Assembly: GCF_000473325.1 (NCBI RefSeq)
Contig: NZ_KI421513.1
Coordinates: 2,551,217 to 2,615,216, forward strand
Reading direction: 5' to 3'
DNA from: Leisingera caerulea DSM 24564
Lineage (GTDB): Bacteria; Pseudomonadota; Alphaproteobacteria; Rhodobacterales; Rhodobacteraceae
DNA: 64,000 bases
Shown: piece by piece, positions 1 to 64,000 of the stretch
Layout of the letters: every line of letters starts with the position of its first letter
Numbering within the stretch: the stretch's first letter is position 1
Notes under the pieces: model-generated
Database searches by the model: none
The model's input: only the letters and a program-made list of their open reading frames with translations
What the model was told of the DNA's origin: nothing
Translations under genes and position numbers: made by a program

Positions 1-991
<991 letters not shown>

Positions 992-1115
992 TCAAAAACA
1001 CCAATTGAGCCGGGACGGAGGAAAACGGGCAGGGGGGTGTACAGCCGGTGTACGGCCGGTGCACGCATGCTGCCTGTCCGAAACAGCGCTTGCCGCCGGG
1101 GCGCCGTGCGATGCT

Positions 1116-1230
1116 TCTTGCTTCCTACGCCAGTATCAACTGGGTCAGGTTCAAAGGGTCGCGCCGCCGGTCCGGGATACCCCGCACCATGACGCCTCTC
1201 AGTCCCTTGGGCGGGACTCCCCTGCGTGCC
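1116..1230 (-). promoter_or_regulatory. TPP riboswitch (THI element) upstream of thiC
   Basis: Read on the minus strand, the leader contains the conserved THI-box pieces in order: a GGGGAGTCCC-like P1/P2 start, CTGAGAGG, then ACCCTTTGAACCTGA, CAGTTGATACTGGCG and TAGGAAGC. This is the classical thiamine pyrophosphate aptamer. It lies about 150 nt before the thiC start codon, as expected for translational or transcriptional control of thiC. The exact ends are approximate. Confidence 0.95.
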
Positions 1231-1295
1231 TATAGGGCTAGGGGAGGGGCGGGGTTCGCGTCAACCGGAATCTTTGTAGATTATTTTTTGGTATT

Positions 1296-1312
1296 AGTAT
1301 CAGCGTGATACT
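1296..1312. promoter_or_regulatory. Perfect 17-bp inverted repeat between thiC and bioB
   Basis: AGTATCA-GCG-TGATACT is a perfect 7-bp inverted repeat with a 3-bp centre in the divergent thiC/bioB intergenic region, in an AT-richer patch. It looks like a dimer-binding operator. It is not the BioR box, which lies 70 bp further on, and no regulator gene is adjacent, so the binding protein is unknown. Confidence 0.45.
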
Positions 1313-1363
1313 GGACTTATGGGCGGGTTTTTGAGGCAAATCGCTGCAGCGCAGCTTTGATGC

Positions 1364-1392
1364 TTGATCGGCGGCTGCAAAATTATCTATAA
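1364..1392 (+). promoter_or_regulatory. bioB promoter with BioR operator
   Basis: TTATCTATAA at 1383-1392 matches the alphaproteobacterial BioR box (TTATMTATAA). A candidate promoter TTGATC (1364-1369), 17-bp spacer, CTATAA (1387-1392) puts the operator directly over the -10 element, which fits simple repression of the biotin operon. The bioR gene itself is not in the window. Confidence 0.85.
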
Positions 1393-1446
1393 AAACCAGC
1401 AACGCCATCCGCGCATGGCCAACAGGTATAGAGAACAGGAGACAGC

Positions 1447-2424
1447 ATGCTGGACGCTGCACCCATCCGCACCGACTGGACCCGCGAGGAAGCGGAAGCG
1501 ATTTACAATAAGCCATTCATGGACTTGCTGTTTCAGGCGCACACCGTGCACCGGCAGTATTTCGACCCCAATCAGGTGCAGAAATCCAAGCTGCTCAGCA
1601 TCAAGACCGGCGGCTGCGCCGAGGATTGCGCCTATTGCTCGCAGTCGGCGCGCAACGGCGCGCAGCTCTCGGCCTCCAAGCTGATCGAGGTTCAGCGTGT
1701 GATCGCCGAGGCCAAGAAAGCTAAGGAAGGCGGCGCCACCCGTTACTGCATGGGCGCCGCCTGGCGCTCTCCCAAGGACCGCGACATGGCGGCTCTGGAG
1801 GCGATGGTGCAGGGCGTCAAGGACCTGGGTATGGAAACCTGCATGACCCTGGGCATGCTGGACGAGGAACAGGTGTTCCGCCTGCGCGACGCCGGTCTCG
1901 ATTATTACAACCACAACATCGACACCTCGGAGCGCTACTACTCCGAGATCATCACCACCCGCACCTTCGCCGACCGGATCGACACCCTGAACCGAGTGCG
2001 CGAGGCGGGCATCAAGGTGTGCTCCGGCGGCATCGTCGGCATGGGCGAGCAGCAGCTGGACCGTATCGATATGATGCTGGCGCTGGCGACGCTGGAGGTG
2101 CACCCGGATTCGGTGCCGGTCAACATGCTGATCCCGATCGCCGATACGCCGCTGGCCAATGTCGAGAAGCTGGACCCGATCGAATTCGTCCGCTCGGTTG
2201 CTCTGGCCCGCATTCTGATGCCGAAATCGCACGTGCGCCTGTCCGCAGGCCGCACCGATATGTCGGACGAGATGCAGGCGATGTGCTTCTTTGCCGGGGC
2301 CAACTCGATCTTTGTCGGCGACACGCTGCTGACTGCCGACAACCCCGAAGAGGACAAGGACCAGCAGCTGTTCGACCGTCTGGGCATCACCGCCATGGCC
2401 GCGGGCTGCGACGGCAGCCGCTGA
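1447..2424 (+). CDS. bioB: Biotin synthase
   Basis: Radical-SAM enzyme that inserts sulfur into dethiobiotin, the last step of biotin synthesis. The 325-residue protein has the CxxxCxxC cluster ligands C57, C61 and C64 in [16 protein letters not shown], and later BioB signatures [16 protein letters not shown] and RLSAGR. AGGAGA sits just ahead of the ATG. It is the first gene of a tightly packed operon; its TGA overlaps the ATG of bioF by one base. Length and motifs are complete, so it should be functional. Control is probably through the BioR box in the promoter. Confidence 0.98.
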
Positions 2425-3563
2425 TGGCGGGCGCCTTCCCCAGGCATGAGAAATCGCTGGAAGCGCTGCGCACGCGCGGACGCTACCGGCAGCTGATGCC
2501 GCGGGAAGGGCATGACTTCGCCTCCAATGACTACCTTGGGCTGGCGTGCAGCGATGTGATGCGCGCCGCCGCAGCCGATGCGCTGGCGCGCGGTGTGCCG
2601 GTGGGGGCAGGCGGCGCGCGCCTGCTGCGCGGCAATGACGCGGAACACCAGCTTCTGGAGGCTGAGGCAGCGGAGTTCTTCGGCACCGAGGCCGCGCTGT
2701 TCATGGGCGGCGGCTTTAATGCCAATCAGGCGATCTTCTCTACCCTGCCGCAACTGGGCGATCTGGTGCTCTATGACGCGCTGATCCATGCGAGCACTCA
2801 CGACGGAATGCGGCTGGGCCGGGCGGAGACCCGCAGCTTTGCGCATGGCGATGTGGAAGACGCGGCGCGGGTGCTGAAAGAGTGGCGCGCGGCGGGCGGC
2901 ACCGGTCAGGTCTGGATCGCGGTTGAGGCGGTTTATTCCATGGACGGCGACCTCGCGCCGCTGGACGCGCTGATGGCACTGGCCGATGCGGACGGCGCAG
3001 TGCTGGTGGTGGATGAGGCGCATTCAACGGGCGTGTTCGGCGATTTGGGCCGCGGGCTGGCGTATGAGATCGCGCACCGGCCAAACGTCCTGAGCCTGCA
3101 CACCTGCGGCAAGGCGCTGGGGGCCTCCGGCGCTTTGATCTGCGGTCAGCGGGTGCTGATTGAGACGCTGATCAACAAGGCGCGCGGGTTTATCTTTGCC
3201 ACCGCCCCGTCACCCTTGAACGCGGCACTGGTGCGGGCGGCCTTGCAGGAGCTGCAGCAGAACCCAAGCCGCCGCGAGCAAGCGTGGCAGGGGATCACCC
3301 ATGCCCAAGGTGAAGCCAAACGCCTGTGCGGGCTGGAGGGTTTCCAAAGCCAGATCCTGCCGGTGGTGATCGGTGACGACAAGCGCTCCATGGCGCTGGC
3401 CTCCGCTATGCAGGCCCGCGGCTATGACATTCGCGGCATCCGCCCGCCGACCGTGCCACGCGGCACCTCGCGGCTGCGGCTGTCGATCACGCTGAACACG
3501 GGGGCAGGGGTCATCACCGCGATGTTCGAAGACCTCGCCCGGGAAATGGAGAATGGGGCATGA
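2424..3563 (+). CDS. bioF: 8-amino-7-oxononanoate synthase
   Basis: PLP enzyme condensing pimeloyl-ACP with alanine to KAPA in the biotin pathway. Starting at the ATG that overlaps the bioB stop gives 379 residues ([16 protein letters not shown]), the normal length. Visible features are the FASNDYLGL substrate region, VVDEAHSTG with the PLP-contacting Asp and His, and K230 in CGKALGASG as the Schiff-base lysine. An in-frame upstream extension exists inside bioB but is only a shadow. The end overlaps bioD by 4 bp, implying translational coupling. Confidence 0.97.
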
Positions 3564-4186
3564 GCGCGCTGATCGTCACCGGGACCGATACAGGCATTGG
3601 CAAGACCGTCTTCTCGGCCGGCCTGGTGCAGGCCCTGGGCGCAACCTACTGGAAGCCGGTGCAATCCGGACTGGAAGAGGAGACCGACAGCCAGATCGTC
3701 TCCCGCCTGTCGGGCCGCCCGGCGCTGCCTGAAGGGTATCTTCTGCAACTGCCAGCCTCGCCGCATCTGTCGGCAGAGGCCGAGGGCGTGGAGATCGACC
3801 CGGATTCGCTGTCTTTGCCTGAGGCCGATGGCGTGCTGGTGGCCGAAGGCGCAGGCGGGCTGATGGTGCCGCTGAACCGCAAGGTGCTGTATCTCGATCT
3901 GTTCGCCCGCTGGGGCGCGCCGGTGATCCTCTGCGCGCGGACCCAGCTGGGCACGATCAACCACACGCTGCTGTCGCTGAAAGCCCTGCGCGATGCGGGC
4001 TGCCCGGTTGCGGGCGTGGCCTTCATCGGCGACGCGGAGCCGGCGGTGGAGGAAACCATCTGCCAATTCGGCCAAGTGGCGCACCTGGGGCGGCTGCCGG
4101 TGCTTGGCGAGCTGACCTCTGACGCGCTGGCCGTGGCCTTTCAGGCCAGCATCCGGGTGGACCTGATCAAGGAGGTGCTGTCATGA
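3560..4186 (+). CDS. bioD: ATP-dependent dethiobiotin synthetase
   Basis: Closes the ureido ring of dethiobiotin from DAPA, CO2 and ATP. The 208-residue protein starts [19 protein letters not shown], with the P-loop GTDTGIGKT at residues 8-16, followed by the YWKPVQSG substrate segment and the [15 protein letters not shown] motif [11 protein letters not shown]. It overlaps both bioF and bioA by 4 bp (ATGA junctions), so the operon is translated as a coupled unit. Confidence 0.97.
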
Positions 4187-5481
4187 GTGCCGCAGACCTC
4201 ACCCAGCTGGAGTTTGACCAGCAGCACCTCTGGCATCCCTACACCAATGTCGCCAAGCCCGGTCCGACGTTCGTCGTGAAGGAGAGCGAGGGTGTTTACA
4301 TCACTCTGGACGACGGTACCCGGCTGATCGACGCCATGTCGTCCTGGTGGTGCATGATGCACGGCCACAAGAATCCGGCGATCACCAAGGCCATTCACGA
4401 CCAGCTCGACACCCTGCCGCATGTGATGTTCGGCGGGCTGACCCATGACCCGGCGATTGACCTGGGCCGCAAGCTGCTGGAGATCACCCCCGAAAGCCTC
4501 ACGCGCATTTTCTATTGTGATTCAGGCTCGGTCTCGGTCGAGGTGGCGATGAAGATGGCGGTGCAGTACCAGCACGCGATCGGCCAGCCGGATCGCAAGG
4601 AGTTTGCCACCATCCGCTCCGGCTATCACGGCGATACCTGGAAGGCGATGAGCGTTTGCGACCCGGACACCGGCATGCACCATCTGTTTCAGGGCGCGCT
4701 GAGCGTGCAGCATTTCGTCTCCCGCCCGCCGAACCGCATTAATGAGGACTGGAATGACGACCCGGCGCAAAACGGTCTGGGAGAACTGCGTGCCGTGCTG
4801 GAAGCCAACGCGCAGAAGATCGCAGCCTTCATTCTGGAGCCCGTGGTGCAGGGCACCGGCGGCATGTATTTCTACCACCCGGAGTATCTGAATCAGGCGC
4901 GTGCAATGTGCGATGAGCTGGGCATCCTCTTGATCTTCGACGAGATCGCCACCGGTTTCGCCCGCACGGGCGAGCTGTTCGCCACAAATTTCTGCACCGT
5001 CGAGCCGGATATCATCTGCCTCGGCAAGGGCCTGACCGGCGGCCATATCTCTTTCGCCTGCACCATGACCAATGACCGCGTGGCCGAAGGCATCGGCGGC
5101 GGCAATCCCGGTTTGTTCATGCACGGGCCGACTTACATGGGCAACCCGCTGGCCTGTGCGGCCGCGAAGGCCTCGCTGGACCTGCTGACCGGCCAGGACT
5201 GGCGCGGCACGGTGGCGGCTATCGGCGAGCAGATGGAGGCGGAGCTGGCGCCTGCGCGCGGCCTGCCCAATGTGGCGGACGTGCGGGTGCTGGGCGCCAT
5301 CGGTGTGATTGAGATGAAGCACCGGGTTTCCGCAGACGAGGCGCACGCCCGCGCGCATGAGATGGGCGTCTTCCTGCGCCCCTTCGGGACTAACATCTAC
5401 ACCATGCCGCCCTTCATCACGGCGCCGGATCAGCTCAGCGAAATCACCGCGGGCATGCTGCGGCTGGCGCGGGAGCTGTAG
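4183..5481 (+). CDS. bioA: Adenosylmethionine-8-amino-7-oxononanoate aminotransferase
   Basis: Transfers the amino group of S-adenosylmethionine to KAPA to give DAPA. 432 residues, class III aminotransferase fold. BioA hallmarks are LWHPYTN near the N-terminus, the [10 protein letters not shown] substrate-binding segment, [13 protein letters not shown] with the PLP Asp, and the Schiff-base lysine K282 in CLGKGLTGG. The HPYTN and WW motifs separate it from ordinary omega-aminotransferases such as the one at 23.2 kb. Overlaps bioD; bioG follows after 2 bp. Confidence 0.97.
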
Positions 5482-5483
5482 GC

Positions 5484-6101
5484 ATGGAATTCCGCTGGCT
5501 CAAACACAACAGCGCAGCCGAGGCCATCGTGGTCTTTGGCGGCTGGGCTGTGGGGCCAGAGGTGTTCTGGCATCTGGATGGCCCGCAGGACATCCTGTTT
5601 GCCAGCGGTTACAGCGATCTGAACGCGGAGCTGCCGGACCTGTCGGGCTATGAACGGATCAGCCTGCTGGCGTGGTCGTTCGGCGTGGCGGCCTATGCAC
5701 ACTGGCAGCAGGGGCGGCCGGATCCGTTCCAGCGCAAGGTGGCGGTGAACGGCAGCCTGAAACCGGTGAACCGCAGCGCGGGCATTCCGCCCGCGGTCTT
5801 CCGCAAAACGGCTGAGACGCTGAGCCTGGAAAGCTTTCAGAGCTTCCTGACGCGCGTCTTCGGGCAGCCTCAGCCCCCTGAGCCGCTGGATGCGGACGCG
5901 CTCCGGGCTGAGCTGCTGGCAGTGGAGCGGCGCGGCGACGCTCCGCAAACGCGGTTCGACCGGGTCTGGATCAGCACCGGCGACAAGATTTTTCCGCCCG
6001 CCAACCTGGAACGGGCCTGGGCGGGGCAGGCAGTCAGCCTGATCGACGCGCCGCACGCGCCATTCGGCCAGTTCGCGGCGTGGGAGGCGCTGTTGCAATG
6101 A
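5484..6101 (+). CDS. bioG: Pimeloyl-ACP methyl ester esterase, BioG type
   Basis: Probable alpha/beta-hydrolase that removes the methyl group from pimeloyl-ACP methyl ester and so ends chain elongation. The 205-residue protein resembles BioG (DUF452 family): the opening MEFRWLKHNSAAEAIVVFGGW, a nucleophile elbow AWSFG with S65, and a C-terminal His in DAPHAPFGQF. BioH-type esterases are longer and use GWS. Its place between bioA and bioC supports the role. The stop overlaps the bioC start. Confidence 0.9.
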   Translation: MEFRWLKHNSAAEAIVVFGGWAVGPEVFWHLDGPQDILFASGYSDLNAELPDLSGYERISLLAWSFGVAAYAHWQQGRPDPFQRKVAVNGSLKPVNRSAGIPPAVFRKTAETLSLESFQSFLTRVFGQPQPPEPLDADALRAELLAVERRGDAPQTRFDRVWISTGDKIFPPANLERAWAGQAVSLIDAPHAPFGQFAAWEALLQ

Positions 6102-6889
6102 AAGACATGACGCCTCCTCAGCTGGACCAGTCGCGGGTCCGGCAAAGCTTCCGCCGCGGGCTGCAAAGCTATCACCGCACCGCCTCGGTGCAGGCGGATA
6201 TTGCCGCACGGCTGGCAGACTTGCTGCAGGCCCAGGGCGCGCCCGGGCAATTCGAGACTGCTTTGGAATTCGGCTGCGGCACCGGCCACCTGACCCGGCA
6301 GCTGGTGCAGCGGTTCGAAATTGGCAGCCTGCTGCTGAACGATCTGGTGCCGGAAGCGGCGTCCGCCTTGCAGGATTTCGGGGGCGCTGCGCCGGTTCAG
6401 GCCCGGTTCAAAGCCGGGCCGGTCGAAAGCCTGCCGCTGCCGCACGGGCTGGATCTGATCGCCTCGGCCTCCACCGTGCAATGGATTCCGGACCTGCCGG
6501 CGCTGACGGCGCGGCTGGCGGCACGGCTGAAGCCCGGCGGATGGCTGGCGCTTTCGGGCTTCGGGCGCGGGCAGTTTCGCGAGCTGGCGGCGTTGGGCTC
6601 CGCGGCCGCCGCGCCCAGCTACCTGGATGCCGCGGAGTGGCGGCCGGTGCTGCCGCAATGCCTGGATCTGCTGGCGGTCAAACAGGCGCCGGTGGTGCTG
6701 GAATTCGACAGCGCGCTGGCGCTGCTGCGGCATTTGCGCCAGACCGGCGTCAACGGCCATGCCCAGCAAAGCTGGTCCCGCCGGCATCTGCGCGACTTTG
6801 AGGACGCTTACCGGGCGCGGTTCGGCTGCGATGGAAAGCTGCCGCTGACCTATGATCCGGTGCTGCTGGTGGCCCGGCGCACCGCCTGA
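6098..6889 (+). CDS. bioC: Malonyl-ACP O-methyltransferase
   Basis: SAM-dependent methyltransferase that masks malonyl-ACP as a methyl ester so that fatty acid synthesis can build the pimeloyl chain. From the ATG overlapping the bioG stop it is 263 residues. It carries an SxSYxxxA-like N-terminal segment (RRGLQSYHRTASVQ), SAM motif I LEFGCGTGHLT and a later SASTVQWI segment typical of BioC. It closes the operon, giving a full route from malonyl-ACP to biotin. Confidence 0.93.
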   Translation: MKDMTPPQLDQSRVRQSFRRGLQSYHRTASVQADIAARLADLLQAQGAPGQFETALEFGCGTGHLTRQLVQRFEIGSLLLNDLVPEAASALQDFGGAAPVQARFKAGPVESLPLPHGLDLIASASTVQWIPDLPALTARLAARLKPGGWLALSGFGRGQFRELAALGSAAAAPSYLDAAEWRPVLPQCLDLLAVKQAPVVLEFDSALALLRHLRQTGVNGHAQQSWSRRHLRDFEDAYRARFGCDGKLPLTYDPVLLVARRTA

Positions 6890-7071
6890 CCGGTTGGCGC
6901 TGTTCCCGCGGCGCGATGCGCGCTTGAAGCAAGTTTTAGGCTTTTTTCTATTCTTTCGCGAAGCCGCCCCGCCGCAGCGTTAATCTTTGTCAATGTCCCC
7001 CTGTTATGCCGGACCCTGAGCTGCGCCTGCGCGCGGCACGTGGGAAGACTGGCAGTACGGGAGTGACGCCA

Positions 7072-8040
7072 ATGAAAGTCAAAGCGTTTACGGCAGCGCT
7101 GGCGGCGCTGGCAGTTTCGGGGGCCGTTGAAGCGGCCGATATGGGGGATGTGGAAACGCCCATCCGCCTGTCGCTGAACAATTGGACCGGCCAGCGCCTG
7201 TCGACCTATATCGCGGGCGGGATGCTGGAGGAGGCAGGCTATACGGTCGAATATGTCGAGGCGGATCAGGGCGCCTTGTACGAGCAGATTGCCACTGGCG
7301 AGCTGCATGCCATGGTGGAGATCTGGACTACCAGCAATCCCGACGAATACATCGCAGCGCGGGAGGCTGGCCGGGTAGAAGAACTGGGCGACCTGGGGCT
7401 GGATGCACGCAACGGCGTGGTTTACCCGCCCTATGTGGCGCAGATGTGCCCGGGGCTGCCCAACTGGGAAGCGTTGCGTGAGTGTGCCAGCATCTTCTCC
7501 GAAGACGGCAACGGCAAGCGCGGGCGCTACCTGGCCTATCCGGAATCCTGGGGCTCGCCCGGGGCGGACCGGATCCGGGCGCTGGATCTGCCGTTTGACG
7601 TGGTCGCGGCCGAGTCCGAGGCGGCGATGATCGAGGAGTTCCAGCAGGCCTACAAGGACAAGCGCCCGGTGATCGCCACCTTCTGGGCACCGCACTGGGC
7701 GATGTCATCTTATGCGCTGCAATTCGTGCGGTTGCCCAAGCCGGAGCCGGCCTGCTACAGCGACCCGTCTTGGGGGCCGAACCCAAAGGCCACCGGCGAT
7801 TGCGACTTTGCCCGCGGCGGCGTGGTCAAGGCCAGCTGGTCCGGCTTCAAGGGCCGCTGGCCCGCAGCCCATGAAATCCTCAAGAACTACGAGCTGAGCA
7901 TCTGGGACCAGCAGCCGCTGATCGGGCTGGTGGATGTGCGGGGCGAGACCGTCCAGGGCGCGGCCCGCGGCTGGCTGGCGGTGAACCGCGCCAAGTGGAT
8001 GCCAACGGTCGAGGAGGCCACCGGCAAGGGCCGTTCCTGA
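7072..8040 (+). CDS. ABC transporter substrate-binding protein, glycine betaine/choline (OpuAC) family
   Basis: Periplasmic binding protein of 322 residues from the ATG at 7072, which gives a clean signal peptide (MKVKAFTAALAALAVSGAVEA). Aromatic positions seen in betaine/choline binders are present: NNWTGQ, EIWTTSNP, WAPHWAMSSY and DPSWGPNP. It is a paralogue of the protein encoded at 8439-9404, sharing the pattern GDL-L-AR-G--YP, CPGLP-WEAL and DP-WGPNP. It is followed by its own terminator, so it seems to be a separate transcription unit ahead of the transporter operon. The ligand is not certain; osmolyte or choline-derived compounds are the family norm. Confidence 0.88.
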   Translation: MKVKAFTAALAALAVSGAVEAADMGDVETPIRLSLNNWTGQRLSTYIAGGMLEEAGYTVEYVEADQGALYEQIATGELHAMVEIWTTSNPDEYIAAREAGRVEELGDLGLDARNGVVYPPYVAQMCPGLPNWEALRECASIFSEDGNGKRGRYLAYPESWGSPGADRIRALDLPFDVVAAESEAAMIEEFQQAYKDKRPVIATFWAPHWAMSSYALQFVRLPKPEPACYSDPSWGPNPKATGDCDFARGGVVKASWSGFKGRWPAAHEILKNYELSIWDQQPLIGLVDVRGETVQGAARGWLAVNRAKWMPTVEEATGKGRS

Positions 8041-8438
8041 TCGCGGGGGCAGCCAGGCAATTTGGTGATTAAATCTTCGGAACAGCGCCTCTGCGATGCG
8101 GGGCGCTGTTTTCGCATTCAGCCTTGCGGCTTGTGCCTGGATGCGCCGCCGCGTAAGCCCGGCGAGGGCGGGGAAAGTGATTCCGGAACTTGTGTGTTTA
8201 CACAAAAACTTGAACCGTCAATCAAAATATTTTGCCGTTTGCGACGCAATTGCTCGACAAAGTGTCGTAATATGTTCCAATACTTGCATTATCCCCGGCC
8301 ACACTTGGCTCATGGGCGCCGCTGACAGAAACACGGCCGGCTGAAATGCCAGTCAGGTGCCATGAACCGTCGGGTTCCAAAAGACGCGCCACAGCCGGAA
8401 ACAGGCGGCGCAAAAGGATAATGACAGGGAGTATTGAG
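8041..8438 (+). promoter_or_regulatory. Promoter region of the transporter operon with two palindromes
   Basis: This 398-bp gap holds the terminator at 8081-8113 and then an AT-rich stretch before the second binding-protein gene. Two operator-like palindromes are visible: TTGTGT-GTTT-ACACAA at 8190-8205 and CGACA-AAG-TGTCG at 8255-8267. No regulator gene is adjacent. The stretch 8285-8438 probably is 5' leader; nothing more definite is seen in it. Confidence 0.5.
8081..8113 (+). terminator. Intrinsic terminator after first binding protein
   Basis: AACAGCGCC (8081-8089) pairs with GGCGCTGTT (8102-8110) and runs into TTTTC. It lies 40 bp after the stop codon and separates the first binding-protein gene from the rest of the transporter locus. 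Confidence 0.75.
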
Positions 8439-9404
8439 ATGACTTTCAAAGGATATGCGCTGGCACTGGGCGCAGCCGCGATGACTGTGGCTGCGGGCAT
8501 CGCCTCGGCCGCTGAACTGGGCGACACCAGCAAGCCGATCAAGCTGGCGGTGAACGAATGGACCGGCCAGCACGTGACCACCCACATCGCGGGCGAGATG
8601 CTCAAGGCTGCAGGCTATGACGTCGAATATGTCTCTGCGGGCATGATGAACCAGTTCCAGGCGATTGCCGATGGCGACATCCACGCGACGCTGGAAATCT
8701 GGTCCTCCAACGTTTCCGACGAATACGCCAAGAAGATCGAAGAAGGCACCGTGGTGGAGCTGGGCGACCTGGAGCTGAACGCCCGTGAAGGCATCGCCTA
8801 TCCGGCGCATGTGGCGGAGATCTGCCCCGGCCTGCCGGCCTGGGAAGCGCTGAAAGACTGCGCGATGCAGTTCGCCACCGCCGAAACCCTGCCCGAAGGC
8901 CGCCTGGTGGACTACCCCGCTGACTGGGGCACGCCGGGTGCGGACCGCATGACCGGTCTGGGGCTGCCGTTCAAGGCTGTGCCTGCTGGCTCCGAGGCGG
9001 CGCTGATCGTCGAGCTGCGCGCCGCGACCGAGCGCAAGACGCCGCTGCTGATCACCTTCTGGCAGCCGCATTGGGCGATGTCCGCCTATGACGTCAAGTT
9101 CGTCGACCTGCCGCCGGGCGAGGACGCCTGTTTCAGCGATCCGGCTTGGGGCCCGAACCCCGATGCGGTGAACGACTGCGACTTCTCGCCTTCCCGCATC
9201 TTCAAGGCCGCCTGGTCCGGGATGGAGGAAACCTGGCCCGCAGCCTATGAAATCCTGTCGAACTACACCCTGGCCGTGGAAGACCAGCAGCCGATGATGG
9301 GCGCGGTCGATGTGGACGGCGGCAAGGTCGAAGAGGTGGTTGCCGAATGGATGGCCGCCAACGAGGACAAGTGGCGCCCGGTTGTCGACGCCGCCACCAA
9401 CTGA
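8439..9404 (+). CDS. ABC transporter substrate-binding protein, glycine betaine/choline (OpuAC) family
   Basis: Second periplasmic binding protein, 321 residues, with a signal peptide (MTFKGYALALGAAAMTVAAGIASA). The ATG at 8439 follows a GGGAG site; an in-frame ATG at 8421 is a less likely start. Ligand-cage aromatics appear in NEWTGQ, EIWSSNVSDEY, FWQPHWAMSAY and DPAWGPNP. The ATPase and permease genes follow directly, so this one is the dedicated receptor of the importer. Closely related in sequence to the protein at 7072-8040. Confidence 0.9.
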   Translation: MTFKGYALALGAAAMTVAAGIASAAELGDTSKPIKLAVNEWTGQHVTTHIAGEMLKAAGYDVEYVSAGMMNQFQAIADGDIHATLEIWSSNVSDEYAKKIEEGTVVELGDLELNAREGIAYPAHVAEICPGLPAWEALKDCAMQFATAETLPEGRLVDYPADWGTPGADRMTGLGLPFKAVPAGSEAALIVELRAATERKTPLLITFWQPHWAMSAYDVKFVDLPPGEDACFSDPAWGPNPDAVNDCDFSPSRIFKAAWSGMEETWPAAYEILSNYTLAVEDQQPMMGAVDVDGGKVEEVVAEWMAANEDKWRPVVDAATN

Positions 9405-9414
9405 GCCTTGCCCA

Positions 9415-10467
9415 GTGAGCGGCTCTGAAACGCCTGCCATCACCTGCCGGAATGTCTGGCAAGTGTTTGGCAACAATGCAGGCAGCGCCTTGAAGGAGGC
9501 GCTGTCGCGGCACGAAACACCCGAAGCGGCAGCTCAGGATCTGCGCTCCAAGGGGCTGATTCCGGCGGTGCAGGACGCCTCCTTTGACGTGAAGGAGGGG
9601 GAGCTGTTCGTGATCATGGGGCTGTCGGGCTCCGGCAAGTCGACCCTGATCCGCTGCATCTCGCACCTGCTGCACGCCACCGGCGGCGAAATCCGTATCG
9701 ATGGCGAGAACATCGTCGAGGCCAGCCCCAAGCGGCTGATCGAGCTGCGCCGCAAGAAGCTGGGCATGGTGTTCCAGCACTTCGGCCTGTTCCCGCATAT
9801 GACCGTAGCCGACAACGTCGCCTACCCGCTGCGGGTGCAGGGGGTGAAGAAGAAGCAGCGCCTTGCCAAGGCGCAGGAAGTCATCGAACTGGTCGGCCTC
9901 GGCGGGCGCGAAAAGAACTACCCGCGCGAACTCTCCGGCGGCCAGCGCCAGCGCGTCGGCATCGCCCGCTCGCTGGTGGCGGATTGCTCGGTCTGGTTCC
10001 TGGATGAGCCGTTCTCGGCGCTGGACCCGCTGATCCGGCGGCAGCTGCAGGATGAGTTCCTGGAGATCCAGGCCAAGCTGAAGACCACCATCGTTTTCAT
10101 CACCCATGACATCAACGAGGCGCTGAAACTGGCTGACCGCATCGCCATCATGCGCGACGGCAAGGTCGTGCAGATCGGCACACCCGCCGACATCGTGCTG
10201 CGCCCGGTCGATGACTACGTGCGCGAGTTTTCCAAGGACGTGGCCAAGGGCCAGCACGCGCATGTGTCCTCGGTGATGCAGCCGGGCGAACACCATGTTT
10301 ACGGCGCCGACGATCCCGGCCTGCGCCAGGACATGACGCTGGATGCAGCCCTTGCGCGCTGCATGGAGCTGTACGAGCCTGTGCCGGTCCGCACGGATGA
10401 CGGCAAGCTGGTCGGCGTGGTGAACCCTGCGGATCTGGCCGCGGCCCTGCAGGTGGAGCAAGAGTGA
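9415..10467 (+). CDS. ABC transporter ATP-binding protein, glycine betaine type (ProV/OpuAA-like)
   Basis: Cytoplasmic motor of the importer. Starting at the GTG at 9415 gives 350 residues. Walker A GLSGSGKST is at residues 69-77, followed by the Q-loop VFQHFGLFPH, signature LSGGQRQR and Walker B VWFLDEPFSALDP. The extra N-terminal helix region before Walker A and the C-terminal half-CBS-like tail (VPVRTDDGKLVGVVNPADL) match the ProV/OpuAA class rather than generic ATPases. The start lies 11 bp after the binding-protein stop and the end overlaps the permease gene. Confidence 0.93.
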   Translation: MSGSETPAITCRNVWQVFGNNAGSALKEALSRHETPEAAAQDLRSKGLIPAVQDASFDVKEGELFVIMGLSGSGKSTLIRCISHLLHATGGEIRIDGENIVEASPKRLIELRRKKLGMVFQHFGLFPHMTVADNVAYPLRVQGVKKKQRLAKAQEVIELVGLGGREKNYPRELSGGQRQRVGIARSLVADCSVWFLDEPFSALDPLIRRQLQDEFLEIQAKLKTTIVFITHDINEALKLADRIAIMRDGKVVQIGTPADIVLRPVDDYVREFSKDVAKGQHAHVSSVMQPGEHHVYGADDPGLRQDMTLDAALARCMELYEPVPVRTDDGKLVGVVNPADLAAALQVEQE

Positions 10468-12503
10468 TGGCGGGTCTTTCGAAAGGCTCCATTGCGGCGC
10501 TGATCGCAGCGGCGGTAGGCGCCCTATGCCTTCTGCTGGAAAGCAGCCTGCCGTGGCTGGTGAAATTCCCGGCCGCCTGGGTGCTGCCCGCAACCGATTG
10601 GGTCGGGGCCGCCATGGAATGGTTTCTGGCGCTGATCAAACCTGCGGCGCGCAGTTTCTCGGCGCTAATGTTCTACCCTATGGAGGCCGCCAATTATGTG
10701 CTGAGCCACACGCCCTGGCCTCTGGTCATTTGCGCCACCACGGCGCTGGCCTGGATGCTGGGCGGCGTGCGCATGGCGCTGATGGCTGTGGTTGGCCTCG
10801 GCTTTGTGCTGGCGTCGGGCTATTGGCCCGAAAGCATGAACACCCTGGCGCTGGTTGCCGTCTCAGTGCCGCTGGCGCTGATCATCGGCGGCGGCATCGG
10901 TATCCTCGCCAATGAATACCCCAGGATCCGCCAGCCGGTGCAGGCGGTGCTGGATATCATGCAGACGGTGCCGACCTTTGCCTACCTGACGCCGCTGCTG
11001 GTGCTGTTCGGCTTTGGCCCGGTGGTCGGCCTCATCGCCTCGGCCATTTATGCCGCCCCGCCAATGGCGCGCAACGTGCTGTTGGGGTTGGAGCGGGTGG
11101 AGCCTGAGATCAAGGAAGCCGCCGTCATGTCCGGCGGCACCCGCCTGCAGCAGTTGTTCCAGTGCGAGATCCCCTCGGCCGGGCAGCAGATCATGGTGGG
11201 TGTCAACCAATGCCTGATGGCGGCTTTGTCGATGGTGATCATTGCGGCCGTGATCGGCGGCTTTGACGACATCGGCTGGGAGGTCCTCTTGACCATGCGC
11301 AAGGCGCAGTTCGGGCAAAGCCTGCTGGCCGGTCTGGTAATCGTGATCTTCGCGATCCTGATCGACCGGATGAGTGGCACCCTGACTCAGGACCGGCGCA
11401 ACAGACACGACCCGCGCGTTGCCTGGGGCATTCTGGCACTGGGCGCGGCAGTAAGCGCAATCTTTTGGAGCCAGCTTCAGCAGCCCGGCACCTATGCCCT
11501 GTTCAACCCGGTCGCGGATAGCGTCGACCGGGGGCTGTCGGCCTTCACCAGCGCCAATGCGGAGGTTCTGACAGCGCTGAAAAACAACGTGCTGTTCTAC
11601 GTGCTGCTGCCGCTGCGGATCGGATTGGATCAGGCTGTGCTGCCCTTCACCTGGGGCTTTGCCTGGACCCCGGTGATGAGCCTGGGGCTGTTTGCAGCAG
11701 GCGCTGCGGCGGCGGTGGTTTTTGCCCTGCGCGGCCAAATTGCGCTGGGCGTGATGCTGCTGATTGCCGCCGGAATGCTGGAAACCGGCATCTCGCAGTT
11801 GCCTTGGCCCTTTGTGCTCGCCGGGGCAGGGGCCTTGGCCTGGGTCGCAGGCGGGCGCGGGCTGGCAATCCTTACTGTGGTGCTCTTGGGGACCATCCTT
11901 CTCTCCGGCCTGTGGGAACGGGCGCTCTTGTCGCTCTACCTCTCCGGCGCTGCGGTCTTTGCCTGCGCGGTGCTGGGCGGAGCGGTTGGCCTGGCCTCTG
12001 CGGTGTCACCCGGTGTCTGGCGCGTGGTGCGGCCGGTCTGTGACATGCTGCAGACGATCCCGCTGTTCGTGTTCCTGATCCCTGTGCTGATGGTGTTCCA
12101 GATCGGCGAGTTCTCCGCCTTCCTGGCGATCATCGCCTATGCCATCGTCCCGATGATCCGTTACACCCGGCACGGGCTGGTCTCGACACCGGATGAGATG
12201 ATCGAAGCAGCCACCGCCTCTGGCGCAACCACGTGGCAGATGCTCAAGGACATCCGCGCGCCTTATGCGGCGCCGTCGATCCTCTTGGGGCTCAACCAGA
12301 CCATTCTCTATGCCTTTGCGATGCTGGTGATTGCGGCGCTGATCGGCACCACTGGCCTGGGCCAGTCGATCTACCTGGCGCTGGGGCAGGCGGACGTGGG
12401 GCTGGGCATCTCCGCCGGCGCGGCGATGGCGATCCTTGCCTTGATTGCCGACCGCATGGTGCAGGGTTTTGCAGAGGAGCGGCGCAAGGCGCTGGGTCTG
12501 TAG
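10467..12503 (+). CDS. ABC transporter permease, two fused ProW-like halves
   Basis: Inner-membrane channel of 678 residues from the ATG at 10467 (a GTG one codon earlier is also possible). Two binding-protein-dependent transport domains are fused in one chain. The first has the coupling-helix EAA motif EAAVMSGGTRLQQLFQCEIP and the second EAATASGATTWQMLKDIRAP. Many hydrophobic helices surround them. ProW and OpuAB are normally about 280-350 residues with one such domain, so this protein supplies both channel halves of the dimer. The two halves differ clearly, so the duplication is old. Confidence 0.92.
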   Translation: MAGLSKGSIAALIAAAVGALCLLLESSLPWLVKFPAAWVLPATDWVGAAMEWFLALIKPAARSFSALMFYPMEAANYVLSHTPWPLVICATTALAWMLGGVRMALMAVVGLGFVLASGYWPESMNTLALVAVSVPLALIIGGGIGILANEYPRIRQPVQAVLDIMQTVPTFAYLTPLLVLFGFGPVVGLIASAIYAAPPMARNVLLGLERVEPEIKEAAVMSGGTRLQQLFQCEIPSAGQQIMVGVNQCLMAALSMVIIAAVIGGFDDIGWEVLLTMRKAQFGQSLLAGLVIVIFAILIDRMSGTLTQDRRNRHDPRVAWGILALGAAVSAIFWSQLQQPGTYALFNPVADSVDRGLSAFTSANAEVLTALKNNVLFYVLLPLRIGLDQAVLPFTWGFAWTPVMSLGLFAAGAAAAVVFALRGQIALGVMLLIAAGMLETGISQLPWPFVLAGAGALAWVAGGRGLAILTVVLLGTILLSGLWERALLSLYLSGAAVFACAVLGGAVGLASAVSPGVWRVVRPVCDMLQTIPLFVFLIPVLMVFQIGEFSAFLAIIAYAIVPMIRYTRHGLVSTPDEMIEAATASGATTWQMLKDIRAPYAAPSILLGLNQTILYAFAMLVIAALIGTTGLGQSIYLALGQADVGLGISAGAAMAILALIADRMVQGFAEERRKALGL

Positions 12504-12526
12504 CGATCCTGAAAACCCTTAAAGAA

Positions 12527-12551
12527 GGGCGCCCCAGCGGCGCCCTTTTTT
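12527..12551 (+). terminator. Intrinsic terminator of the transporter operon
   Basis: GGGCGCC (12527-12533), loop CCAGC, GGCGCCC (12539-12545), then six T. Strong classical hairpin 24 bp after the permease stop. Confidence 0.92.
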
Positions 12552-12626
12552 GATCTGGGGCAACGTTTTATACTGCCCGCCCGCCTATAGCTGCACGCAA
12601 GACTGATATATATCCGGAGAAACCCC

Positions 12627-13289
12627 ATGGGCTGGCTTGAATTCACCGCCGCGCTGATGCTGTTCCTGGCCAGCCACGCCATTCCCGTGCGCCCGCCGGT
12701 GCGGCCTTGGCTGGTCAGCCGCATGGGGCTGCGCGGCTACATCATTGCCTACAGCCTGTTGTCGCTTGCGATCCTGGCCTGGCTGGTCGTGGCCGCCGCC
12801 CGTGCGCCTTACGTAGGTGTGCTGCCCTATTGGGAGGGGTTCCGCTGGGTGCCTTTGCTGGTGATGCCTCTGGCCTGCCTGCTGGCGGTCGCGGGGATGA
12901 TGCGGCAGAATCCGTTCAGCTTTGGCGGGTTGGGGCTGCGCGCCTTTGATCCGGCTGACCCCGGCATTCTGGCCGTCAGCCGCCATCCGCTGCTGGCGGC
13001 AATGGCGCTCTGGGCCGGGGCGCATCTGTTGGCCAATGGCGACCTGGCGCATGTGATCCTGTTCGGGCTGTTCGCGGGCTTTGCCTGGATCGGCATGGTG
13101 CTGATCGACAGACGCAAGCAGCGCCAGATGGGGCAAGGGGAATGGAACCGCCTCAGCCGCAACACCGCGCGGCTGAACCCCGCCCGCTTGCGGCCCGCGG
13201 CCGCTGAGGCCGGGCTCGCGGCAGCGGTTTTCCTGGCGCTCCTGATCCTGCACGCACCGGTCATCGGCTACTCCCCGCTGCCCTGGTAG
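12627..13289 (+). CDS. NnrU family membrane protein
   Basis: Integral membrane protein of 220 residues with about six hydrophobic segments. The pattern MGWLEFTAALMLFLASHAIPVRPPVR, the central SRHPLLAAMALWAGAHLLANGD and the later FAWIGMVLIDRRK match the NnrU family, related to the isoprenylcysteine methyltransferase-like fold. NnrU proteins are linked to denitrification regulation in some alphaproteobacteria, but no denitrification gene lies in the window, so the role here is open. GGAGA precedes the ATG. Confidence 0.85.
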   Translation: MGWLEFTAALMLFLASHAIPVRPPVRPWLVSRMGLRGYIIAYSLLSLAILAWLVVAAARAPYVGVLPYWEGFRWVPLLVMPLACLLAVAGMMRQNPFSFGGLGLRAFDPADPGILAVSRHPLLAAMALWAGAHLLANGDLAHVILFGLFAGFAWIGMVLIDRRKQRQMGQGEWNRLSRNTARLNPARLRPAAAEAGLAAAVFLALLILHAPVIGYSPLPW

Positions 13290-13351
13290 GGGTTGACCCC
13301 GGACGCCGCATGACCACCTATGAAATCTGACGACACTGGAGATTTAGACCG

Positions 13352-13870
13352 ATGCACCTGGCCTATGTGATGACCGAAGAGCGCGGCGCCACCGACCGCC
13401 TGCTGAGCGAACTGGCCGAACGGCTGCAGGCCAAGGGCCTTCGCCTGGCAGGCATCGTGCAGACCAACGTGGAATGCTATGACAAGGAGCTCTGCGATAT
13501 GGATGTGCGGGTGCTGCCGGACGGTGAAACCATCCGCATCTCGCAATCGCTGGGCGCAGGCGCCCGCGGCTGCCGCCTGAACCCTGAGGCGCTGGAACAG
13601 GCGGTGGGGCAGGTCTCTGCATCGCTGCAATCGGAGCCGGCGCCGCAGCTGCTGATCGTCAACAAATTCGGCAAGCACGAGGCCGATGGGCGCGGCATGC
13701 GCCCTATCATCGGCGAGGCCCTGGCGCTGGGCATCCCGGTGATTTCCGGCGTCAACAAGATGAACGTGGAGCCGTTCCAGGCCTTTGCAGATGGTATGGC
13801 GGTGGCGGCGGGCCCGGATCTGGACGCGCTGGCCGAATGGGCAGAACAGGCCGTGGCCGAAACTGCCTGA
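13352..13870 (+). CDS. DUF2478 domain protein
   Basis: Soluble 172-residue protein. The sequence (MHLAYVMTEERGATDRLLSE, then RISQSLGAGARGCRLNPEALE, LLIVNKFGKHEADGRGMRPII) fits the DUF2478 family, whose members are often found near molybdenum uptake or cofactor genes and have a nucleoside-triphosphatase-like fold. The exact function is unknown. GGAG precedes the ATG; a terminator follows. Confidence 0.8.
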   Translation: MHLAYVMTEERGATDRLLSELAERLQAKGLRLAGIVQTNVECYDKELCDMDVRVLPDGETIRISQSLGAGARGCRLNPEALEQAVGQVSASLQSEPAPQLLIVNKFGKHEADGRGMRPIIGEALALGIPVISGVNKMNVEPFQAFADGMAVAAGPDLDALAEWAEQAVAETA

Positions 13871-13900
13871 CCGGCGGATTGCCTTTTCTAATCAAACGGA

Positions 13901-13928
13901 AAGCCCGCGCAGTTCACGCGGGCTTTTT
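13901..13928 (+). terminator. Intrinsic terminator between DUF2478 gene and tRNA-Tyr
   Basis: AAGCCCGCG (13901-13909) pairs with CGCGGGCTT (13917-13925), followed by TTTTT on the plus strand. It could also stop the minus-strand tRNA-Tyr transcript coming from the other side, though the T-run there is weaker. Confidence 0.85.
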
Positions 13929-14001
13929 GCAGCGTGCCACAGCGTGCGGCCTGTTCAGCCTGCTGCTGAACCACCATCGTCTGATCTGAAAAAAGAGAAG
14001 A

Positions 14002-14085
14002 TGGTGGGCGACCCTGGAATCGAACCAGGCGTGCGTCTCCGCGAGGGAGTTACAGTCCCCTGCCACACCTTGCGGCCTGTCGCCC
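14002..14085 (-). tRNA. tRNA-Tyr (GTA anticodon)
   Basis: Read on the minus strand, the acceptor GGGCGAC pairs with GTCGCCC, discriminator A, and CCA is encoded. The anticodon loop CTGTAAC carries GTA, and the T arm is CCTGG-TTCGATT-CCAGG. The extended variable arm (about 13 nt) is typical of bacterial tRNA-Tyr (type II). 84 nt including CCA. Confidence 0.97.
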
Positions 14086-14205
14086 ACTGTCAGTTGCGTG
14101 TTGCACCTGATGTGGAGGCGTGATTACTAGCAGGCCAAACGGGCGTCAACAGGAAAATCGCAAGTTTTTCGCACGCCTCGAAAATTCTTTCTGCCGGAGA
14201 GCAAA

Positions 14206-14982
14206 ATGTCCAAGAAACCCAAATGGGTCGTCGAAAAAGAGCAGGCCAAAAAGGCCGCCTCAGCGGAAACCGTGTGGCTGTTCGGGCTGCACGCGGTGCG
14301 CGATGCGCTGCTCAATCCCAAGCGGGAAAAACTGCGCCTGATGGTGACGATGAACGCTCAGGCAAAGCTGGCAGACGCCATTGAAGACTCCGGTATTGAG
14401 GCCGAGGTGATCGACCCGCGCAAGTTCAACCCGCCGATTGATCCGCAGTCTGTGCACCAGGGCGCAGCGCTGGAGGTGAAGCCCTTGAACTGGGGCGGGC
14501 TGGCCGAAAACTGCATTGGCCGCGAGGCCCCGCGGGTGCTGCTCTTGGACCGGGTGACTGACCCCCATAACGTCGGCGCCATCCTGCGCTCGGCTGAGGT
14601 GCTGGGCGCCAGCGCGGTGATCGGCACCCGCCACCATTCGGCTCCCGAAACGGGGGCGCTGGCCAAGACCGCCAGCGGCGCGCTGGAACGCCAGCCCTAC
14701 CTGCGGATGCGCAATCTGGCCGACACCATCTCCGAACTGCAGAACATGGGCTTTATCGTGCTGGGCCTGGACGGCGAGGCAGAAGCGACCATCGAGACCG
14801 CGCTGGACGGTAAGCAGCACCTGCCGGTCGCGCTGGTGCTGGGGGCCGAGGGCCCGGGCCTGCGCCAGAAAACCAAGGAGACCGTCGATCAGCTGGTCAA
14901 GATTGATGCGGCAGGCGGATTCGGCTCTCTCAACGTGTCCAATGCTGCGGCGATTGCGCTTTACGCCTCGATTGCACGCTAG
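14206..14982 (+). CDS. rlmB: 23S rRNA 2'-O-methyltransferase, TrmH/SpoU family (RlmB-like)
   Basis: SPOUT-class RNA ribose methyltransferase of 258 residues, probably acting on G2251 of 23S rRNA. The N-terminal substrate-binding domain (WLFGLHAVRDALLNPKR) is followed by the knotted catalytic domain with motif 1 LLDRVTDPHNVGAILRSAEV, motif 2 LGAEGPGL and motif 3 SLNVSNAAAIALY. A lysine-rich N-terminus is usual for this group. GGAGAG precedes the ATG. The exact target nucleotide is inferred from the family. Confidence 0.9.
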   Translation: MSKKPKWVVEKEQAKKAASAETVWLFGLHAVRDALLNPKREKLRLMVTMNAQAKLADAIEDSGIEAEVIDPRKFNPPIDPQSVHQGAALEVKPLNWGGLAENCIGREAPRVLLLDRVTDPHNVGAILRSAEVLGASAVIGTRHHSAPETGALAKTASGALERQPYLRMRNLADTISELQNMGFIVLGLDGEAEATIETALDGKQHLPVALVLGAEGPGLRQKTKETVDQLVKIDAAGGFGSLNVSNAAAIALYASIAR

Positions 14983-15080
14983 GCGGGCCCGGCCCGTCAC
15001 GGGGTGATCACATCTGCGTATCCTCCCTTTGCAACAGCAGGCCGCTGCGGCAGAGTCGGTGGGCTGCTGACTGTATGTGA

Positions 15081-15551
15081 ATGGAGAAAAACGTGGCTCT
15101 GCGCCTGCTGGTTATGGCTGTTGCGGCGATGTTTCTATCGCTCCCCGGTTCGCTCCGGGCGGATGGGGCGGAGTCGGCTGTGTTCTCCTCTCGCGCAGGG
15201 GTCGCTATTGGCGGCTATGATCCGGTCGCGTTTTTCGAACAAGGCATCGCCGAGCCCGGGCGGCGCGGCAATGCGGTGATGTGGAAGGGGGTCGTGTGGC
15301 GCTTTGCCTCGGCCCGTAACCAGGCCCGTTTCGAAGCCAACCCGCGCGCCTATGCGCCGGCCTTTGGCGGGTATTGCGCCTTTGCAATGTCCCAGGGCAG
15401 GCTGCTGGACGGCGACCCGCAGCTCTGGGCGATCGTGGACGGCGAGCTGTACTTGCTTAATAATCCACAGGCCCACGGAGCCTGGGCCGCCCGCCGTGGT
15501 GAGTTGATTGCCCAGGCGCAGCTGCACTGGCCGGTGATTCTCCGCAAATAG
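15081..15551 (+). CDS. Secreted YHS domain protein
   Basis: 156-residue protein with an N-terminal signal peptide (LRLLVMAVAAMFLSLPGSLRA) followed by a YHS-like domain: AIGGYDPVAFFEQG, then WRFASARNQARFEANPRAYAPAFGGYCAFAMSQG. YHS domains often bind metals, and the cysteine in GGYCAFA is conserved in this group. The physiological role is unknown. The start is not backed by a strong ribosome site; the signal peptide supports it. Confidence 0.8.
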   Translation: MEKNVALRLLVMAVAAMFLSLPGSLRADGAESAVFSSRAGVAIGGYDPVAFFEQGIAEPGRRGNAVMWKGVVWRFASARNQARFEANPRAYAPAFGGYCAFAMSQGRLLDGDPQLWAIVDGELYLLNNPQAHGAWAARRGELIAQAQLHWPVILRK

Positions 15552-15591
15552 CCCGTCACCTCACGTTTTCGCGAGGGGGGCTTTTATTTTT
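15550..15591 (+). terminator. Intrinsic terminator of the YHS gene
   Basis: AGCCC (15550-15554) pairs with GGGCT (15578-15582), enclosing CCTCACG-TTTT-CGCGAGG, followed by TTTATTTTT. The hairpin overlaps the YHS stop codon. Confidence 0.75.
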
Positions 15592-15699
15592 CTGACTGTG
15601 ACCCATATTCAATACAGACTGCGGAGTGGAACCACCGCAGATCTTTTTCACTGTCCCTCGTTCCATACCTAGCGCCCGGTTCATCCGGGCGCTTTTTTA
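15592..15699 (+). ncRNA. Candidate small RNA with two terminator-like hairpins
   Basis: Just beyond the YHS terminator there are two further hairpins. The first is CTGCGG/CCGCAG at 15619-15640 with an inner TGG/CCA, followed by ATCTTTTT. The second is AGCGCCCGG/CCGGGCGCT at 15671-15693, followed by six T. A single-stranded linker rich in CCCTCG and TCC lies between. A separate short transcript ending near 15699 would explain three terminators in a row. No convincing promoter was recognised, and the second hairpin might simply be a leader terminator of the gene at 15758. Confidence 0.4.
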
Positions 15700-15757
15700 T
15701 TTGGACGGCGGCGAATCCGGCTTTGCGCCGGTGCACCGCAAGGCTAGGGTGCGCGGC

Positions 15758-16228
15758 ATGGAAAACTACAGCGACGAGCATCTGAAAAAGGTCCTGCAGC
15801 GCACCAAGGTGGTGGCTGTGGTCGGGGTTTCGATGAACCCGGTGCGGCCCAGCTATTACGTGGCGCGCTACTTGGGCCTGAAGGGCTACCGGGTGATCCC
15901 GGTGAACCCGGGCCATGCCGGCAAGCGGCTGTTCGGCGAGACGGTGCGCGCAGGCCTGTCTGAGATAGATGCGCCGGTTGATATGGTCGACATCTTCCGC
16001 CGCTCCGAGGCGGTGCCGCCGATTGTGGACGAGGCGCTGGAGGCGTTTCCGAAGCTGCAGACCATCTGGATGCAGATCGGAGTCGCGCACGCAGAGGCCG
16101 CCGCCAGGGCTGAGGCGCGCGGCGTCACCGTGATCCAGAACCGTTGCCCCAAGATCGAATACCAGCGCCTGTTCGGCGAGCTGCGCATGGGCGGCTTTGC
16201 CACCGGAATCATTTCCTCGAAACTGTGA
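15758..16228 (+). CDS. CoA-binding domain protein (YccU family)
   Basis: Small soluble protein, 156 residues from the ATG at 15758 (MENYSDEHLKKVLQRTKVVA). The Rossmann-like CoA-binding domain is clear: VVAVVGVSMNPVRPSYYVARYLGLKGYRV, VNPGH, DMVDIFRRSE, WMQIGV and the C-terminal NRCPKIEY. This corresponds to the stand-alone CoA-binding proteins related to the N-terminal part of acyl-CoA synthetase (ADP-forming). The enzyme role is not known. Confidence 0.87.
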   Translation: MENYSDEHLKKVLQRTKVVAVVGVSMNPVRPSYYVARYLGLKGYRVIPVNPGHAGKRLFGETVRAGLSEIDAPVDMVDIFRRSEAVPPIVDEALEAFPKLQTIWMQIGVAHAEAAARAEARGVTVIQNRCPKIEYQRLFGELRMGGFATGIISSKL

Positions 16229-16351
16229 CGCCTGCGGCAGGGCAGGGCGCTCCCGCCCGCTCCAGCCGTCCTGCAGGACGGCCGTCACGGTTGGGCCCGG
16301 CGCCGCTGCGCCTCCCGTGACCCGCATCCAGAGGCGCAGCCCTGCTTAGGA

Positions 16352-16669
16352 TCAGCCCTTGGGGCGCCCGGCCTTCTCGGCAATGCCGCTGAGGCCCTGG
16401 CGTTCCGCCAGCACCTGCAGCACATCGTCCAGCGCCACGTCGCGGGCGGCTAGCATCACCAGGAAATGATAGAGCACGTCGGCCCCTTCGGACGCGAGCT
16501 TGGCCTTGTCATTCTTCACCGCCTCAATGATGGCCTCAATGGCCTCCTCGCCGAATTTCTCGGCGCATTTTTCCGGTCCTTTGGCCAGCAGCTTGGCGGT
16601 CCAGCTGGTGTCCGGATCAGCGCCCTTGCGGGACAGGATGGTGGCTTCAAGATCGTGCAGCAGGCTCAT
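16352..16669 (-). CDS. hisE: Phosphoribosyl-ATP pyrophosphatase
   Basis: Second step of histidine synthesis, hydrolysing phosphoribosyl-ATP. 105 residues with the all-alpha MazG-like fold signatures SWTAKLLAKGPEKCAEKFGEEAIEAIIEA and EGADVLYHFLVMLA, whose Glu and Asp residues bind magnesium. It is a separate HisE rather than a HisIE fusion. It follows hisF on the same strand with a 10-bp gap, so the two are co-transcribed. A palindrome GCCGTCCTG/CAGGACGGC (16265-16282) lies downstream. Confidence 0.95.
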   Translation of the reverse strand: MSLLHDLEATILSRKGADPDTSWTAKLLAKGPEKCAEKFGEEAIEAIIEAVKNDKAKLASEGADVLYHFLVMLAARDVALDDVLQVLAERQGLSGIAEKAGRPKG

Positions 16670-16679
16670 CGCATGCCCC

Positions 16680-17441
16680 TCAGTTCAGCCGCATCGGGAT
16701 GCCGGCGGCGGCCATGTGTTCCTTGGCTTCCTGGATGGTGTATTCGCCGAAGTGAAAGATCGAGGCCGCCAGAACCGCGCTTGCGCCACCCTTGGTCACG
16801 CCCTCCACCAGGTGATCCAGATTGCCGACACCGCCCGAGGCGATCACCGGCACGTCCACGGCATCGGAAATCGCCTTGGTCAGCGGCAGGTTGAAACCGG
16901 ATTTGGTGCCGTCGCGGTCCATAGACGTCAGCAGGATTTCCCCCGCGCCCTTGGCCGTGACCAGCTTGGCAAATTCCACGGCGTCAATGCCTGTGGGCTT
17001 GCGCCCGCCGTGGGTGAAGATTTCCCAGCGGCCCGGCTCAACCGTTTTGGCGTCGATGGCGCAGACAATGCACTGGCTGCCGAACTGATCCGCGGCCTCG
17101 GCAATCACGTCCGGGTTGGCCACGGCGGCCGAGTTGAAGGAGACCTTGTCGGCGCCTGCCAGCAGAAGCGCCCGCACGTCATCCTTGGTCCGGACCCCGC
17201 CGCCCACCGTCAGCGGCACAAAGCACTGCTCAGCGGTGCGCTGCACCACATCGAACATGGTGCCGCGGTTTTCATGGGTCGCGTGAATATCGAGGAAACA
17301 GATCTCATCCGCGCCGGCCGCATCATAGGCCTTGGCCGATTCCACCGGGTCGCCCGCATCGCGCAGGCCGACAAAGTTGACGCCCTTGACCACGCGCCCG
17401 TCGGCGACGTCGAGACAGGGAATGATACGGGTCTTCAGCAT
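16680..17441 (-). CDS. hisF: Imidazole glycerol phosphate synthase, cyclase subunit
   Basis: (beta/alpha)8 barrel that, with HisH, makes imidazole glycerol phosphate and AICAR. 253 residues from [21 protein letters not shown]11 is the first catalytic Asp, and the second lies in CAIDAK near residue 130. Phosphate-binding GGGVR and ASGGVG segments are present. Upstream in-frame codons exist but the MLKTRIIPC start is the family standard. Its partner hisH lies 4 kb away at 21.5 kb. Confidence 0.96.
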
Positions 17442-17652
17442 GATGCCGTCCATTTCAAACTGCTTGGCCCCGTGGGTACGCAATGCCTGCGGCAAGCGCA
17501 ACAAATATGGCAGCGGCTGCGCGATTTGGTCCGGGACGCGGGTGCGATCCGCGCGAAACCGCCGGAACCGAGCAGTCTCGCAGTTGTGAATTGCCTGGCC
17601 GGAGCGGTTGCCCCGATCATGATCAGATGTCCCTGAATTTGGAGCAGCTGTT

Positions 17653-18099
17653 ATGACAAAGAGCATTTTCCTCGCCGGAGCCATCGCCCTCGCCACCGCA
17701 CTGCCGGCTGCCGCGGAACTGGTGACCGTGCAAAGCCAGAAATCCGTTGGTGAGACCATCGACGCGCTTCAGGCCGCGGTTGAAAACGCAGGCGCCACCG
17801 TCTTTGCGCGTGTGGACCATGCCGCAGGCGCGCAAAACGCGGCGCTGGAGCTGAATCCGTCCCAGTTGCTGATCTTCGGCAACCCCAAGCTGGGCACTCC
17901 GGCGATGCAGGCAGACATGCGGGCGGGGCTCTACCTGCCGCTCAAGGTGCTGGCGTATGAGGATGGGGACGGCCAGGTCTGGCTGACTTATCAGGATCCA
18001 GGTGAAATGCTCTCTGGCCTCGATATCCCGGCTGATGCGGCGTTTATCGCCAAGATGCAGGGCGCCCTGGGTAAGCTGACCGCAAAAGCAGCCGAGTAG
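17653..18099 (+). CDS. Secreted DUF302 protein
   Basis: 148 residues with a signal peptide ([21 protein letters not shown]) and one DUF302 domain: [63 protein letters not shown]. The family is widespread and of unknown function. Divergent from hisF. GGAG precedes the ATG. Confidence 0.83.
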
Positions 18100-18101
18100 G
18101 C

Positions 18102-18389
18102 TTAGCGCCGCGCTGCCAGATAGCGTGACAGCGCAATTGCCAGCCCCCACAGCAGCCCGGCCCCCATGGAGACCGGGCCAAAGATCAGCGGCCCCCAGGC
18201 GGCAAGGACCCCCAGGGTATAGGCCGCCTCTCCCAAGTCGCGGCCCAGCACCACGCAGGGGTTGGCAAAGCCTTCGTGGATTTCGCAATCAAAGCCAAAC
18301 CCCAGCAGCATCACCGCGGCAATGCACAGCAGCCACAGGACGATGGGCCCTATAGTCAGTGTCGCGAGGAGTCTGCGGACAAGGCGCAT
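18102..18389 (-). CDS. Small membrane protein, unknown
   Basis: 95-residue hydrophobic protein with two or three membrane helices (LATLTIGPIVLWLLCIAAVMLLGF; LGVLAAWGPLIFGPVSMGAGLLWGLAIAL) and three cysteines, two of them in the loop CEIHEGFANPCVVLG. It lies 26 bp downstream of hisA on the same strand and probably shares its transcript. No family recognised. Confidence 0.65.
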   Translation of the reverse strand: MRLVRRLLATLTIGPIVLWLLCIAAVMLLGFGFDCEIHEGFANPCVVLGRDLGEAAYTLGVLAAWGPLIFGPVSMGAGLLWGLAIALSRYLAARR

Positions 18390-18415
18390 GAGGTTTCCAA
18401 TTGCCGGGCGCGACG

Positions 18416-19138
18416 TCAGGCCTTCAGAACCGCCAGCGCCTCATTCAGGTCTATGGCCCCATCATAGAGCGCCCGGCCAGAAATCGCGCCATTAAGCGGC
18501 GCGCCGCAGGATTTCAGCGCCCTGAGGTCGTCCAGAGAGGACACGCCGCCAGAGGCAATCACAGGGATGCTGACCGCATTGGCCAGATCAGCGGTGGCCT
18601 CCACATTCGGACCCTTCATCGCGCCATCGCGCAGAATGTCGGTATAGATGATCGCGGCAACGCCCGCGTCCTCAAACGACTTGGCGAGGTCGGTGACCAT
18701 CACGTCGGTCTCCTCGGCCCAGCCCTTGGTGGCAACCTTGCCATTGCGGGCGTCGATGCCGACCGCGACCTTGCCGGGGAATTCCCGCGCCGCCTCGCGC
18801 ACCAGGTCCGGGTTCTCCACCGCCACGGTGCCCAGGATGACCCGCGCCAGACCCTTGCCGATCCAGCGCTCGATGGTGGCCATGTCGCGGATGCCGCCGC
18901 CCAGCTGCGCGGGCACCTTGGTCTGCTTCAGGATCTCCTCAACCGGGGCCGCGTTCACCGGCTCGCCGGCAAAGGCACCGTTGAGGTCCACCAGATGCAG
19001 CCACTCGCAGCCCGCCTCGACGAACTCCAGCGCCTGCGCAGCGGGGTTGTCGTTGAACACGGTGGTCTTGTCCATCTCGCCATGCAGCAGGCGCACGGCC
19101 TGGCCGTCTTTGAGGTCAATCGCGGGGTAGAGGATCAT
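18416..19138 (-). CDS. hisA: Phosphoribosylformimino-5-aminoimidazole carboxamide ribotide isomerase
   Basis: Amadori isomerase of the histidine pathway. 240 residues from the ATG at 19138 ([17 protein letters not shown]), with catalytic D8 and the second Asp in IYTDILRDG. Phosphate loops QLGGGIRD and ASGGVSS are visible. The ATG at 19138 is chosen because the family begins at this point; longer in-frame readings are shadows. Homologous in fold to hisF nearby. Confidence 0.96.
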
Positions 19139-19273
19139 CCGGGCGGTCCTTCGTGAAATCAAGCTGGCGGTGTTTTGCACAACGTAAGGGCAGATTGCAA
19201 CGCGACCCGAAGTCAACCTTGCCTCAAACGCCGCATCAGGGACAGGCTGCCTGAAAAACAGGGAGGAAATGGA

Positions 19274-19660
19274 ATGAAACATCTATTGGCAGGTATGGCC
19301 TTGGCTCTGGGTTTGGCAGGGGCCGCTGCGGCGGATCCGGTTCTCGGTGTCTGGAAAACGGAACCCGATGACGGCTCCTACGCCCATATCCAGATGGCGA
19401 AATGCGGCGCCGCGGTCTGCGGCAAGATTGCCCGCACCTTCAACAGCGGGGGCGAATACAAGTCCCCGAACCTCGGCAAGACTCTGGTGATCGACATGGT
19501 GCCGAACGGCGATGGCTCATACGAGGGCAAGGTCTGGCGGCCGTCCAACGACAAGATTTACATCGGCAAGATGGCAGTGACGGGCAACAGACTTGCCTTG
19601 CGCGGCTGCGTGGCGGGCGGGCTGATCTGCTCCAAGCAGACCTGGACCCGGATCAAGTGA
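19274..19660 (+). CDS. Secreted DUF2147 protein
   Basis: 128 residues starting at the ATG at 19274 behind a GGGAGGAAA ribosome site. It has a signal peptide ([20 protein letters not shown]) and a DUF2147 domain: [46 protein letters not shown] and the C-terminal [15 protein letters not shown]2147 proteins are beta-rich periplasmic proteins of unknown function. Confidence 0.85.
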
Positions 19661-19678
19661 ACCGCTGAGGGGCTGTCT

Positions 19679-19930
19679 TTACAGCAGCCCCAGCTGCACC
19701 GGGATCGGCGCATAGCCGCGCTTCAGCTGCCGGTCCCGGAACCCTTCAAAAATCGCCAGCGCCTCTGCGTGACCGGCGAAATAGGTCCGCTTCTGCGCCC
19801 CGCCCGGCGCGTTCAGCGGCCCCGAGACACGCTCAACGCACCAGTCGCCGAACAGCGTCGGCGTCAGGCTCAGCAGGCAATAGCGGTGCTTGCCTTCGGT
19901 GTGGTCGTATTTCTCGAAACGGATGTGCAA
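19679..19930 (-). CDS. WGR domain protein
   Basis: 83-residue protein consisting of one WGR domain: RFEKYDHTEGKHRYCLLSLTPTLFGDWCVERVSG, later RTYFAGHAEALAIFEGFRDRQLKRGY. WGR domains occur in PARPs and in small bacterial proteins and are thought to bind nucleic acid ends. In this small form the function is unknown. Convergent with the DUF2147 gene. Confidence 0.82.
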   Translation of the reverse strand: MHIRFEKYDHTEGKHRYCLLSLTPTLFGDWCVERVSGPLNAPGGAQKRTYFAGHAEALAIFEGFRDRQLKRGYAPIPVQLGLL

Positions 19931-20037
19931 GGAGGGGGCCGCAGTGACAAAAGGTCCGCCCCGTATGCCTCGAAGCGGACCGCTTGTCTATTGCTCAAAC
20001 AGGTGAATTGTACCGGCCCCCGCGGCAGTTGCGGTGC

Positions 20038-20574
20038 TTACACCTCGCCGGTGTATTCGCCGCGCGCCGGGTAGTTGTTGGGGATCGCGAAATCCAGCGC
20101 CGCCACCAGTTCCGCGAAATGCGGGCGCACAAACGGCATGGTCTGGACTGAGCCGTAGTACAGCGTCTGCTCCGGCGTCACCATGAACAGGCCGGGTTCC
20201 GCAAACAGGTCCGGTTCCTCGATTCCGATCGAGGTCTTGCCGCGCGAGGTGGAGATATAGAGCCCCCAGTCGCGTGCCTCGGACAGCGGCAGGTCATAGC
20301 CGAACCGCAGCTCCTTGGCCTCGATCTTGTCCGCCATGGCGCGGGCGCGCTCCTCGCCGTCGGTGCTGATGGCGATGCAGTTGACGCCTCGCTCGGCAAA
20401 ATCCGGAACCTTCCTTTCGAACTCCTTCAAGTAGGTCGCGCAGATCGGGCAGTGCAGCCCGCGGTAAAAGCAGATCACTGTGCCTCGTTCGGCAGTCTCA
20501 GAGGACAGGTCGAACCGGCCGTGGTCCAGCGTCGGCAGGGACAGGTCCGGGGTTTTCTGGCGGGGAATCAGCAT
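20038..20574 (-). CDS. AhpC/TSA-family peroxiredoxin-like protein
   Basis: 178-residue thioredoxin-fold protein starting MLIPRQKTPDLSLPTL. The active-site segment is ICFYRGLHCPICATYLKEF with C42 and C45 forming a CxxC. Later segments are FMVTPEQTLYYG and MPFVRPHF. It resembles the peroxiredoxin-like branch of AhpC/TSA proteins, so it probably reduces peroxides or acts as a thiol oxidoreductase. It is divergent from an AraC-type regulator, with a direct repeat between the two genes that may be the regulator's target. Confidence 0.85.
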   Translation of the reverse strand: MLIPRQKTPDLSLPTLDHGRFDLSSETAERGTVICFYRGLHCPICATYLKEFERKVPDFAERGVNCIAISTDGEERARAMADKIEAKELRFGYDLPLSEARDWGLYISTSRGKTSIGIEEPDLFAEPGLFMVTPEQTLYYGSVQTMPFVRPHFAELVAALDFAIPNNYPARGEYTGEV

Positions 20575-20596
20575 GGGCAGGGTCCTTGTGAACGGT

Positions 20597-20622
20597 GTGA
20601 GTGGTGGTGCGTGAGTGGTGGT
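20597..20622. promoter_or_regulatory. Direct repeat, probable AraC-type operator
   Basis: GTGAGTGGTGGT occurs twice without mismatch (20597-20608 and 20611-20622), a 14-bp period, in the 117-bp gap between the peroxiredoxin gene and the divergent AraC-family gene. AraC-type proteins typically bind such direct repeats. The repeat lies closer to the peroxiredoxin start. Confidence 0.5.
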
Positions 20623-20691
20623 CTTGTTCAAAGGTATCGCGCAGTTTAAGGTCTCATAAATCCGAAAAACCTGATGGGAACACCGGAAGTC

Positions 20692-21423
20692 ATGGACCGC
20701 CTCACCACCTTGATGGACCGATTCCAGCTCGCAGTACAGGCCGCGGCGCCGGGGGAGGCCAATCTGGCCGCGGTGGCTGACGGCACCGGCGCGCCGGTGC
20801 GCATCCTCTACTGCACCAAAGCGGCGCTGGAGGGGCTGGACCCTGGCACGGTCATGTGGTCCGCGCGGGTGGAGTGGTCCGGGCAGAGCAACCCGTTTCT
20901 GGCCGCCTTGCCGCCGATGGTGGAGTACGGCGTCGCCGGAAACCCCGAGGCGCAGGGCCTGGTGCGGCTGATGCAGGAGGAAACAGAGGGCCAGCACTGC
21001 GGCGCGCAGTCGGTGATCAACCGGCTGGGCGAGGTTCTGATGGTGCGCCTGCTGCGCAACCAGATCCGGAAAGGCGCGACTGAGCCGGGACTGCTGGCCG
21101 GTCTCGCGGATCCGCGCCTCAGCCGGGCCATCGTGGCGATGCATGATCATCCCGGCCGCCTTTGGACCAACGCCGATCTGGCGCAGGAGGCGGGATTGTC
21201 GCTCTCACGCTTTGCGGAGCTGTTCGCGGCGGAAGTGGGCGAAACCCCGATGGGCTACCTGCGCCGCTGGCGCCTGATCCTGGCGCATCAGGACCTCGTG
21301 CGCGGCGACCGGGTGGAGGCTGTGGCGCGCCGCTACGCCTACGCCAGCCCCGAAGGCTTCACCCGCGCCTTCCGCAAGGCGTACGGCGTCGCGCCGGTCT
21401 CCTTGCGAACCGCTGCTGCTTGA
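20692..21423 (+). CDS. AraC-family transcriptional regulator
   Basis: 243 residues from the ATG at 20692; an in-frame ATG at 20674 would add six residues and cannot be excluded. The N-terminal half resembles the cupin-type sensing domain of AraC proteins. The C-terminal half is a double helix-turn-helix: MHDHPGRLWTNADLAQEAGLSLSRFAELFAAEVGETPMGYLRRWRL and the second helix pair AVARRYAYASPEGFTRAFRKAYGVAP. It probably controls the divergent peroxiredoxin gene, making a small redox-response unit. The inducer is unknown. Confidence 0.9.
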   Translation: MDRLTTLMDRFQLAVQAAAPGEANLAAVADGTGAPVRILYCTKAALEGLDPGTVMWSARVEWSGQSNPFLAALPPMVEYGVAGNPEAQGLVRLMQEETEGQHCGAQSVINRLGEVLMVRLLRNQIRKGATEPGLLAGLADPRLSRAIVAMHDHPGRLWTNADLAQEAGLSLSRFAELFAAEVGETPMGYLRRWRLILAHQDLVRGDRVEAVARRYAYASPEGFTRAFRKAYGVAPVSLRTAAA

Positions 21424-21433
21424 ACGCCGCAGC

Positions 21434-21465
21434 TTTCATCTTTCCCAAAGTACTCCCGCCGGAGG
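21434..21465 (+). repeat. Roseobacter-type intergenic repeat, copy 1
   Basis: A 32-bp motif reading TTCATCTTTCCCAAAGTACT then CCCGCCGGAGGC lies between the AraC gene and hisH. A related copy occurs in the other orientation at 58210-58242. Motifs of this form recur between genes of Roseobacter-group genomes; the CCGCCGGAGG part can form a short hairpin. Confidence 0.55.
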
Positions 21466-21489
21466 CCACGGCGCGCCAGCGCCGTCCCC

Positions 21490-22128
21490 TTAGGGTTTCC
21501 AGGTCAGGAAATTGCCGATCATCCGCAATCCGGTGGCCTGGCTTTTCTCCGGGTGGAACTGCATGCCGACCATCGTGTCCCGGCCGATCACTGCGGTCAC
21601 GTCGCCGGCATAATCCACATGCGCCAGCCGCTCCGCCGGGCTGGCCACTCGGAAGTGGTAGGAATGCACGAAATACACGTGATCGCCGCTTTCAATCCCG
21701 TCAAACACCGGGTGCGCATGGTCGATCACCAGGTCGTTCCACCCCATGTGCGGCACCTTCAGGGCCGGGTCGGCGGGCGTGATTTTCACCACATCGCCGC
21801 CGATCCAGCCCAGGCCCGGAGTGTCCTGATACTCGTGCCCGGTGGTCGCCATCAGCTGCATGCCGACGCAGATTCCCAGGAAGGGCCGGCCCTTCTGCTC
21901 CACCGCTTCGACCATAGCATCATAAATGCCCTTGTGGCCGCGCAGCTCTGCCGCGCAGGCCGGAAAGGCGCCGTCGCCCGGCAGCACCAGCCGGTCGGCG
22001 CGTGCCACAACATCGGCGTCAGACGTCACCACAACCTCTCCCGCATCCATCTCCCGCGCCATGCGCTGGAACGCCTTTTCAGCGGAGTGCAGGTTGCCGG
22101 ATTCGTAATCGATAATCGCGGTCAGCAT
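21490..22128 (-). CDS. hisH: Imidazole glycerol phosphate synthase, glutamine amidotransferase subunit
   Basis: Supplies ammonia from glutamine to HisF. 212 residues from MLTAIIDYESGNLHSAEKAF. The class I amidotransferase triad is visible: C87 in GICVGMQ and the His/Glu pair in FHPEKS near residue 193. The PGDGAF oxyanion-region motif is intact. It starts 1 bp after the hisB stop, so the two are co-translated. Confidence 0.96.
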   Translation of the reverse strand: MLTAIIDYESGNLHSAEKAFQRMAREMDAGEVVVTSDADVVARADRLVLPGDGAFPACAAELRGHKGIYDAMVEAVEQKGRPFLGICVGMQLMATTGHEYQDTPGLGWIGGDVVKITPADPALKVPHMGWNDLVIDHAHPVFDGIESGDHVYFVHSYHFRVASPAERLAHVDYAGDVTAVIGRDTMVGMQFHPEKSQATGLRMIGNFLTWKP

Positions 22129-22129
22129 G

Positions 22130-22717
22130 TCAGAGCGCACCTTTGGTGGACGGAATCGCATCCGCCTTGCGCGGATCGGTCTCCACCGCCAGCCGCAGCG
22201 CGCGGGCCACTGCTTTGAACGCCGCTTCGGCAATATGGTGGCTGTTGAACCCGTGCAGCTGGTCAATGTGCAGGGTAATGCCGCCATGGGTGCTGAGCGC
22301 CTGGAAGAACTCGCGCACCAGTTCGGTGTCGAATGCGCCGATCTTCTGGGTGGGCAGCTCCACATTCCAGATCAGGAAGGGGCGCGCCGAAAGATCCAGC
22401 GCGCAGCGCACCTGGGCGTCATCCATCGGCAGATGGCACTCGCCGTAACGGCGGATGCCCTTCTTGTCTCCCAGCGCCTGCACCAGCGCCTGACCCAGCG
22501 CAATGCCGGTGTCCTCCACCGTGTGGTGGTCGTCGATGTGGTAATCGCCCTTGGCGCGGATGGTCATGTCGATCAGCGAATGGCGCGCCAGCTGGTCCAG
22601 CATGTGATCAAAGAAGCCGACGCCGGTCTGGTTGTCATAAACCCCGGTGCCGTCGAGGTTGATCTCGACCGAAATATCGGTTTCCGCGGTCTTGCGGGTC
22701 ACTTTGGCGGTACGCAT
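22130..22717 (-). CDS. hisB: Imidazoleglycerol-phosphate dehydratase
   Basis: Dehydrates imidazole glycerol phosphate; manganese enzyme. 195 residues from [15 protein letters not shown]. The ATG at 22717 is preferred because AAGGATAA stands at good distance, whereas the ATG 21 bp upstream has no ribosome site. Metal-binding motifs [22 protein letters not shown] and [11 protein letters not shown] are present. It is the single-function form without the phosphatase domain of the enterobacterial HisB. First gene of the hisB-hisH pair. Confidence 0.95.
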
Positions 22718-22920
22718 CAGCGGCTTATCCTTCGTCATGCTGCCAGAACTTTAATTCTGCCTGGGCGCTTATAGGGCGGGCAGGGGGCACGGCTCAAGTG
22801 CGGCATTGTGCATGGGGGGCAATCTGTTGCGGCAATCCCGGCCTTTTCCCGGTCTCTTGCGCCCGGATGCGCCGCATGCGAGCTTGGGCGCAAATCCGTG
22901 ACCATTCAAAAGGGCCGACC

Positions 22921-23160
22921 ATGTCCACCTGCGTCTTTGTCCAGATCCGCTGCAAGCCCGGCACCACCTACAAGGTGGCCGAGGAGATTGCGCTGCGGGA
23001 AATCCATTCGGAACTCTACTCCACCAGCGGCAACTTCGACCTCTTGATGAAGCTCTACATTCCCAGTGGCGAAGATGTGGGCAAATACATCAACGACCAG
23101 CTGCTGCAGATCGAGGGGATTGAACGCTCGCTCACCACCATGACCTACAAGGTCTTCTAA
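22921..23160 (+). CDS. Stand-alone Lrp/AsnC ligand-binding (RAM) domain protein
   Basis: 79-residue protein starting MSTCVFVQIRCKPGTTYKVAEEIA and covering the alpha/beta effector-binding domain of Lrp/AsnC regulators (LYSTSGNFDLLMKLYIPSGED, GIERSLTTMTYKVF). The DNA-binding helix-turn-helix domain is missing. Such single-domain members can form decamers and bind amino acids. It is divergent from hisB and convergent with an aminotransferase gene. Confidence 0.85.
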   Translation: MSTCVFVQIRCKPGTTYKVAEEIALREIHSELYSTSGNFDLLMKLYIPSGEDVGKYINDQLLQIEGIERSLTTMTYKVF

Positions 23161-23190
23161 GAGACCCGGGGCGCAAGCGCCCAACAGTAA

Positions 23191-23217
23191 AACGCCCCGC
23201 AGTGCGGGGCGTTTTTT
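23191..23217 (+). terminator. Intrinsic terminator between two convergent genes
   Basis: AACGCCCCGCA (23191-23201) pairs with TGCGGGGCGTT (23203-23213) and is followed by TTTTTG. On the minus strand the same hairpin is followed by TTACTG only, so it mainly serves the plus-strand gene. Confidence 0.88.
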
Positions 23218-23234
23218 GTTTTCGGGGTAAAGGA

Positions 23235-24587
23235 TCAGGCGGCAATCAGCCCCTTGTCCTGCAGTTCTGCATAGGCGGTATCGACGGCGGCTTTCATCCG
23301 GGCCAGCATGTCGTCCACCTCTGCCTTAGTGATGATCAGCGGCGGGCACAGCGCCAGCGCATTGCCGGCCACCGCCCGCAGGATCAGCCCGTTGTCCTGG
23401 CAGGCCTTCTGCGCAGCAGCCCCTGCGGCCCCCTTGTCAAAGCTTGCGCCGGTGGTCTTGTTCGACACCAGCTCCAGCGCCGCAATCAGCCCCTTGCCGC
23501 GCACCTCGCCGACCAGCGGGTGATCGGTGAAGATCCCGCGCAGCTGCGCCTGCATATAGGCGCCCACCTCGGCGGCATGCTCAAACAAGTTGTCACGCTC
23601 ATAAATCTCCAGCGTCTTCAGCGCCGCGGCGCAGGCCGCCGGGTGGCCGGAGTAGGTATAACCATGTCCGAACACGCCAACCTCGTTGGTCTGCGCAATC
23701 ATCGCCTCATACATCCAGCCCGGAATGACCGACGCCGAGATCGGGAAATAGGCCGAGGAGAGCTGCTTGGCGAAGGTCATCAAATCCGGCTTGATGCCCA
23801 TGGTGGTGCAGCCGAAATCGGCCCCGGTGCGCCCGAAGCCGCAGATCACCTCATCGGCCCAAACCAGGATGCCATGCTTGCGCAGCAGCGCCTGCAGCTT
23901 CTCGTAATATCCCTCCGGCGGCACGATCACGCCCGATGCGCCGGTGATCGGCTCCACGATCATCGCGGCGATGGTGTCAGGGTCTTCGGCCAGGATCTGT
24001 TCTTCCAGATTGCTGATGATCCGGTCGACAAACTGCTCCTCGGTCTCGTTGCCCTGACGGCCTGTGTAATAATGCGGCGCGTCCGAGCGCAGGATATGCA
24101 ACGCCTCCAGCGGCGCGTCGAAATGCGCCAGATTCGCGGGCAGGGAGGTCAGCGAACCGGCGGCGACGGTGACCCCGTGATAGCCGCGCTCGCGGGTGAT
24201 GATCTTGCGCTTCTCCGGCTTGCCGATGGCGTTGAAGTAATAGCGCAGCATCTTGTAATGGGTGTCATTGGCATCCGAGCCGGAGTTGCCGAAGAAGATA
24301 TAGGCATCCTCCACCGGCACCATTGCCTTCAGCTTCTCAGCCAGCTCCATGACCGGCTTGTGGGTCTTGCCGCCAAAGGTGTGGGTGAACGGCAGTTTGT
24401 GCAGCTGCTCTGTGATCGCATCCATCACCTCGGTGTTGCTGTAACCCAGCGAGGTGCACCACAGGCCCGCCAGCCCTTCGATGTATTTGTTGCCGTCCGT
24501 GTCATAGACATAGATGCCGTCGCCGCGGTCCAGGCACAGTTGCTCGGTCGCGGTGAAATTGGTGGTGGGATAGATGACAGGGGCCAT
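23235..24587 (-). CDS. Class III omega-aminotransferase
   Basis: PLP-dependent aminotransferase of 450 residues from MAPVIYPTTNFTATEQ; a GGAGGAG site precedes the ATG. It has GLAGLWCTSLGYS, FFGNSGSDANDT, the PLP Asp in WADEVICGFGRTG and the Schiff-base lysine K274 in TFAKQLSSAY. The overall pattern fits the omega-amino acid:pyruvate group that acts on taurine, putrescine-like amines or beta-alanine. The amine donor cannot be fixed from sequence alone. The gene is followed on its 3' side by a convergent Lrp-domain gene. Confidence 0.9.
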   Translation of the reverse strand: MAPVIYPTTNFTATEQLCLDRGDGIYVYDTDGNKYIEGLAGLWCTSLGYSNTEVMDAITEQLHKLPFTHTFGGKTHKPVMELAEKLKAMVPVEDAYIFFGNSGSDANDTHYKMLRYYFNAIGKPEKRKIITRERGYHGVTVAAGSLTSLPANLAHFDAPLEALHILRSDAPHYYTGRQGNETEEQFVDRIISNLEEQILAEDPDTIAAMIVEPITGASGVIVPPEGYYEKLQALLRKHGILVWADEVICGFGRTGADFGCTTMGIKPDLMTFAKQLSSAYFPISASVIPGWMYEAMIAQTNEVGVFGHGYTYSGHPAACAAALKTLEIYERDNLFEHAAEVGAYMQAQLRGIFTDHPLVGEVRGKGLIAALELVSNKTTGASFDKGAAGAAAQKACQDNGLILRAVAGNALALCPPLIITKAEVDDMLARMKAAVDTAYAELQDKGLIAA

Positions 24588-24695
24588 GGCCAAACTCCTC
24601 CGGTGAACCGCCCTTGGGGCACATTTGAGGGAAGCTTTGGCGTGTTTTGGCACGCGCGTCAAAAGGAATTTGATCAAATTTCACCGGCAAGGCTG

Positions 24696-24726
24696 AAAAA
24701 GCGAAAGGCCGCCCCGAAGGGCGGCC
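24696..24726 (-). terminator. Intrinsic terminator after tRNA-Gly copy 1
   Basis: On the minus strand GGCCGCCC-TTCG-GGGCGGCC is followed by TTTCGCTTTTT. It is part of a repeated unit seen three times, once behind each tRNA-Gly. Confidence 0.88.
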
Positions 24727-24740
24727 TGTCCGGTTCCGGA

Positions 24741-24815
24741 TGGAGCGGGCGATGAGATTCGAACTCACGACCCTTACCTTGGCAAGGTAATGCTCTACCC
24801 CTGAGCTACGCCCGC
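24741..24815 (-). tRNA. tRNA-Gly (GCC anticodon), copy 1
   Basis: Minus strand: acceptor GCGGGCG/CGCCCGC, anticodon stem TTACC/GGTAA with loop TTGCCAA (anticodon GCC), T arm GTGAG-TTCGAAT-CTCAT, discriminator T and encoded CCA. 75 nt. Identical in sequence to the copies at 24960 and 27593. Confidence 0.97.
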
Positions 24816-24913
24816 GCTGCCATCTGGTGAGGCGGTGAATAGGAAATCCGGCAGGCGGCTGCAAGCGGAAAATGACAGGGCCATGAAGAAAATGCCGCCG
24901 CTGCCGCCGGGCC

Positions 24914-24944
24914 AAAAAGCGAAAGGCCGCCCCAAAGGACGGCC
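24914..24944 (-). terminator. Intrinsic terminator after tRNA-Gly copy 2
   Basis: Minus strand GGCCGTCC-TTTG-GGGCGGCC followed by TTTCGCTTTTT; one change from copies 1 and 3 that keeps pairing through a G-U pair. Confidence 0.85.
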
Positions 24945-24959
24945 TTTTCGGCTTTCGAA

Positions 24960-25034
24960 TGGAGCGGGCGATGAGATTCGAACTCACGACCCTTACCTTG
25001 GCAAGGTAATGCTCTACCCCTGAGCTACGCCCGC
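24960..25034 (-). tRNA. tRNA-Gly (GCC anticodon), copy 2
   Basis: Same 75-nt sequence as copy 1, 219 bp away. The flanks are also related (terminator on one side, GCTGCCAT--GGTGAG on the other), so the pair arose by tandem duplication of a unit larger than the tRNA. Confidence 0.97.
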
Positions 25035-25124
25035 GCTGCCATTCGGTGAGCCGGTGTTTAGGGTTTTCCAAAACGGGCTGCAAGAAGAAATTTTCAAAAC
25101 GCTGCAAGTAATTGTGGATAATCA

Positions 25125-25538
25125 CTATTCTCCGGTTCTGAGGAAGCCCGCGAGGCGGGTTTCCAGGGCTTCAAGGTCCTTGGTTTCGCATTCCCAGACC
25201 GTCAGCACCTGCCAGCCCGCGGCCAGCAGGGCCGCCTCTTGCTCTGCGTCGCGTTCGGCATTGCGGCGCAGCTTGGGCTCCCAGTAATCGCGGCGGCTGG
25301 ACGGAATGCGCCCGTCGCGGCAGTCATGCAGATGCCAGAAGCAGCCGTGCACAAAAATCACCTTGCGGCGCGGTCCGAACACCAGGTCGGGCTTGCCCGG
25401 CAGGTCCTTGCGGTGCAGCCGGTAGCGGTAGCCCATGCCATGCACCATCCGCCGCACCAGCATTTCGGGCTTGGTGTGCTTGGCGCGGATCTTCGCCATA
25501 TTGGCGCTGCGCCGCTCTGGTGTCAGGGTGTCGGCCAT
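25125..25538 (-). CDS. vsr: Very short patch repair endonuclease
   Basis: Mismatch endonuclease that nicks next to T:G mismatches left by deamination of 5-methylcytosine. 137 residues. Residues that match the catalytic set of E. coli Vsr appear at the same numbers: D51 in KPDLVF, H64 and H69 in FVHGCFWHLH. The zinc-site segments FWHLHDC and the N-terminal MAKIRAKHTKPE are typical. It is the last gene of the methyltransferase-restriction-vsr operon and its start overlaps the end of the restriction gene by 16 bp. Confidence 0.95.
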   Translation of the reverse strand: MADTLTPERRSANMAKIRAKHTKPEMLVRRMVHGMGYRYRLHRKDLPGKPDLVFGPRRKVIFVHGCFWHLHDCRDGRIPSSRRDYWEPKLRRNAERDAEQEAALLAAGWQVLTVWECETKDLEALETRLAGFLRTGE

Positions 25539-26425
25539 TCCACATGGTGCCTGGATTGTTCCACCATGCGCGTATGATAGCCGCTTTCGATCCGGCAGGA
25601 AATGAAGGCGCTGGGCGGGCAGGGCGGCAGCCCCAGCGCTTTGATCAGCTGGGCATCCTTCTGGCCTTCCAGCAGCACGATCTGCTCGCGCGCCAGAATA
25701 TCGCGGGTGCCATGGCCGCCGTCGGCGCGGATGCGGCGCATGAAGTCCTTCTGCTGCGCCACCGCCTCCACCACGTCGCGGGGGACCGGGCAGCCCTGGA
25801 TCAGCCGGAACAGCCGCGCCATCCGCTCGTTGCCGGTCTCTCCCGCAAAGATCTGCTCCACCGCCGCCTCATCCGCGGTGCGCCAGAAATTTGCGGGGTA
25901 GGGCTGATCCTTCAGCAGCCACAGAATGTGGCGGAACCCCTCGGCTGAAATGCTGCGCTTGGCATCCTTGTTCTGTCCGGCTGTCAGGTAGTCCGGCCGG
26001 GCGATGATCAGCCCCAGATAGCAGCGCGCCCGCACTTCATCCGCGGCGACCAGCAGGCAGGCGCAATCAACCGCCTCGGTCGGAATCATCCAGTTGCCGC
26101 CCATGGTGTGCTTGATGTCGACATCCTGGCCCAGGATTTCGGTGTCCAGCCGCCCCTTGCGCAGTTTCAGCAGCGCCCGCAGCTCAATCTCAACCCGGGT
26201 GCCGATATAAGTCTTTTCGGTCTTTTCCAGCTCTTCATAGGCGCGCCGCCCGGTCTTGGGCGTCATGATCACATCGTCGATGCATTGGCGCAGCATCTGC
26301 GGCACATCGTATTCCAGTGCCAAAGCCCCGCCCGCACGGGTGGTGATTTCTTCCGCCAGCGGAAAGAGGCGGCCGAAATCCGGATGCCCGGGCTGGACAA
26401 GGCTGTCGGGAAGCTTCTGTTTCAT
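25523..26425 (-). CDS. Type II restriction endonuclease, NaeI family
   Basis: 300 residues from the ATG at 26425 (a GTG 9 bp upstream is possible). It follows the NaeI pattern closely: LEKTEKTYIGTRVEIEL, VDIKHTMGGNWMIP, NKDAKRSISAEG and a C-terminal EVVEAVAQQKDFMRRIR. The catalytic acids and lysine expected from NaeI (E70, D86, D95, K97) correspond to E79, D94, D103 and K105 here. NaeI cuts GCCGGC and needs a second effector site; the same target is a reasonable guess but not proven. The protein is followed by vsr and preceded by the methyltransferase gene. Confidence 0.9.
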   Translation of the reverse strand: MKQKLPDSLVQPGHPDFGRLFPLAEEITTRAGGALALEYDVPQMLRQCIDDVIMTPKTGRRAYEELEKTEKTYIGTRVEIELRALLKLRKGRLDTEILGQDVDIKHTMGGNWMIPTEAVDCACLLVAADEVRARCYLGLIIARPDYLTAGQNKDAKRSISAEGFRHILWLLKDQPYPANFWRTADEAAVEQIFAGETGNERMARLFRLIQGCPVPRDVVEAVAQQKDFMRRIRADGGHGTRDILAREQIVLLEGQKDAQLIKALGLPPCPPSAFISCRIESGYHTRMVEQSRHHVEWPTP

Positions 26426-26488
26426 GCTGAACACCGCCTGGCCGGCAGGCCGGGCGCTGCCTTCAGCTTTGTTTCCAAAACGATTGGC

Positions 26489-27448
26489 TTACGCCCGCAC
26501 GGCATGCAGCGCCGGTTTGGCAATTGCGGCCTTCAACTCCCGCGCCACCGCCTCAGCCACCGGCGGCGGGAAGGCGTTGCCGACTTGGCGGTAGGCGTTG
26601 GTCTTGGCGCCGGTGAAATGCCAAGCGTCCGGGAAGCCTTGAATGCGCGCAACCATCCGCACCGTGAGGCGCGGCATGTCGTTGTGGAACGGGTCCGGCG
26701 CCTCATTGGCGATGGTGCGCCCCTCAACCCCCAGGGCCGCCCAGGCGCGTCGCGCGCGGGTCGGGCCCAGATCCGGCCCGCCGTGTTTCTTGGAGCCGCC
26801 GACGATGGTCGGCGCAATCTCATCCGCCTTGGCCGCCCAGTCGTCCGCCCCGCGCCAGCCGCGTTCCTTCATCAGGTCGATCAGCGTGGCGCCCACGGTC
26901 GGCGGGTTGTGCGGCAGCGGCTCGGGCCAGTTGAACTGGCCGGCAAACTCCTTGCGCAAGGCCACAATCGCCACCCGCGGCCGCAGCTGCGGCACGCCAA
27001 AGTCGGAGGCGTTCAACAAGCGCCAGTCGGTCTCGTACCCCAGCTTTGACAGCTGCTTCTTCAGCTTCTCGCGGTAGTCATGGAAAACTGCATCCAGAAA
27101 GCCGCGCACGTTCTCGATCATCACGGCGCGGGGGCGGGTGGCGTCGACGATCTCGATCGCATCATCAAACAGATTGCGCTCGTCCTTCTCGCCCAGCTGC
27201 TTGCCAGCGACGGAAAACGGCGGGCAGGGCAGACCGCCTGCCAGCAGGTCGATACCTTTGTAATCGCCCGCAACGTCCTTGAACTTGCGCACGTCTTCTT
27301 CCAGCACGTTCCATGCGGGGCGGTTGTGGCGCAGGGTGGCGCAGCAATGCTTGTCGATCTCAACCAGCGCGGTGTGATCAAAGCCCGCCGCCTCGAGACC
27401 GAGGGCCTGGCCGCCCGCACCTGCGCATAGTTCAACCGATGTCAGCAT
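26489..27448 (-). CDS. DNA (cytosine-5) methyltransferase of the NaeI-like system
   Basis: 319 residues starting MLTSVELCAGAGGQALGLEAAGF (motif I). Motif IV is GGLPCPPFSVAG with the nucleophile C75, motif VI MIENVRGF, motif VIII RPRVAIVAL and the C-terminal motif X QVGNAFPPPVAEAVA. It should protect the host from the adjacent restriction enzyme; 5-methylcytosine deamination explains the linked vsr. First gene of the three-gene operon, 63 bp before the nuclease gene. Confidence 0.94.
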   Translation of the reverse strand: MLTSVELCAGAGGQALGLEAAGFDHTALVEIDKHCCATLRHNRPAWNVLEEDVRKFKDVAGDYKGIDLLAGGLPCPPFSVAGKQLGEKDERNLFDDAIEIVDATRPRAVMIENVRGFLDAVFHDYREKLKKQLSKLGYETDWRLLNASDFGVPQLRPRVAIVALRKEFAGQFNWPEPLPHNPPTVGATLIDLMKERGWRGADDWAAKADEIAPTIVGGSKKHGGPDLGPTRARRAWAALGVEGRTIANEAPDPFHNDMPRLTVRMVARIQGFPDAWHFTGAKTNAYRQVGNAFPPPVAEAVARELKAAIAKPALHAVRA

Positions 27449-27548
27449 TCTGCTCTGCCCGCCCGTTTCTGTTCTTGCTCTGTTCCTAAGCGGAATCGTG
27501 ATTCCGCACAAGGTTTTCTGCACCCGGGCAGACTATGCGGAAATCCTC

Positions 27549-27578
27549 AAAAGCGAAAGGCCGCCCCGAAGGGCGGCC
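27549..27578 (-). terminator. Intrinsic terminator after tRNA-Gly copy 3
   Basis: Minus strand GGCCGCCC-TTCG-GGGCGGCC then TTTCGCTTTT, the same as behind copy 1. It lies 100 bp upstream of the methyltransferase start, insulating the operon from tRNA transcription. Confidence 0.88.
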
Positions 27579-27592
27579 TGTCCGTTTCCCGA

Positions 27593-27667
27593 TGGAGCGG
27601 GCGATGAGATTCGAACTCACGACCCTTACCTTGGCAAGGTAATGCTCTACCCCTGAGCTACGCCCGC
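27593..27667 (-). tRNA. tRNA-Gly (GCC anticodon), copy 3
   Basis: Third identical 75-nt tRNA-Gly, 2.6 kb from copy 2 and separated from it only by the methyltransferase-restriction-vsr operon. The flanking terminator and the GGGCTGCAAG stretch upstream of the tRNA also match the other units. Confidence 0.97.
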
Positions 27668-27823
27668 GCTGCCATCCGGTGAGCGGTGAAATAGGGGCTC
27701 CGCCCGCGGGCTGCAAGAGGAAAAACGGTGCCTGCGGAAAAAAATTCAATGGGCCGCGACGGAATTCCTAAGGCCATGCGTTTCACACCTCAACAACCAG
27801 CTTTTCAAAGGGAGATTGAGGGT

Positions 27824-28009
27824 ATGCTTTGCAAGGACTTCCTGCGGATCACCTGCCTTGGCGCGGCGATTGCCTTGGGACTGCTGGTGCAAAACGCTCA
27901 GCACATCAGCGCCCCGCAAGCTGACAGCTGGGCCGGGCAGGCCGAAGGCGCCAGACCTGTGCAGTCCGAAACGGTGAGCCTGGCGCAGCCTGCGGCGTTC
28001 AACGCCTGA
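27824..28009 (+). CDS. Small exported or membrane protein, unknown
   Basis: 61 residues from the ATG at 27824 behind GGGAGATTGAGGG. A hydrophobic segment FLRITCLGAAIALGLLVQ is followed by a polar Ala/Gln-rich tail. It could be a small secreted peptide or lipoprotein-like protein, but no lipobox is clear. Coding status is uncertain; only the ribosome site and the hydrophobic segment support it. Confidence 0.4.
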   Translation: MLCKDFLRITCLGAAIALGLLVQNAQHISAPQADSWAGQAEGARPVQSETVSLAQPAAFNA

Positions 28010-28151
28010 CCGGCGGGCAAGACGTTTTCCCGGCGCGGTAAACCGGCCGAAAATCCTGCGAGGGTTTCGGGGCCATTTGCAACAGGCGGAGCTAGTGTCT
28101 GCGCCGGAAAACCGGCCGGAATTCGCGCCGAACTCCTGCTCCCCGCGCAAA

Positions 28152-28187
28152 GCAAAAGGGCGCCCCGCCAGCCGGCAGGGCGCCCTT
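28152..28187 (-). terminator. Intrinsic terminator of pyc
   Basis: Minus strand GGGCGCCC-TGCC-GGC-T-GGC-GGGGCGCCC, followed by TTTTGCTTTG; 21 bp after the pyc stop. Confidence 0.85.
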
Positions 28188-28208
28188 CACTCAATTTCAG
28201 GCGCTGGC

Positions 28209-31200
28209 TTATTCCAGCTCGACCAGCAGATCCTTGGCGTCGATCTGGCCGCCGGCCTGCACGTGCACGGCCTTCACAACCGCATCGCGCTCGGCGTGGA
28301 TGCCGGTTTCCATCTTCATCGCTTCGATGGTCAGCAGCATATCGCCTTCATGCACCTGCTGGCCCGGCTGCACCGCGACAGAGGCCACGACCCCCGGCAT
28401 CGGCGCGCCGACGTGGTTCGCATTGCCCGCTTCCGCCTTGGCGCGCTGTTCGGTCGAGGCTTTGACCAGACGGTTCGGCACCCGGATCACCCGCGGCTGG
28501 CCGTTGAGTTCAAAGAAGACCTTCACTTCGCCTTTCTCATCGGTCTCGGAAATCGCCTGCAGACGGATCTCCAGGGTCTTGCCCGGGTCGATTTCTGCGG
28601 TGATCTCCTCGCCCGGCTCCATGCCGTAAAAGAAAGTGCGGGTCGGCAGGGTGCGGACCGGGCCGTACTGGCGGTGGCGGCCCATGTAATCCAGGAACAC
28701 CTTGGGATACATCAGGTAGCCGTTCAGGTCCTCGTTATCGACCTTGAAGCCTTCCAGCTGCTTGGACAGGTCTGCGCGGACCGCTTCCAGGTCAACCGGC
28801 TCCAGATGCTTGCCCGGGCGCTCGGTGTTCGGCGCTTCGCCTTTCAGCACCTTGCTGACGATGCCCTCGGGGAAGCCGCCCGGAGGCTGGCCCAGGTTGC
28901 CGCGCATCATGTCGACCACCGAGTCGGGGAAGGCCACATCGGTTTCCGGGTTCTCGACCTCATCGCGGGTCAGGCCCTGGCTCACCATCATCAGCGCCAT
29001 GTCGCCAACCACCTTGGACGACGGGGTCACCTTAACGATGTCACCGAACATCTGGTTCACATCGGCATAGGTCTGCGCCACATCGGCCCATTTCTCCTCC
29101 AGACCCAAGGAGCGCGCCTGCGCCTTCAGGTTGGTGAACTGGCCGCCCGGCATCTCGTGCAGGTACACTTCCGAGGCCGGCGCCGCGAGGCCGCTTTCAA
29201 ACGCGGCATACTGCGCCCGAACCTGTTCCCAGTAGCCGGAGATCTCGCGCACCTTGGCGATGTCGATGCCGGTGTCGCGATCTGTGTTGCGCAGCGCCTC
29301 GACGATGGAGCCCAGGCAGGGCTGCGAGGTGCCGCCGGAGAAGGCGTCCATGGCTGCGTCCACCGCATCCACGCCGGCATCCGCCGCCGCCAGGATGGTG
29401 GCACCGGCCACGCCCGAGGTGTCGTGGGTGTGGAAGTGGACCGGCAGGCCGACCTCTTCCTTCAGCGCCTTGACCAGCTGGCGGGCAGCCGCGGGCTTCA
29501 GCAGGCCCGCCATGTCCTTCAGGCCCAGGATATGGGCACCAGCGGCTTCCAGCTCCTTGGCCATGCCGACGTAATACTTCAGGTCGTACTTGGCGCGGTT
29601 CGGGTCCAGGATATCGCCGGTATAGCAGATGGTGCCTTCGCAGACCTTGCCGCTTTCGACCACCGCGTCCATCGCAACGCGCATGTTCTCGACCCAGTTC
29701 AGCGAGTCGAAGACGCGGAACACGTCGACCCCGGTCTCCGCCGCCTGGCGCACGAACTCCTGCACCACATTGTCCGGATAGTTGGTGTAGCCGACGCCGT
29801 TGGAAGCGCGCAGCAGCATCTGGGTCATCACGTTCGGCATCGCCTCGCGCAGGTCGCGCAGGCGCTGCCAGGGGCATTCCTGCAGGAAGCGGTAGGCCAC
29901 GTCAAAGGTCGCACCGCCCCAGCATTCGACCGAGAACAGCTGGCTCAGGTTCTGCGCATAGGCCGGCGCCACCTTGATCATGTCGATCGAGCGCATCCGG
30001 GTCGCCAGCAGCGACTGGTGGCCGTCGCGCATGGTGGTGTCGGTCAGCAGCAGTTGCGGCTGCGCCTTCAACCAGTCGGCAACTGCCTGCGCGCCTTTTT
30101 CCTCCAGCAGATTGCGGGTGCCGTGCGGCAGCTCGCCCGGTTCAACCCGGGGCGCGCGCGGCTCCTTCAGGTCGGCGGCGGGCGCCGGACGGCCTTCGGT
30201 CTCCGGGTGGCCGTTCACGGTGATGTCCGCGATATAGGTCAGCACCTTGGTGCCGCGGTCGCGGCGCTTCTTGAACTGGAACAGCTCCGGTGTCTCGTCG
30301 ATGAATTTAGTGGTGTATTCGTTCGACAGGAAGGTCGGGTGCTTCAGCAGGTTTTCGACAAACGCGATGTTGGTCGACACGCCGCGCACCCGGAATTCGC
30401 GCAGGGCGCGGTCCATGCGGGCAATCGCCTTCTCGGGCGTCGGCGCCCAGGCGGTCACCTTGGTCAGCAGCGAGTCGTAATAGCGGGTGATCACGCCGCC
30501 CGCATACGCGGTGCCGCCGTCCAGGCGGATGCCCATACCGGTGGCCGAACGGTAGGCGGTGATGCGGCCATAGTCCGGGATGAAGTTGTTCAGCGGATCT
30601 TCGGTGGTCACACGGGTCTGCAGCGCGTGGCCGTTCAGGCGGATATCGTCCTGCGATGCCTTGCCGGTCGCTTCGGCAATGGATTTGCCCTCAGCGATCA
30701 GGATCTGCGCCTGCACGATGTCGATGCCTGTGACCTCTTCGGTCACGGTATGCTCCACCTGCACCCGCGGGTTCACTTCGATGAAGTAGAAGTTGCCGGA
30801 CTCCATATCCATCAGGAATTCGACGGTGCCCGCGCATTCATAGTTCACATGCTGGCAGATCTTGCGGCCCAGGTCGCACAGCTCGGCGCGCTGTTCTTCG
30901 CTCAGGTACGGGGCCGGGGCGCGCTCGACCACTTTCTGGTTGCGGCGCTGGACCGAGCAGTCCCGCTCGTAAAGGTGATAGATGTTGCCGTCCTTGTCGC
31001 CCAGGATCTGCACCTCGACGTGGCGGGCGCGGGTGATCATCTTCTCCAGATACCCCTCGCCGTTGCCGAACGCGGCTTCCGCCTCGCGGCGGCCTTCCAG
31101 CACCTTCTCTTCCAGCTCCTTTTCGGCGTGGATCGGACGCATGCCGCGGCCGCCGCCGCCCCAGGAGGCTTTCAGCATCAAGGGATAGCCGATCTCAGCC

Positions 31201-31652
31201 GCTTCCTTGCGGATCGCGTCCATGTCGTCGCCCAGCACCTCGGTCGCCGGAATCACCGGCACGCCGGCCTGTATCGCCACCTTGCGGGCCGAGGCCTTGT
31301 CGCCCAGAGCGCGCATGGTTTCTGCCTTGGGGCCGATGAAGGTGATGCCGTTGCGGGCGCAGGCGTCCACGAATTCCGGGTTCTCGGACAGCAGGCCGTA
31401 ACCAGGGTGGATCGCATCGGCGCCGCATTCCTTGGCGACGCGGATGATTTCGTCGATCGACAGATAGGCCGCAACCGGCCCCATGCCTTCGCCGATCCGG
31501 TAGGCTTCGTCCGCCTTGAACCGGTGCAGGCCGAGCTTGTCCTCCTCGGCATAGACGGCGACGGTGCGTTTGCCCATCTCGTTGGCGGCGCGCATCACGC
31601 GGATCGCGATCTCGCCACGGTTGGCAATCAGGATCTTTTTGAAGTCGGTCAT
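28209..31652 (-). CDS. pyc: Pyruvate carboxylase
   Basis: Biotin enzyme that carboxylates pyruvate to oxaloacetate, the main anaplerotic step in roseobacters. 1147 residues with domains in normal order: biotin carboxylase with ATP-grasp (ILIANRGEIAIRV at the N-terminus, KASWGGGGRGM, EVNPRVQVEHTVTEE), carboxyltransferase from about residue 540 (LLTDTTMRDGHQSLLATRMRS, then GLKDMAGLLKP and HTHDTSG) and the biotin carrier domain with biotinylated K1113 in EAMKMET. No break is seen. It depends on the biotin made by the bio operon at the left of the window. Confidence 0.98.
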   Translation of the reverse strand: MTDFKKILIANRGEIAIRVMRAANEMGKRTVAVYAEEDKLGLHRFKADEAYRIGEGMGPVAAYLSIDEIIRVAKECGADAIHPGYGLLSENPEFVDACARNGITFIGPKAETMRALGDKASARKVAIQAGVPVIPATEVLGDDMDAIRKEAAEIGYPLMLKASWGGGGRGMRPIHAEKELEEKVLEGRREAEAAFGNGEGYLEKMITRARHVEVQILGDKDGNIYHLYERDCSVQRRNQKVVERAPAPYLSEEQRAELCDLGRKICQHVNYECAGTVEFLMDMESGNFYFIEVNPRVQVEHTVTEEVTGIDIVQAQILIAEGKSIAEATGKASQDDIRLNGHALQTRVTTEDPLNNFIPDYGRITAYRSATGMGIRLDGGTAYAGGVITRYYDSLLTKVTAWAPTPEKAIARMDRALREFRVRGVSTNIAFVENLLKHPTFLSNEYTTKFIDETPELFQFKKRRDRGTKVLTYIADITVNGHPETEGRPAPAADLKEPRAPRVEPGELPHGTRNLLEEKGAQAVADWLKAQPQLLLTDTTMRDGHQSLLATRMRSIDMIKVAPAYAQNLSQLFSVECWGGATFDVAYRFLQECPWQRLRDLREAMPNVMTQMLLRASNGVGYTNYPDNVVQEFVRQAAETGVDVFRVFDSLNWVENMRVAMDAVVESGKVCEGTICYTGDILDPNRAKYDLKYYVGMAKELEAAGAHILGLKDMAGLLKPAAARQLVKALKEEVGLPVHFHTHDTSGVAGATILAAADAGVDAVDAAMDAFSGGTSQPCLGSIVEALRNTDRDTGIDIAKVREISGYWEQVRAQYAAFESGLAAPASEVYLHEMPGGQFTNLKAQARSLGLEEKWADVAQTYADVNQMFGDIVKVTPSSKVVGDMALMMVSQGLTRDEVENPETDVAFPDSVVDMMRGNLGQPPGGFPEGIVSKVLKGEAPNTERPGKHLEPVDLEAVRADLSKQLEGFKVDNEDLNGYLMYPKVFLDYMGRHRQYGPVRTLPTRTFFYGMEPGEEITAEIDPGKTLEIRLQAISETDEKGEVKVFFELNGQPRVIRVPNRLVKASTEQRAKAEAGNANHVGAPMPGVVASVAVQPGQQVHEGDMLLTIEAMKMETGIHAERDAVVKAVHVQAGGQIDAKDLLVELE

Positions 31653-32060
31653 TTCACCCTCGGGGTCCGTGCAAGTTGGTGCAGTGTTAGGCGGATATTA
31701 GCGATCCGCACAACCGTAGTTCTGGGTATTTCCGGCATGATTGCGCTCTCAAGCGGCCTGTTTTTGGATTTTTGTTACATCCCGGATGGCGGTTTTTTGC
31801 GCTTTGTAACGGGCTTTGCGCCGGCAGGGGTCCGGCGGCATGCTGCAATGCGGCAGCCGGAGCGGAGCGCTTTCGGCCAGCGCGCTCAACTTCGGGTCAG
31901 GAAAGCGCCGCGCGGCGCAACCAAAGAGCCCGGTCCTGACCTTCCGGCACAGGCGCAGCCCGGTGCCTTCCGGTTAGACTGAAAACAGACTTGGGTTCAA
32001 TTGCTTGCCCTCAGAAAACCAGCCGCGCTCCGGCGCCGGCTGCTGCCAAGGAGAGTAATC
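31653..32060. other. Divergent promoter region of pyc and the BLUF gene
   Basis: 408 bp without a gene. A plausible minus-strand promoter TTGTGC-N17-CTAACA lies about 60 bp before pyc, overlapped by an inverted repeat GCGGAT/ATCCGC (31691-31709). Further on, GTTACA (31774-31779) and TGTAAC (31805-31810) form a widely spaced inverted pair in an AT-rich patch. The rest is GC-rich and shows nothing definite. Confidence 0.35.
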
Positions 32061-32498
32061 ATGCACCGTATCATATACGTCAGCCAGGCCGTGCGCGGCA
32101 TGTCCAGCAAGGAGCTGGCCGTGATCGTGGAGAAAGCGCAGAAATCCAACGCCGCCGCTGATGTGACCGGCATGCTGGTCGGCCACATGGGGTGGTTCCT
32201 GCAGGTGATCGAAGGCCCGGCGGAGGCATTGGCTGCGCTGTTTCACCGCATCAGCTCAGACCCGCGGCACGGCAATATCCGGGTGCTGGTCAGCGAAGCG
32301 GCGCCCGCCCGGGCGTTTCCGGAATGGCGGATGGCCTTCTCGGAGCCGCATGTGCTGCCCAAGCCGGTGCAAAAGCACGTGTTTGCGCTGCAGAACCTGA
32401 TCCCGATCAACAGTCCCGACCGCGGCAGCGAAACCGCCGTGCGGCAGGTTGTGCGCGACTTCCTGGCCGCGTTTGAGCGGTTGGAGAAAACCGCCTGA
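32061..32498 (+). CDS. Short BLUF-domain blue-light photoreceptor
   Basis: 145-residue protein that is essentially one BLUF domain, which binds FAD and senses blue light. The flavin-site residues are in place: Y6 in RIIYVSQ, N30 in KSNAAADVTG and Q48 in WFLQVIEG, with the W in FPEWRMAF near the end. There is no output domain, so signalling must go through a partner protein. A good AAGGAGAG site precedes the ATG. Divergent from pyc. Confidence 0.93.
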   Translation: MHRIIYVSQAVRGMSSKELAVIVEKAQKSNAAADVTGMLVGHMGWFLQVIEGPAEALAALFHRISSDPRHGNIRVLVSEAAPARAFPEWRMAFSEPHVLPKPVQKHVFALQNLIPINSPDRGSETAVRQVVRDFLAAFERLEKTA

Positions 32499-32516
32499 CC
32501 TGCGCCGCGCAACGGT

Positions 32517-33668
32517 TCATCCTGCCGCAGGCGGCCACCGCTCCAGGGATTTCAAAGCCGCCAGGTCCGGCGCGCCCAGCTGGCTCATGTTGGCCTGCAT
32601 GTCCTTGGCCAGAATATCGGTCAGATGCGCCGGGCCGTTTTCGCCAAGTGCTGCCAGCGCATAGTGATAGGCGCGGCCCAGCATGACGAAATCCGCGCCC
32701 AGGGCCAGCGCCCGGATAATGTCCAGCCCGCCTTCGATGCCGCTGTCGAAAATAAGCGGTATCCGCACCGCCTCCCGGATCTCCGGCAGCACGTCTATCG
32801 CCGCGGGGCAGCCATCAAACTGGCGGCCGCCGTGATTTGAGATCCAGACCGCATCGGCGCCGGCCTCTTCCAGCCGCTTGGCATCGCGCGCGCGCATCAC
32901 CCCCTTGACGATGAAAGGGCCGTCCCAATTGCGCCGCAGCCATTGCACATAGTCCCAATCAGGCGAGGTGCGCAGCAAATAGCCGACGTGGGCGGTCGGC
33001 GGCAGGTTTGCCTGCGCGCCGGAGATATATTTGTCCAGCGTCCGCATATGCGGCATCCCGTGCCGCGCCATTCCCAGCGCCCAGGCGGGCCGCACCGCAA
33101 TCTGCGCCAGCAGCCGCGGGGTCAGCCGGGGCGGCTGGGTCAAGCCGGAGCGGGTCTGCCGTTCCCGGCGCGAGGCGGCGGGCACATCCACCGTCAGAAC
33201 CAGTGTTCTGAAACCCGCATCCCGGGCCCGCGCCAGCAGGTCGGCGCGGATGCCCTCGTCCTTGGGCGGGTACAGCTGGAACCAGCCGTCCTGCCCCAGA
33301 TGCGGGGCCAGATCCTCCGGCGACCGGCTGGCCACGGTGGACAGGCAAAACGGAATGCCCGCCGCGGCGGCGCTGCGCGCAAGTGCGGCCTCGGCATCCG
33401 GCCAGATCAGCCCGGACATACCCACCGGGGCGATGCCGAAGGGCAGGGCCTGGGAGGTGCCCAGGAAACTGGTGCTCAGCTCCGGCTCCATCGGGCCGTG
33501 CAGAACGGACGGCAGAAAGCGGATCCGGTCCAGCGCCGTGCGGTTGCGGGCGCGGGCCTGCTCGGCGCCGGTGCCGCTGTCCAGGTAATCCCACACAAAC
33601 CGCGGCAGCCGGTTTTTGGCGCGGTGTTTCAAATCGTCGAGGCCGGGGTAACGCTGATGCAGATCCAT
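32517..33668 (-). CDS. FMN-dependent alpha-hydroxyacid dehydrogenase (LldD/glycolate oxidase family)
   Basis: 383-residue TIM-barrel flavoenzyme that oxidises L-lactate or a similar 2-hydroxyacid. Characteristic segments are RFVWDYLDSGTGAE, PFGIAPVGMSGLIWPDAE, FQLYPP, KGVMRARDAKR, the catalytic His and Arg in ISNHGGRQFDG, and FDSGIEGGLDIIRALALGADFVMLGR. The substrate cannot be told from sequence; L-lactate is most usual. Convergent with the BLUF gene, 18 bp apart. Confidence 0.92.
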   Translation of the reverse strand: MDLHQRYPGLDDLKHRAKNRLPRFVWDYLDSGTGAEQARARNRTALDRIRFLPSVLHGPMEPELSTSFLGTSQALPFGIAPVGMSGLIWPDAEAALARSAAAAGIPFCLSTVASRSPEDLAPHLGQDGWFQLYPPKDEGIRADLLARARDAGFRTLVLTVDVPAASRRERQTRSGLTQPPRLTPRLLAQIAVRPAWALGMARHGMPHMRTLDKYISGAQANLPPTAHVGYLLRTSPDWDYVQWLRRNWDGPFIVKGVMRARDAKRLEEAGADAVWISNHGGRQFDGCPAAIDVLPEIREAVRIPLIFDSGIEGGLDIIRALALGADFVMLGRAYHYALAALGENGPAHLTDILAKDMQANMSQLGAPDLAALKSLERWPPAAG

Positions 33669-33746
33669 CCTCGCATTTGGAAGCCGTGATGCAGAAAAGT
33701 CCAGCCCCGCAAAGCAGTTGCCGCAGCCGCCCGCATTCAGCCGCTG

Positions 33747-35549
33747 TCAGCCCGCCTTGTTCGCTCCGGCGGCGGGCGGGCACGCGGAGGCCGCCTGTTC
33801 TGCCGCGCGCCATGCGGCATCCTGTTCGGCCTCGGTGCCGGCCGCGGCCGCGCAGACCTGGTTCCGCCCCTTCGCCTTGGCGGCATAAAGCGCCTCATCC
33901 GCGGCCCGCAGCAGGTCCTGCGGCAACAGCCCGTGGGCCGGGTAATGCGCAACACCGGCGGAAATGGTGATCTGCGGCAGGGTCTTCTCGCCATAGCGCA
34001 CGCTGATCTCCTCCACCGCCTGGCGCAGCAGTTCGGCCCGGGCCAGCGCCTCTTCGGGGGTGGCGCCAGGCAGGATCAGGGTGAACTCCTCGCCGCCGGG
34101 GCGGCAGGCGGCCTCGCTGCCGTCGCAGGCCTTTTCCAGCACCGTGCTGACCGCCCGCAGCACCATGTCGCCCGCGTCATGGCCGTGGTTGTCGTTGAAT
34201 TTCTTGAAATGGTCGACATCCACCGCAATCACACTCAGGCGCGTGCAGTTCAACTCGCCGCTGTTCAGGTGCTTGCGCAGGCTGTCGGTCATGTGGCGGC
34301 GGTTGAACAGCCCGGTCAGCGGGTCGCGCACCGACTGGTCGTGCAGCTGGTCGCGCATCCGCACATTGGCGATGGCCATGCTGATCTGCTCGGCGCACAT
34401 CTGCGCCAGCGGCTTGCAGGTGGCAAAATCGCCGGCCCGCGGCGGCATTGCCCGCAGGTGCATCAGGCCGACGGTCTCGCCGTGGGCAAGGATCGGAAAG
34501 CAGAAATACGGCCGCCCGTCATGCGGTGCCGCATGGGCGCAGGTGAACTCCACCTCGGAGGCGCCGTATTCATAGGTGCGGCCGCGGCGCAGCCCCCAGC
34601 ATTCATCGGGCCGGATATGGTCCTTGAGCCCGCCGCCGTTCCAGCTGGCGCAGCCGGCCAGCACATCGCGCGAGTTGGAAAACACATAGATGCTGCCCTC
34701 GGCATCCGGCAGCAGATGGCTCATGAACTCAGACACCATCTTGAACAGCTCATCCAGCGAACGGCAGGACTGCAGCCATTCGTTCAGCTCCCCCAGCAGC
34801 TTGACCTCACGCGCCAGCTGCATCTGGCTGGCCATGATTTCCTGATCCTTGGCGGCACGCTGCTGCATCTGGCGCAGGCTCAGCCGGTTGGTCCTGATGA
34901 CAACCACGGACACGATGCCGATCGCGGCCACCATCACGGCAGACACCAGCGCCAGCGAAATGCGCACCCGGCTGAGGAAGGTGTCGCGCACCGCGGTGAT
35001 GTCCGAATAGAACTCGATCGCCCCGGCAAACTGCCCGCCCTTCAGCACCGGCGTATAGATCTCCGCCACTTCGCGGCTGACCGCCATGGCGCCGGTGTCC
35101 CGGGTTTCGAAACCATCGACCTGGGACACTGGCTTGGTGCCGCGGGCGTAATAGACAGCGCCCTTGGCCACCTTCTGCTGGAAATAGGGTTTGCGGTTCA
35201 CCGTGCCGATGTCCGCGGGGCGGGTGGACCACATAACGCGCCCGTCCGCCTGGAACAGTTTGATCCGGTAGGCATCGGTGGTTGCCGGCAGCAGCGACAG
35301 GTATTCGATGTCATGCTGGTCCAGCTGCCCGGTAAAGAAGCTGCCGGCGCCGTCCTCCAGATGCAAAAGGATCCGGCGCCGCCAGTCCGTTGCCTGTTTG
35401 CGCAGGTCAGCCTCCAGCATCCGGTCGACCGCAGGGGCGGGGACGGCATAGACCGCCCAGGCCGACAGCGCGGCTGCCGCCAGCAGCACCAGCAGCAGCG
35501 AATAAGTCTTGAGGAGGGGCAGCAGCTGCCCGGACGGCTGAATTGGCAT
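33747..35549 (-). CDS. Membrane-bound sensor diguanylate cyclase (GGDEF)
   Basis: 600 residues from the ATG at 35549 (MPIQPSGQLLPLLKTYSLLLVLL). Order: a first membrane helix near the N-terminus, a periplasmic sensing region of about 170 residues, a second helix (ISLALVSAVMVAAIGIVSVVVI), a GAF-like domain (ELFKMVSEFMSHLLPDAEGSI) and a C-terminal GGDEF domain introduced by RDPLTGLFNRRHM. The active-site motif is GGEEF, so c-di-GMP synthesis is expected. The RxxD inhibitory site that normally precedes the motif by five residues is absent. Signal unknown. Confidence 0.92.
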   Translation of the reverse strand: MPIQPSGQLLPLLKTYSLLLVLLAAAALSAWAVYAVPAPAVDRMLEADLRKQATDWRRRILLHLEDGAGSFFTGQLDQHDIEYLSLLPATTDAYRIKLFQADGRVMWSTRPADIGTVNRKPYFQQKVAKGAVYYARGTKPVSQVDGFETRDTGAMAVSREVAEIYTPVLKGGQFAGAIEFYSDITAVRDTFLSRVRISLALVSAVMVAAIGIVSVVVIRTNRLSLRQMQQRAAKDQEIMASQMQLAREVKLLGELNEWLQSCRSLDELFKMVSEFMSHLLPDAEGSIYVFSNSRDVLAGCASWNGGGLKDHIRPDECWGLRRGRTYEYGASEVEFTCAHAAPHDGRPYFCFPILAHGETVGLMHLRAMPPRAGDFATCKPLAQMCAEQISMAIANVRMRDQLHDQSVRDPLTGLFNRRHMTDSLRKHLNSGELNCTRLSVIAVDVDHFKKFNDNHGHDAGDMVLRAVSTVLEKACDGSEAACRPGGEEFTLILPGATPEEALARAELLRQAVEEISVRYGEKTLPQITISAGVAHYPAHGLLPQDLLRAADEALYAAKAKGRNQVCAAAAGTEAEQDAAWRAAEQAASACPPAAGANKAG

Positions 35550-35776
35550 CCCGATCACTTTAAACCATTTAAACCATGTATTTCGCCCAAGGGTTGCGCA
35601 ATGATCTTTCGGTTTCGTGAAGGTGGCGTCCGGGGCGGCGCAGAAGGCGGAAAAAATGGGGCGAAAACGTTTCAAATCCGCGCTTTCCCGGGCGGGCTGC
35701 CTGCGGTCCGTAAACGTGTGAACAGAGTGTGAACGTCCTCTTTCCGCCGGGCTTGAATCAGGTTAGGATCGCGGCC

Positions 35777-38146
35777 ATGAGCAGTTTCGACGAAATGGAC
35801 GCCTTCGAGGGCGCATCGCTGTCGGCCCGCGCCATGCAGGCGCGGCCGATGCCGTATCTGGACACGCTGAACCCCGCCCAGCGGGAGGCGGTGGAATGCT
35901 TGGACGGACCGGTCCTGATGCTGGCCGGCGCCGGCACCGGCAAGACCAAGGCGCTGACCACCCGCATCGTGCACCTCCTCAGCACCGGCCGTGCGCGCCC
36001 AAATGAGATCCTGTCGGTAACCTTTACCAACAAGGCCGCGCGCGAAATGAAGGAACGGGTGGCGGGCATGCTGGGCCAGGCGGTCGAGGGGATGCCCTGG
36101 CTTGGCACCTTTCACTCAATCTGCGTCAAGCTGCTGCGCCGCCATGCCGAACTGGCGGGGCTCAAGTCAAACTTCACCATTCTCGACACCGACGACCAGA
36201 TCCGCCTGCTGAAGCAGCTGATCCAGGCTGCGGGCATCGACGACAAGCGCTGGCCAGCGCGGATGCTGGCCGGTATCATCGACGACTGGAAGAACCGGGC
36301 CCTGACGCCGGACAAGGTGCCCGCAGGCGACGCCAGCGCCTATAACAACCGCGGCACCGAATTCTATGCCCAGTACCAGACCCGCCTGCGCGAGCTGAAC
36401 GCGGTGGATTTCGGCGACCTGCTCTTGCACATGGTCACGATTTTCCAGATCCACCCCGACGTGCTGGAACAGTACCAGCGCTGGTTCCGCTACATCATGG
36501 TGGACGAATACCAGGATACCAACGTCGCCCAATACCTGTGGCTGCGGCTGCTGGCGGGCAAGCACAAGAACGTCTGCTGCGTCGGCGACGACGACCAGTC
36601 GATCTATGGCTGGCGCGGCGCCGAGGTGGGCAACATCCTGCGGTTCGAAAAGGATTTTCCCGGCGCCATGGTGGTCCGGCTGGAGCAGAACTACCGCTCC
36701 ACCGGCCATATCCTCGCCGCCGCCGCGGGCGTGATCCGCGGCAACCAGGGCCGCCTCGGCAAGGAGCTGTGGACCGATGCCGGCGACGGCGAAAAGGTGC
36801 GCCTGATCGGCCATTGGGACGGCGAGGAAGAGGCGCGCTGGATCGGCGAAGAAATAGAATCGATGCAGCGCGGCACCCGCGGCCAGGCACCGTTGGGGCT
36901 GGACCAGATGGCCATCCTGGTGCGCGCCTCCCACCAGATGCGCGCGTTTGAGGACCGCTTCCTGACCATCGGCCTGCCGTACCGGGTGATCGGCGGCCCG
37001 CGCTTCTATGAGCGGTTGGAGATCCGCGACGCGATGGCCTATTTCCGCGTTGTTGTGTCCCCCGACGACGACCTCGCGTTCGAGCGCATCGTCAACACCC
37101 CCAAGCGCGGCCTGGGCGACAAGGCGCAGCAGACGATTCAGACCATTGCGCGCGAGAATGGCGTGCCGCTGGTCGAAGGCGCCCGGCTGGCGGTCGAGAG
37201 CGGCCAGATCAAGGGCAAGGGCGGCGGCGCCCTGCGCCAGCTGGTCGAGGGCATCGCCCGCTGGGGCCGCTTGGCTGGCGACCCCGACACGACCCATATG
37301 GAACTGGCGGAGATCATCCTGGATGAGTCGGGCTACACAACCATGTGGCAGAACGACAAGAACCCGGATTCGCCGGGCCGCCTGGAAAACCTCAAGGAAC
37401 TGGTGAAGGCGCTGGAGTCTTTCGAGAACCTGCAGGGTTTCCTGGAGCACGTCAGCCTGGTGATGGACAACGACAAGCAGGACGCGGACGAGAAGGTCTC
37501 GATCATGACCCTGCACGCCGCCAAGGGCCTGGAGTTTCCTGCCGTGTTCCTGCCGGGCTGGGAGGACGGCCTGTTCCCGTCCCAGCGCTCAATGGACGAA
37601 AGCGGCCTGAAAGGGTTGGAGGAGGAACGCCGCCTTGCCTATGTCGGCATCACCCGCGCCGAGCAGATCTGCACCATTTCCTTTGCCGGCAACCGCCGGG
37701 TGTTCGGCCAGTGGCAATCGCAGCTGCCCTCGCGGTTCATTGATGAGCTGCCGGAGGAGCATGTCGAAGTGCTGACCCCGCCGGGCCTCTACGGCGGCGG
37801 CTACGGCGCGGCAGCGCCCGGCGGCGGCATGGGGGCAGAGCAGGTGCGCTCAACGATCGACGAAAAGGTGGCGCAGGCCGACGGCTACAACTCCCCTGGC
37901 TGGAAACGGATGCAGGCCCGGGCGGGCCAGCGCGGCCTGTCGCAGCCCAAGGAAAGCAAGCACCAGGTGATCGACCTCACCGCCACCTCCAGCTTCACCC
38001 TGGGCGAACGGGTTTTCCACCAGAAATTCGGCTATGGCGCCATCACCGGCATCGAGGGCGACAAGCTGGAAGTGGAGTTCGAAAAGGCGGGCACCAAGAA
38101 AGTGGTCGCCCGTTTTGTCTCCGCCACGGACGACGTTCCGTTCTGA
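35777..38146 (+). CDS. uvrD: ATP-dependent DNA helicase UvrD/PcrA
   Basis: Superfamily 1 3'-5' helicase of 789 residues, used in mismatch and nucleotide excision repair. From the ATG at 35777, Walker A AGAGTGKT is at residues 50-57, followed by TFTNKAAREMKERV, Walker B MVDEYQDTN, QNYRST (motif IV), LHAAKGLEF (motif V) and EERRLAYVGITRAE (motif VI). A glycine-rich linker (YGGGYGAAAPGGGMG) leads to a C-terminal Tudor-like tail of the UvrD/PcrA type (GERVFHQKFGYGAITGIEGD). Upstream in-frame codons were not used because no ribosome site supports them. Confidence 0.96.
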   Translation: MSSFDEMDAFEGASLSARAMQARPMPYLDTLNPAQREAVECLDGPVLMLAGAGTGKTKALTTRIVHLLSTGRARPNEILSVTFTNKAAREMKERVAGMLGQAVEGMPWLGTFHSICVKLLRRHAELAGLKSNFTILDTDDQIRLLKQLIQAAGIDDKRWPARMLAGIIDDWKNRALTPDKVPAGDASAYNNRGTEFYAQYQTRLRELNAVDFGDLLLHMVTIFQIHPDVLEQYQRWFRYIMVDEYQDTNVAQYLWLRLLAGKHKNVCCVGDDDQSIYGWRGAEVGNILRFEKDFPGAMVVRLEQNYRSTGHILAAAAGVIRGNQGRLGKELWTDAGDGEKVRLIGHWDGEEEARWIGEEIESMQRGTRGQAPLGLDQMAILVRASHQMRAFEDRFLTIGLPYRVIGGPRFYERLEIRDAMAYFRVVVSPDDDLAFERIVNTPKRGLGDKAQQTIQTIARENGVPLVEGARLAVESGQIKGKGGGALRQLVEGIARWGRLAGDPDTTHMELAEIILDESGYTTMWQNDKNPDSPGRLENLKELVKALESFENLQGFLEHVSLVMDNDKQDADEKVSIMTLHAAKGLEFPAVFLPGWEDGLFPSQRSMDESGLKGLEEERRLAYVGITRAEQICTISFAGNRRVFGQWQSQLPSRFIDELPEEHVEVLTPPGLYGGGYGAAAPGGGMGAEQVRSTIDEKVAQADGYNSPGWKRMQARAGQRGLSQPKESKHQVIDLTATSSFTLGERVFHQKFGYGAITGIEGDKLEVEFEKAGTKKVVARFVSATDDVPF

Positions 38147-38173
38147 CCAGAAGTTTTGCGCCGGCTGGGCCGG

Positions 38174-38202
38174 CGGATCGGATCGCGCAGCGATCCGATC
38201 CG
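38174..38202. repeat. Perfect 13-bp inverted repeat downstream of uvrD
   Basis: CGGATCGGATCGC (38174-38186) and GCGATCCGATCCG (38190-38202) are perfect reverse complements around GCA. It lies 28 bp after the uvrD stop and one base before a second, longer perfect hairpin. No T-run follows. Confidence 0.85.
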
Positions 38203-38203
38203 G

Positions 38204-38246
38204 GCGCGGGGGCGGCGGGCAGCTGTGCTGCCCGCCGCCCCCGCGC
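38204..38246. repeat. Perfect 20-bp inverted repeat downstream of uvrD
   Basis: The arms 38204-38223 (GCGCGGGGGCGGCGGGCAGC) and 38227-38246 are perfect reverse complements separated by TGT only. In RNA this would be an extremely stable hairpin. There is no U-tract on either strand, so it is not a standard intrinsic terminator. Confidence 0.9.
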
Positions 38247-38365
38247 CACCCCCATCCTCTGAGAGCAGCGCGGCAGCAGCAGGCTTGTGCCTGGCTGCAG
38301 CCGCTTGCCTGCAGCACGCTTCCGGCATGCCGCAAGGGTGCGGGGGCTTTGATGTGATGTCCTGA

Positions 38366-38412
38366 AAAACAAGAAACGGCGGCGCCCAGGGAGGAGGAGG
38401 GGCACCGCCGTT
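38366..38412 (-). ncRNA. CcsR-like small RNA 4, with transcript terminator
   Basis: Minus-strand hairpin with arms 38375-38387 and 38400-38412 (AACGGCGG outer, GCCC inner, one mismatch). The RNA loop reads CUCCUCCUCCCU. It is followed on the minus strand by TCTTGTTTTTC, so it doubles as terminator of the DUF1127-CcsR transcript. This is the usual position of CcsR4 in Rhodobacter. Confidence 0.85.
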
Positions 38413-38420
38413 CTGTCAAA

Positions 38421-38452
38421 CACCGGGGAAAAGGGAGGAGGAGACCCCGGTG
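38421..38452 (-). ncRNA. CcsR-like small RNA 3
   Basis: Minus-strand hairpin CACCGGGG/CCCCGGTG (arms 38421-38428 and 38445-38452) with a loop containing UCCUCCUCCC. Third of four consecutive hairpins that share only the loop motif. Confidence 0.83.
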
Positions 38453-38484
38453 ATTCAAGCCCGGCTTCAAGACCGGTATAGGGT

Positions 38485-38518
38485 GCGGCGGCATCAGGGA
38501 GGAGGAGGATGCCGCCGC
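38485..38518 (-). ncRNA. CcsR-like small RNA 2
   Basis: Minus-strand hairpin with perfect 11-bp stem GCGGCGGCATC/GATGCCGCCGC (38485-38495 and 38508-38518) and the loop CUCCUCCUCCCU. The stem sequence differs from the other three while the loop is constant. Confidence 0.85.
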
Positions 38519-38524
38519 GTAGGA

Positions 38525-38558
38525 CAGGCTCTTCAAAGGGAGGAGGAGGAAGAGCCTG
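38525..38558 (-). ncRNA. CcsR-like small RNA 1
   Basis: Minus-strand hairpin CAGGCTCTT/AAGAGCCTG (38525-38533 and 38550-38558) with a loop containing CCUCCUCCUCCC. It begins 8 nt after the DUF1127 stop codon, so it must be processed from the 3' UTR of that mRNA. Confidence 0.85.
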
Positions 38559-38565
38559 ATCTCTA

Positions 38566-38775
38566 TCAGTTGTTCTCGTAAGCAGCCTGGTAGGCGACGC
38601 GCTTGATTTCGCAGCGGCTCAGCCCCAGGTCCGCCAGCTCGCGGCCCGACAGCGCCGACAGCTCATTGACGGTCTGGCGGTACAGGCGGTAGCGGGTGAA
38701 CTTCACCAGCAGCGCGTTCAGGAACCCGGCCGGGGATGCTACGCTCACCGCGGAGATTTGATGTGCAGCAGCCAT
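38566..38775 (-). CDS. DUF1127 small protein (CcaF1-like)
   Basis: 69-residue basic protein with a DUF1127 domain: RYRLYRQTVNELSALSGRELADLGLSRCEIKRVAYQAAY. In Rhodobacter sphaeroides the homologous arrangement (RSP_6037, later called CcaF1, followed by CcsR1-4) is stress-induced through RpoH-type sigma factors, and the DUF1127 protein binds RNA. The same arrangement is seen here. A candidate promoter lies about 70-95 bp upstream. Confidence 0.92.
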   Translation of the reverse strand: MAAAHQISAVSVASPAGFLNALLVKFTRYRLYRQTVNELSALSGRELADLGLSRCEIKRVAYQAAYENN

Positions 38776-39139
38776 GGTCGTGTTCCTTCATCCAGCCGTT
38801 TCGTCATCTGCGTCTTGCGCCTCAGCGGCGCCGCTTGAGCCATAATTTAGGGATCTCCCCGGGAGTCGCAATCCCGTGCTTCGTCATTGCTGCTATGCAG
38901 CATCTGCATGGGTGACGTATGGGTATGTAACTGGAATATGACAATAATTTCGGCAGCGCGTTGCGCATCTGTATAATTTTGCGGCACCGCGCGGCGGTTT
39001 CTGCATGGCTTCGGGCGGCGCCTGTTGACAGGCCGCGCATCCGGTCTCCGCGGCCCATGTGCGGCAATCGGGCCTGGCGGGTTTCAAGCTCTGCCGCCGC
39101 CGCATATATATGTGCCGGATAACACGCAGGAGAGCAGAC
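38776..39139. promoter_or_regulatory. Intergenic region with promoter of the DUF1127-CcsR transcript
   Basis: 364 bp without a gene between the divergent DUF1127 and mrp genes. On the minus strand TTGCGA (38866-38871), a 16-bp spacer and TAAATT (38844-38849) form a candidate promoter with an expected leader of about 60 nt. Near mrp, ATATATATG at about 39103-39112 may be a -10 region. The sigma class cannot be decided by eye. Confidence 0.45.
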
Positions 39140-40204
39140 ATGCCGGTCACCCAGGATCAGATTCACGCAGCGCTGGAGCGGCTGGCCCTGCCGGACGGCG
39201 GCACGCTGGTGTCGCGCGACATGCTGCGGGCGCTGCGGATCGACGGCAGCAAGGTCAGCTTTGTGATCGAGGCCCCCAGCCTTGAGATCGCCAAGCTGAT
39301 GGAGCCCCTGCGCAAGGCGGCCGAGGCGGCGGTGCTGTCCATCGAGGGCGTCGAAACCGTCTCCGCCGCGCTGACCGCCCACGCGCCGCAGCAGCCTGCG
39401 CCCAGCCTCAAGGTCGGCGGCCACCCGAAACCGCAGGCGGAGCCGCTGAAACCCGCAGGCGTCAAGCGCATCCTGGCGATTGCCTCCGGCAAGGGCGGGG
39501 TGGGCAAATCGACCGTATCGTCGAATCTCGCCGTGGCTCTGGCGAAACAGGGCCGCAAGGTGGGGCTGCTGGATGCCGATATCTATGGCCCCTCCCAGCC
39601 GCGGATGATGGGCGCCAAGGGCCGCCCCGCCAGTCCCGACGGCAAGACCATCGAACCGCTGCACGCCCATGGCGTCACCCTGATGTCGATCGGCTTCATG
39701 CTGGAGGAAGGCAAGGCGGTGGTCTGGCGCGGCCCGATGCTGATGGGGGCGCTGCAGCAGATGCTGGGGCAAGTGAACTGGGGCGAGCTGGACGTGCTGA
39801 TCGTCGACCTGCCGCCCGGCACCGGCGACGTGCAGCTGACGCTCTGCACCAAGGCAGAGCTGTCGGGCGCCATCGTCGTCTCCACCCCGCAGGACGTGGC
39901 GCTCTTGGATGCGCGAAAGGCAATGGACATGTTCAAGACGCTGAAGACCCCGGTGCTGGGGCTGATTGAGAACATGTCCTTCTTCACCTGCCCGGATTGC
40001 GGCGGCGAGCATCACATCTTCGGCCATGGCGGCGTCGCGGCTGAGGCCGAGGCTCTGGGCCTGCCGCTGCTTGGAGCATTGCCGATTGATCTGGACACCC
40101 GGCTGGCGGGCGACAGCGGCACGCCGGTGGCCGCGGGCGAGGGCGCAATGGCCCAGGCCTATGCCCGGATCGCCGAGGGGCTGATCGGCGGCGGCATGGC
40201 CTGA
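39140..40204 (+). CDS. mrp: Iron-sulfur cluster carrier protein Mrp (ApbC)
   Basis: P-loop ATPase that binds and transfers Fe-S clusters. 354 residues. An N-terminal DUF59-like domain ([36 protein letters not shown]) is followed by [10 protein letters not shown] at 116-125 with signature K118 and P-loop K123. [14 protein letters not shown] and [11 protein letters not shown] follow, and the cluster-binding CPDC motif has C284 and C287. GGAGAG precedes the ATG. Length and motifs are normal. Confidence 0.95.
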
Positions 40205-40249
40205 CGCCCCGCGGGCACGCACACACACTCTCTATAAATACGATCGGAT

Positions 40250-40271
40250 GGCCCGCCCCCTGTGGCGGGCC
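40250..40271 (+). terminator. Hairpin downstream of mrp
   Basis: GGCCCGCC (40250-40257), loop CCCTGT, GGCGGGCC (40264-40271), followed by TGCTGCTGTTTG. The T-run is poor; it may still end the mrp transcript. Confidence 0.5.
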
Positions 40272-40371
40272 TGCTGCTGTTTGCGGCCCGCACATGGGCG
40301 CTGATGGGATTGCCTGCCGGAACCGGGAGCGGATGTGACAGGCCGCACAGGGCAAAGGCGTGCAGGGCAGG

Positions 40372-40442
40372 CGGGAAACCATGGGACGGCTGGGAAATCA
40401 CGGGATCTGCGGGAAATCATGGGCGCCATGGGAAATCATGGC
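40372..40442 (+). repeat. Tandem array of 19-bp units with GGGAAATCA
   Basis: Three consecutive 19-bp units (40382-40400, 40401-40419, 40420-40438) each read YGGG-N5-YGGGAAATCA, preceded by a half unit CGGGAAACCA and trailed by TGG. GGG thus recurs every 9 or 10 bp. The spacing and the TGGGA core resemble MraZ operator boxes, but the array lies about 610 bp before mraZ. Confidence 0.7.
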
Positions 40443-40587
40443 CCGTTTTTCCGCCTGTTCCCTCTTGCCAGCACGAATCACCCCGTGCTGAAACGCTGAT
40501 AACAGGAATTTCCGGCGCGAGGGGAGGAGGTGATTTGCGAACGTTGCGCGAACATTGGCGGAATCTGCGAGTCGTCTGACGGAATCG

Positions 40588-40636
40588 CGGGAAACTATGG
40601 GAAAAAATTTGCAGCCGCAACTCCCCTCTATATGTA
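40588..40636 (+). promoter_or_regulatory. Candidate mraZ promoter with two MraZ-like boxes
   Basis: CGGGAAACTA and TGGGAAAAAA stand back to back (40588-40607). They are followed by TTGCAG (40609-40614), a 16-bp spacer and TATGTA (40631-40636). The boxes abut the -35, the place from which MraZ represses or activates its own cluster in other bacteria. The transcript would have a leader of about 400 nt. Confidence 0.5.
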
Positions 40637-40958
40637 GTGTTTGCGTTGCATTAACTCACAACAAGTTCCGGAATTTGTCCTGAGTTGGCCACGAATCTGG
40701 GGCGAATCTGCTGATGCACTGTCAAGGCCTCGGCAGGTTCCCGCAAAAAACAGTTGCAGGGCCATCAATTCCCATAGTATCCCTTGTTCATCGGATGAGA
40801 CGAGGGACGGGGCGCCAAACGACCCCAAGCCAAAAACAAAACAAGCAGGTTTCATACAGGCCTTCGCTTTCATCGAACCAAGAGATCCGGCGCGCGAGCG
40901 AGCAGACATCCCCCCAGGTGGCGCGCGCAGTCGGACATCCCGCAAAGCGGGCCAAGGC

Positions 40959-40998
40959 GGCGGGTTGATCAGTGGCAGCAGATCAACCCGCCCCTTTT
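40959..40998 (+). terminator. Terminator-like hairpin in the mraZ leader
   Basis: GGCGGGTTGATC (40959-40970) pairs perfectly with GATCAACCCGCC (40981-40992) around a 10-nt loop and is followed by CCTTTTCATT. It lies only 55 bp before the mraZ start, so it would either end a short leader RNA or attenuate the dcw operon. Apart from this, the two box clusters and the mrp hairpin, the 843-bp gap 40205-41047 shows nothing I can name. Confidence 0.6.
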
Positions 40999-41047
40999 CA
41001 TTCTGGGGGACGGATTAACGCGAGGGACGCGCGAAAAGGACGGGAAA

Positions 41048-41551
41048 TTGGGCCGCAGGTTCAGAGGCGAAAGCCACCACAAGGTGGACAGCAAGGGGCG
41101 GGTGTCAATCCCCGCCTCCTTTCGCCGTGTGCTGGAGGCCGCCGATCCGAACTGGCAGCCCGGCCAGAACCCCGAACTGGTTATCGTCTACGGCGACCAT
41201 CGCCGCAATTTCCTGGAATGCTATACTATAGAGGCAATCGAAGAGGTCGACGCCAAGATCGACCAGCTGCCGCGCGGCTCGATGCAGCGCAAGATGCTGC
41301 AACGGATGTTCCACGGCCAGTCCTTCCCGACCAATGTGGATGAGACCGGCCGCCTGGTGCTGCCCGCCAAGCTGCGCCAGAAGATTGATCTGGAGGTCGA
41401 GGCCTTTTTTATCGCCGCGGGCGACACCTTCCAGATCTGGAAGCCGGAAACCTACGAGGCTGAGGAACTGGCTCAGGCCGAGAAATGGATGGAAGAGCTG
41501 CCCGACGACTTCGATCCGATGGAATTCCTAGATGGCGCCGGGAGCGCTTAA
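41048..41551 (+). CDS. mraZ: Transcriptional regulator MraZ
   Basis: First gene of the dcw cluster; an AbrB-fold DNA-binding protein that controls this cluster. 167 residues starting at a TTG (MGRRFRGESHHKVDSKGRVSIPASFR) with AAGGAC upstream; no ATG fits the family start. Two AbrB-like halves are visible, each with the DxxGR motif (VDSKGRVSIP and VDETGRLVLP). The TTG lies inside CGGGAAATTGGG, which itself looks like the upstream MraZ-like boxes. rsmH begins 3 bp after its stop. Confidence 0.95.
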   Translation: MGRRFRGESHHKVDSKGRVSIPASFRRVLEAADPNWQPGQNPELVIVYGDHRRNFLECYTIEAIEEVDAKIDQLPRGSMQRKMLQRMFHGQSFPTNVDETGRLVLPAKLRQKIDLEVEAFFIAAGDTFQIWKPETYEAEELAQAEKWMEELPDDFDPMEFLDGAGSA

Positions 41552-41554
41552 GAC

Positions 41555-42547
41555 ATGACCCAGGACCAGAAAGCTGCCAATGGTCCCCACATCCCCGTTC
41601 TTCTGCGCCCGCTGTTGCAGGCGGTGGCGCCTGTCACCGGCCGCTGGCTGGACGGAACCTTCGGCGCCGGCGGCTACACCTGCGGCCTGCTGGAGGCCGG
41701 GGCAGAGCAGGTGATCGGCGTTGACCGCGACCCGCTGGCCTTTGAACTCGCCAAGCCCTGGGCAGGGCGGTATGGCGACCGCCTGATCCTGCAGCAGGGT
41801 GTGTTTTCCCGCATGGATGAATATGCCCAGGACCTGGATGGCGTTGTTCTGGACCTTGGCGTCTCTTCCATGCAGCTGGACCTGGCCGAACGCGGCTTTT
41901 CCTTCATGAAGGACGGCCCGCTGGACATGCGGATGTCGCAGTCCGGCCCCTCCGCCGCCGACCTGATCGCAGAGCTGACCGAGGCGCAGATCGCCGATAT
42001 CCTGTTCCACTACGGCGAGGAACGCGCCAGCCGCCGCATCGCCAAGGCCATCGTCCGCGAGCGCGAGATCGAACCGATCACCACCACCCTGCGCCTTGCG
42101 GGCATCATCGAGAGCTGCCTGCCGCGCCCCAAGCCCGGCCAGTCGCACCCCGCGACCCGCAGCTTCCAGGGCCTGCGCATCGCGGTGAACGCCGAATATG
42201 ACGAGCTGTTTGAGGGCCTCCTGGCCGCCGAACGCGCGCTGAAGCCCGGCGGGCTTCTGGCCGTCGTCACCTTCCACTCGGTCGAGGACCGGATGGTCAA
42301 ACGCTTCTTCCAGCACCGCGCAGGCAAGACCGGACGCGCCAACCGCTATGCGCCGGAGCAGGAGGAAACCCCGCCCCAGTTCGAACTGGTCACCCGCAAG
42401 GCGGTTGGCCCGGACGAGCAGGAGCTGGCCGAAAACCCCCGTGCCCGTTCCGCCCGCCTGCGGGTCGGGCGCCGCACCGATGCCGCGCCGGGGCCGATCT
42501 CGGCCAAGGACCTTGGAATGCCGCAGCTGAAAGAGACGCGTAAATGA
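41555..42547 (+). CDS. rsmH: 16S rRNA (cytosine-1402-N4)-methyltransferase
   Basis: 330 residues (MraW). SAM-binding motif GTFGAGGYT near residue 32-40, then [25 protein letters not shown] and the C-terminal [15 protein letters not shown], all standard. Second gene of the dcw cluster, overlapping ftsL by 4 bp (ATGA). Confidence 0.97.
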
Positions 42548-42894
42548 AGACCCTGCTGTATGCCGCAACTTGTCTGGCTGTGTTCGGCCTTGCCTTTTGG
42601 GCCTACCGCGAAAACTACGCCACCCAGCAGGTGCTGAAGGAAACCCGCGCCCTGCAGCAGCAGATCGGCGCGGCGCAGGTGCGCCTCAGCGTGCTGCGTG
42701 CCGAGTGGGCCTATCTCAACCGCCCGCAGCGGCTGCGCGATCTGGCCGACATCAATTTCGACCGCCTCGGCCTGCTGCCGCTTCGCCCTGACCAGTTCGG
42801 GCGGGTGGATGAGGTCTCCTACCCGGTGCTGCCGGACCTGGAGATCACCAACGAGGTGGAAGTCTCGGGCCTGAATGCGGGGACACGGCCATGA
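42544..42894 (+). CDS. ftsL: Cell division protein FtsL
   Basis: Small bitopic divisome protein of 116 residues: one N-terminal membrane helix ([19 protein letters not shown]), then a coiled-coil-prone region ([31 protein letters not shown]) and [12 protein letters not shown]. FtsL is poorly conserved, so position between rsmH and ftsI is part of the evidence. Overlaps both neighbours by 4 bp. Confidence 0.92.
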
Positions 42895-44675
42895 TTCGCA
42901 CACCGCTCCGCCCGCTGGCCCGTGTCCTTCATGCCCGCGCAACCGGCGCTAACCCGGACGCGATCGAACGCGAAAACCTCAGCCTGCGCCACCAGGAAAT
43001 GCAGGTGCAGGCCCGCCAGCGCGCCGAGGGGCGGCTTTTGGTGCTGGGCCTGTTCTTTGTTTGCGCCTTCGGGGCGATCATTGCCCGCATGGCGATGACC
43101 GCGGTGTCAGAACCGGCAGAACCCGTGGCCAGCGTGCCGGGCAGCGCCATCGCCATGCAGCGCGCCGATATCGTCGACCGCGACGGGCGCCTGCTGGCCA
43201 CCAATTTCGAAACCCACTCTCTATATGCTCAGCCGCCGCAGATGATCGACCCTGTTGGTGCTGCGGAAAAGCTGGTGGAAATTTTCCCCGACCTGGACCG
43301 CGAACGGCTGATCAAGGACTTCACCGGCAAGCGCAAGTTCCTGTGGGTAAAGAAGAAAATCAGCCCCGAGCAGCTCCAGGCGGTGCATGATATCGGCGAT
43401 CCGGGCCTGATGTTCGGCCCGCGCGAAATGCGCCTCTATCCGAACGGCAGCCTGGCCGCGCATGTGCTGGGCGGTGCGGGTTTCGGCAAGGAAGGCGTGA
43501 ACGCAGCTGAGGTGATCGGCGTCGCCGGTGTCGAGCGCCAGTTCGACGATTACCTGCGCGACCCGGCCAATGCGGGCAAGCCGCTGCAGCTGTCCCTCGA
43601 CCTCACCGTGCAGGCGGCCGCTGAGCAGGTTCTGCATGGCGGCATGAAATTGATGAACGCCAAGGGCGCCACCTCGATCCTGATGGATGCGCATACGGGC
43701 GAGGTGATCTCGGTCGTCTCTTTCCCGGACTTCGACCCCAACGACCGTCCGCGCCCGCCGGCCTCCGGCTTTGACCCCTCCGTCAGCCCGCTGTTCAACC
43801 GCGCGGTGCAGGGGGTGTATGAGCTTGGCTCCACCTTCAAGATCTTCACCGCCGCGCAGGCGATGGATCTGGGGCTGGTCGGCGCCGACACCGTGATCGA
43901 CACCCGCGGGCCGCTGCGCTGGGGCCGTTTTGCGATCCGCGATTTCCGCAACTACGGCAACGAGATGTCGGTGACCAAGATCATCGTCAAATCCTCCAAC
44001 ATCGGCACTGCGCGGCTGGCGCAGCAGATCGGGGTGGAGCGGCAGAAAAGCTTCCTCGACACGCTGGGCATGCTGGAGCCGACGCCGTTTGAAATCTCCG
44101 AGGCCAAGGGCGGCAAGCCGCTGCTGCCCGGCAACTGGTCGGAACTGTCGGCGATGACAATCTCTTACGGTCACGGCATTTCCACCACGCCGATGCATCT
44201 GGCCGCGGGCTATGCCGCGGTGGCCAATGGCGGCCGTTACGTGGCGCCGACGATTCTGAAACGGAACGGCCCGCAGCTGGGCGAACGGGTGATGAGCGAG
44301 GCCTCAGCCGCCGCCGCACGCAAAATGCTGCGCAAGGTGGTGAGCGAAGGCACCGCCTCCTTTGCCGAGGTCGACGGCTATCAGGTCGGCGGCAAGACCG
44401 GCACCGCGGACAAGCCCAAGCCGCAGGGCGGCTATTACGAGGACAAGGTGATTGCCACTTTTGCCTCTATTTTCCCGGCACATGACCCGAAATACGTGCT
44501 GATCGTGACGCTTGACGAACCCTCCATCATCGCTCACGGCGAGGAACGCCGCACCGCAGGCTGGACCGCCACCCCGGTGGCGGCTGAGATGATCGGCCGG
44601 GTCGCGCCGCTGTTGGGGCTGCGTCCGCAAGTTGAACCCGCAGAGGTGACTGGTATAACCCTCACCTCGAACTAA
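42891..44675 (+). CDS. ftsI: Peptidoglycan transpeptidase FtsI (PBP3)
   Basis: Septal class B penicillin-binding protein of 594 residues. A single membrane helix (LLVLGLFFVCAFGAIIARMAM) is followed by the dimerisation domain starting RADIVDRDGRLLATN, and the transpeptidase domain with the catalytic S314 and K317 in GSTFK, the SSN triad motif and KTGTAD. It crosslinks new septal murein together with FtsW. Length is normal. Confidence 0.97.
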   Translation: MIRTPLRPLARVLHARATGANPDAIERENLSLRHQEMQVQARQRAEGRLLVLGLFFVCAFGAIIARMAMTAVSEPAEPVASVPGSAIAMQRADIVDRDGRLLATNFETHSLYAQPPQMIDPVGAAEKLVEIFPDLDRERLIKDFTGKRKFLWVKKKISPEQLQAVHDIGDPGLMFGPREMRLYPNGSLAAHVLGGAGFGKEGVNAAEVIGVAGVERQFDDYLRDPANAGKPLQLSLDLTVQAAAEQVLHGGMKLMNAKGATSILMDAHTGEVISVVSFPDFDPNDRPRPPASGFDPSVSPLFNRAVQGVYELGSTFKIFTAAQAMDLGLVGADTVIDTRGPLRWGRFAIRDFRNYGNEMSVTKIIVKSSNIGTARLAQQIGVERQKSFLDTLGMLEPTPFEISEAKGGKPLLPGNWSELSAMTISYGHGISTTPMHLAAGYAAVANGGRYVAPTILKRNGPQLGERVMSEASAAAARKMLRKVVSEGTASFAEVDGYQVGGKTGTADKPKPQGGYYEDKVIATFASIFPAHDPKYVLIVTLDEPSIIAHGEERRTAGWTATPVAAEMIGRVAPLLGLRPQVEPAEVTGITLTSN

Positions 44676-44692
44676 TCCAGGTGAGGGCCGCC

Positions 44693-46180
44693 ATGAGCAG
44701 CAGCAGACCAGACCAGCCCCTGAGCCAATTGGGGCTCACTGCCCGCGGCGGCGCCGACCCGCAGATCCGCGGACTGGCGGTGGACAGCCGCGACGTGCGC
44801 GAGGGGTTCCTGTTCGCGGCCCTTCCCGGCAGCCAGGTGCACGGGGCCAAATTCATCCCCGCCGCGCTGGAGCAGGGCGCCTCCGCCATTCTGACCGATG
44901 CCGCAGGGGCCGGCATCGCCGCCAAGGTGCTGGACGAAAGCCACGCGGCTTTGGTGGTGGTTGAGGACCCGCGCCAGACGCTGGCCTATGCCGCCGCCCT
45001 GTGGTTCGGCGGCCAGCCGCAGACCGTGGTGGCGGTGACCGGCACCAACGGCAAGACGTCCGTGGCGACCTTCGTGCGCCAGATCTGGATGGAGCTGGGC
45101 CATCAGGCCGTCAACATGGGCACCACCGGCATCGAAGGCGCCTGGAGCTATCCGCTGGCCCATACCACGCCGGAACCCATCACCCTGCACCGTGCCCTGG
45201 CAGAGGCCGCGGCGGCGGGTGTCACCCATGCGGCGATGGAGGCGTCCTCCCACGGGCTTGACCAGCGCCGTCTGGACGGGGTGCAGCTGGCCGCCGCAGG
45301 CTTCACCAATTTCACCCAGGACCATCTGGATTATCACGAGACGTTTGAGGCCTATTTCGCCGCCAAGGCGGGCCTGTTCCGCCGGGTGCTGCCGGAGGAG
45401 GGCGTCGCCGTCATCAACATGAACGATCCCCGCGGTGCTGAGATGCGCGCCGTCGCCGCCGCCCGCGGGCAGGAGGTGATCAGCGTGGGCCGGGGGCTGG
45501 GCGACCTCAGCCTCTTGGGCTTGCGCTATGACGGCACCGGCCAGGACATGCGCTTTGCTTGGCATGACAGGCCGTATCAGGTGCGGCTGAACCTGATTGG
45601 CGGCTTCCAGGCGGAAAACGTGCTCTTGGCCTGCGGGCTGGTGATTGCCGGCGGCGAAGACCCGGAGCGGGTGTTTGAGACCCTGCCGCATCTGACCACC
45701 GTGCGCGGCCGGATGCAGCTGGCGGCGGAGCGGGACAATGGCTCAGCCGTGTTTGTCGACTACGCCCATACCCCGGATGCTGTCGGCAGCGCCATCAAGG
45801 CGCTGCGCCCGCATGTGCTGGGACGGCTGATTGCCATCGTCGGCGCGGGCGGCGACCGCGACACCACCAAGCGGCCCCTGATGGGGCAGGCAGCGCACCA
45901 GAACGCCGATGTGGTGATCGTGACCGACGACAACCCCCGCAGCGAGGACCCGGCCATCATCCGCGCCGCCGTGAAGGGCGGCGCGCCGGACTGTATCGAG
46001 ATCGGCGACCGCGCCGAGGCGATCCTGCGCGGCGCCGACATGCTGGGGCCGGGCGATGCGCTGATCATCTGCGGCAAGGGGCATGAGACCGGCCAGACCG
46101 TGGGCGACACCGTGCTGCCGTTTGACGATGTGGAACAGGCCAGTATTGCCGTGTCCGCGCTTGACGGGAGGATCGCATGA
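44693..46180 (+). CDS. murE: UDP-MurNAc-tripeptide synthetase
   Basis: Adds meso-diaminopimelate to UDP-MurNAc-L-Ala-D-Glu. 495 residues from the ATG at 44693, which has AGGTGAGG upstream; a GTG 12 bp earlier is less likely. P-loop TGTNGKTS, then TTGIEG, MEASSHGLDQRR, and the DDNPRSED motif that marks the DAP-adding rather than lysine-adding enzyme. Overlaps murF by 4 bp. Confidence 0.96.
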   Translation: MSSSRPDQPLSQLGLTARGGADPQIRGLAVDSRDVREGFLFAALPGSQVHGAKFIPAALEQGASAILTDAAGAGIAAKVLDESHAALVVVEDPRQTLAYAAALWFGGQPQTVVAVTGTNGKTSVATFVRQIWMELGHQAVNMGTTGIEGAWSYPLAHTTPEPITLHRALAEAAAAGVTHAAMEASSHGLDQRRLDGVQLAAAGFTNFTQDHLDYHETFEAYFAAKAGLFRRVLPEEGVAVINMNDPRGAEMRAVAAARGQEVISVGRGLGDLSLLGLRYDGTGQDMRFAWHDRPYQVRLNLIGGFQAENVLLACGLVIAGGEDPERVFETLPHLTTVRGRMQLAAERDNGSAVFVDYAHTPDAVGSAIKALRPHVLGRLIAIVGAGGDRDTTKRPLMGQAAHQNADVVIVTDDNPRSEDPAIIRAAVKGGAPDCIEIGDRAEAILRGADMLGPGDALIICGKGHETGQTVGDTVLPFDDVEQASIAVSALDGRIA

Positions 46181-47577
46181 CGCTTTGGACCGCAGAAGAG
46201 GCCGCCGCCGCCACTGGCGGGCAGGCGCAGGGCGATTGGGCTGTCTCCGGCCTGTCGATCGACACCCGCACCATTGAGGCAGGCGACATGTTCGTGGCCC
46301 TGAAGGCCGCCCGCGACGGCCATGACTTCGTGGCGCAGGCGCTGGAAAAGGGCGCGGCTGCGGCGCTGGTGTCCCGCATTCCCGACGGGCTGCCGGAAGA
46401 CGCGCCGCTGCTGATCGTGGACGACGTGCAGGCCGGGCTGGAGGCCTTGGGCAAGGCGTCGCGCGCGCGGACGCAGGCCAAGGTCGTCGCCGTCACCGGC
46501 TCGGTCGGCAAGACCTCGACCAAGGAAATGCTGGCGCGGATGCTGTCGGATCAGGGCCGCACCCATGCGGCTGTCGCCAGCTATAACAACCATTGGGGCG
46601 TGCCGCTGACGCTGGCGCGGATGCCGCGCGATACCGAGTTTGCGGTGATCGAGATCGGCATGAACCACCCCGGCGAGATCGCGCCATTGGCAAAACAGGC
46701 CCGCCCGCATGTGGCAATGGTGACCACCGTGGCTGCGGTGCATCTGGAAGCCTTTGAAAACGTCGAAGGCATCGCCCGCGAGAAGGCCGCGATCATGGAG
46801 GGGCTGGAGCCCGGCGGCGTTGCGGTGCTGAACGCTGATATCGCTGAAGCGCATGTGCTGCGGGATGTGGCCACGGAGCTGGGCGTCTCTGCCTGCTGGT
46901 TCGGCGAGAGTGCGGAGGACTGCACCCTGCACTCTGCCGGGATCGACGGCGAGGAGACCGTCGCCCGCGCCACCGCCAATGGCCGTGAGGTTGAGCTGCA
47001 CATTCAATCGCTTGGCGCGCATTTCGCAATGAACGCGCTTGGCGCGCTGGCCTGTGCCGAGGCGCTGGGTGCCGACCCGGTGAAAGCCGTGGAAAGCCTT
47101 GCCCTGTGGTCGCCGGTCAAGGGCCGCGGCGTGCGGGAGGCAATCCGGCTGGACAGCGGCGCCGTCACCCTGCTGGACGACAGCTACAACGCCAACCCGA
47201 CCTCGATGGCGGCGGCGCTGGCGGTGCTGGCAGCCACTCCGGGCGAGGGCCGCAGGATCGCCTATGTGGGCGACATGAAGGAACTGGGCCCGCAGGAGAT
47301 GGACCTGCACGCCGGGCTGGCGGAGCTGGAGGCGGTGCAGGGCATCGACCGGATCCATTGCATCGGCCCGTTGATGCAGGCGCTGCACAAAGCGCTGCCA
47401 GAGGGCAAGCGCGGCGGCTGGTACCCAACCAGCGCGGAAGCGCTGCCCGGTCTGGCAAGCGAAATCCAAGGCGGCGATATCGTGCTGGCAAAGGGTTCTT
47501 TGAGCATGGCGCTGGCCAAGATCGTTGACGGCATCCGCGAAATGGGTCAATCCGGCCCCAACTCAGAAAACGCGTAA
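46177..47577 (+). CDS. murF: UDP-MurNAc-tripeptide:D-Ala-D-Ala ligase
   Basis: Last cytoplasmic amino acid ligation of murein precursor synthesis, using D-Ala-D-Ala from Ddl encoded at 60.2 kb. 466 residues with [16 protein letters not shown] near the N-terminus, P-loop [25 protein letters not shown] and [15 protein letters not shown]. mraY follows 22 bp later. Confidence 0.96.
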
Positions 47578-47599
47578 GAAGAACGAGGGAAGGGCCAGG

Positions 47600-48682
47600 A
47601 TGCTCTATTGGCTGACCGCTTTGTCGGACGGGGGGGATTTCTACAACCTGTTCCGCTATATCACATTCCGCGCAGGCGGCGCCTTTTTGACCGCGCTGGT
47701 CTTTGGCTTCCTGTTCGGCAAGCCGCTGATCAACGTGCTGCGCAAGCGGCAGGGCAAGGGCCAGCCGATCCGCGACGACGGGCCGGAGGGGCATTTCACC
47801 AAAGCGGGCACCCCGACCATGGGGGGCTTGCTGATCGTCGGTGCGCTGCTGACCGCGACGCTGATGTGGGCGCGCTGGGACAACCCCTTTGTCTGGCTGG
47901 TTCTGTTTGTGACCATGGCCTACGGCCTCATCGGCTTTGCCGACGATTACGCCAAGGTCTCAAAGCAAAACACCAAGGGCGTGCCGGGCAAGGTGCGGCT
48001 GCTCTTGGGGGTGCTGATCGCGGTGACCGCGTCGCTGTGGGCTGCGGCCTATCACCCGGAGCCGCTGCAGCACCAGCTGGCGCTGCCGGTGTTCAAGGAC
48101 ACGCTGATCAATCTCGGGATCTTCTATGTGCCGTTTTCGATTTGCGTCATCGTCGGCGCGGCCAATGCGGTGAACCTGACCGATGGCCTTGACGGGCTGG
48201 CGATCATGCCGTCGATGATTGCGGCCGGAACGCTGGGCGTGATTGCCTATGCGGTGGGGCGGGTCGATTTCACCGAATACCTGGACGTGCATTACGTGCC
48301 CGGCACCGGCGAGATCCTGATCTTTACCGCGGCGCTGTTTGGCGCGGGCCTCGGCTTCCTGTGGTACAACGCGCCGCCTGCGGCGGTGTTCATGGGCGAC
48401 ACCGGATCGCTGGCCCTGGGCGGTGCCCTGGGCGCGATTGCGGTGGCCACCAAGCACGAGCTGGTGCTGGCCATTGTCGGCGGACTGTTCGTGGTCGAGG
48501 CGCTGTCGGTGATCATTCAGGTCCTCTACTTCAAGCGCACCGGACGGCGGGTGTTCCTGATGGCGCCGATCCATCACCACTACGAAAAGAAGGGCTGGGC
48601 GGAGCCGACCATCGTGATCCGTTTCTGGATCATCTCGCTGATCCTGGCGATGATCGGGCTGGCAACGCTGAAGGTGCGGTAA
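47600..48682 (+). CDS. mraY: Phospho-N-acetylmuramoyl-pentapeptide transferase
   Basis: Ten-helix membrane enzyme that loads UDP-MurNAc-pentapeptide on undecaprenyl phosphate to give lipid I. 360 residues from the ATG at 47600. Family motifs [49 protein letters not shown] and [11 protein letters not shown] are present. The reading frame ends normally with IGLATLKVR, but a degenerate copy of this 3' end is found 526 bp further on, behind an inserted gene. Its TAA overlaps the ATG of that gene. Confidence 0.96.
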
Positions 48683-49140
48683 TGTTCCACTTTATGCGCA
48701 AGAACAGTGAATGGATCGCCAATTGCTTCCAATCTGCGGGTGCTGCGATCATTTTGTTTCATGTTTTGTTGAAATTGTCACATGCCCTTGGAAGTGCAAA
48801 CGCCTCGCTGCCGCTTATTCTAATTAGTTATCTCGCTTTAGCGATCTGCTTCAGTGTCCCAGCTTATGCGTTGCTGGCAAATGCAGCAATTGTGATGTTT
48901 CGAGGCTTAGGCGTGCTGAGACCGGATCAGGGGTTCGAAGAAATCGCGAGGTGGGGCAAGAGTAAGCAGGCCTTCCATTGTATGGTGTTTTTTGGAGCGT
49001 TATTGGTTTTTGTCCCACTGATCTTGCCAGATGCACTTGACGGAAGGGGAGTTGTTTTCTGGACCCTCACAGGTCTTTCTTTGGTGTTGCCTTTTATCTA
49101 CTGTGTTTTTCTCTGGTATTGCTGGAGAGCAAGGCAATAG
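48682..49140 (+). CDS. AT-rich inserted membrane protein, unknown
   Basis: 152-residue protein with about four hydrophobic helices (CFQSAGAAIILFHVLLKLSHAL; LPLILISYLALAICFSVPAYALL; FHCMVFFGALLVFVPLIL; VVFWTLTGLSLVLPFIYCVFLWY). No family recognised. Its codon use is visibly AT-richer than that of the dcw genes around it (TTA, ATT, AGT are common). It overlaps the mraY stop (TAATG), so it is probably translated with mraY. It is not part of the standard dcw set and is flanked by duplicated mraY 3'-end sequence, so recent acquisition is likely. Confidence 0.75.
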   Translation: MFHFMRKNSEWIANCFQSAGAAIILFHVLLKLSHALGSANASLPLILISYLALAICFSVPAYALLANAAIVMFRGLGVLRPDQGFEEIARWGKSKQAFHCMVFFGALLVFVPLILPDALDGRGVVFWTLTGLSLVLPFIYCVFLWYCWRARQ

Positions 49141-49172
49141 GTTCAGTAAATGCTCTGGAGGGCGCCGCGGTC

Positions 49173-49208
49173 GCGATGAAGGGCCTGGCGACGCTGAAGG
49201 CGCCTTGA
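49173..49208 (+). repeat. Degenerate copy of the mraY 3' end
   Basis: These 36 bp match the last 36 bp of mraY (48647-48682) at 28 positions. They would encode AMKGLATLKAP then stop, against [11 protein letters not shown] of mraY. The two copies bracket the inserted membrane gene as a direct repeat. Confidence 0.7.
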
Positions 49209-49274
49209 GCCACACCGGTTTTGTCCGCCGCGCCGGACGTTCCGGCGGGGCGGTTTGAACACTCTGATCTGTGG

Positions 49275-49313
49275 AACCGCTCGGGGCTGCCGCTTCGGGC
49301 GGTTTGTCTTTTT
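49275..49313 (+). terminator. Terminator behind the first dcw segment
   Basis: AACCGCTCG (49275-49283) pairs with CGGGCGGTT (49296-49304), one T-G pair, followed by TGTCTTTTT. It separates mraZ-mraY and the inserted gene from the rest of the cluster. The remainder of the 401-bp gap 49141-49541 has no gene; 49314-49541 is GC-rich and shows nothing else clear. Confidence 0.7.
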
Positions 49314-49541
49314 AGAAGAAGGCGGCGCCGCCAAAGGGGCGGAGCATCGGATGGCCCTTGCCACGGGGCCATGTCCGTCTATCGGCCTGTGCGGACCCGC
49401 CCTGCACCCAATGAGGAGGTGGTCTGAGGGGGCCGGTCTCCTGGTCTTCTCGTTGCAACGCATTGAAACTAGCGCGGGCGGGTGAAGATCGCGTGAGGGC
49501 AGCGTGCGGCGGTTGCGCAACACGCGGGCGGCGCGCGGATG

Positions 49542-50456
49542 TCAGAACACCGACCAATCCATTTCGCGGGCCAGCCGCTCCATCGCTTCGGTGCCCAGCT
49601 TGGAATTGCCGTTATGGTCCAGCCCGGGCGACCATACCGCAACGCTGGCCTTGCCCGGCACGATCGCCAGAATACCGCCGCCGACACCGCTTTTGGCGGG
49701 CAGGCCGACGCGGTAGGCAAACTCGCCCGATCCGTCGTAATGGCCGCAGGTCAGCATCAGGGCGTTCAGCCGCCGGACCCGGCCCTGCGACACCATGCTG
49801 GGGCCCTTGTCGGCACCGATCAGGAACCGTCCGGCCTTGGCCAGCTGCACCGTCGTCATTTCGGTGGCGCATTGGTGGAAATAGGTGCCCAGCGTTTTCT
49901 CCGGCGTGTTCTTGAGGTTGCCGAAGGCCGCCAGGAAGTTGGCATGGGCAAAGTTGCGGTGGCCGTGGCGGGTCTCCGAGCTGGCCACGTTCTTGTTGAT
50001 ATGGATGTCCTCGTCGCCGGCGGCGGCGCGGATGAAGCCGAGGATTTCCGCCAGCGCTTCCCGGGGCTCGCGGCCCGCCAGCAGCTCATCCGTGGTGACG
50101 ATAGCGCCTGCGTTGACGAAGGGGTTGCGGGGGCGGCCGCGCTCATGCTCCAGCTGGACGATGGAATTGAAGGCGGTGCCCGAAGGCTCGCGCCCGACCC
50201 GGCTCCAGAGCTGGTCGCCTGCGCGGCCGAGTGCAATGGCGAGGGTGAACACCTTGGTGATGCTTTGCGCCGAAAACCGGGTCTGCGCATCGCCCGCGTG
50301 AAACAGCCTGCCATCGGCGGTGGCGACCGCGATGGCGAACTGGTCCGGGTCGACCTGCCCGAGTTCGGGAATATAGCTGGCGACCACGCCGCGGTCGGTG
50401 CGGCTGCGCATCTCTGCGCTGATCCGGTCGAGCAGGCTTTGCATATCCGGTGCCAC
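49542..50456 (-). CDS. glsA: Glutaminase
   Basis: Serine-dependent beta-lactamase-fold enzyme that hydrolyses glutamine to glutamate and ammonia. 304 residues from a GTG at 50456 with AGGAGG upstream. S65-x-x-K68 in [10 protein letters not shown] is the catalytic pair. [30 protein letters not shown] and [14 protein letters not shown] are GlsA signatures. It lies antisense in the middle of the dcw cluster, between mraY and murD, and is not part of murein synthesis. Confidence 0.95.
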
Positions 50457-50598
50457 GCGCCGCGTCCTCCTGTTGCCTCGCGGCGAACTTCGGGCATGGG
50501 CCGGGGCTTGTCAATCTGACGGCGCTGGCTGAGGGCACTGGCAAAGCCTGAAGGGATCGGGTAGCGGTTTCGGCACAGATTTCGAGGGAGTACAGGCG

Positions 50599-51996
50599 AT
50601 GATCCCGGTCAAAGGATATGAGGGCGCGAAACTGGCGGTTCTGGGGCTGGGGCGGTCCGGCCTGGCCACCGCCCGCGCGGTGCGGGCAGGCGGCGCGGAG
50701 GCGCTGTGCTGGGATGACAACCCGGCAGCGCGGGAGTCGGCTGAGGCCGAAGGGTTCACCTGCCGCGACCTGCACAAGGGCGGCGCCTTTGACGATGTGG
50801 TGGCGCTGATCACCTCGCCCGGCATTCCGCATCTGTATCCGAAACCCAATCCGGTGATCCGCGCCGCGATGGAGGCCGGGGTGCCGGTGGACAATGATAT
50901 CGGCTTGTTCTTCCGTTCCTTTGCCGACGCTGAGTGGCAGATGCACGACCAGCCGCCCCGGGTGGTTGCGGTCACGGGATCGAACGGCAAATCGACCACG
51001 GTGGCGCTCTTGCATCACATCCTGCAGGAGGCGGGCCGCGAGAGCCAGCTGGCGGGCAACATCGGCCGCGGTGTGCTGGACATCGACCCGCCGGGCGAGG
51101 GCGGCGTGGTGGTCTTGGAGCTGTCGAGCTATCAGACGGAGCTTGCCCGCGCGCTGACCCCGGATGTGGCGGTGTTCACCAACCTGTCGCCCGACCATCT
51201 GGACCGGCACGGCGGCATGGGCGGCTATTTCGCCGCCAAGCGCCGCCTGTTCGCCGAGGGCGGCCCGGACCGTGCAGTCATCGGCATCGACGAGGACGAG
51301 GGGCTGTTCCTGGCGGGCCAGCTGTCCGAGGGCGCCAGCGACGACCGTGTGATCCGCATTTCCGCGACGCATAAGCTGACCGGGCCGGGCTGGCAGGTCT
51401 TTGCAAAGAAGGGCTTCTTGAGCGAGTACCGCAAGGGGCGGCAGGCGGCCTCCATCGACCTGCGCGGGATGATGGGGCTGCCGGGGGCGCACAACCACCA
51501 GAACGCCTGCGCAGCCTATGCGGCGGCGCGCACCCTGGGGCTGGCGCCGCGGCTGATCGGCGATGCGATGGCCACCTTCCCCGGCCTGCCGCACCGCAGC
51601 CAGACCATCGCTGAGGCAGGCGGCGTGCGCTATGTGAATGACAGCAAGGCGACCAATGTGGACAGTGCGGTCAAAGCCTTGAGTGCCTTCAAGAACATCC
51701 GCTGGATCTGCGGCGGGCTGGAAAAGGACGGCGGTCTGGACGCCTTGAAAGGGCGGACTGGCAACGTGGTGAAGGCCTATGTGATCGGCCGCGAGGCGGC
51801 GGGTTTTGCCCTGCAGCTGGATGTGGAAGCAGACGTCTGCACCACCATGGCGGCAGCGGTGGAACGGGCGATGGCGGACGCGCAAGACGGCGACACCGTG
51901 CTGCTGGCGCCTGCCGCGGCGAGCTTTGACCAGTACGATAACTTCGAGCAGCGCGGCGAGGATTTTACCGCGGAAGTGAAGACGCGGCTGGGGTGA
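50599..51996 (+). CDS. murD: UDP-MurNAc-L-alanine:D-glutamate ligase
   Basis: Adds D-glutamate to UDP-MurNAc-L-Ala. 465 residues: N-terminal Rossmann domain ([18 protein letters not shown]), P-loop [59 protein letters not shown]. Divergent from glsA, with 142 bp between the starts, so it must have its own promoter. Confidence 0.96.
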
Positions 51997-52249
51997 GGAG
52001 AGCGGGGAAAGGGGCTTCAGGCTCACCTAAGCGGAAAATCCGCGTCGCACCCGCCTTCACGTGTCCTGTGCCTGTCAAAGCTGCCGCGCGCGGCCAAGGG
52101 AAATAGCGGTATCCGCCTGCGGCGGAGCCTCCGCGATTTCCCTTGACCCCGCCCGTCATCCCTGGCCGCCTTTGCCCAAGCGAAGGCGGCTCCGAAGCGG
52201 AAAGCTCCGGAAGGTGCGGTGCCTGGCTGTCCGCGGCAGTGGCTGAGCG
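51997..52249. repeat. murD-MarR gap with long inverted repeat
   Basis: 253 bp between convergent genes. An inverted repeat has arms 52095-52109 (CAAGGGAAATAGCGG) and 52131-52145 (CCGCGATTTCCCTTG), 14 of 15 positions pairing, around a GC-rich loop that itself contains CCGCC/GGCGG. It may act as a bidirectional transcription end or be a small repeated element. No gene seen. Confidence 0.6.
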
Positions 52250-52693
52250 TCAGTCAGCGGCGGGTATTGCTGTCTCCGCTGACAGGATGCTGAAATAGCC
52301 GGGGAGGAGGTCATGCAGCCGCTGGCGGCCTTCTGCGGTGAGAAAGACCTCCTTGGAGCGCCCGTCTGTCCGGCTTGCGGCGAGCTGTATCAGGCTGTCC
52401 TGCTCCAGTGCGTGCAATGTCCTGCTGAGCACCGGCTTGGAGATATCTATCCGCTGCGCGATTTCATTCGGCGTCAGCGACTGGCGCTCCGGTTCCCGGT
52501 CGATCACGATCAGCACCAGGAACCGCAGCTGCGACAGCCCATGAGCGGCGAAATAGCCGTCGAGCCTGCGGATGAGGAGACTGGCGCGCCGCATCATCAC
52601 AAGGGCGCCGGTTATCTGCGCAGGGTCCGCGCCGCAGGGAGCGGCGAAGGCTTCGACCATCTGCTGCGACGGGAGCTCCTTGAGGAAGAACAC
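52250..52693 (-). CDS. MarR-family transcriptional regulator
   Basis: 147 residues with a winged helix-turn-helix: LTPNEIAQRIDISKPVLSRTLHALEQDSLIQLAASRTDGRSKEVFLTAEGRQRL, where the D-R wing motif is typical of MarR. It starts 6 bp after the monooxygenase gene, so both are co-transcribed, and probably represses that operon through the palindrome at 53009-53024. The inducer may be a quinone or phenolic compound by analogy with similar pairs. Confidence 0.9.
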   Translation of the reverse strand: MFFLKELPSQQMVEAFAAPCGADPAQITGALVMMRRASLLIRRLDGYFAAHGLSQLRFLVLIVIDREPERQSLTPNEIAQRIDISKPVLSRTLHALEQDSLIQLAASRTDGRSKEVFLTAEGRQRLHDLLPGYFSILSAETAIPAAD

Positions 52694-52699
52694 TGGCGG

Positions 52700-52993
52700 T
52701 CAGGCCAGCGGCGTCATTTTGTGGATTTCAACCGGTGCCGCCAGCCAGTCCTCGTATTTGGCGAAGATCGGGGTGATGTAGGGGGCGGCGTAGTGTTCTG
52801 CCAGGGCGTCGTCGCTGGCCCATTCCTCGTCCAGGTAGAAACAGCCGCCATCGCGGCCCTCGAGCAGATTGAACTTCAGGCAGCCCGGCTCGGCGCGTGT
52901 CTTGGCGAGAATGCTGAGCAGGCTGTCCCGGACCGCGTCCGCATGGTCCGGCTTTGGCGTGATTTTGGCGATCAGCTGAAAGGGGGCGGTCAT
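52700..52993 (-). CDS. Antibiotic biosynthesis monooxygenase-like (YgiN-type quinol monooxygenase)
   Basis: 97-residue ABM-domain protein: FQLIAKITPKPDHADAVRDSLLSILAKTRAEPGCLKFNLLEGRDGGCFYLDEEWASDDALAEHYAAPYI. Such small dimeric ferredoxin-fold proteins include the quinol monooxygenase YgiN. AAGGAG precedes the ATG. Forms an operon with the MarR gene. Confidence 0.88.
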   Translation of the reverse strand: MTAPFQLIAKITPKPDHADAVRDSLLSILAKTRAEPGCLKFNLLEGRDGGCFYLDEEWASDDALAEHYAAPYITPIFAKYEDWLAAPVEIHKMTPLA

Positions 52994-53008
52994 GGGAAAC
53001 TCCTTTTA

Positions 53009-53024
53009 AGTTATCATGGCAACT
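53009..53024. promoter_or_regulatory. Probable MarR operator
   Basis: AGTTATCATGGCAACT is a 16-bp palindrome with one mismatched pair (AGTT, CATG centre, AACT). It is 16 bp upstream of the monooxygenase start, just before the ribosome site, and lies in an AT-rich patch. Position and form fit autoregulation by the MarR protein of the same operon. Confidence 0.55.
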
Positions 53025-53059
53025 AAATAGCAGGCAGGCACCTTGGTGTAAAGCCGCGC

Positions 53060-54241
53060 TCAGCCCTTGGCGGCGATGGCGGTGCCTGCGGCAAAGCCTG
53101 ATGACCAGGCCCATTGGAAGTTGTAGCCGCCAAGCCAGCCAGTCACGTCCACGGCTTCGCCGATGGCATAGAGGCCGGGGGCGTTTTTGGCTTTCATGGT
53201 TTTGGAGGAAAGGCCGTCCGTGCAGATGCCGCCCAGGGTGACTTCGGCAGTGCGGTATCCTTCGGTGCCGGCGGGCAGCAGGCGCCAGTTTTGCAGCGCG
53301 TCGCGCAGCGCGGTGAGTGCGGCGTCGGACTGGTCGGCGAGGCGGCCCTTCAGGCCAAGCTGGGGCGTGAGGAACTCCACCAGCTTGCCGGGCAGGTGGC
53401 GGGAGAGTTCGGTGGTCAGGTCGCGGCGGCCCTCGGCCTGGCGCTGCTCGCGCAGGAGATCGAAAAGCGGCGTTTCCGGGATCAGGTTCACCGTGATCTC
53501 CTCGCCCTCGCGCCAGTAGGAGGAGAGCTGCAGCACCGAGGGCCCCGAGAGGCCGCGGTGGGTGAACAGCAGGGCCTCGTCAAAGGCGGTGCGGTGGTTG
53601 CTGAGGCGCGCAGGCAGGGCGGTGCCGGCCAGCGGCTGGAAGCGCCCGTCGGGGAAGGTGAAGGGCACCAGCGCCGGGCGCGTGTCCGTCACCTCCAGCC
53701 CGAACTGGCGGGCGAGGTCGTATGCAAGCCCGGTGGCACCCATCTTGGGGATCGACTTGCCGCCGGTGGCCAGCACCAGGTTGCGGCAGGTGACGGTCTG
53801 CGGCTGGCCCTCCCGCAGCAGCTGGACGCGGAAGCCTTCTGCAGTTTGTTCGGCGGATTCCACCGCGGTCTGCAGCCACAGGTCCGCGCCTGCCTGCGCC
53901 ATCTCCTGCGTCAGCATGGCGATGATCTGCTTGGCGGAGCCGTCGCAGAACAGCTGGCCCAGGGTTTTCTCGTGCCAGGCGATGCCGTGGCGGCTGACCA
54001 GTTCGATAAAGTCCCACTGGGTATAGCGGGCCAGCGCCGACTTGCAGAAATGCGGATTGGCGGAAAGGTAGTTCTTCGCCTCTGCATACATGTTGGTGAA
54101 ATTGCAGCGGCCGCCGCCGGAAATGCGGATCTTTTCGCCCGGCGCCTTGGCGTGGTCGATCACCAGGGTGCTGCCGCCCGCGTAGCGCGCGCACATCATG
54201 CCAGCTGCGCCGGCGCCGAGAATCAGGGTGTTTATCTGCAT
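53060..54241 (-). CDS. NAD(P)/FAD-dependent oxidoreductase, HI0933/YhiN family
   Basis: Flavoprotein of 393 residues from the ATG at 54241. The FAD-binding LILGAGAAGMMCARYAG starts the protein, followed by GEKIRISGGGRCNFTN (family signature), LVLATGGKSIPKMGATG, and the C-terminal GLYAIGEAVDVTGWLGGYNFQWAWSSGFAAG. Members of the HI0933 family have no firmly assigned reaction. It is 66 bp upstream of the monooxygenase-MarR pair on the same strand and may belong to the same stress module. Confidence 0.92.
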   Translation of the reverse strand: MQINTLILGAGAAGMMCARYAGGSTLVIDHAKAPGEKIRISGGGRCNFTNMYAEAKNYLSANPHFCKSALARYTQWDFIELVSRHGIAWHEKTLGQLFCDGSAKQIIAMLTQEMAQAGADLWLQTAVESAEQTAEGFRVQLLREGQPQTVTCRNLVLATGGKSIPKMGATGLAYDLARQFGLEVTDTRPALVPFTFPDGRFQPLAGTALPARLSNHRTAFDEALLFTHRGLSGPSVLQLSSYWREGEEITVNLIPETPLFDLLREQRQAEGRRDLTTELSRHLPGKLVEFLTPQLGLKGRLADQSDAALTALRDALQNWRLLPAGTEGYRTAEVTLGGICTDGLSSKTMKAKNAPGLYAIGEAVDVTGWLGGYNFQWAWSSGFAAGTAIAAKG

Positions 54242-54477
54242 GGCGGGCATCGACCACGGAACCGGCGCCGGCGCAAGGGGGAGGGCCGGGCGGCGGGCAT
54301 TTGCGGATTGCCGCCGGCGTGCGGGCAGCTTCTTGCCTGTCAAGACGGGGGTGCGGCACGGCGGTGGGATTCCGCCGAAGGGCGTTCTTTTTCTGGCGCC
54401 ATCGCTCACGAATCGTTACAGTTTAGGTGAGACCCCGAAAAATGGGGCGGAGCGAGGCAATTAGTGGCGGTATTCCC

Positions 54478-55644
54478 ATGACTGAGATGGTCTATGGCGC
54501 GGTTCCTGTGCGGGCAGGCGAGCCGATCCTTCCGAAATGGTGGCGGACGCTGGATAAATGGACGATGTCCTGCATCCTGATGCTGTTCGTGATCGGCCTG
54601 CTCCTGGGGCTTGCCGCCTCGGTGCCGTTGGCGGAGCGGAACGGGTTCGGCAATTTCCACTATGTGCAGCGGCAGGCGGTGTTCGGGCTGACGGCGCTGG
54701 CCGCGATGCTGATCACCTCGGTGATGTCGCCGACGCTGGTGCGGCGGCTGGCGGTGGTCGGCTTTGCCGTGGCCTTTGTGGCGCTGGCGTTTCTGCCCAT
54801 TTTCGGCACCGATTTCGGCAAGGGCGCGGTGCGCTGGTACAGCTTGGGCTTTGCCTCGCTGCAGCCGTCGGAGTTCCTGAAGCCGGGTTTCATCGTCGTT
54901 GCGGCCTGGATGATTGCCGCCAGCCAGCAGATCAACGGCCCGCCGGGCACGCTGATGTCCTTTGCGCTGTGCATGATGGTGGTGATGATGCTGGTCCTGC
55001 AGCCCGATTTCGGCCAGGCGAGCCTGATCCTGTTCGGCTGGGGGGTGATGTACTTCGTGGCAGGCGCGCCGATGCTGCTCTTGGTCTGCATGGCCGCGGT
55101 GGTCGTGCTGGGCGGTATCTTTGCCTATAACAGCTCGGAACACTTTGCCCGCCGCATCGACGGCTTTCTGAACCCCGATGTCGATCCCACAACCCAGCTG
55201 GGCTATGCCACCAATGCGATCCGCGAGGGCGGGCTGTTCGGCGTCGGCGTTGGCGAGGGGCAGGTGAAATGGTCGTTGCCGGATGCCCATACCGATTTCA
55301 TCGTCGCCGTCGCGGCTGAGGAATACGGGCTGGTTCTGGTTGCGGTGCTGATCGTGCTTTACGCCTCCATCGTGGTGCGCTCGCTGTTCCGGCTGATGCG
55401 CGAGCGCGATACCTTCATCCGTCTGGCAGGCACGGGCCTCGTGTGCATGTTCGGCGTTCAGGCGATGATCAACATGGGTGTTGCGGTGCGGCTGCTGCCT
55501 GCCAAAGGCATGACTTTGCCGTTTGTCAGCTACGGCGGATCCTCGCTGATTGCCACCGGGATCGCAGTGGGTATGCTCCTGGCCTTTACCCGGACGCGCC
55601 CGCAGGGCGGGATTGCCGATTACCTGAATGGCCGCGGCCGCTGA
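54478..55644 (+). CDS. ftsW: Peptidoglycan glycosyltransferase FtsW
   Basis: SEDS-family polymerase of the septum, partner of FtsI. 388 residues from the ATG at 54478, with about ten membrane helices. SEDS signatures are [49 protein letters not shown] and the C-terminal [22 protein letters not shown]. It restarts the dcw order after the antisense module; murG follows after 26 bp. Confidence 0.96.
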
Positions 55645-55670
55645 CGAGATTTGGAAAGAGACCACCTGGG

Positions 55671-56762
55671 ATGGCACATAAGCTGCTTTTGATGGCTGCC
55701 GGCGGAACCGGCGGCCATATGTTTCCTGCACAGGCGCTGGCCGAGGCGATGCTGGCGCGCGGCTGGCGGGTGAAGCTGTCAACCGATGCACGCGGGGCGC
55801 GCTACACCGCGGCGTTTCCAAGCGCGGTGGAGATTTCCGAGGTCTCCTCGGCCACCTTCGCCCGCGGCGGGCTGCTGGCCAAGGCGCTGGCGGGGCCGAA
55901 GATCGCGGCTGGCGTGCTGTCTATGGCAGCGCAGATGCGGCGCGAGCGCCCGGACGCTGTGATTGGTTTTGGCGGCTACCCGTCGATCCCGGCGCTGGGG
56001 GCGGCGACGCTGCTTAAGCTGCCGCGGATGGTCCATGAGCAGAACGGCGTGCTGGGCCGGGTGAACCAGATCTTTGCCACCCGCGTCGCGGGCGTGGCCT
56101 GCGGCACCTGGCCGACTGCGCTGCCCGAGGGCGTGCCGCATGAACACGTGGGCAACCCGGTGCGCAGCGCGGTGATGGAGCGGGCGGGCGCCGGCTATAT
56201 CCCGCCGGGGGATTATCCGATGTCGCTGCTAATCATGGGCGGCAGCCAGGGCGCGCGGATCCTGTCCGATGTGGTGCCCGCCGCGGTGGCCGCGCTGCCG
56301 GACAACATCCGCCAGCACCTGCGCGTCTCGCATCAGGCGCGGGAAGAAGACCTGGAGCGGGTCAGCGCGTTTTACGCCAGCAATGGCATAAACGCCGACG
56401 TGCAGACATTTTTCACTGACGTGCCCGCCCGCATGTCGGAGGCGCAGCTGGTGATCTCGCGTTCGGGGGCGTCTTCGGTCGCGGATATCTCAATCATCGG
56501 GCGGCCCTCGATCCTGATCCCCTATGCCGCCGCCGCAGGCGACCACCAAACCGCAAATGCCCGCGGGCTGGTAGGTGCCAATGCTGCCGTTATGATCCCG
56601 GAAAGCGCCCTTGATATCCCGGTGCTGGCGGAGCATATGGGCGCGATTCTGAGTAACCCGCAGGCTGCCGCGCAAATGGCGTCTGCTGCACTAAGCGCCG
56701 GAGTTCCCGATGCCACCGAACGCCTGGCGGCATTGGTGGAGCAACTGGCCGAGGAAGGATAA
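55671..56762 (+). CDS. murG: Lipid II synthase MurG
   Basis: Adds GlcNAc to lipid I on the cytoplasmic membrane face. 363 residues from the ATG at 55671: glycine-rich loops [12 protein letters not shown] and [35 protein letters not shown] and the donor-binding [13 protein letters not shown]. murC starts 5 bp after the stop. Confidence 0.96.
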
Positions 56763-56767
56763 ACGTT

Positions 56768-58165
56768 ATGAACCCTGCAACCAAACTGCCTGGTGACGTC
56801 GGCCCGATCCACTTTGTCGGTATCGGGGGCATCGGCATGTCGGGCATTGCCGAGGTGCTGCTGAACCTGGGCTATATGGTGCAGGGATCGGACCTGAAGG
56901 CCTCCAAGATCACGAGCCGGCTGGAAGAGCTGGGCGCGCGGATTTTTGTGGGCCAGCAGGCAAAGAACCTGGAGGAGGCCGCGGTTGTGGTGATCTCCTC
57001 CGCGATCAAGCCGGGCAACCCGGAGCTGGACGAGGCCCGCCTGCGCGGCCTGCCGGTGGTGCGCCGCGCCGATATGCTGGCAGAGCTGATGCGGCTGAAA
57101 TCGAATGTCGCCATTGGCGGCACCCATGGCAAAACTACCACCACCACCATGATGGCAGAGCTGATGGTGGCGGGCGGGTTCGACCCCACCATCGTCAACG
57201 GCGGCATCATTCACGCCTATGGCTCCAACGCGCGGATGGGGCAGGGCGAATGGATGGTGGTCGAGGCGGATGAGAGCGACGGCTCCTTCAACCGGCTGCC
57301 CGCGACCATCGCCGTGGTGACCAACATCGACCCGGAGCACATGGAGCATTGGGGCGACTTCGACCGCCTGCGCGACGGCTTCCTGGAGTTTGTCTCCAAC
57401 ATTCCGTTCTATGGCATCGCGGTCTGCTGCACCGACCATGCGGAGGTGCAGGCGCTGGTGGGCCGGATCTCCGACCGCCGGGTGGTGACCTATGGCTTCA
57501 ATGCGCAGGCTGATGTGCGGGCGGTGAACCTGACCTACAAGGCGGGTGTGGCGCATTTCGACGTGGTGCTGCAGGCCGAGGACAGGGTGATCGAGGGCTG
57601 CACCCTGCCGATGCCGGGGGACCACAATGTCTCTAACGCCTTGTCCGCCGTGGCAGTGGCGCGGCATCTGGGCATGAACAGCACCGAAATCCGCGAGGCG
57701 CTGGCCAATTTCGGCGGGGTGAACCGCCGCTTCACCAAAGTGGGTGAGGTGAATGGCGTTACCATCATCGACGACTACGGCCACCACCCGGTGGAGATCG
57801 CCGCGGTGCTGAAGGCGGCGCGCCAGGCCTGCGAGGGCCGGGTCATCGCGGTGCATCAGCCGCACCGCTATTCCCGCCTGTCGAACCTGTTCGACGATTT
57901 CTGCGCCTGTTTCAACGAGGCCGACGTGGTGGCGATTGCTGAGGTGTTCTCTGCCGGTGAAGACCCGATCGAGGGCGCCAGCCGCGACGATCTGGTGGCG
58001 GGCCTGATCCGCCACGGCCACCGCCACGCCCGTGCCCTGCTGAATGAGGAAGACCTGGAGCGCCTGGTGCGCGAGCAGGCGCGGCCCGGCGACATGGTGG
58101 TCTGCCTGGGCGCGGGCACCATCAGCACCTGGGCCAACGGTCTGCCTGCGCGGCTGGAACGCTGA
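56768..58165 (+). CDS. murC: UDP-N-acetylmuramate:L-alanine ligase
   Basis: First of the Mur amino acid ligases. 465 residues: N-terminal [18 protein letters not shown]-loop [50 protein letters not shown] and [12 protein letters not shown] HQPHRYSRL. Complete and typical. Confidence 0.97.
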
Positions 58166-58209
58166 GGAATGCGGCTGCAGCAGGGGGCTCTGCCCCCCGC
58201 CGCCTGTGG

Positions 58210-58242
58210 CGGCTCCCCCCGGGATATTTCCGGCCAGATGAA
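58210..58242 (-). repeat. Roseobacter-type intergenic repeat, copy 2
   Basis: On the minus strand TTCATCTGGCCGGAAATATC is followed by CCGGGGGGAGCC, clearly related to the motif at 21434-21465. It is preceded on the plus strand by GGGGGCTCTGCCCCC and GCCGCC/GGCGGC hairpins (58177-58214), the usual surroundings of this repeat. It fills the gap between murC and the DUF2484 gene. Confidence 0.6.
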
Positions 58243-58265
58243 GCTGGCGGGGTGAGGAGCCGGAG

Positions 58266-58514
58266 ATGACGCTGTCTTTGACGCTGGCCGCTGTCTGGGC
58301 GCTGGCCGCCAATATTCTGGGCATGATCCCCAGCCGCGACGGCCATTGGACCCGGGCCTATGTGCTGATTGCGCTGGGGATTCCGCTGCTGGGCTATGTG
58401 ACCTGGGAGAACGGCCCCTGGTGGGGGCTGGCGGTGCTGCTGGCCGGAATGTCGGTGCTGCGCTGGCCGGTGATTTACCTGGGCCGCTATATCAGGCGCT
58501 CGCTGCGGCGCTGA
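58266..58514 (+). CDS. DUF2484 small membrane protein
   Basis: 82 residues, two to three membrane helices (LSLTLAAVWALAANILGMI; AYVLIALGIPLLGYVTW; WGLAVLLAGMSVLRWPVIYLGRYI). The sequence fits DUF2484, a family found mostly in Rhodobacterales in this position of the dcw cluster. A strong GAGGAGCCGGAG site precedes the ATG. Function unknown; position suggests a link to envelope growth. Confidence 0.8.
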   Translation: MTLSLTLAAVWALAANILGMIPSRDGHWTRAYVLIALGIPLLGYVTWENGPWWGLAVLLAGMSVLRWPVIYLGRYIRRSLRR

Positions 58515-58649
58515 CAGGCGGCCCCTTGGCGGTGCGCTTAACGAAATTTTTCCAGTCCGTCAGTATCACTGCCTGAGAAGAACGACTGCCCTTGGAATAT
58601 TTGTTTCTTTTTGAAGCCGGCATGTGTCTGCCGGCGGTGGAGGCTGTGT

Positions 58650-58961
58650 ATGGCCGTTGTGTTTACAATCTGGCTGGCGTTCGGTGCCGCTTGGCTGATC
58701 GGGTTTTATCTTCTTGCCCGCCACCGCTGGCGCCGGCTGGCCATCGGGCTGGTGCTGCTCTGGGCGGCCATTCTGATCTGGCTGGCGGTCAACCGGTTTG
58801 AGCAGAATCATGAACACGACGTCCGCCAGGTCGTGTTGTCCCTTTATTTCAATGGCCATCTTGTTTACGGACTATGCGCGTTCATAGGCTGGAAACTGGG
58901 GCAGAAAAGACGATGGCGGCGCGTTCTGAAATTATACTTCCGGCGGCTCGCGGGCGGCTGA
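58650..58961 (+). CDS. Small membrane protein, unknown
   Basis: 103 residues from the ATG at 58650, which has GGAGG upstream. Three hydrophobic segments ([59 protein letters not shown]) and a basic C-terminus ([18 protein letters not shown]). Its end overlaps the start of murB by 49 bp in another frame. No family recognised. Confidence 0.6.
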
Positions 58962-59854
58962 CGCGGCAAAAGCTGCTGGCAGAGCTGACCTGGCTGCGGG
59001 TAGGCGGCCCGGCCGACCACCTGTTCCAGCCCGCGGATGTCGAGGATCTGGTGGAATTCCTGCGCCAGCTGGACCCTGCGGTGCAGGTGTTCCCGATGGG
59101 GGTGGGCTCCAACCTGATCGTGCGCGACGGGGGCCTGCGCGCGGTGGTGATCCGTCTGGGCCGCGGCTTTAACGGCATCGAAACCGATGGTGACACCGTT
59201 ACCGCGGGGGCTGCTGCGCTGGATGCGCATGTGGCCAGGAAAGCGGCGGATGCGGGCATCGACCTCACCTTCCTGCGCACCATTCCCGGCTCGATCGGCG
59301 GCGCGGTGCGGATGAACGCGGGCTGCTATGGCAGCTATACCGCGGATGTGTTTGTCTCGGCGACCATCGTCACCCGCCAGGGCGAGATCCGCGAGATCAC
59401 CGCCGAAGAGCTGGGCTTTCAGTACCGGCAGACTGCGTTCCCCGAAGGCGCGGTGCTGGTATCGGCGAAACTGCGCGGCCCCAAGGGCGATCCGGCGGAG
59501 CTGCATGCCCGGATGGAAGCGCAGTTGCAGAAGCGGGATGAAACGCAGCCGGTCAAGGACCGCTCGGCCGGGTCCACCTTCCGCAACCCGGCGGGGTTCT
59601 CCTCGACCGGGCAGGCGGATGATGTGCATGACCTCAAGGCCTGGAAGGTGATTGACAACGCCGGGATGCGCGGCGCCCGGCGCGGCGGTGCGCAGATGAG
59701 CGAGAAGCATTCCAATTTCATGATCAACACCGGTGGCGCAACTGCCGCAGATCTGGAAGGGCTGGGCGAGGACGTGCGGAAAAAGGTTTACGAGAATTCC
59801 GGCATCAGGCTAGAGTGGGAAATCATGCGGATTGGTGATCCGCTTCCCGAATAA
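58913..59854 (+). CDS. murB: UDP-N-acetylenolpyruvoylglucosamine reductase
   Basis: FAD enzyme that reduces enolpyruvyl-UDP-GlcNAc to UDP-MurNAc. 313 residues from the ATG at 58913: [31 protein letters not shown] (FAD), [16 protein letters not shown] and the C-terminal [20 protein letters not shown], where the Ser is the proton donor. It starts inside the preceding small gene. Confidence 0.96.
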
Positions 59855-60171
59855 CTTGAAAACCTGAATGCTGACAAAGGCTTCTGTTGCCGCAGCTTAA
59901 GGTCACCATATGGTCCCGGCGGGACCCGGGCAGCGGCAATTGTTAAACGTGGTAAAGGCAGTGTTAACACCCCGGTAAGAATTTGGGCGTTAGGGTGCCG
60001 AAGAGGCGGCAATGGCATGCCGGATGAAGGGGCTGCAGCCCCGCCAGACACTGGGGTGCGGAGCCCCGCAAGAACCCGCCGGGGGAACCCCGGCACCAAG
60101 GCATAAGGCGGGCCCGTTCAGGGCTCCAAGAACCAGGGGCAGAAAAGCCCCGCATATTGAGGCGCTTCGAG
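59855..60171 (+). promoter_or_regulatory. ddl-ftsQAZ upstream region with CtrA-like half-sites
   Basis: 317 bp without a gene, the longest gap in the second dcw segment. TTAACACCCCGGTAA at 59964-59978 matches the CtrA consensus TTAA-N7-TTAA but for one base, and TTAAACGTGGTAAA at 59943-59956 is a weaker, phased neighbour. The 3' part has short GC hairpins (GGGGCTGCAGCCCC at 60027-60040) but no gene. CtrA control of ftsQA is known in other alphaproteobacteria. Confidence 0.45.
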
Positions 60172-61092
60172 GTGAGTAAGTCGAGCAGGGCACTCCCGAA
60201 AGTCGCGGTGCTGATGGGCGGACCGTCAGCCGAACGCGAGGTATCGCTGTCCAGCGGCCGTGAATGCGCGGCCGCTTTGCGCGGTGAGGGGTTCGAGGTT
60301 GTTGAGGTGGATGCAGGCCGGGACCTGCACGCGCGCCTGGCAGAGGCAAAGCCGGATGTGGTGTTCAACGCGCTGCACGGGCGCTGGGGCGAGGACGGCT
60401 GCGTCCAGGGCCTGCTGGAGTGGCTGGGCCTGCCCTATACTCATTCCGGGGTGCTGGCCTCGGCGCTGGCAATGGACAAGCAGCGCTCCAAGGAGGTCTA
60501 CCGCGCCGCCGGGCTGCCGGTGGTCGACAGCGGGCTATTTGCAAAAGAGGACGTCACGGCCGGCCACGTGATGGCGCCGCCCTATGTGGTGAAGCCCAAC
60601 AACGAGGGTTCCAGCGTCGGCATCTATATCGTGCATGAGGCCGCAAACGGCCCGCCGCAGCTGTCGCAGGAGATGCCGCAGCAGGTGATGGTCGAGACCT
60701 ATGCGCCCGGACGCGAGCTGACCACTACGGTGATCGGGGACCGGGCGCTGACGGTGACCGATATCCTGACCGACGGCTGGTATGATTACGACGCCAAGTA
60801 CAAGCCCGGCGGATCGCGCCATGTGCTGCCTGCGGACCTGCCGCGGGAAATCCATGACCTGTGCCTGGAATACGCGCTGAAGGCGCATGAGGCTTTGGGC
60901 TGCCGCGGTGTCAGCCGCACCGATTTCCGCTGGGACGAGGCGCGCGGCGCCAGCGGCCTGGTGCTTTTGGAGACCAACACCCAGCCCGGCATGACGCCGA
61001 CTTCGCTGGTGCCGGAGCAGGCGGCCCATTGCGGCATGACCTTCGGCCAGCTTTGCGCCTGGATGGTGGAGGATGCCTCATGCAATCGCTGA
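60172..61092 (+). CDS. ddl: D-alanine:D-alanine ligase
   Basis: ATP-grasp enzyme that makes the dipeptide used by MurF. 306 residues from a GTG at 60172 with TGAGG 10 bp upstream; a TTG at 60157 is an alternative. [53 protein letters not shown], and the metal-binding [20 protein letters not shown] are intact. ftsQ starts inside its last codons. Confidence 0.96.
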
Positions 61093-61973
61093 AGGGGTGG
61101 TTCCGCAAGCCGGAAGAAGGGCGGGCGGACCCGGCGCCGTCGCGGCTGAAGTACCGGCTGCAGCGCTGGATGCTGACGCCGGGCATCCGTTTCGGCCTGC
61201 GGTTCGGGGTGCCGCTCTGTCTGATCCTGGCGGCCGGCAGCGCCTATCTGGCGGATGAGGGCCGCCGCGGCGCGCTGCAGGGGCTGATCAATGATGCCCG
61301 CGCCGCGATCCAGGAACGGCCTGAGTTCATGGTCAAGGTGATGGCGGTGGACGGGGCGGGCACCAGCGTGGCCCAGGACATCCGCGAGGTGGTGCCGCTG
61401 GATTTCCCCGTCAGCTCCTTTGATCTGGACCTGGAGCAGATCCGTGATGTGATCACCGGGCTGGACCCGGTGAAATCCGCGAGTGTCAGGATCCGCCCGG
61501 GCGGCATCCTGCAGGTGGACGTCGAGGAGCGCGAACCGGCGCTGATCTGGCGCAGCCGCGAGGGGCTGGCGCTGCTGGACGAAAACGGCATTCACGTGGC
61601 CGAGCTGGGCCGCCGCAGTCTGCACCCCGACCTGCCGCTGATCGCGGGCAGGGGCGCAGCCAAGCACGCGGCGCAGGCGCTGCGGCTGTTTGCGGCGGCG
61701 AAACCGCTGGGTCCCCGGCTGCGCGGCCTGGTGCGCGTGGGGGAGCGCCGCTGGGACGTGGTGCTGGACCGCAAGCAGCGCATCATGCTGCCGGCGGACG
61801 ATCCGGTGCGCGCCTTGGAGCGGGTGCTGGCGGTGAGTGAAGTACAGGATTTGCTGGAACGCGATGTTGCGGCGGTGGATATGCGCCTGGCTGGGCGCCC
61901 GACCGTGCGGATGACCGAAAACTCAGTGGAAAACTGGTGGCGGATCCGGCAGTTGAATGGGGGCGGGCAGTAA
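61080..61973 (+). CDS. ftsQ: Cell division protein FtsQ
   Basis: Bitopic divisome scaffold of 297 residues from the ATG at 61080, with GGTGGAGG upstream. A basic cytoplasmic tail is followed by one membrane helix ([17 protein letters not shown]), a POTRA domain ([50 protein letters not shown]) and the beta domain ([24 protein letters not shown]). Overlaps ddl by 13 bp. Confidence 0.94.
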
Positions 61974-61974
61974 C

Positions 61975-63309
61975 ATGACAGATCTCTATCAGTCGCAGCG
62001 GGCAATGCGGCAGATGCGGCGTCAGGCGATGCAGCGCGGCGTGGTGGCCATTCTGGATGTGGGCAGCTCCAAGATCGCCTGCCTGGTGCTGCGCTTTGAC
62101 GGCACCGGCCGCCTGAGCGAGGACGGCTCCATCGGGGCGCTGGCCGGGCAGTCGGGTTTCCGGGTGATCGGCGCTGCCACCACCCGGTCGCGCGGGGTAC
62201 AGTTCGGCGAAATTACCGCGATGCAGGAAACCGAGCGCGCGATCCGCACCGCGGTGCAGGCGGCGCAGAAGATGGCCGAGGTGCGGGTCGATCACGTGAT
62301 TGCCTGTTTCTCTGGTGCTAATCCGCGCTCTTACGGGCTGGATGCGGCCCTGGACCTTGCGGGCCAGGTTGTGTCGGAGAATGAGGTCGCCCAGGTGCTG
62401 GCCGCCTGCGAGGTGCCGGAATACGGCGCGGGCCGCGAGGTGCTGCATGCCCAGCCAGTGAACTTTGCGCTCGACAACCGCTCTGGCCTGGCCGATCCGC
62501 GCGGCCAGATGGGGCAGACCCTGGCCGTCGACATGCACATGCTGACGGTGGACGCCATCGCCGTGCAGAACCTGGTGCGCTGCATCCAGCGCTGCGATCT
62601 GGAGCTGGCGGGGATCGCCTCCTCGGCCTATGTTTCCGGCTTTTCGGCGCTGGTTGAGGATGAGCAGGAGCTGGGCGCGGCCTGCATCGACATGGGCGGC
62701 GGCTCCACCTCAATCTCGATCTTCATGAAGAAGCACATGATCTATGCCGACGCGGTGCGGCTGGGCGGCGATCACATCACCAGCGACATTTCGATGGGGC
62801 TGGGGGTGCCGCTGTCCAATGCAGAGCGGATCAAGACCTTCTGCGGCGGCGTCCATGCCACCGGTGCCGACGACCGCGACATGATCGACATCGGCGGTGA
62901 TACCGGTGATTGGGAGCACGACCGCCGCACCGTCAGCCGGGCTGAGCTGATCGGCATCATGCGGCCCAGGGTCGAGGAGATCCTGGAGGAGGTGCGGGCG
63001 CGGCTGGATGCGGCCGGGTTCGAATACCTGTCCAGCCAGCAGATCGTGCTGACCGGCGGCTCCAGCCAGATCATGGGGCTGGACGGTCTGGCGAGCCGGA
63101 TCCTGGGCCAGCAGGTGCGCCTGGGCCGCCCGCTGCGGGTGCACGGCCTGCCGCAATCGGCGACCGGGCCGGGCTTTGCCTCGGCCGTGGGGCTGTGCCT
63201 GTTTGCGGCCCATCCGCAGGATGAATGGTGGGATTTCGACATGCCCGCCAGCCGCCATCCGGCGGGCACCCTGGGCCGCGCCGTGCGCTGGTTCCGCGAC
63301 AACTGGTAA
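61975..63309 (+). CDS. ftsA: Cell division protein FtsA
   Basis: Actin-like protein that tethers FtsZ to the membrane. 444 residues from the ATG at 61975. Phosphate loops VAILDVGSSKIACLV and ACIDMGGGSTSISIF, adenosine motif VLTGGSSQIMGL and the C-terminal amphipathic helix (LGRAVRWFRDNW) are seen. It starts 1 bp after ftsQ. Confidence 0.96.
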   Translation: MTDLYQSQRAMRQMRRQAMQRGVVAILDVGSSKIACLVLRFDGTGRLSEDGSIGALAGQSGFRVIGAATTRSRGVQFGEITAMQETERAIRTAVQAAQKMAEVRVDHVIACFSGANPRSYGLDAALDLAGQVVSENEVAQVLAACEVPEYGAGREVLHAQPVNFALDNRSGLADPRGQMGQTLAVDMHMLTVDAIAVQNLVRCIQRCDLELAGIASSAYVSGFSALVEDEQELGAACIDMGGGSTSISIFMKKHMIYADAVRLGGDHITSDISMGLGVPLSNAERIKTFCGGVHATGADDRDMIDIGGDTGDWEHDRRTVSRAELIGIMRPRVEEILEEVRARLDAAGFEYLSSQQIVLTGGSSQIMGLDGLASRILGQQVRLGRPLRVHGLPQSATGPGFASAVGLCLFAAHPQDEWWDFDMPASRHPAGTLGRAVRWFRDNW

Positions 63310-63682
63310 GCCGGAAATTCATTCAACCTGGAAGGTCAAAGAGGGCGTGACAGCGCCGGCAGGACCCGTTAGGTTGTTCTTAACGTCCGCGAAAAGCGGC
63401 GAGTCAGCAGGCCGGGCAGTGGCCAGCCACGTATCATGGAAACGTCCTCCGCAAGTTGGGATTTTGCGGATGGCTTCTGTGTGTTGTGTTTGGCTTGTGC
63501 TCTTTCCGCAATATCTGCTAGGGACGGCGAAATACCGCGGTTTTGACCTCAGAATGAGGCCGTATTTTGTGGCACATTGTGCTTTTTGGGATGACGAAAC
63601 ATCCCCTGCGCGGTAAGATTATGGTGAATAGGACAGGAATACGCCCTTTGCGGGAAGGGCAGGTAACACAGGCGGTATGAGC
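63310..63682 (+). promoter_or_regulatory. ftsZ upstream region
   Basis: 373 bp without a gene. TTGGCT (63491-63496), a 16-bp spacer and TATCTG is a possible promoter; CCTCAGAATGAGG (63547-63559) is a small hairpin. A separate ftsZ promoter is usual in alphaproteobacteria. I see no convincing CtrA box. Confidence 0.35.
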
Positions 63683-64000
63683 ATGACGTTGAACCTTTCA
63701 ATGCCCGGGAATGAAGAGTTGAAGCCGAAGATCACCGTGTTCGGTGTCGGCGGCGCCGGCGGCAATGCCGTCAACAACATGATCGCCAAGGAACTGGATG
63801 GCGTCGAATTCGTCGTGGCCAACACCGACGCGCAGGCGCTGCAGCAAAGCGCTGCCAAGAGCCGCGTCCAGCTGGGCATCAAGGTCACCGAAGGCCTGGG
63901 CGCAGGCGCCCGCCCGCAAGTCGGCTCTGCCGCGGCTGAGGAAAGCATCGAGCAGATCGTCGACCACCTGGCGGGCGCGCATATGTGCTTTATCACCGCA
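63683..64000 (+). CDS. ftsZ: Cell division protein FtsZ (3' end beyond window)
   Basis: Tubulin-like GTPase that forms the Z ring. 106 residues are visible, starting MTLNLSMPGNEELKPKITVFGVGGAGGNAVNNMI, followed by VVANTDAQALQQS and LGAGARPQVGSAAAEES. These cover the first nucleotide-binding strands; the tubulin signature GGGTGTG lies beyond the edge. The ATG 6 bp upstream (63677) is also possible; 63683 is preferred as it matches the usual MTLN start. Confidence 0.97.
   Translation, partial: MTLNLSMPGNEELKPKITVFGVGGAGGNAVNNMIAKELDGVEFVVANTDAQALQQSAAKSRVQLGIKVTEGLGAGARPQVGSAAAEESIEQIVDHLAGAHMCFITA

Follow-up and report, generated by a model that had tools for sequence, protein, structure and literature searches.

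A CIN1-type locus of Leisingera caerulea with a DUF1127 gene, two predicted CcsR-type RNAs and a putative LsrB/VtlR-type operator box

A DUF1127 gene is followed by four hairpins with a common loop motif

The DNA analysed here, called the window, is a stretch of 64,000 nucleotides from Leisingera caerulea DSM 24564 (genome G000, contig C7, positions 2551217–2615216). Its minus strand contains an ORF of 69 aa at 38566–38775, which encodes a CcaF1-like DUF1127 protein; a Pfam profile search placed the PF06568 domain in it at 52.5 bits (cut-off 23.3). The DUF1127 proteins of the nearest relatives found (L001–L006, mostly Leisingera) are 84–90% identical. Behind the gene and on the same strand lie hairpin 1 (38525–38558, uninterrupted stem of 10 bp), hairpin 2 (38485–38518, 11 bp), hairpin 3 (38421–38452, 8 bp) and hairpin 4 (38374–38413, 14 bp), each with UCCUCCUCCC in the loop. 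The first-pass annotation of this DNA had the hairpins 8 nt after the DUF1127 stop; they do follow it, but at a distance of 7 nt. It had also stated that the stems share no sequence, which was too strong because hairpins 2 and 4 have a CGGCGG 5′ arm in common, while the stems are otherwise variable.

Exactly four copies of the 10-mer TCCTCCTCCC are present in the window, each on the minus strand (38538–38547, 38497–38506, 38433–38442 and 38389–38398). Between hairpins 2 and 3, folding and alignment revealed a small motif-free linker stem (38461–38476, minus strand) of five pairs, one of which is changed on both sides in the genus alignment, and this stem is a possible candidate for a processing region. 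The T-run claimed for the last hairpin was found as TTTCTTGTTTTT directly 3′ of hairpin 4, and the T-rich tail spans 38362–38377 (minus strand). From this tail, hairpin 4 is probably a terminator stem; it was not listed by a consensus terminator scan, which admits only loops of 3–8.

The fold of 213 nt had an energy of −98.2 kcal/mol as compared with −63.0 on average in shuffled sequences (z −8.9), and none of 200 shuffles equalled it. When hairpins with a stem of at least 8 bp and a CCTCC loop were counted in 1,000 dinucleotide shuffles of the array, 956 shuffles had none and 44 had one, against four in the real array. These results confirmed the earlier report of four consecutive minus-strand hairpins with a shared loop motif. 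Apart from the array, no hairpin with the loop CCTCCTCC and a stem of at least 8 bp was present on either strand of the 64 kb. Genome-wide, CCTCCTCCC has 64 sites, of which 60 are outside the array. In this control, counting any enclosing pairs did not discriminate and uninterrupted stems were used instead; a stem of at least 8 bp was then seen at one of the 60 sites, and that site is another CcsR-type unit.

The hairpins are arranged as two two-hairpin units

At gathering thresholds, Rfam gave no match at the hairpin array. The Rfam CcsR1 model (RF02791), which describes one 83-nt RNA with two hairpins, matched the array twice on the minus strand, at 38480–38567 (unit 1, 46.5 bits) and at 38371–38460 (unit 2, 35.3 bits), each time over model positions 1–83. 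Both units thus have the two-hairpin architecture over the full length of the model; as both scored below its gathering cut-off of 65.3 bits, they were not filed as RF02791 members. The ar14 model (RF02344, NfeR1) also stayed below its cut-off at the array (40.5 versus 58.8 bits). The first-pass annotation had proposed a search with a covariance model across relatives; CcsR1 matches were found in 99 of 120 family genomes, and exceeded the cut-off in 7 of the 120 and in none of the 21 genus genomes. One of 14 control genomes had a match, below the cut-off.

The spacing of the hairpins has the same paired order. In the window, the gaps are 6–7 nt inside a pair and 32 nt between the pairs; over the relatives, the median short and long gaps are 6 and 33 nt. 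At least four hairpins were called in 69 of the 81 loci formed by the window and 80 named relatives, and short and long gaps alternate strictly in 51 of these 69; when the gap order was shuffled, this was so in 8.6 loci on average and in 19 at most. Furthermore, genome G111 (locus L082) has four tandem CcsR1 matches and eight hairpins. Because the CcsR1 model holds two hairpins, each match was taken as one RNA, and the two matches, the paired spacing and the arrangement in G111 together indicate that the window contains two predicted CcsR-type RNAs, not four. The order had been described earlier as exactly that of CcsR1-4, which does not hold for two units. Two tandem units occur in all 21 genus genomes, and a third unit, located elsewhere, in G000 only.

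The array is conserved in relatives with covarying stems and nearly fixed loops

At least two CCTCC-loop hairpins stand behind a DUF1127 homolog in 78 of 80 named relatives (79 of 81 loci with the window), which sustains the earlier view of a homologous CIN1/CcsR-type locus. The number of called hairpins per locus ranged from 0 to 14 over the 81 loci, and 386 of the 454 called loops have the exact 9-mer. Fewer than two hairpins were called in two loci, L069 (Amaricoccus) and, with a contig that stops 159 nt past the DUF1127 gene, L076. Within the genus, a DUF1127 homolog precedes the array in all 21 genomes.

RNAalifold on the 21 genus arrays recovered the four hairpins and the linker stem. 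In this structure 98.8% of the cells were paired, and 7 pairs (18 cells) were changed on both sides; none of 500 shuffles was as high in pairing and both-side changes, and slid structures had 0–3 such pairs. The compensatory stem change around a constant loop that had been proposed is therefore present in the genus. Further pair types were not above shuffles, 358 of 500 of which reached the observed number in these arrays. Most stem pairs are invariant, hairpin 3 is the weakest in pairing (95.2%), and the loops are nearly fixed while the stems covary.

Two kinds of unusual arrays were seen among the relatives. L053 and L063 have very long ones, with 14 and 13 called hairpins, mostly in regular pairs, after one DUF1127 gene, and in L068 (Sulfitobacter dubius) four exact CCTCCTCCC motifs are located 277–409 nt upstream of the DUF1127 match and one downstream.

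A conserved box precedes a predicted RpoH-type promoter

Upstream of the DUF1127 gene, on the minus strand, the element TGCAGATGCTGCATAGCAGCAATG at 38885–38908 contains TGCA-N6-GCAT and, from pattern match and conservation, was assigned as a putative LsrB/VtlR-type operator box. It had no part in the first-pass annotation and was added by the present analysis. The same strand has a predicted −35 element, TTGCGA, with the TTG of RpoH-type promoters (38866–38871, from position and alignment with relatives) and a predicted −10 element, CCCTAAAT (38845–38852, from sequence and alignment). By spacing, transcription would start near 38838, which would put the box at about −47 to −70, roughly 60 nt upstream of that start. 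A TTG at −35 follows the box, in 63 of 81 loci in the form of the exact second site TTGTGCANNNGCAGCA; in the window the corresponding half-site near the −35 has four mismatches, which is chance level. The −10 elements of CIN1 loci are such as CCTATCTT and CCCATGTT. A TTG at −35 is reported as common to RpoHI and RpoHII promoters (PMC3441632).

The 24-nt box has a single match within three mismatches in the window and none in 100 shuffles. The pattern of its 22-nt form came from the genus, and the 81 loci in which it was counted include the genus; it was found with at most one mismatch in 60 and at most four in 73 of these loci, while 78 control stretches taken from them had 7–10 mismatches at best. 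TGCA-N6-GCAT is present in 75 of the 81 promoters and in none of the 78 controls. Wider tests were made on 21 further CIN1 loci from the RNA search and by a scan of 80 family genomes. All 21 further loci have TGCR-N6-GCAT, and 19 have the box with at most four mismatches. The scan, at up to three mismatches, gave 67 box sites in 53 genomes, and the reversed pattern gave a single site; 27 of the 80 genomes had no site at this level. All 67 sites were inspected. Each of the 40 sites with 0–2 mismatches has at least two hairpins with a CCTCC loop downstream. Among the 27 sites with three mismatches, 15 precede at least two such hairpins, two (L337 and L351) have a DUF1127 homolog downstream without called hairpins, one is the regulator-sRNA site of G000 described below, and nine (L297, L330, L331, L333, L341, L345, L352, L356 and L362) have neither hairpins nor DUF1127. 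From the outcome at these 67 sites, the box is therefore close to specific for the CIN1-type locus.

The box was also compared with the operators of related bacteria. In the NfeR1 promoter, LsrB is reported from pull-down and gel-shift experiments to have its site, TGCA-N6-GCAT, at −72 to −60 (PMC10746234). The Brucella VtlR motif, taken from PMC12595884, was found as its reverse complement with at most three mismatches in 66 of the 81 promoters and in none of the 78 controls. The Agrobacterium form of the box was seen in only 5 of 81 promoters and in 1 of 78 controls.

An LsrB-type LysR gene adjoins the second box of the genome

The sole other site of G000 within three mismatches of the box is at C7:3393367–3393390, 92 nt behind a LysR gene (C7:3392369–3393271, plus strand) and ahead of an sRNA of SorX/SorY type. 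The LysR gene, the box and the sRNA with its terminator together span C7:3392369–3393524 (L237:503–1658, plus strand), so that an sRNA gene with a TGCA-N6-GCAT-like box lies directly behind the LysR gene. The sRNA scored 57.1 bits with the SorX model (cut-off 46.6) and 55.7 bits with the SorY model, which is under the cut-off of 111. There are four SorX-model matches in G000 in all.

A PDB search and the reverse search with LsrB made this gene a candidate LsrB-type regulator. Its protein scored 247 bits with PDB 9HH1, and the next entry 106 bits; 9HH1 is the LsrB of A. tumefaciens (PMC11975290). When LsrB was the query in G000, the same LysR gene was the best (247 versus 126 bits), the forward direction of this reciprocity covering PDB chains only. 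Over 41 family genomes, this gene scored 212–276 bits with the LsrB query in 38, and other LysR genes at most 132. A single copy was found in 77 of the 80 family genomes; for the genomes of good quality, the count is 73 of 73. A SorX-model match is found behind it, on the same strand and within 600 nt, in 68 of the 77 genomes among the matches listed, and the gap between the LysR gene and the sRNA contains TGCR-N6-GCAT in 25 of 30 loci examined (controls 0/30 and 1/30). Conservation in this gap does not extend to the full 24-nt box: 29 of 30 loci have 5–11 mismatches (controls 7–12), and G000 alone has three.

The DNA-binding domain is identical to LsrB at 49 of 65 positions and the effector part at 64 of 196. 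All four LsrB cysteines are absent from the 30 homologs compared (of 77 LysR loci), C144 and C273 of the effector domain being V and A in each of the 30, and one other cysteine is common to 26 of them. Because the LsrB cysteines are absent, the protein was named LsrB-type and not LsrB. An NCBIfam search gave no specific name for it (best 151 bits, cut-off 288). The neighbourhood of trxB was tried as a route to LsrB and given up, as trxB of G000 lies elsewhere (C7:155579–156484) and has no LysR gene beside it. These sequence comparisons support the view that the gene encodes an LsrB-type regulator with a changed signal. LsrB was reported to appear unique to Rhizobiales, based on a tree with OxyR proteins (PMC11975290), and an LsrB-type gene carried by 77 of the 80 genomes of the family would speak against this; the argument is made with reserve, as the cysteines are absent and trxB is apart.

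Some loci keep the box and the hairpins with no DUF1127 homolog found

Among 30 family loci from the RNA search, a DUF1127 homolog precedes the array in 21 and none was found in nine, with the qualification that a very divergent gene could escape detection. Of these nine, L088, L091, L092, L093 and L100 have mrp and/or uvrD and mraZ as neighbours, like the window, and the box with 0–3 mismatches at most 250 nt from the first hairpin. Similarly, L350 (G048) has the box and the hairpins, and no DUF1127 homolog was found between them. The mrp gene is also kept in L101, where the box has seven mismatches, and in L099, which has a DUF1127 gene with hairpins further along. L096 and L104 have none of these neighbours and 9–10 mismatches to the box. 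Since box and hairpins are kept where no DUF1127 homolog was found, the RNA can apparently outlive the protein gene.

An orphan two-hairpin unit of CcsR type without DUF1127 was found in G000 at C5:466677–466759 (plus strand; L171:2982–3055) with 45.4 bits, and is present in 1 of the 21 genus genomes. Similar noncoding DNA was found by BLAST in seven plasmid records (five of Thioclava, one each of Salipiger and Qingshengfaniella), and the neighbours differ among the four that were inspected. An alignment had suggested that the plasmid-borne orphan units share the CIN1 operator; this was dropped, as the full box has 6–10 mismatches there at best. The half-form TGCR-N6-GCA is kept in 3 of 5 plasmid or orphan loci (L171, L173 and L176), which may have a diverged operator site.

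Comparison with known systems

Cuckoo RNAs, as reportedly described by Reinkensmeier and Giegerich in 2015, are adjacent hairpins with CCUCCUCCC loops and variable stems. The window has such hairpins, and a short DUF1127 gene together with CcsR-like RNAs. The same description of a cuckoo RNA locus, with CCUCCUCCC in each loop and variable stem sequence, is found in PMC3927594, and the CIN1 locus is described as a short DUF1127 gene associated with CcsR-like RNAs (PMC10253847). We therefore regard it as hardly in doubt, from sequence comparison, that the locus is of the CIN1/cuckoo/CcsR type. Like ccaF1-CcsR1-4 of R. sphaeroides, it has a DUF1127 gene followed by two-hairpin RNAs with CCUCCUCCC loops, presumably on one transcript, and a −35 of the TTG type (PMC10253847); unlike it, the window has two units, not four, and they score below the CcsR1 cut-off.

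The ultraconserved CCUCCUCCC loops with variable stems are shared with S. meliloti ar14/NfeR1, which also has upstream a TGCA-N6-GCAT box that is bound by LsrB in S. meliloti (PMC10746234). NfeR1 differs in that it stands alone as an sRNA of three hairpins and has a promoter of the sigma-70 type, whereas the RNAs of the window would be units derived from the 3′ UTR behind a protein gene. The VtlR regulon of Brucella includes three DUF1127 genes and AbcR2, and an LsrB/VtlR-type box ahead of a DUF1127 gene is common to it and the window (PMC12595884); in the window the DUF1127 gene and the loop RNAs would be in one transcription unit, and the regulation is a prediction. The trxB-lsrB/vtlR-abcR region of Rhizobiales has, like the second site of G000, an LsrB-type gene, a TGCA-N6-GCAT-like box and then an sRNA gene (PMC7486931). 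Unlike there, the sRNA of G000 is of SorX/SorY type and not AbcR, trxB is elsewhere, and the LysR protein is without the LsrB cysteines.

The RNA locus is of an already known kind, and the present analysis places it in Leisingera-type bacteria with its unit structure corrected to two RNAs. New are the TGCA-N6-GCAT box at a CIN1 locus, the LsrB-type regulator in Rhodobacterales and the connection to SorX/SorY. In the open-licence literature these three were not found, an earlier mention being possible, and neither CcsR nor RpoHII was met together with LsrB or VtlR.

A proposed CIN1-type stress operon and the alternatives to it

The explanation that we favour, with a probability of about 0.7, is a CIN1-type stress operon with two CcsR-type RNAs, which is expressed from an RpoH-type promoter with an LsrB/VtlR-type activator. 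A single transcript would begin about 60 nt ahead of the DUF1127 gene and encode a small, presumably RNA-binding protein. Cleavage of its 3′ UTR, probably by RNase E and assisted by the DUF1127 protein, would yield two CcsR-type RNAs of about 85–90 nt. The two UCCUCCUCCC loops of each RNA would act as anti-Shine-Dalgarno seeds for GGAGG-rich ribosome-binding sites, and this pairing would silence mRNAs under oxidative or heat stress. The LysR activator, on the box at 38885–38908, would help the RpoH-type core promoter and would also drive the SorX/SorY-type sRNA that follows the activator gene. An anti-Shine-Dalgarno seed and RNase E have been reported for CcsR/CcaF1 (PMC10253847, PMC8625941 and PMC7866481), and anti-Shine-Dalgarno loops for NfeR1 (PMC10746234). 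CcaF1 of R. sphaeroides is described as binding RNA and acting in CcsR maturation (PMC10253847). By analogy with these systems, an anti-Shine-Dalgarno action of the loops is likely, and a stress role of the locus is inferred from the Rhodobacter papers.

The hairpins themselves could be read in two other ways. Four same-loop hairpins behind a DUF1127 gene might be four separate RNAs in one-to-one correspondence with CcsR1-4, but the two-hairpin CcsR1 model matching twice, the strict gap alternation far beyond the shuffles and the eight hairpins of G111 under four tandem matches make this very improbable. A stabilising or terminating 3′ UTR, or a decoy for the DUF1127 protein, without anti-Shine-Dalgarno action would agree with the terminator-like hairpin 4 and with the reported RNA binding and maturation activity of CcaF1 (PMC10253847); it is nevertheless unlikely, because the loop letters are fixed while the stems drift, which is more than a stabiliser needs, and six loci (L088, L091, L092, L093, L100 and L350) keep hairpins and box although no DUF1127 homolog was found between them.

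The control of the operon is less firmly settled. CcsR and SorY/SorX are reported to depend on RpoHI/RpoHII in R. sphaeroides (PMC5036791 and PMC10253847), and by analogy this control may suffice without a LysR protein, so that the box would serve, for example, DNA bending. The box might also be bound by another regulator, as G000 has several further LysR proteins (LsrB has 11 matches with E values no higher than 1e-20), the LsrB-type protein is without the LsrB cysteines, and its neighbour sRNA does not have the full box conserved. Taken together, such readings remain a serious if doubtful prospect. Against them stand the exact fit of the box to the TGCA-N6-GCAT bound by LsrB in Sinorhizobium (PMC10746234), the DNA-binding domain with 49 of 65 positions identical to LsrB, the LysR gene adjoining the sole other box of G000, and TGCR-N6-GCAT in 25 of 30 regulator-sRNA gaps. 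We predict that the LsrB-type regulator controls the operon together with sigma factors of the RpoH type, and we lean towards its control being direct.

With somewhat less assurance, at slightly better than even odds, we propose that an LsrB/VtlR-type regulator of Rhodobacterales without the redox cysteines of LsrB directly switches a small sRNA regulon, made up of the CIN1 operon and the SorX/SorY-type sRNA, and acts through the distal box together with a half-site that overlaps the −35 of RpoH-type promoters, as a branch of one old alphaproteobacterial circuit. If this is true, VtlR-DUF1127, LsrB-NfeR1, LsrB/VtlR-AbcR and CcaF1-CcsR would be branches of one alphaproteobacterial stress circuit, some lineages would have lost the DUF1127 gene and kept the box and the RNAs, and the accounts of DUF1127 and CCUCCUCCC RNAs in Rhizobiales and Rhodobacterales would come under one regulator type. 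For Rhodobacterales, the box offers a concrete and testable candidate for what acts on DUF1127 genes and CcsR RNAs in addition to RpoH.

Possible targets and other features of the window

The full loop complement GGGAGGAGG is found before an ATG at nine sites in G000, compared with two for the reversed control; one of the nine is the complement of hairpin 2, and the sites are partly implausible as starts. ORFs with GGGAGGAGG before ATG were seen in L229, L230 and L235 (contigs C6 and C8 of G000). Their products, read from the letters as a TRAP small permease, a universal-stress-type protein and an antiporter subunit E, are possible targets. A search of G000 for the 16S 3′ end gave no hits. In the region 40500–41100 of the window, upstream of mraZ (41048, plus strand) and thus at the position of UpsM in R. 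sphaeroides, there was no Rfam match up to E 0.5. Elsewhere in the window, a TPP riboswitch above its gathering score lies at 1105–1233 (minus strand), and three tRNA genes of 69.8 bits each are close together on the minus strand at 24744–24815, 24963–25034 and 27596–27667.
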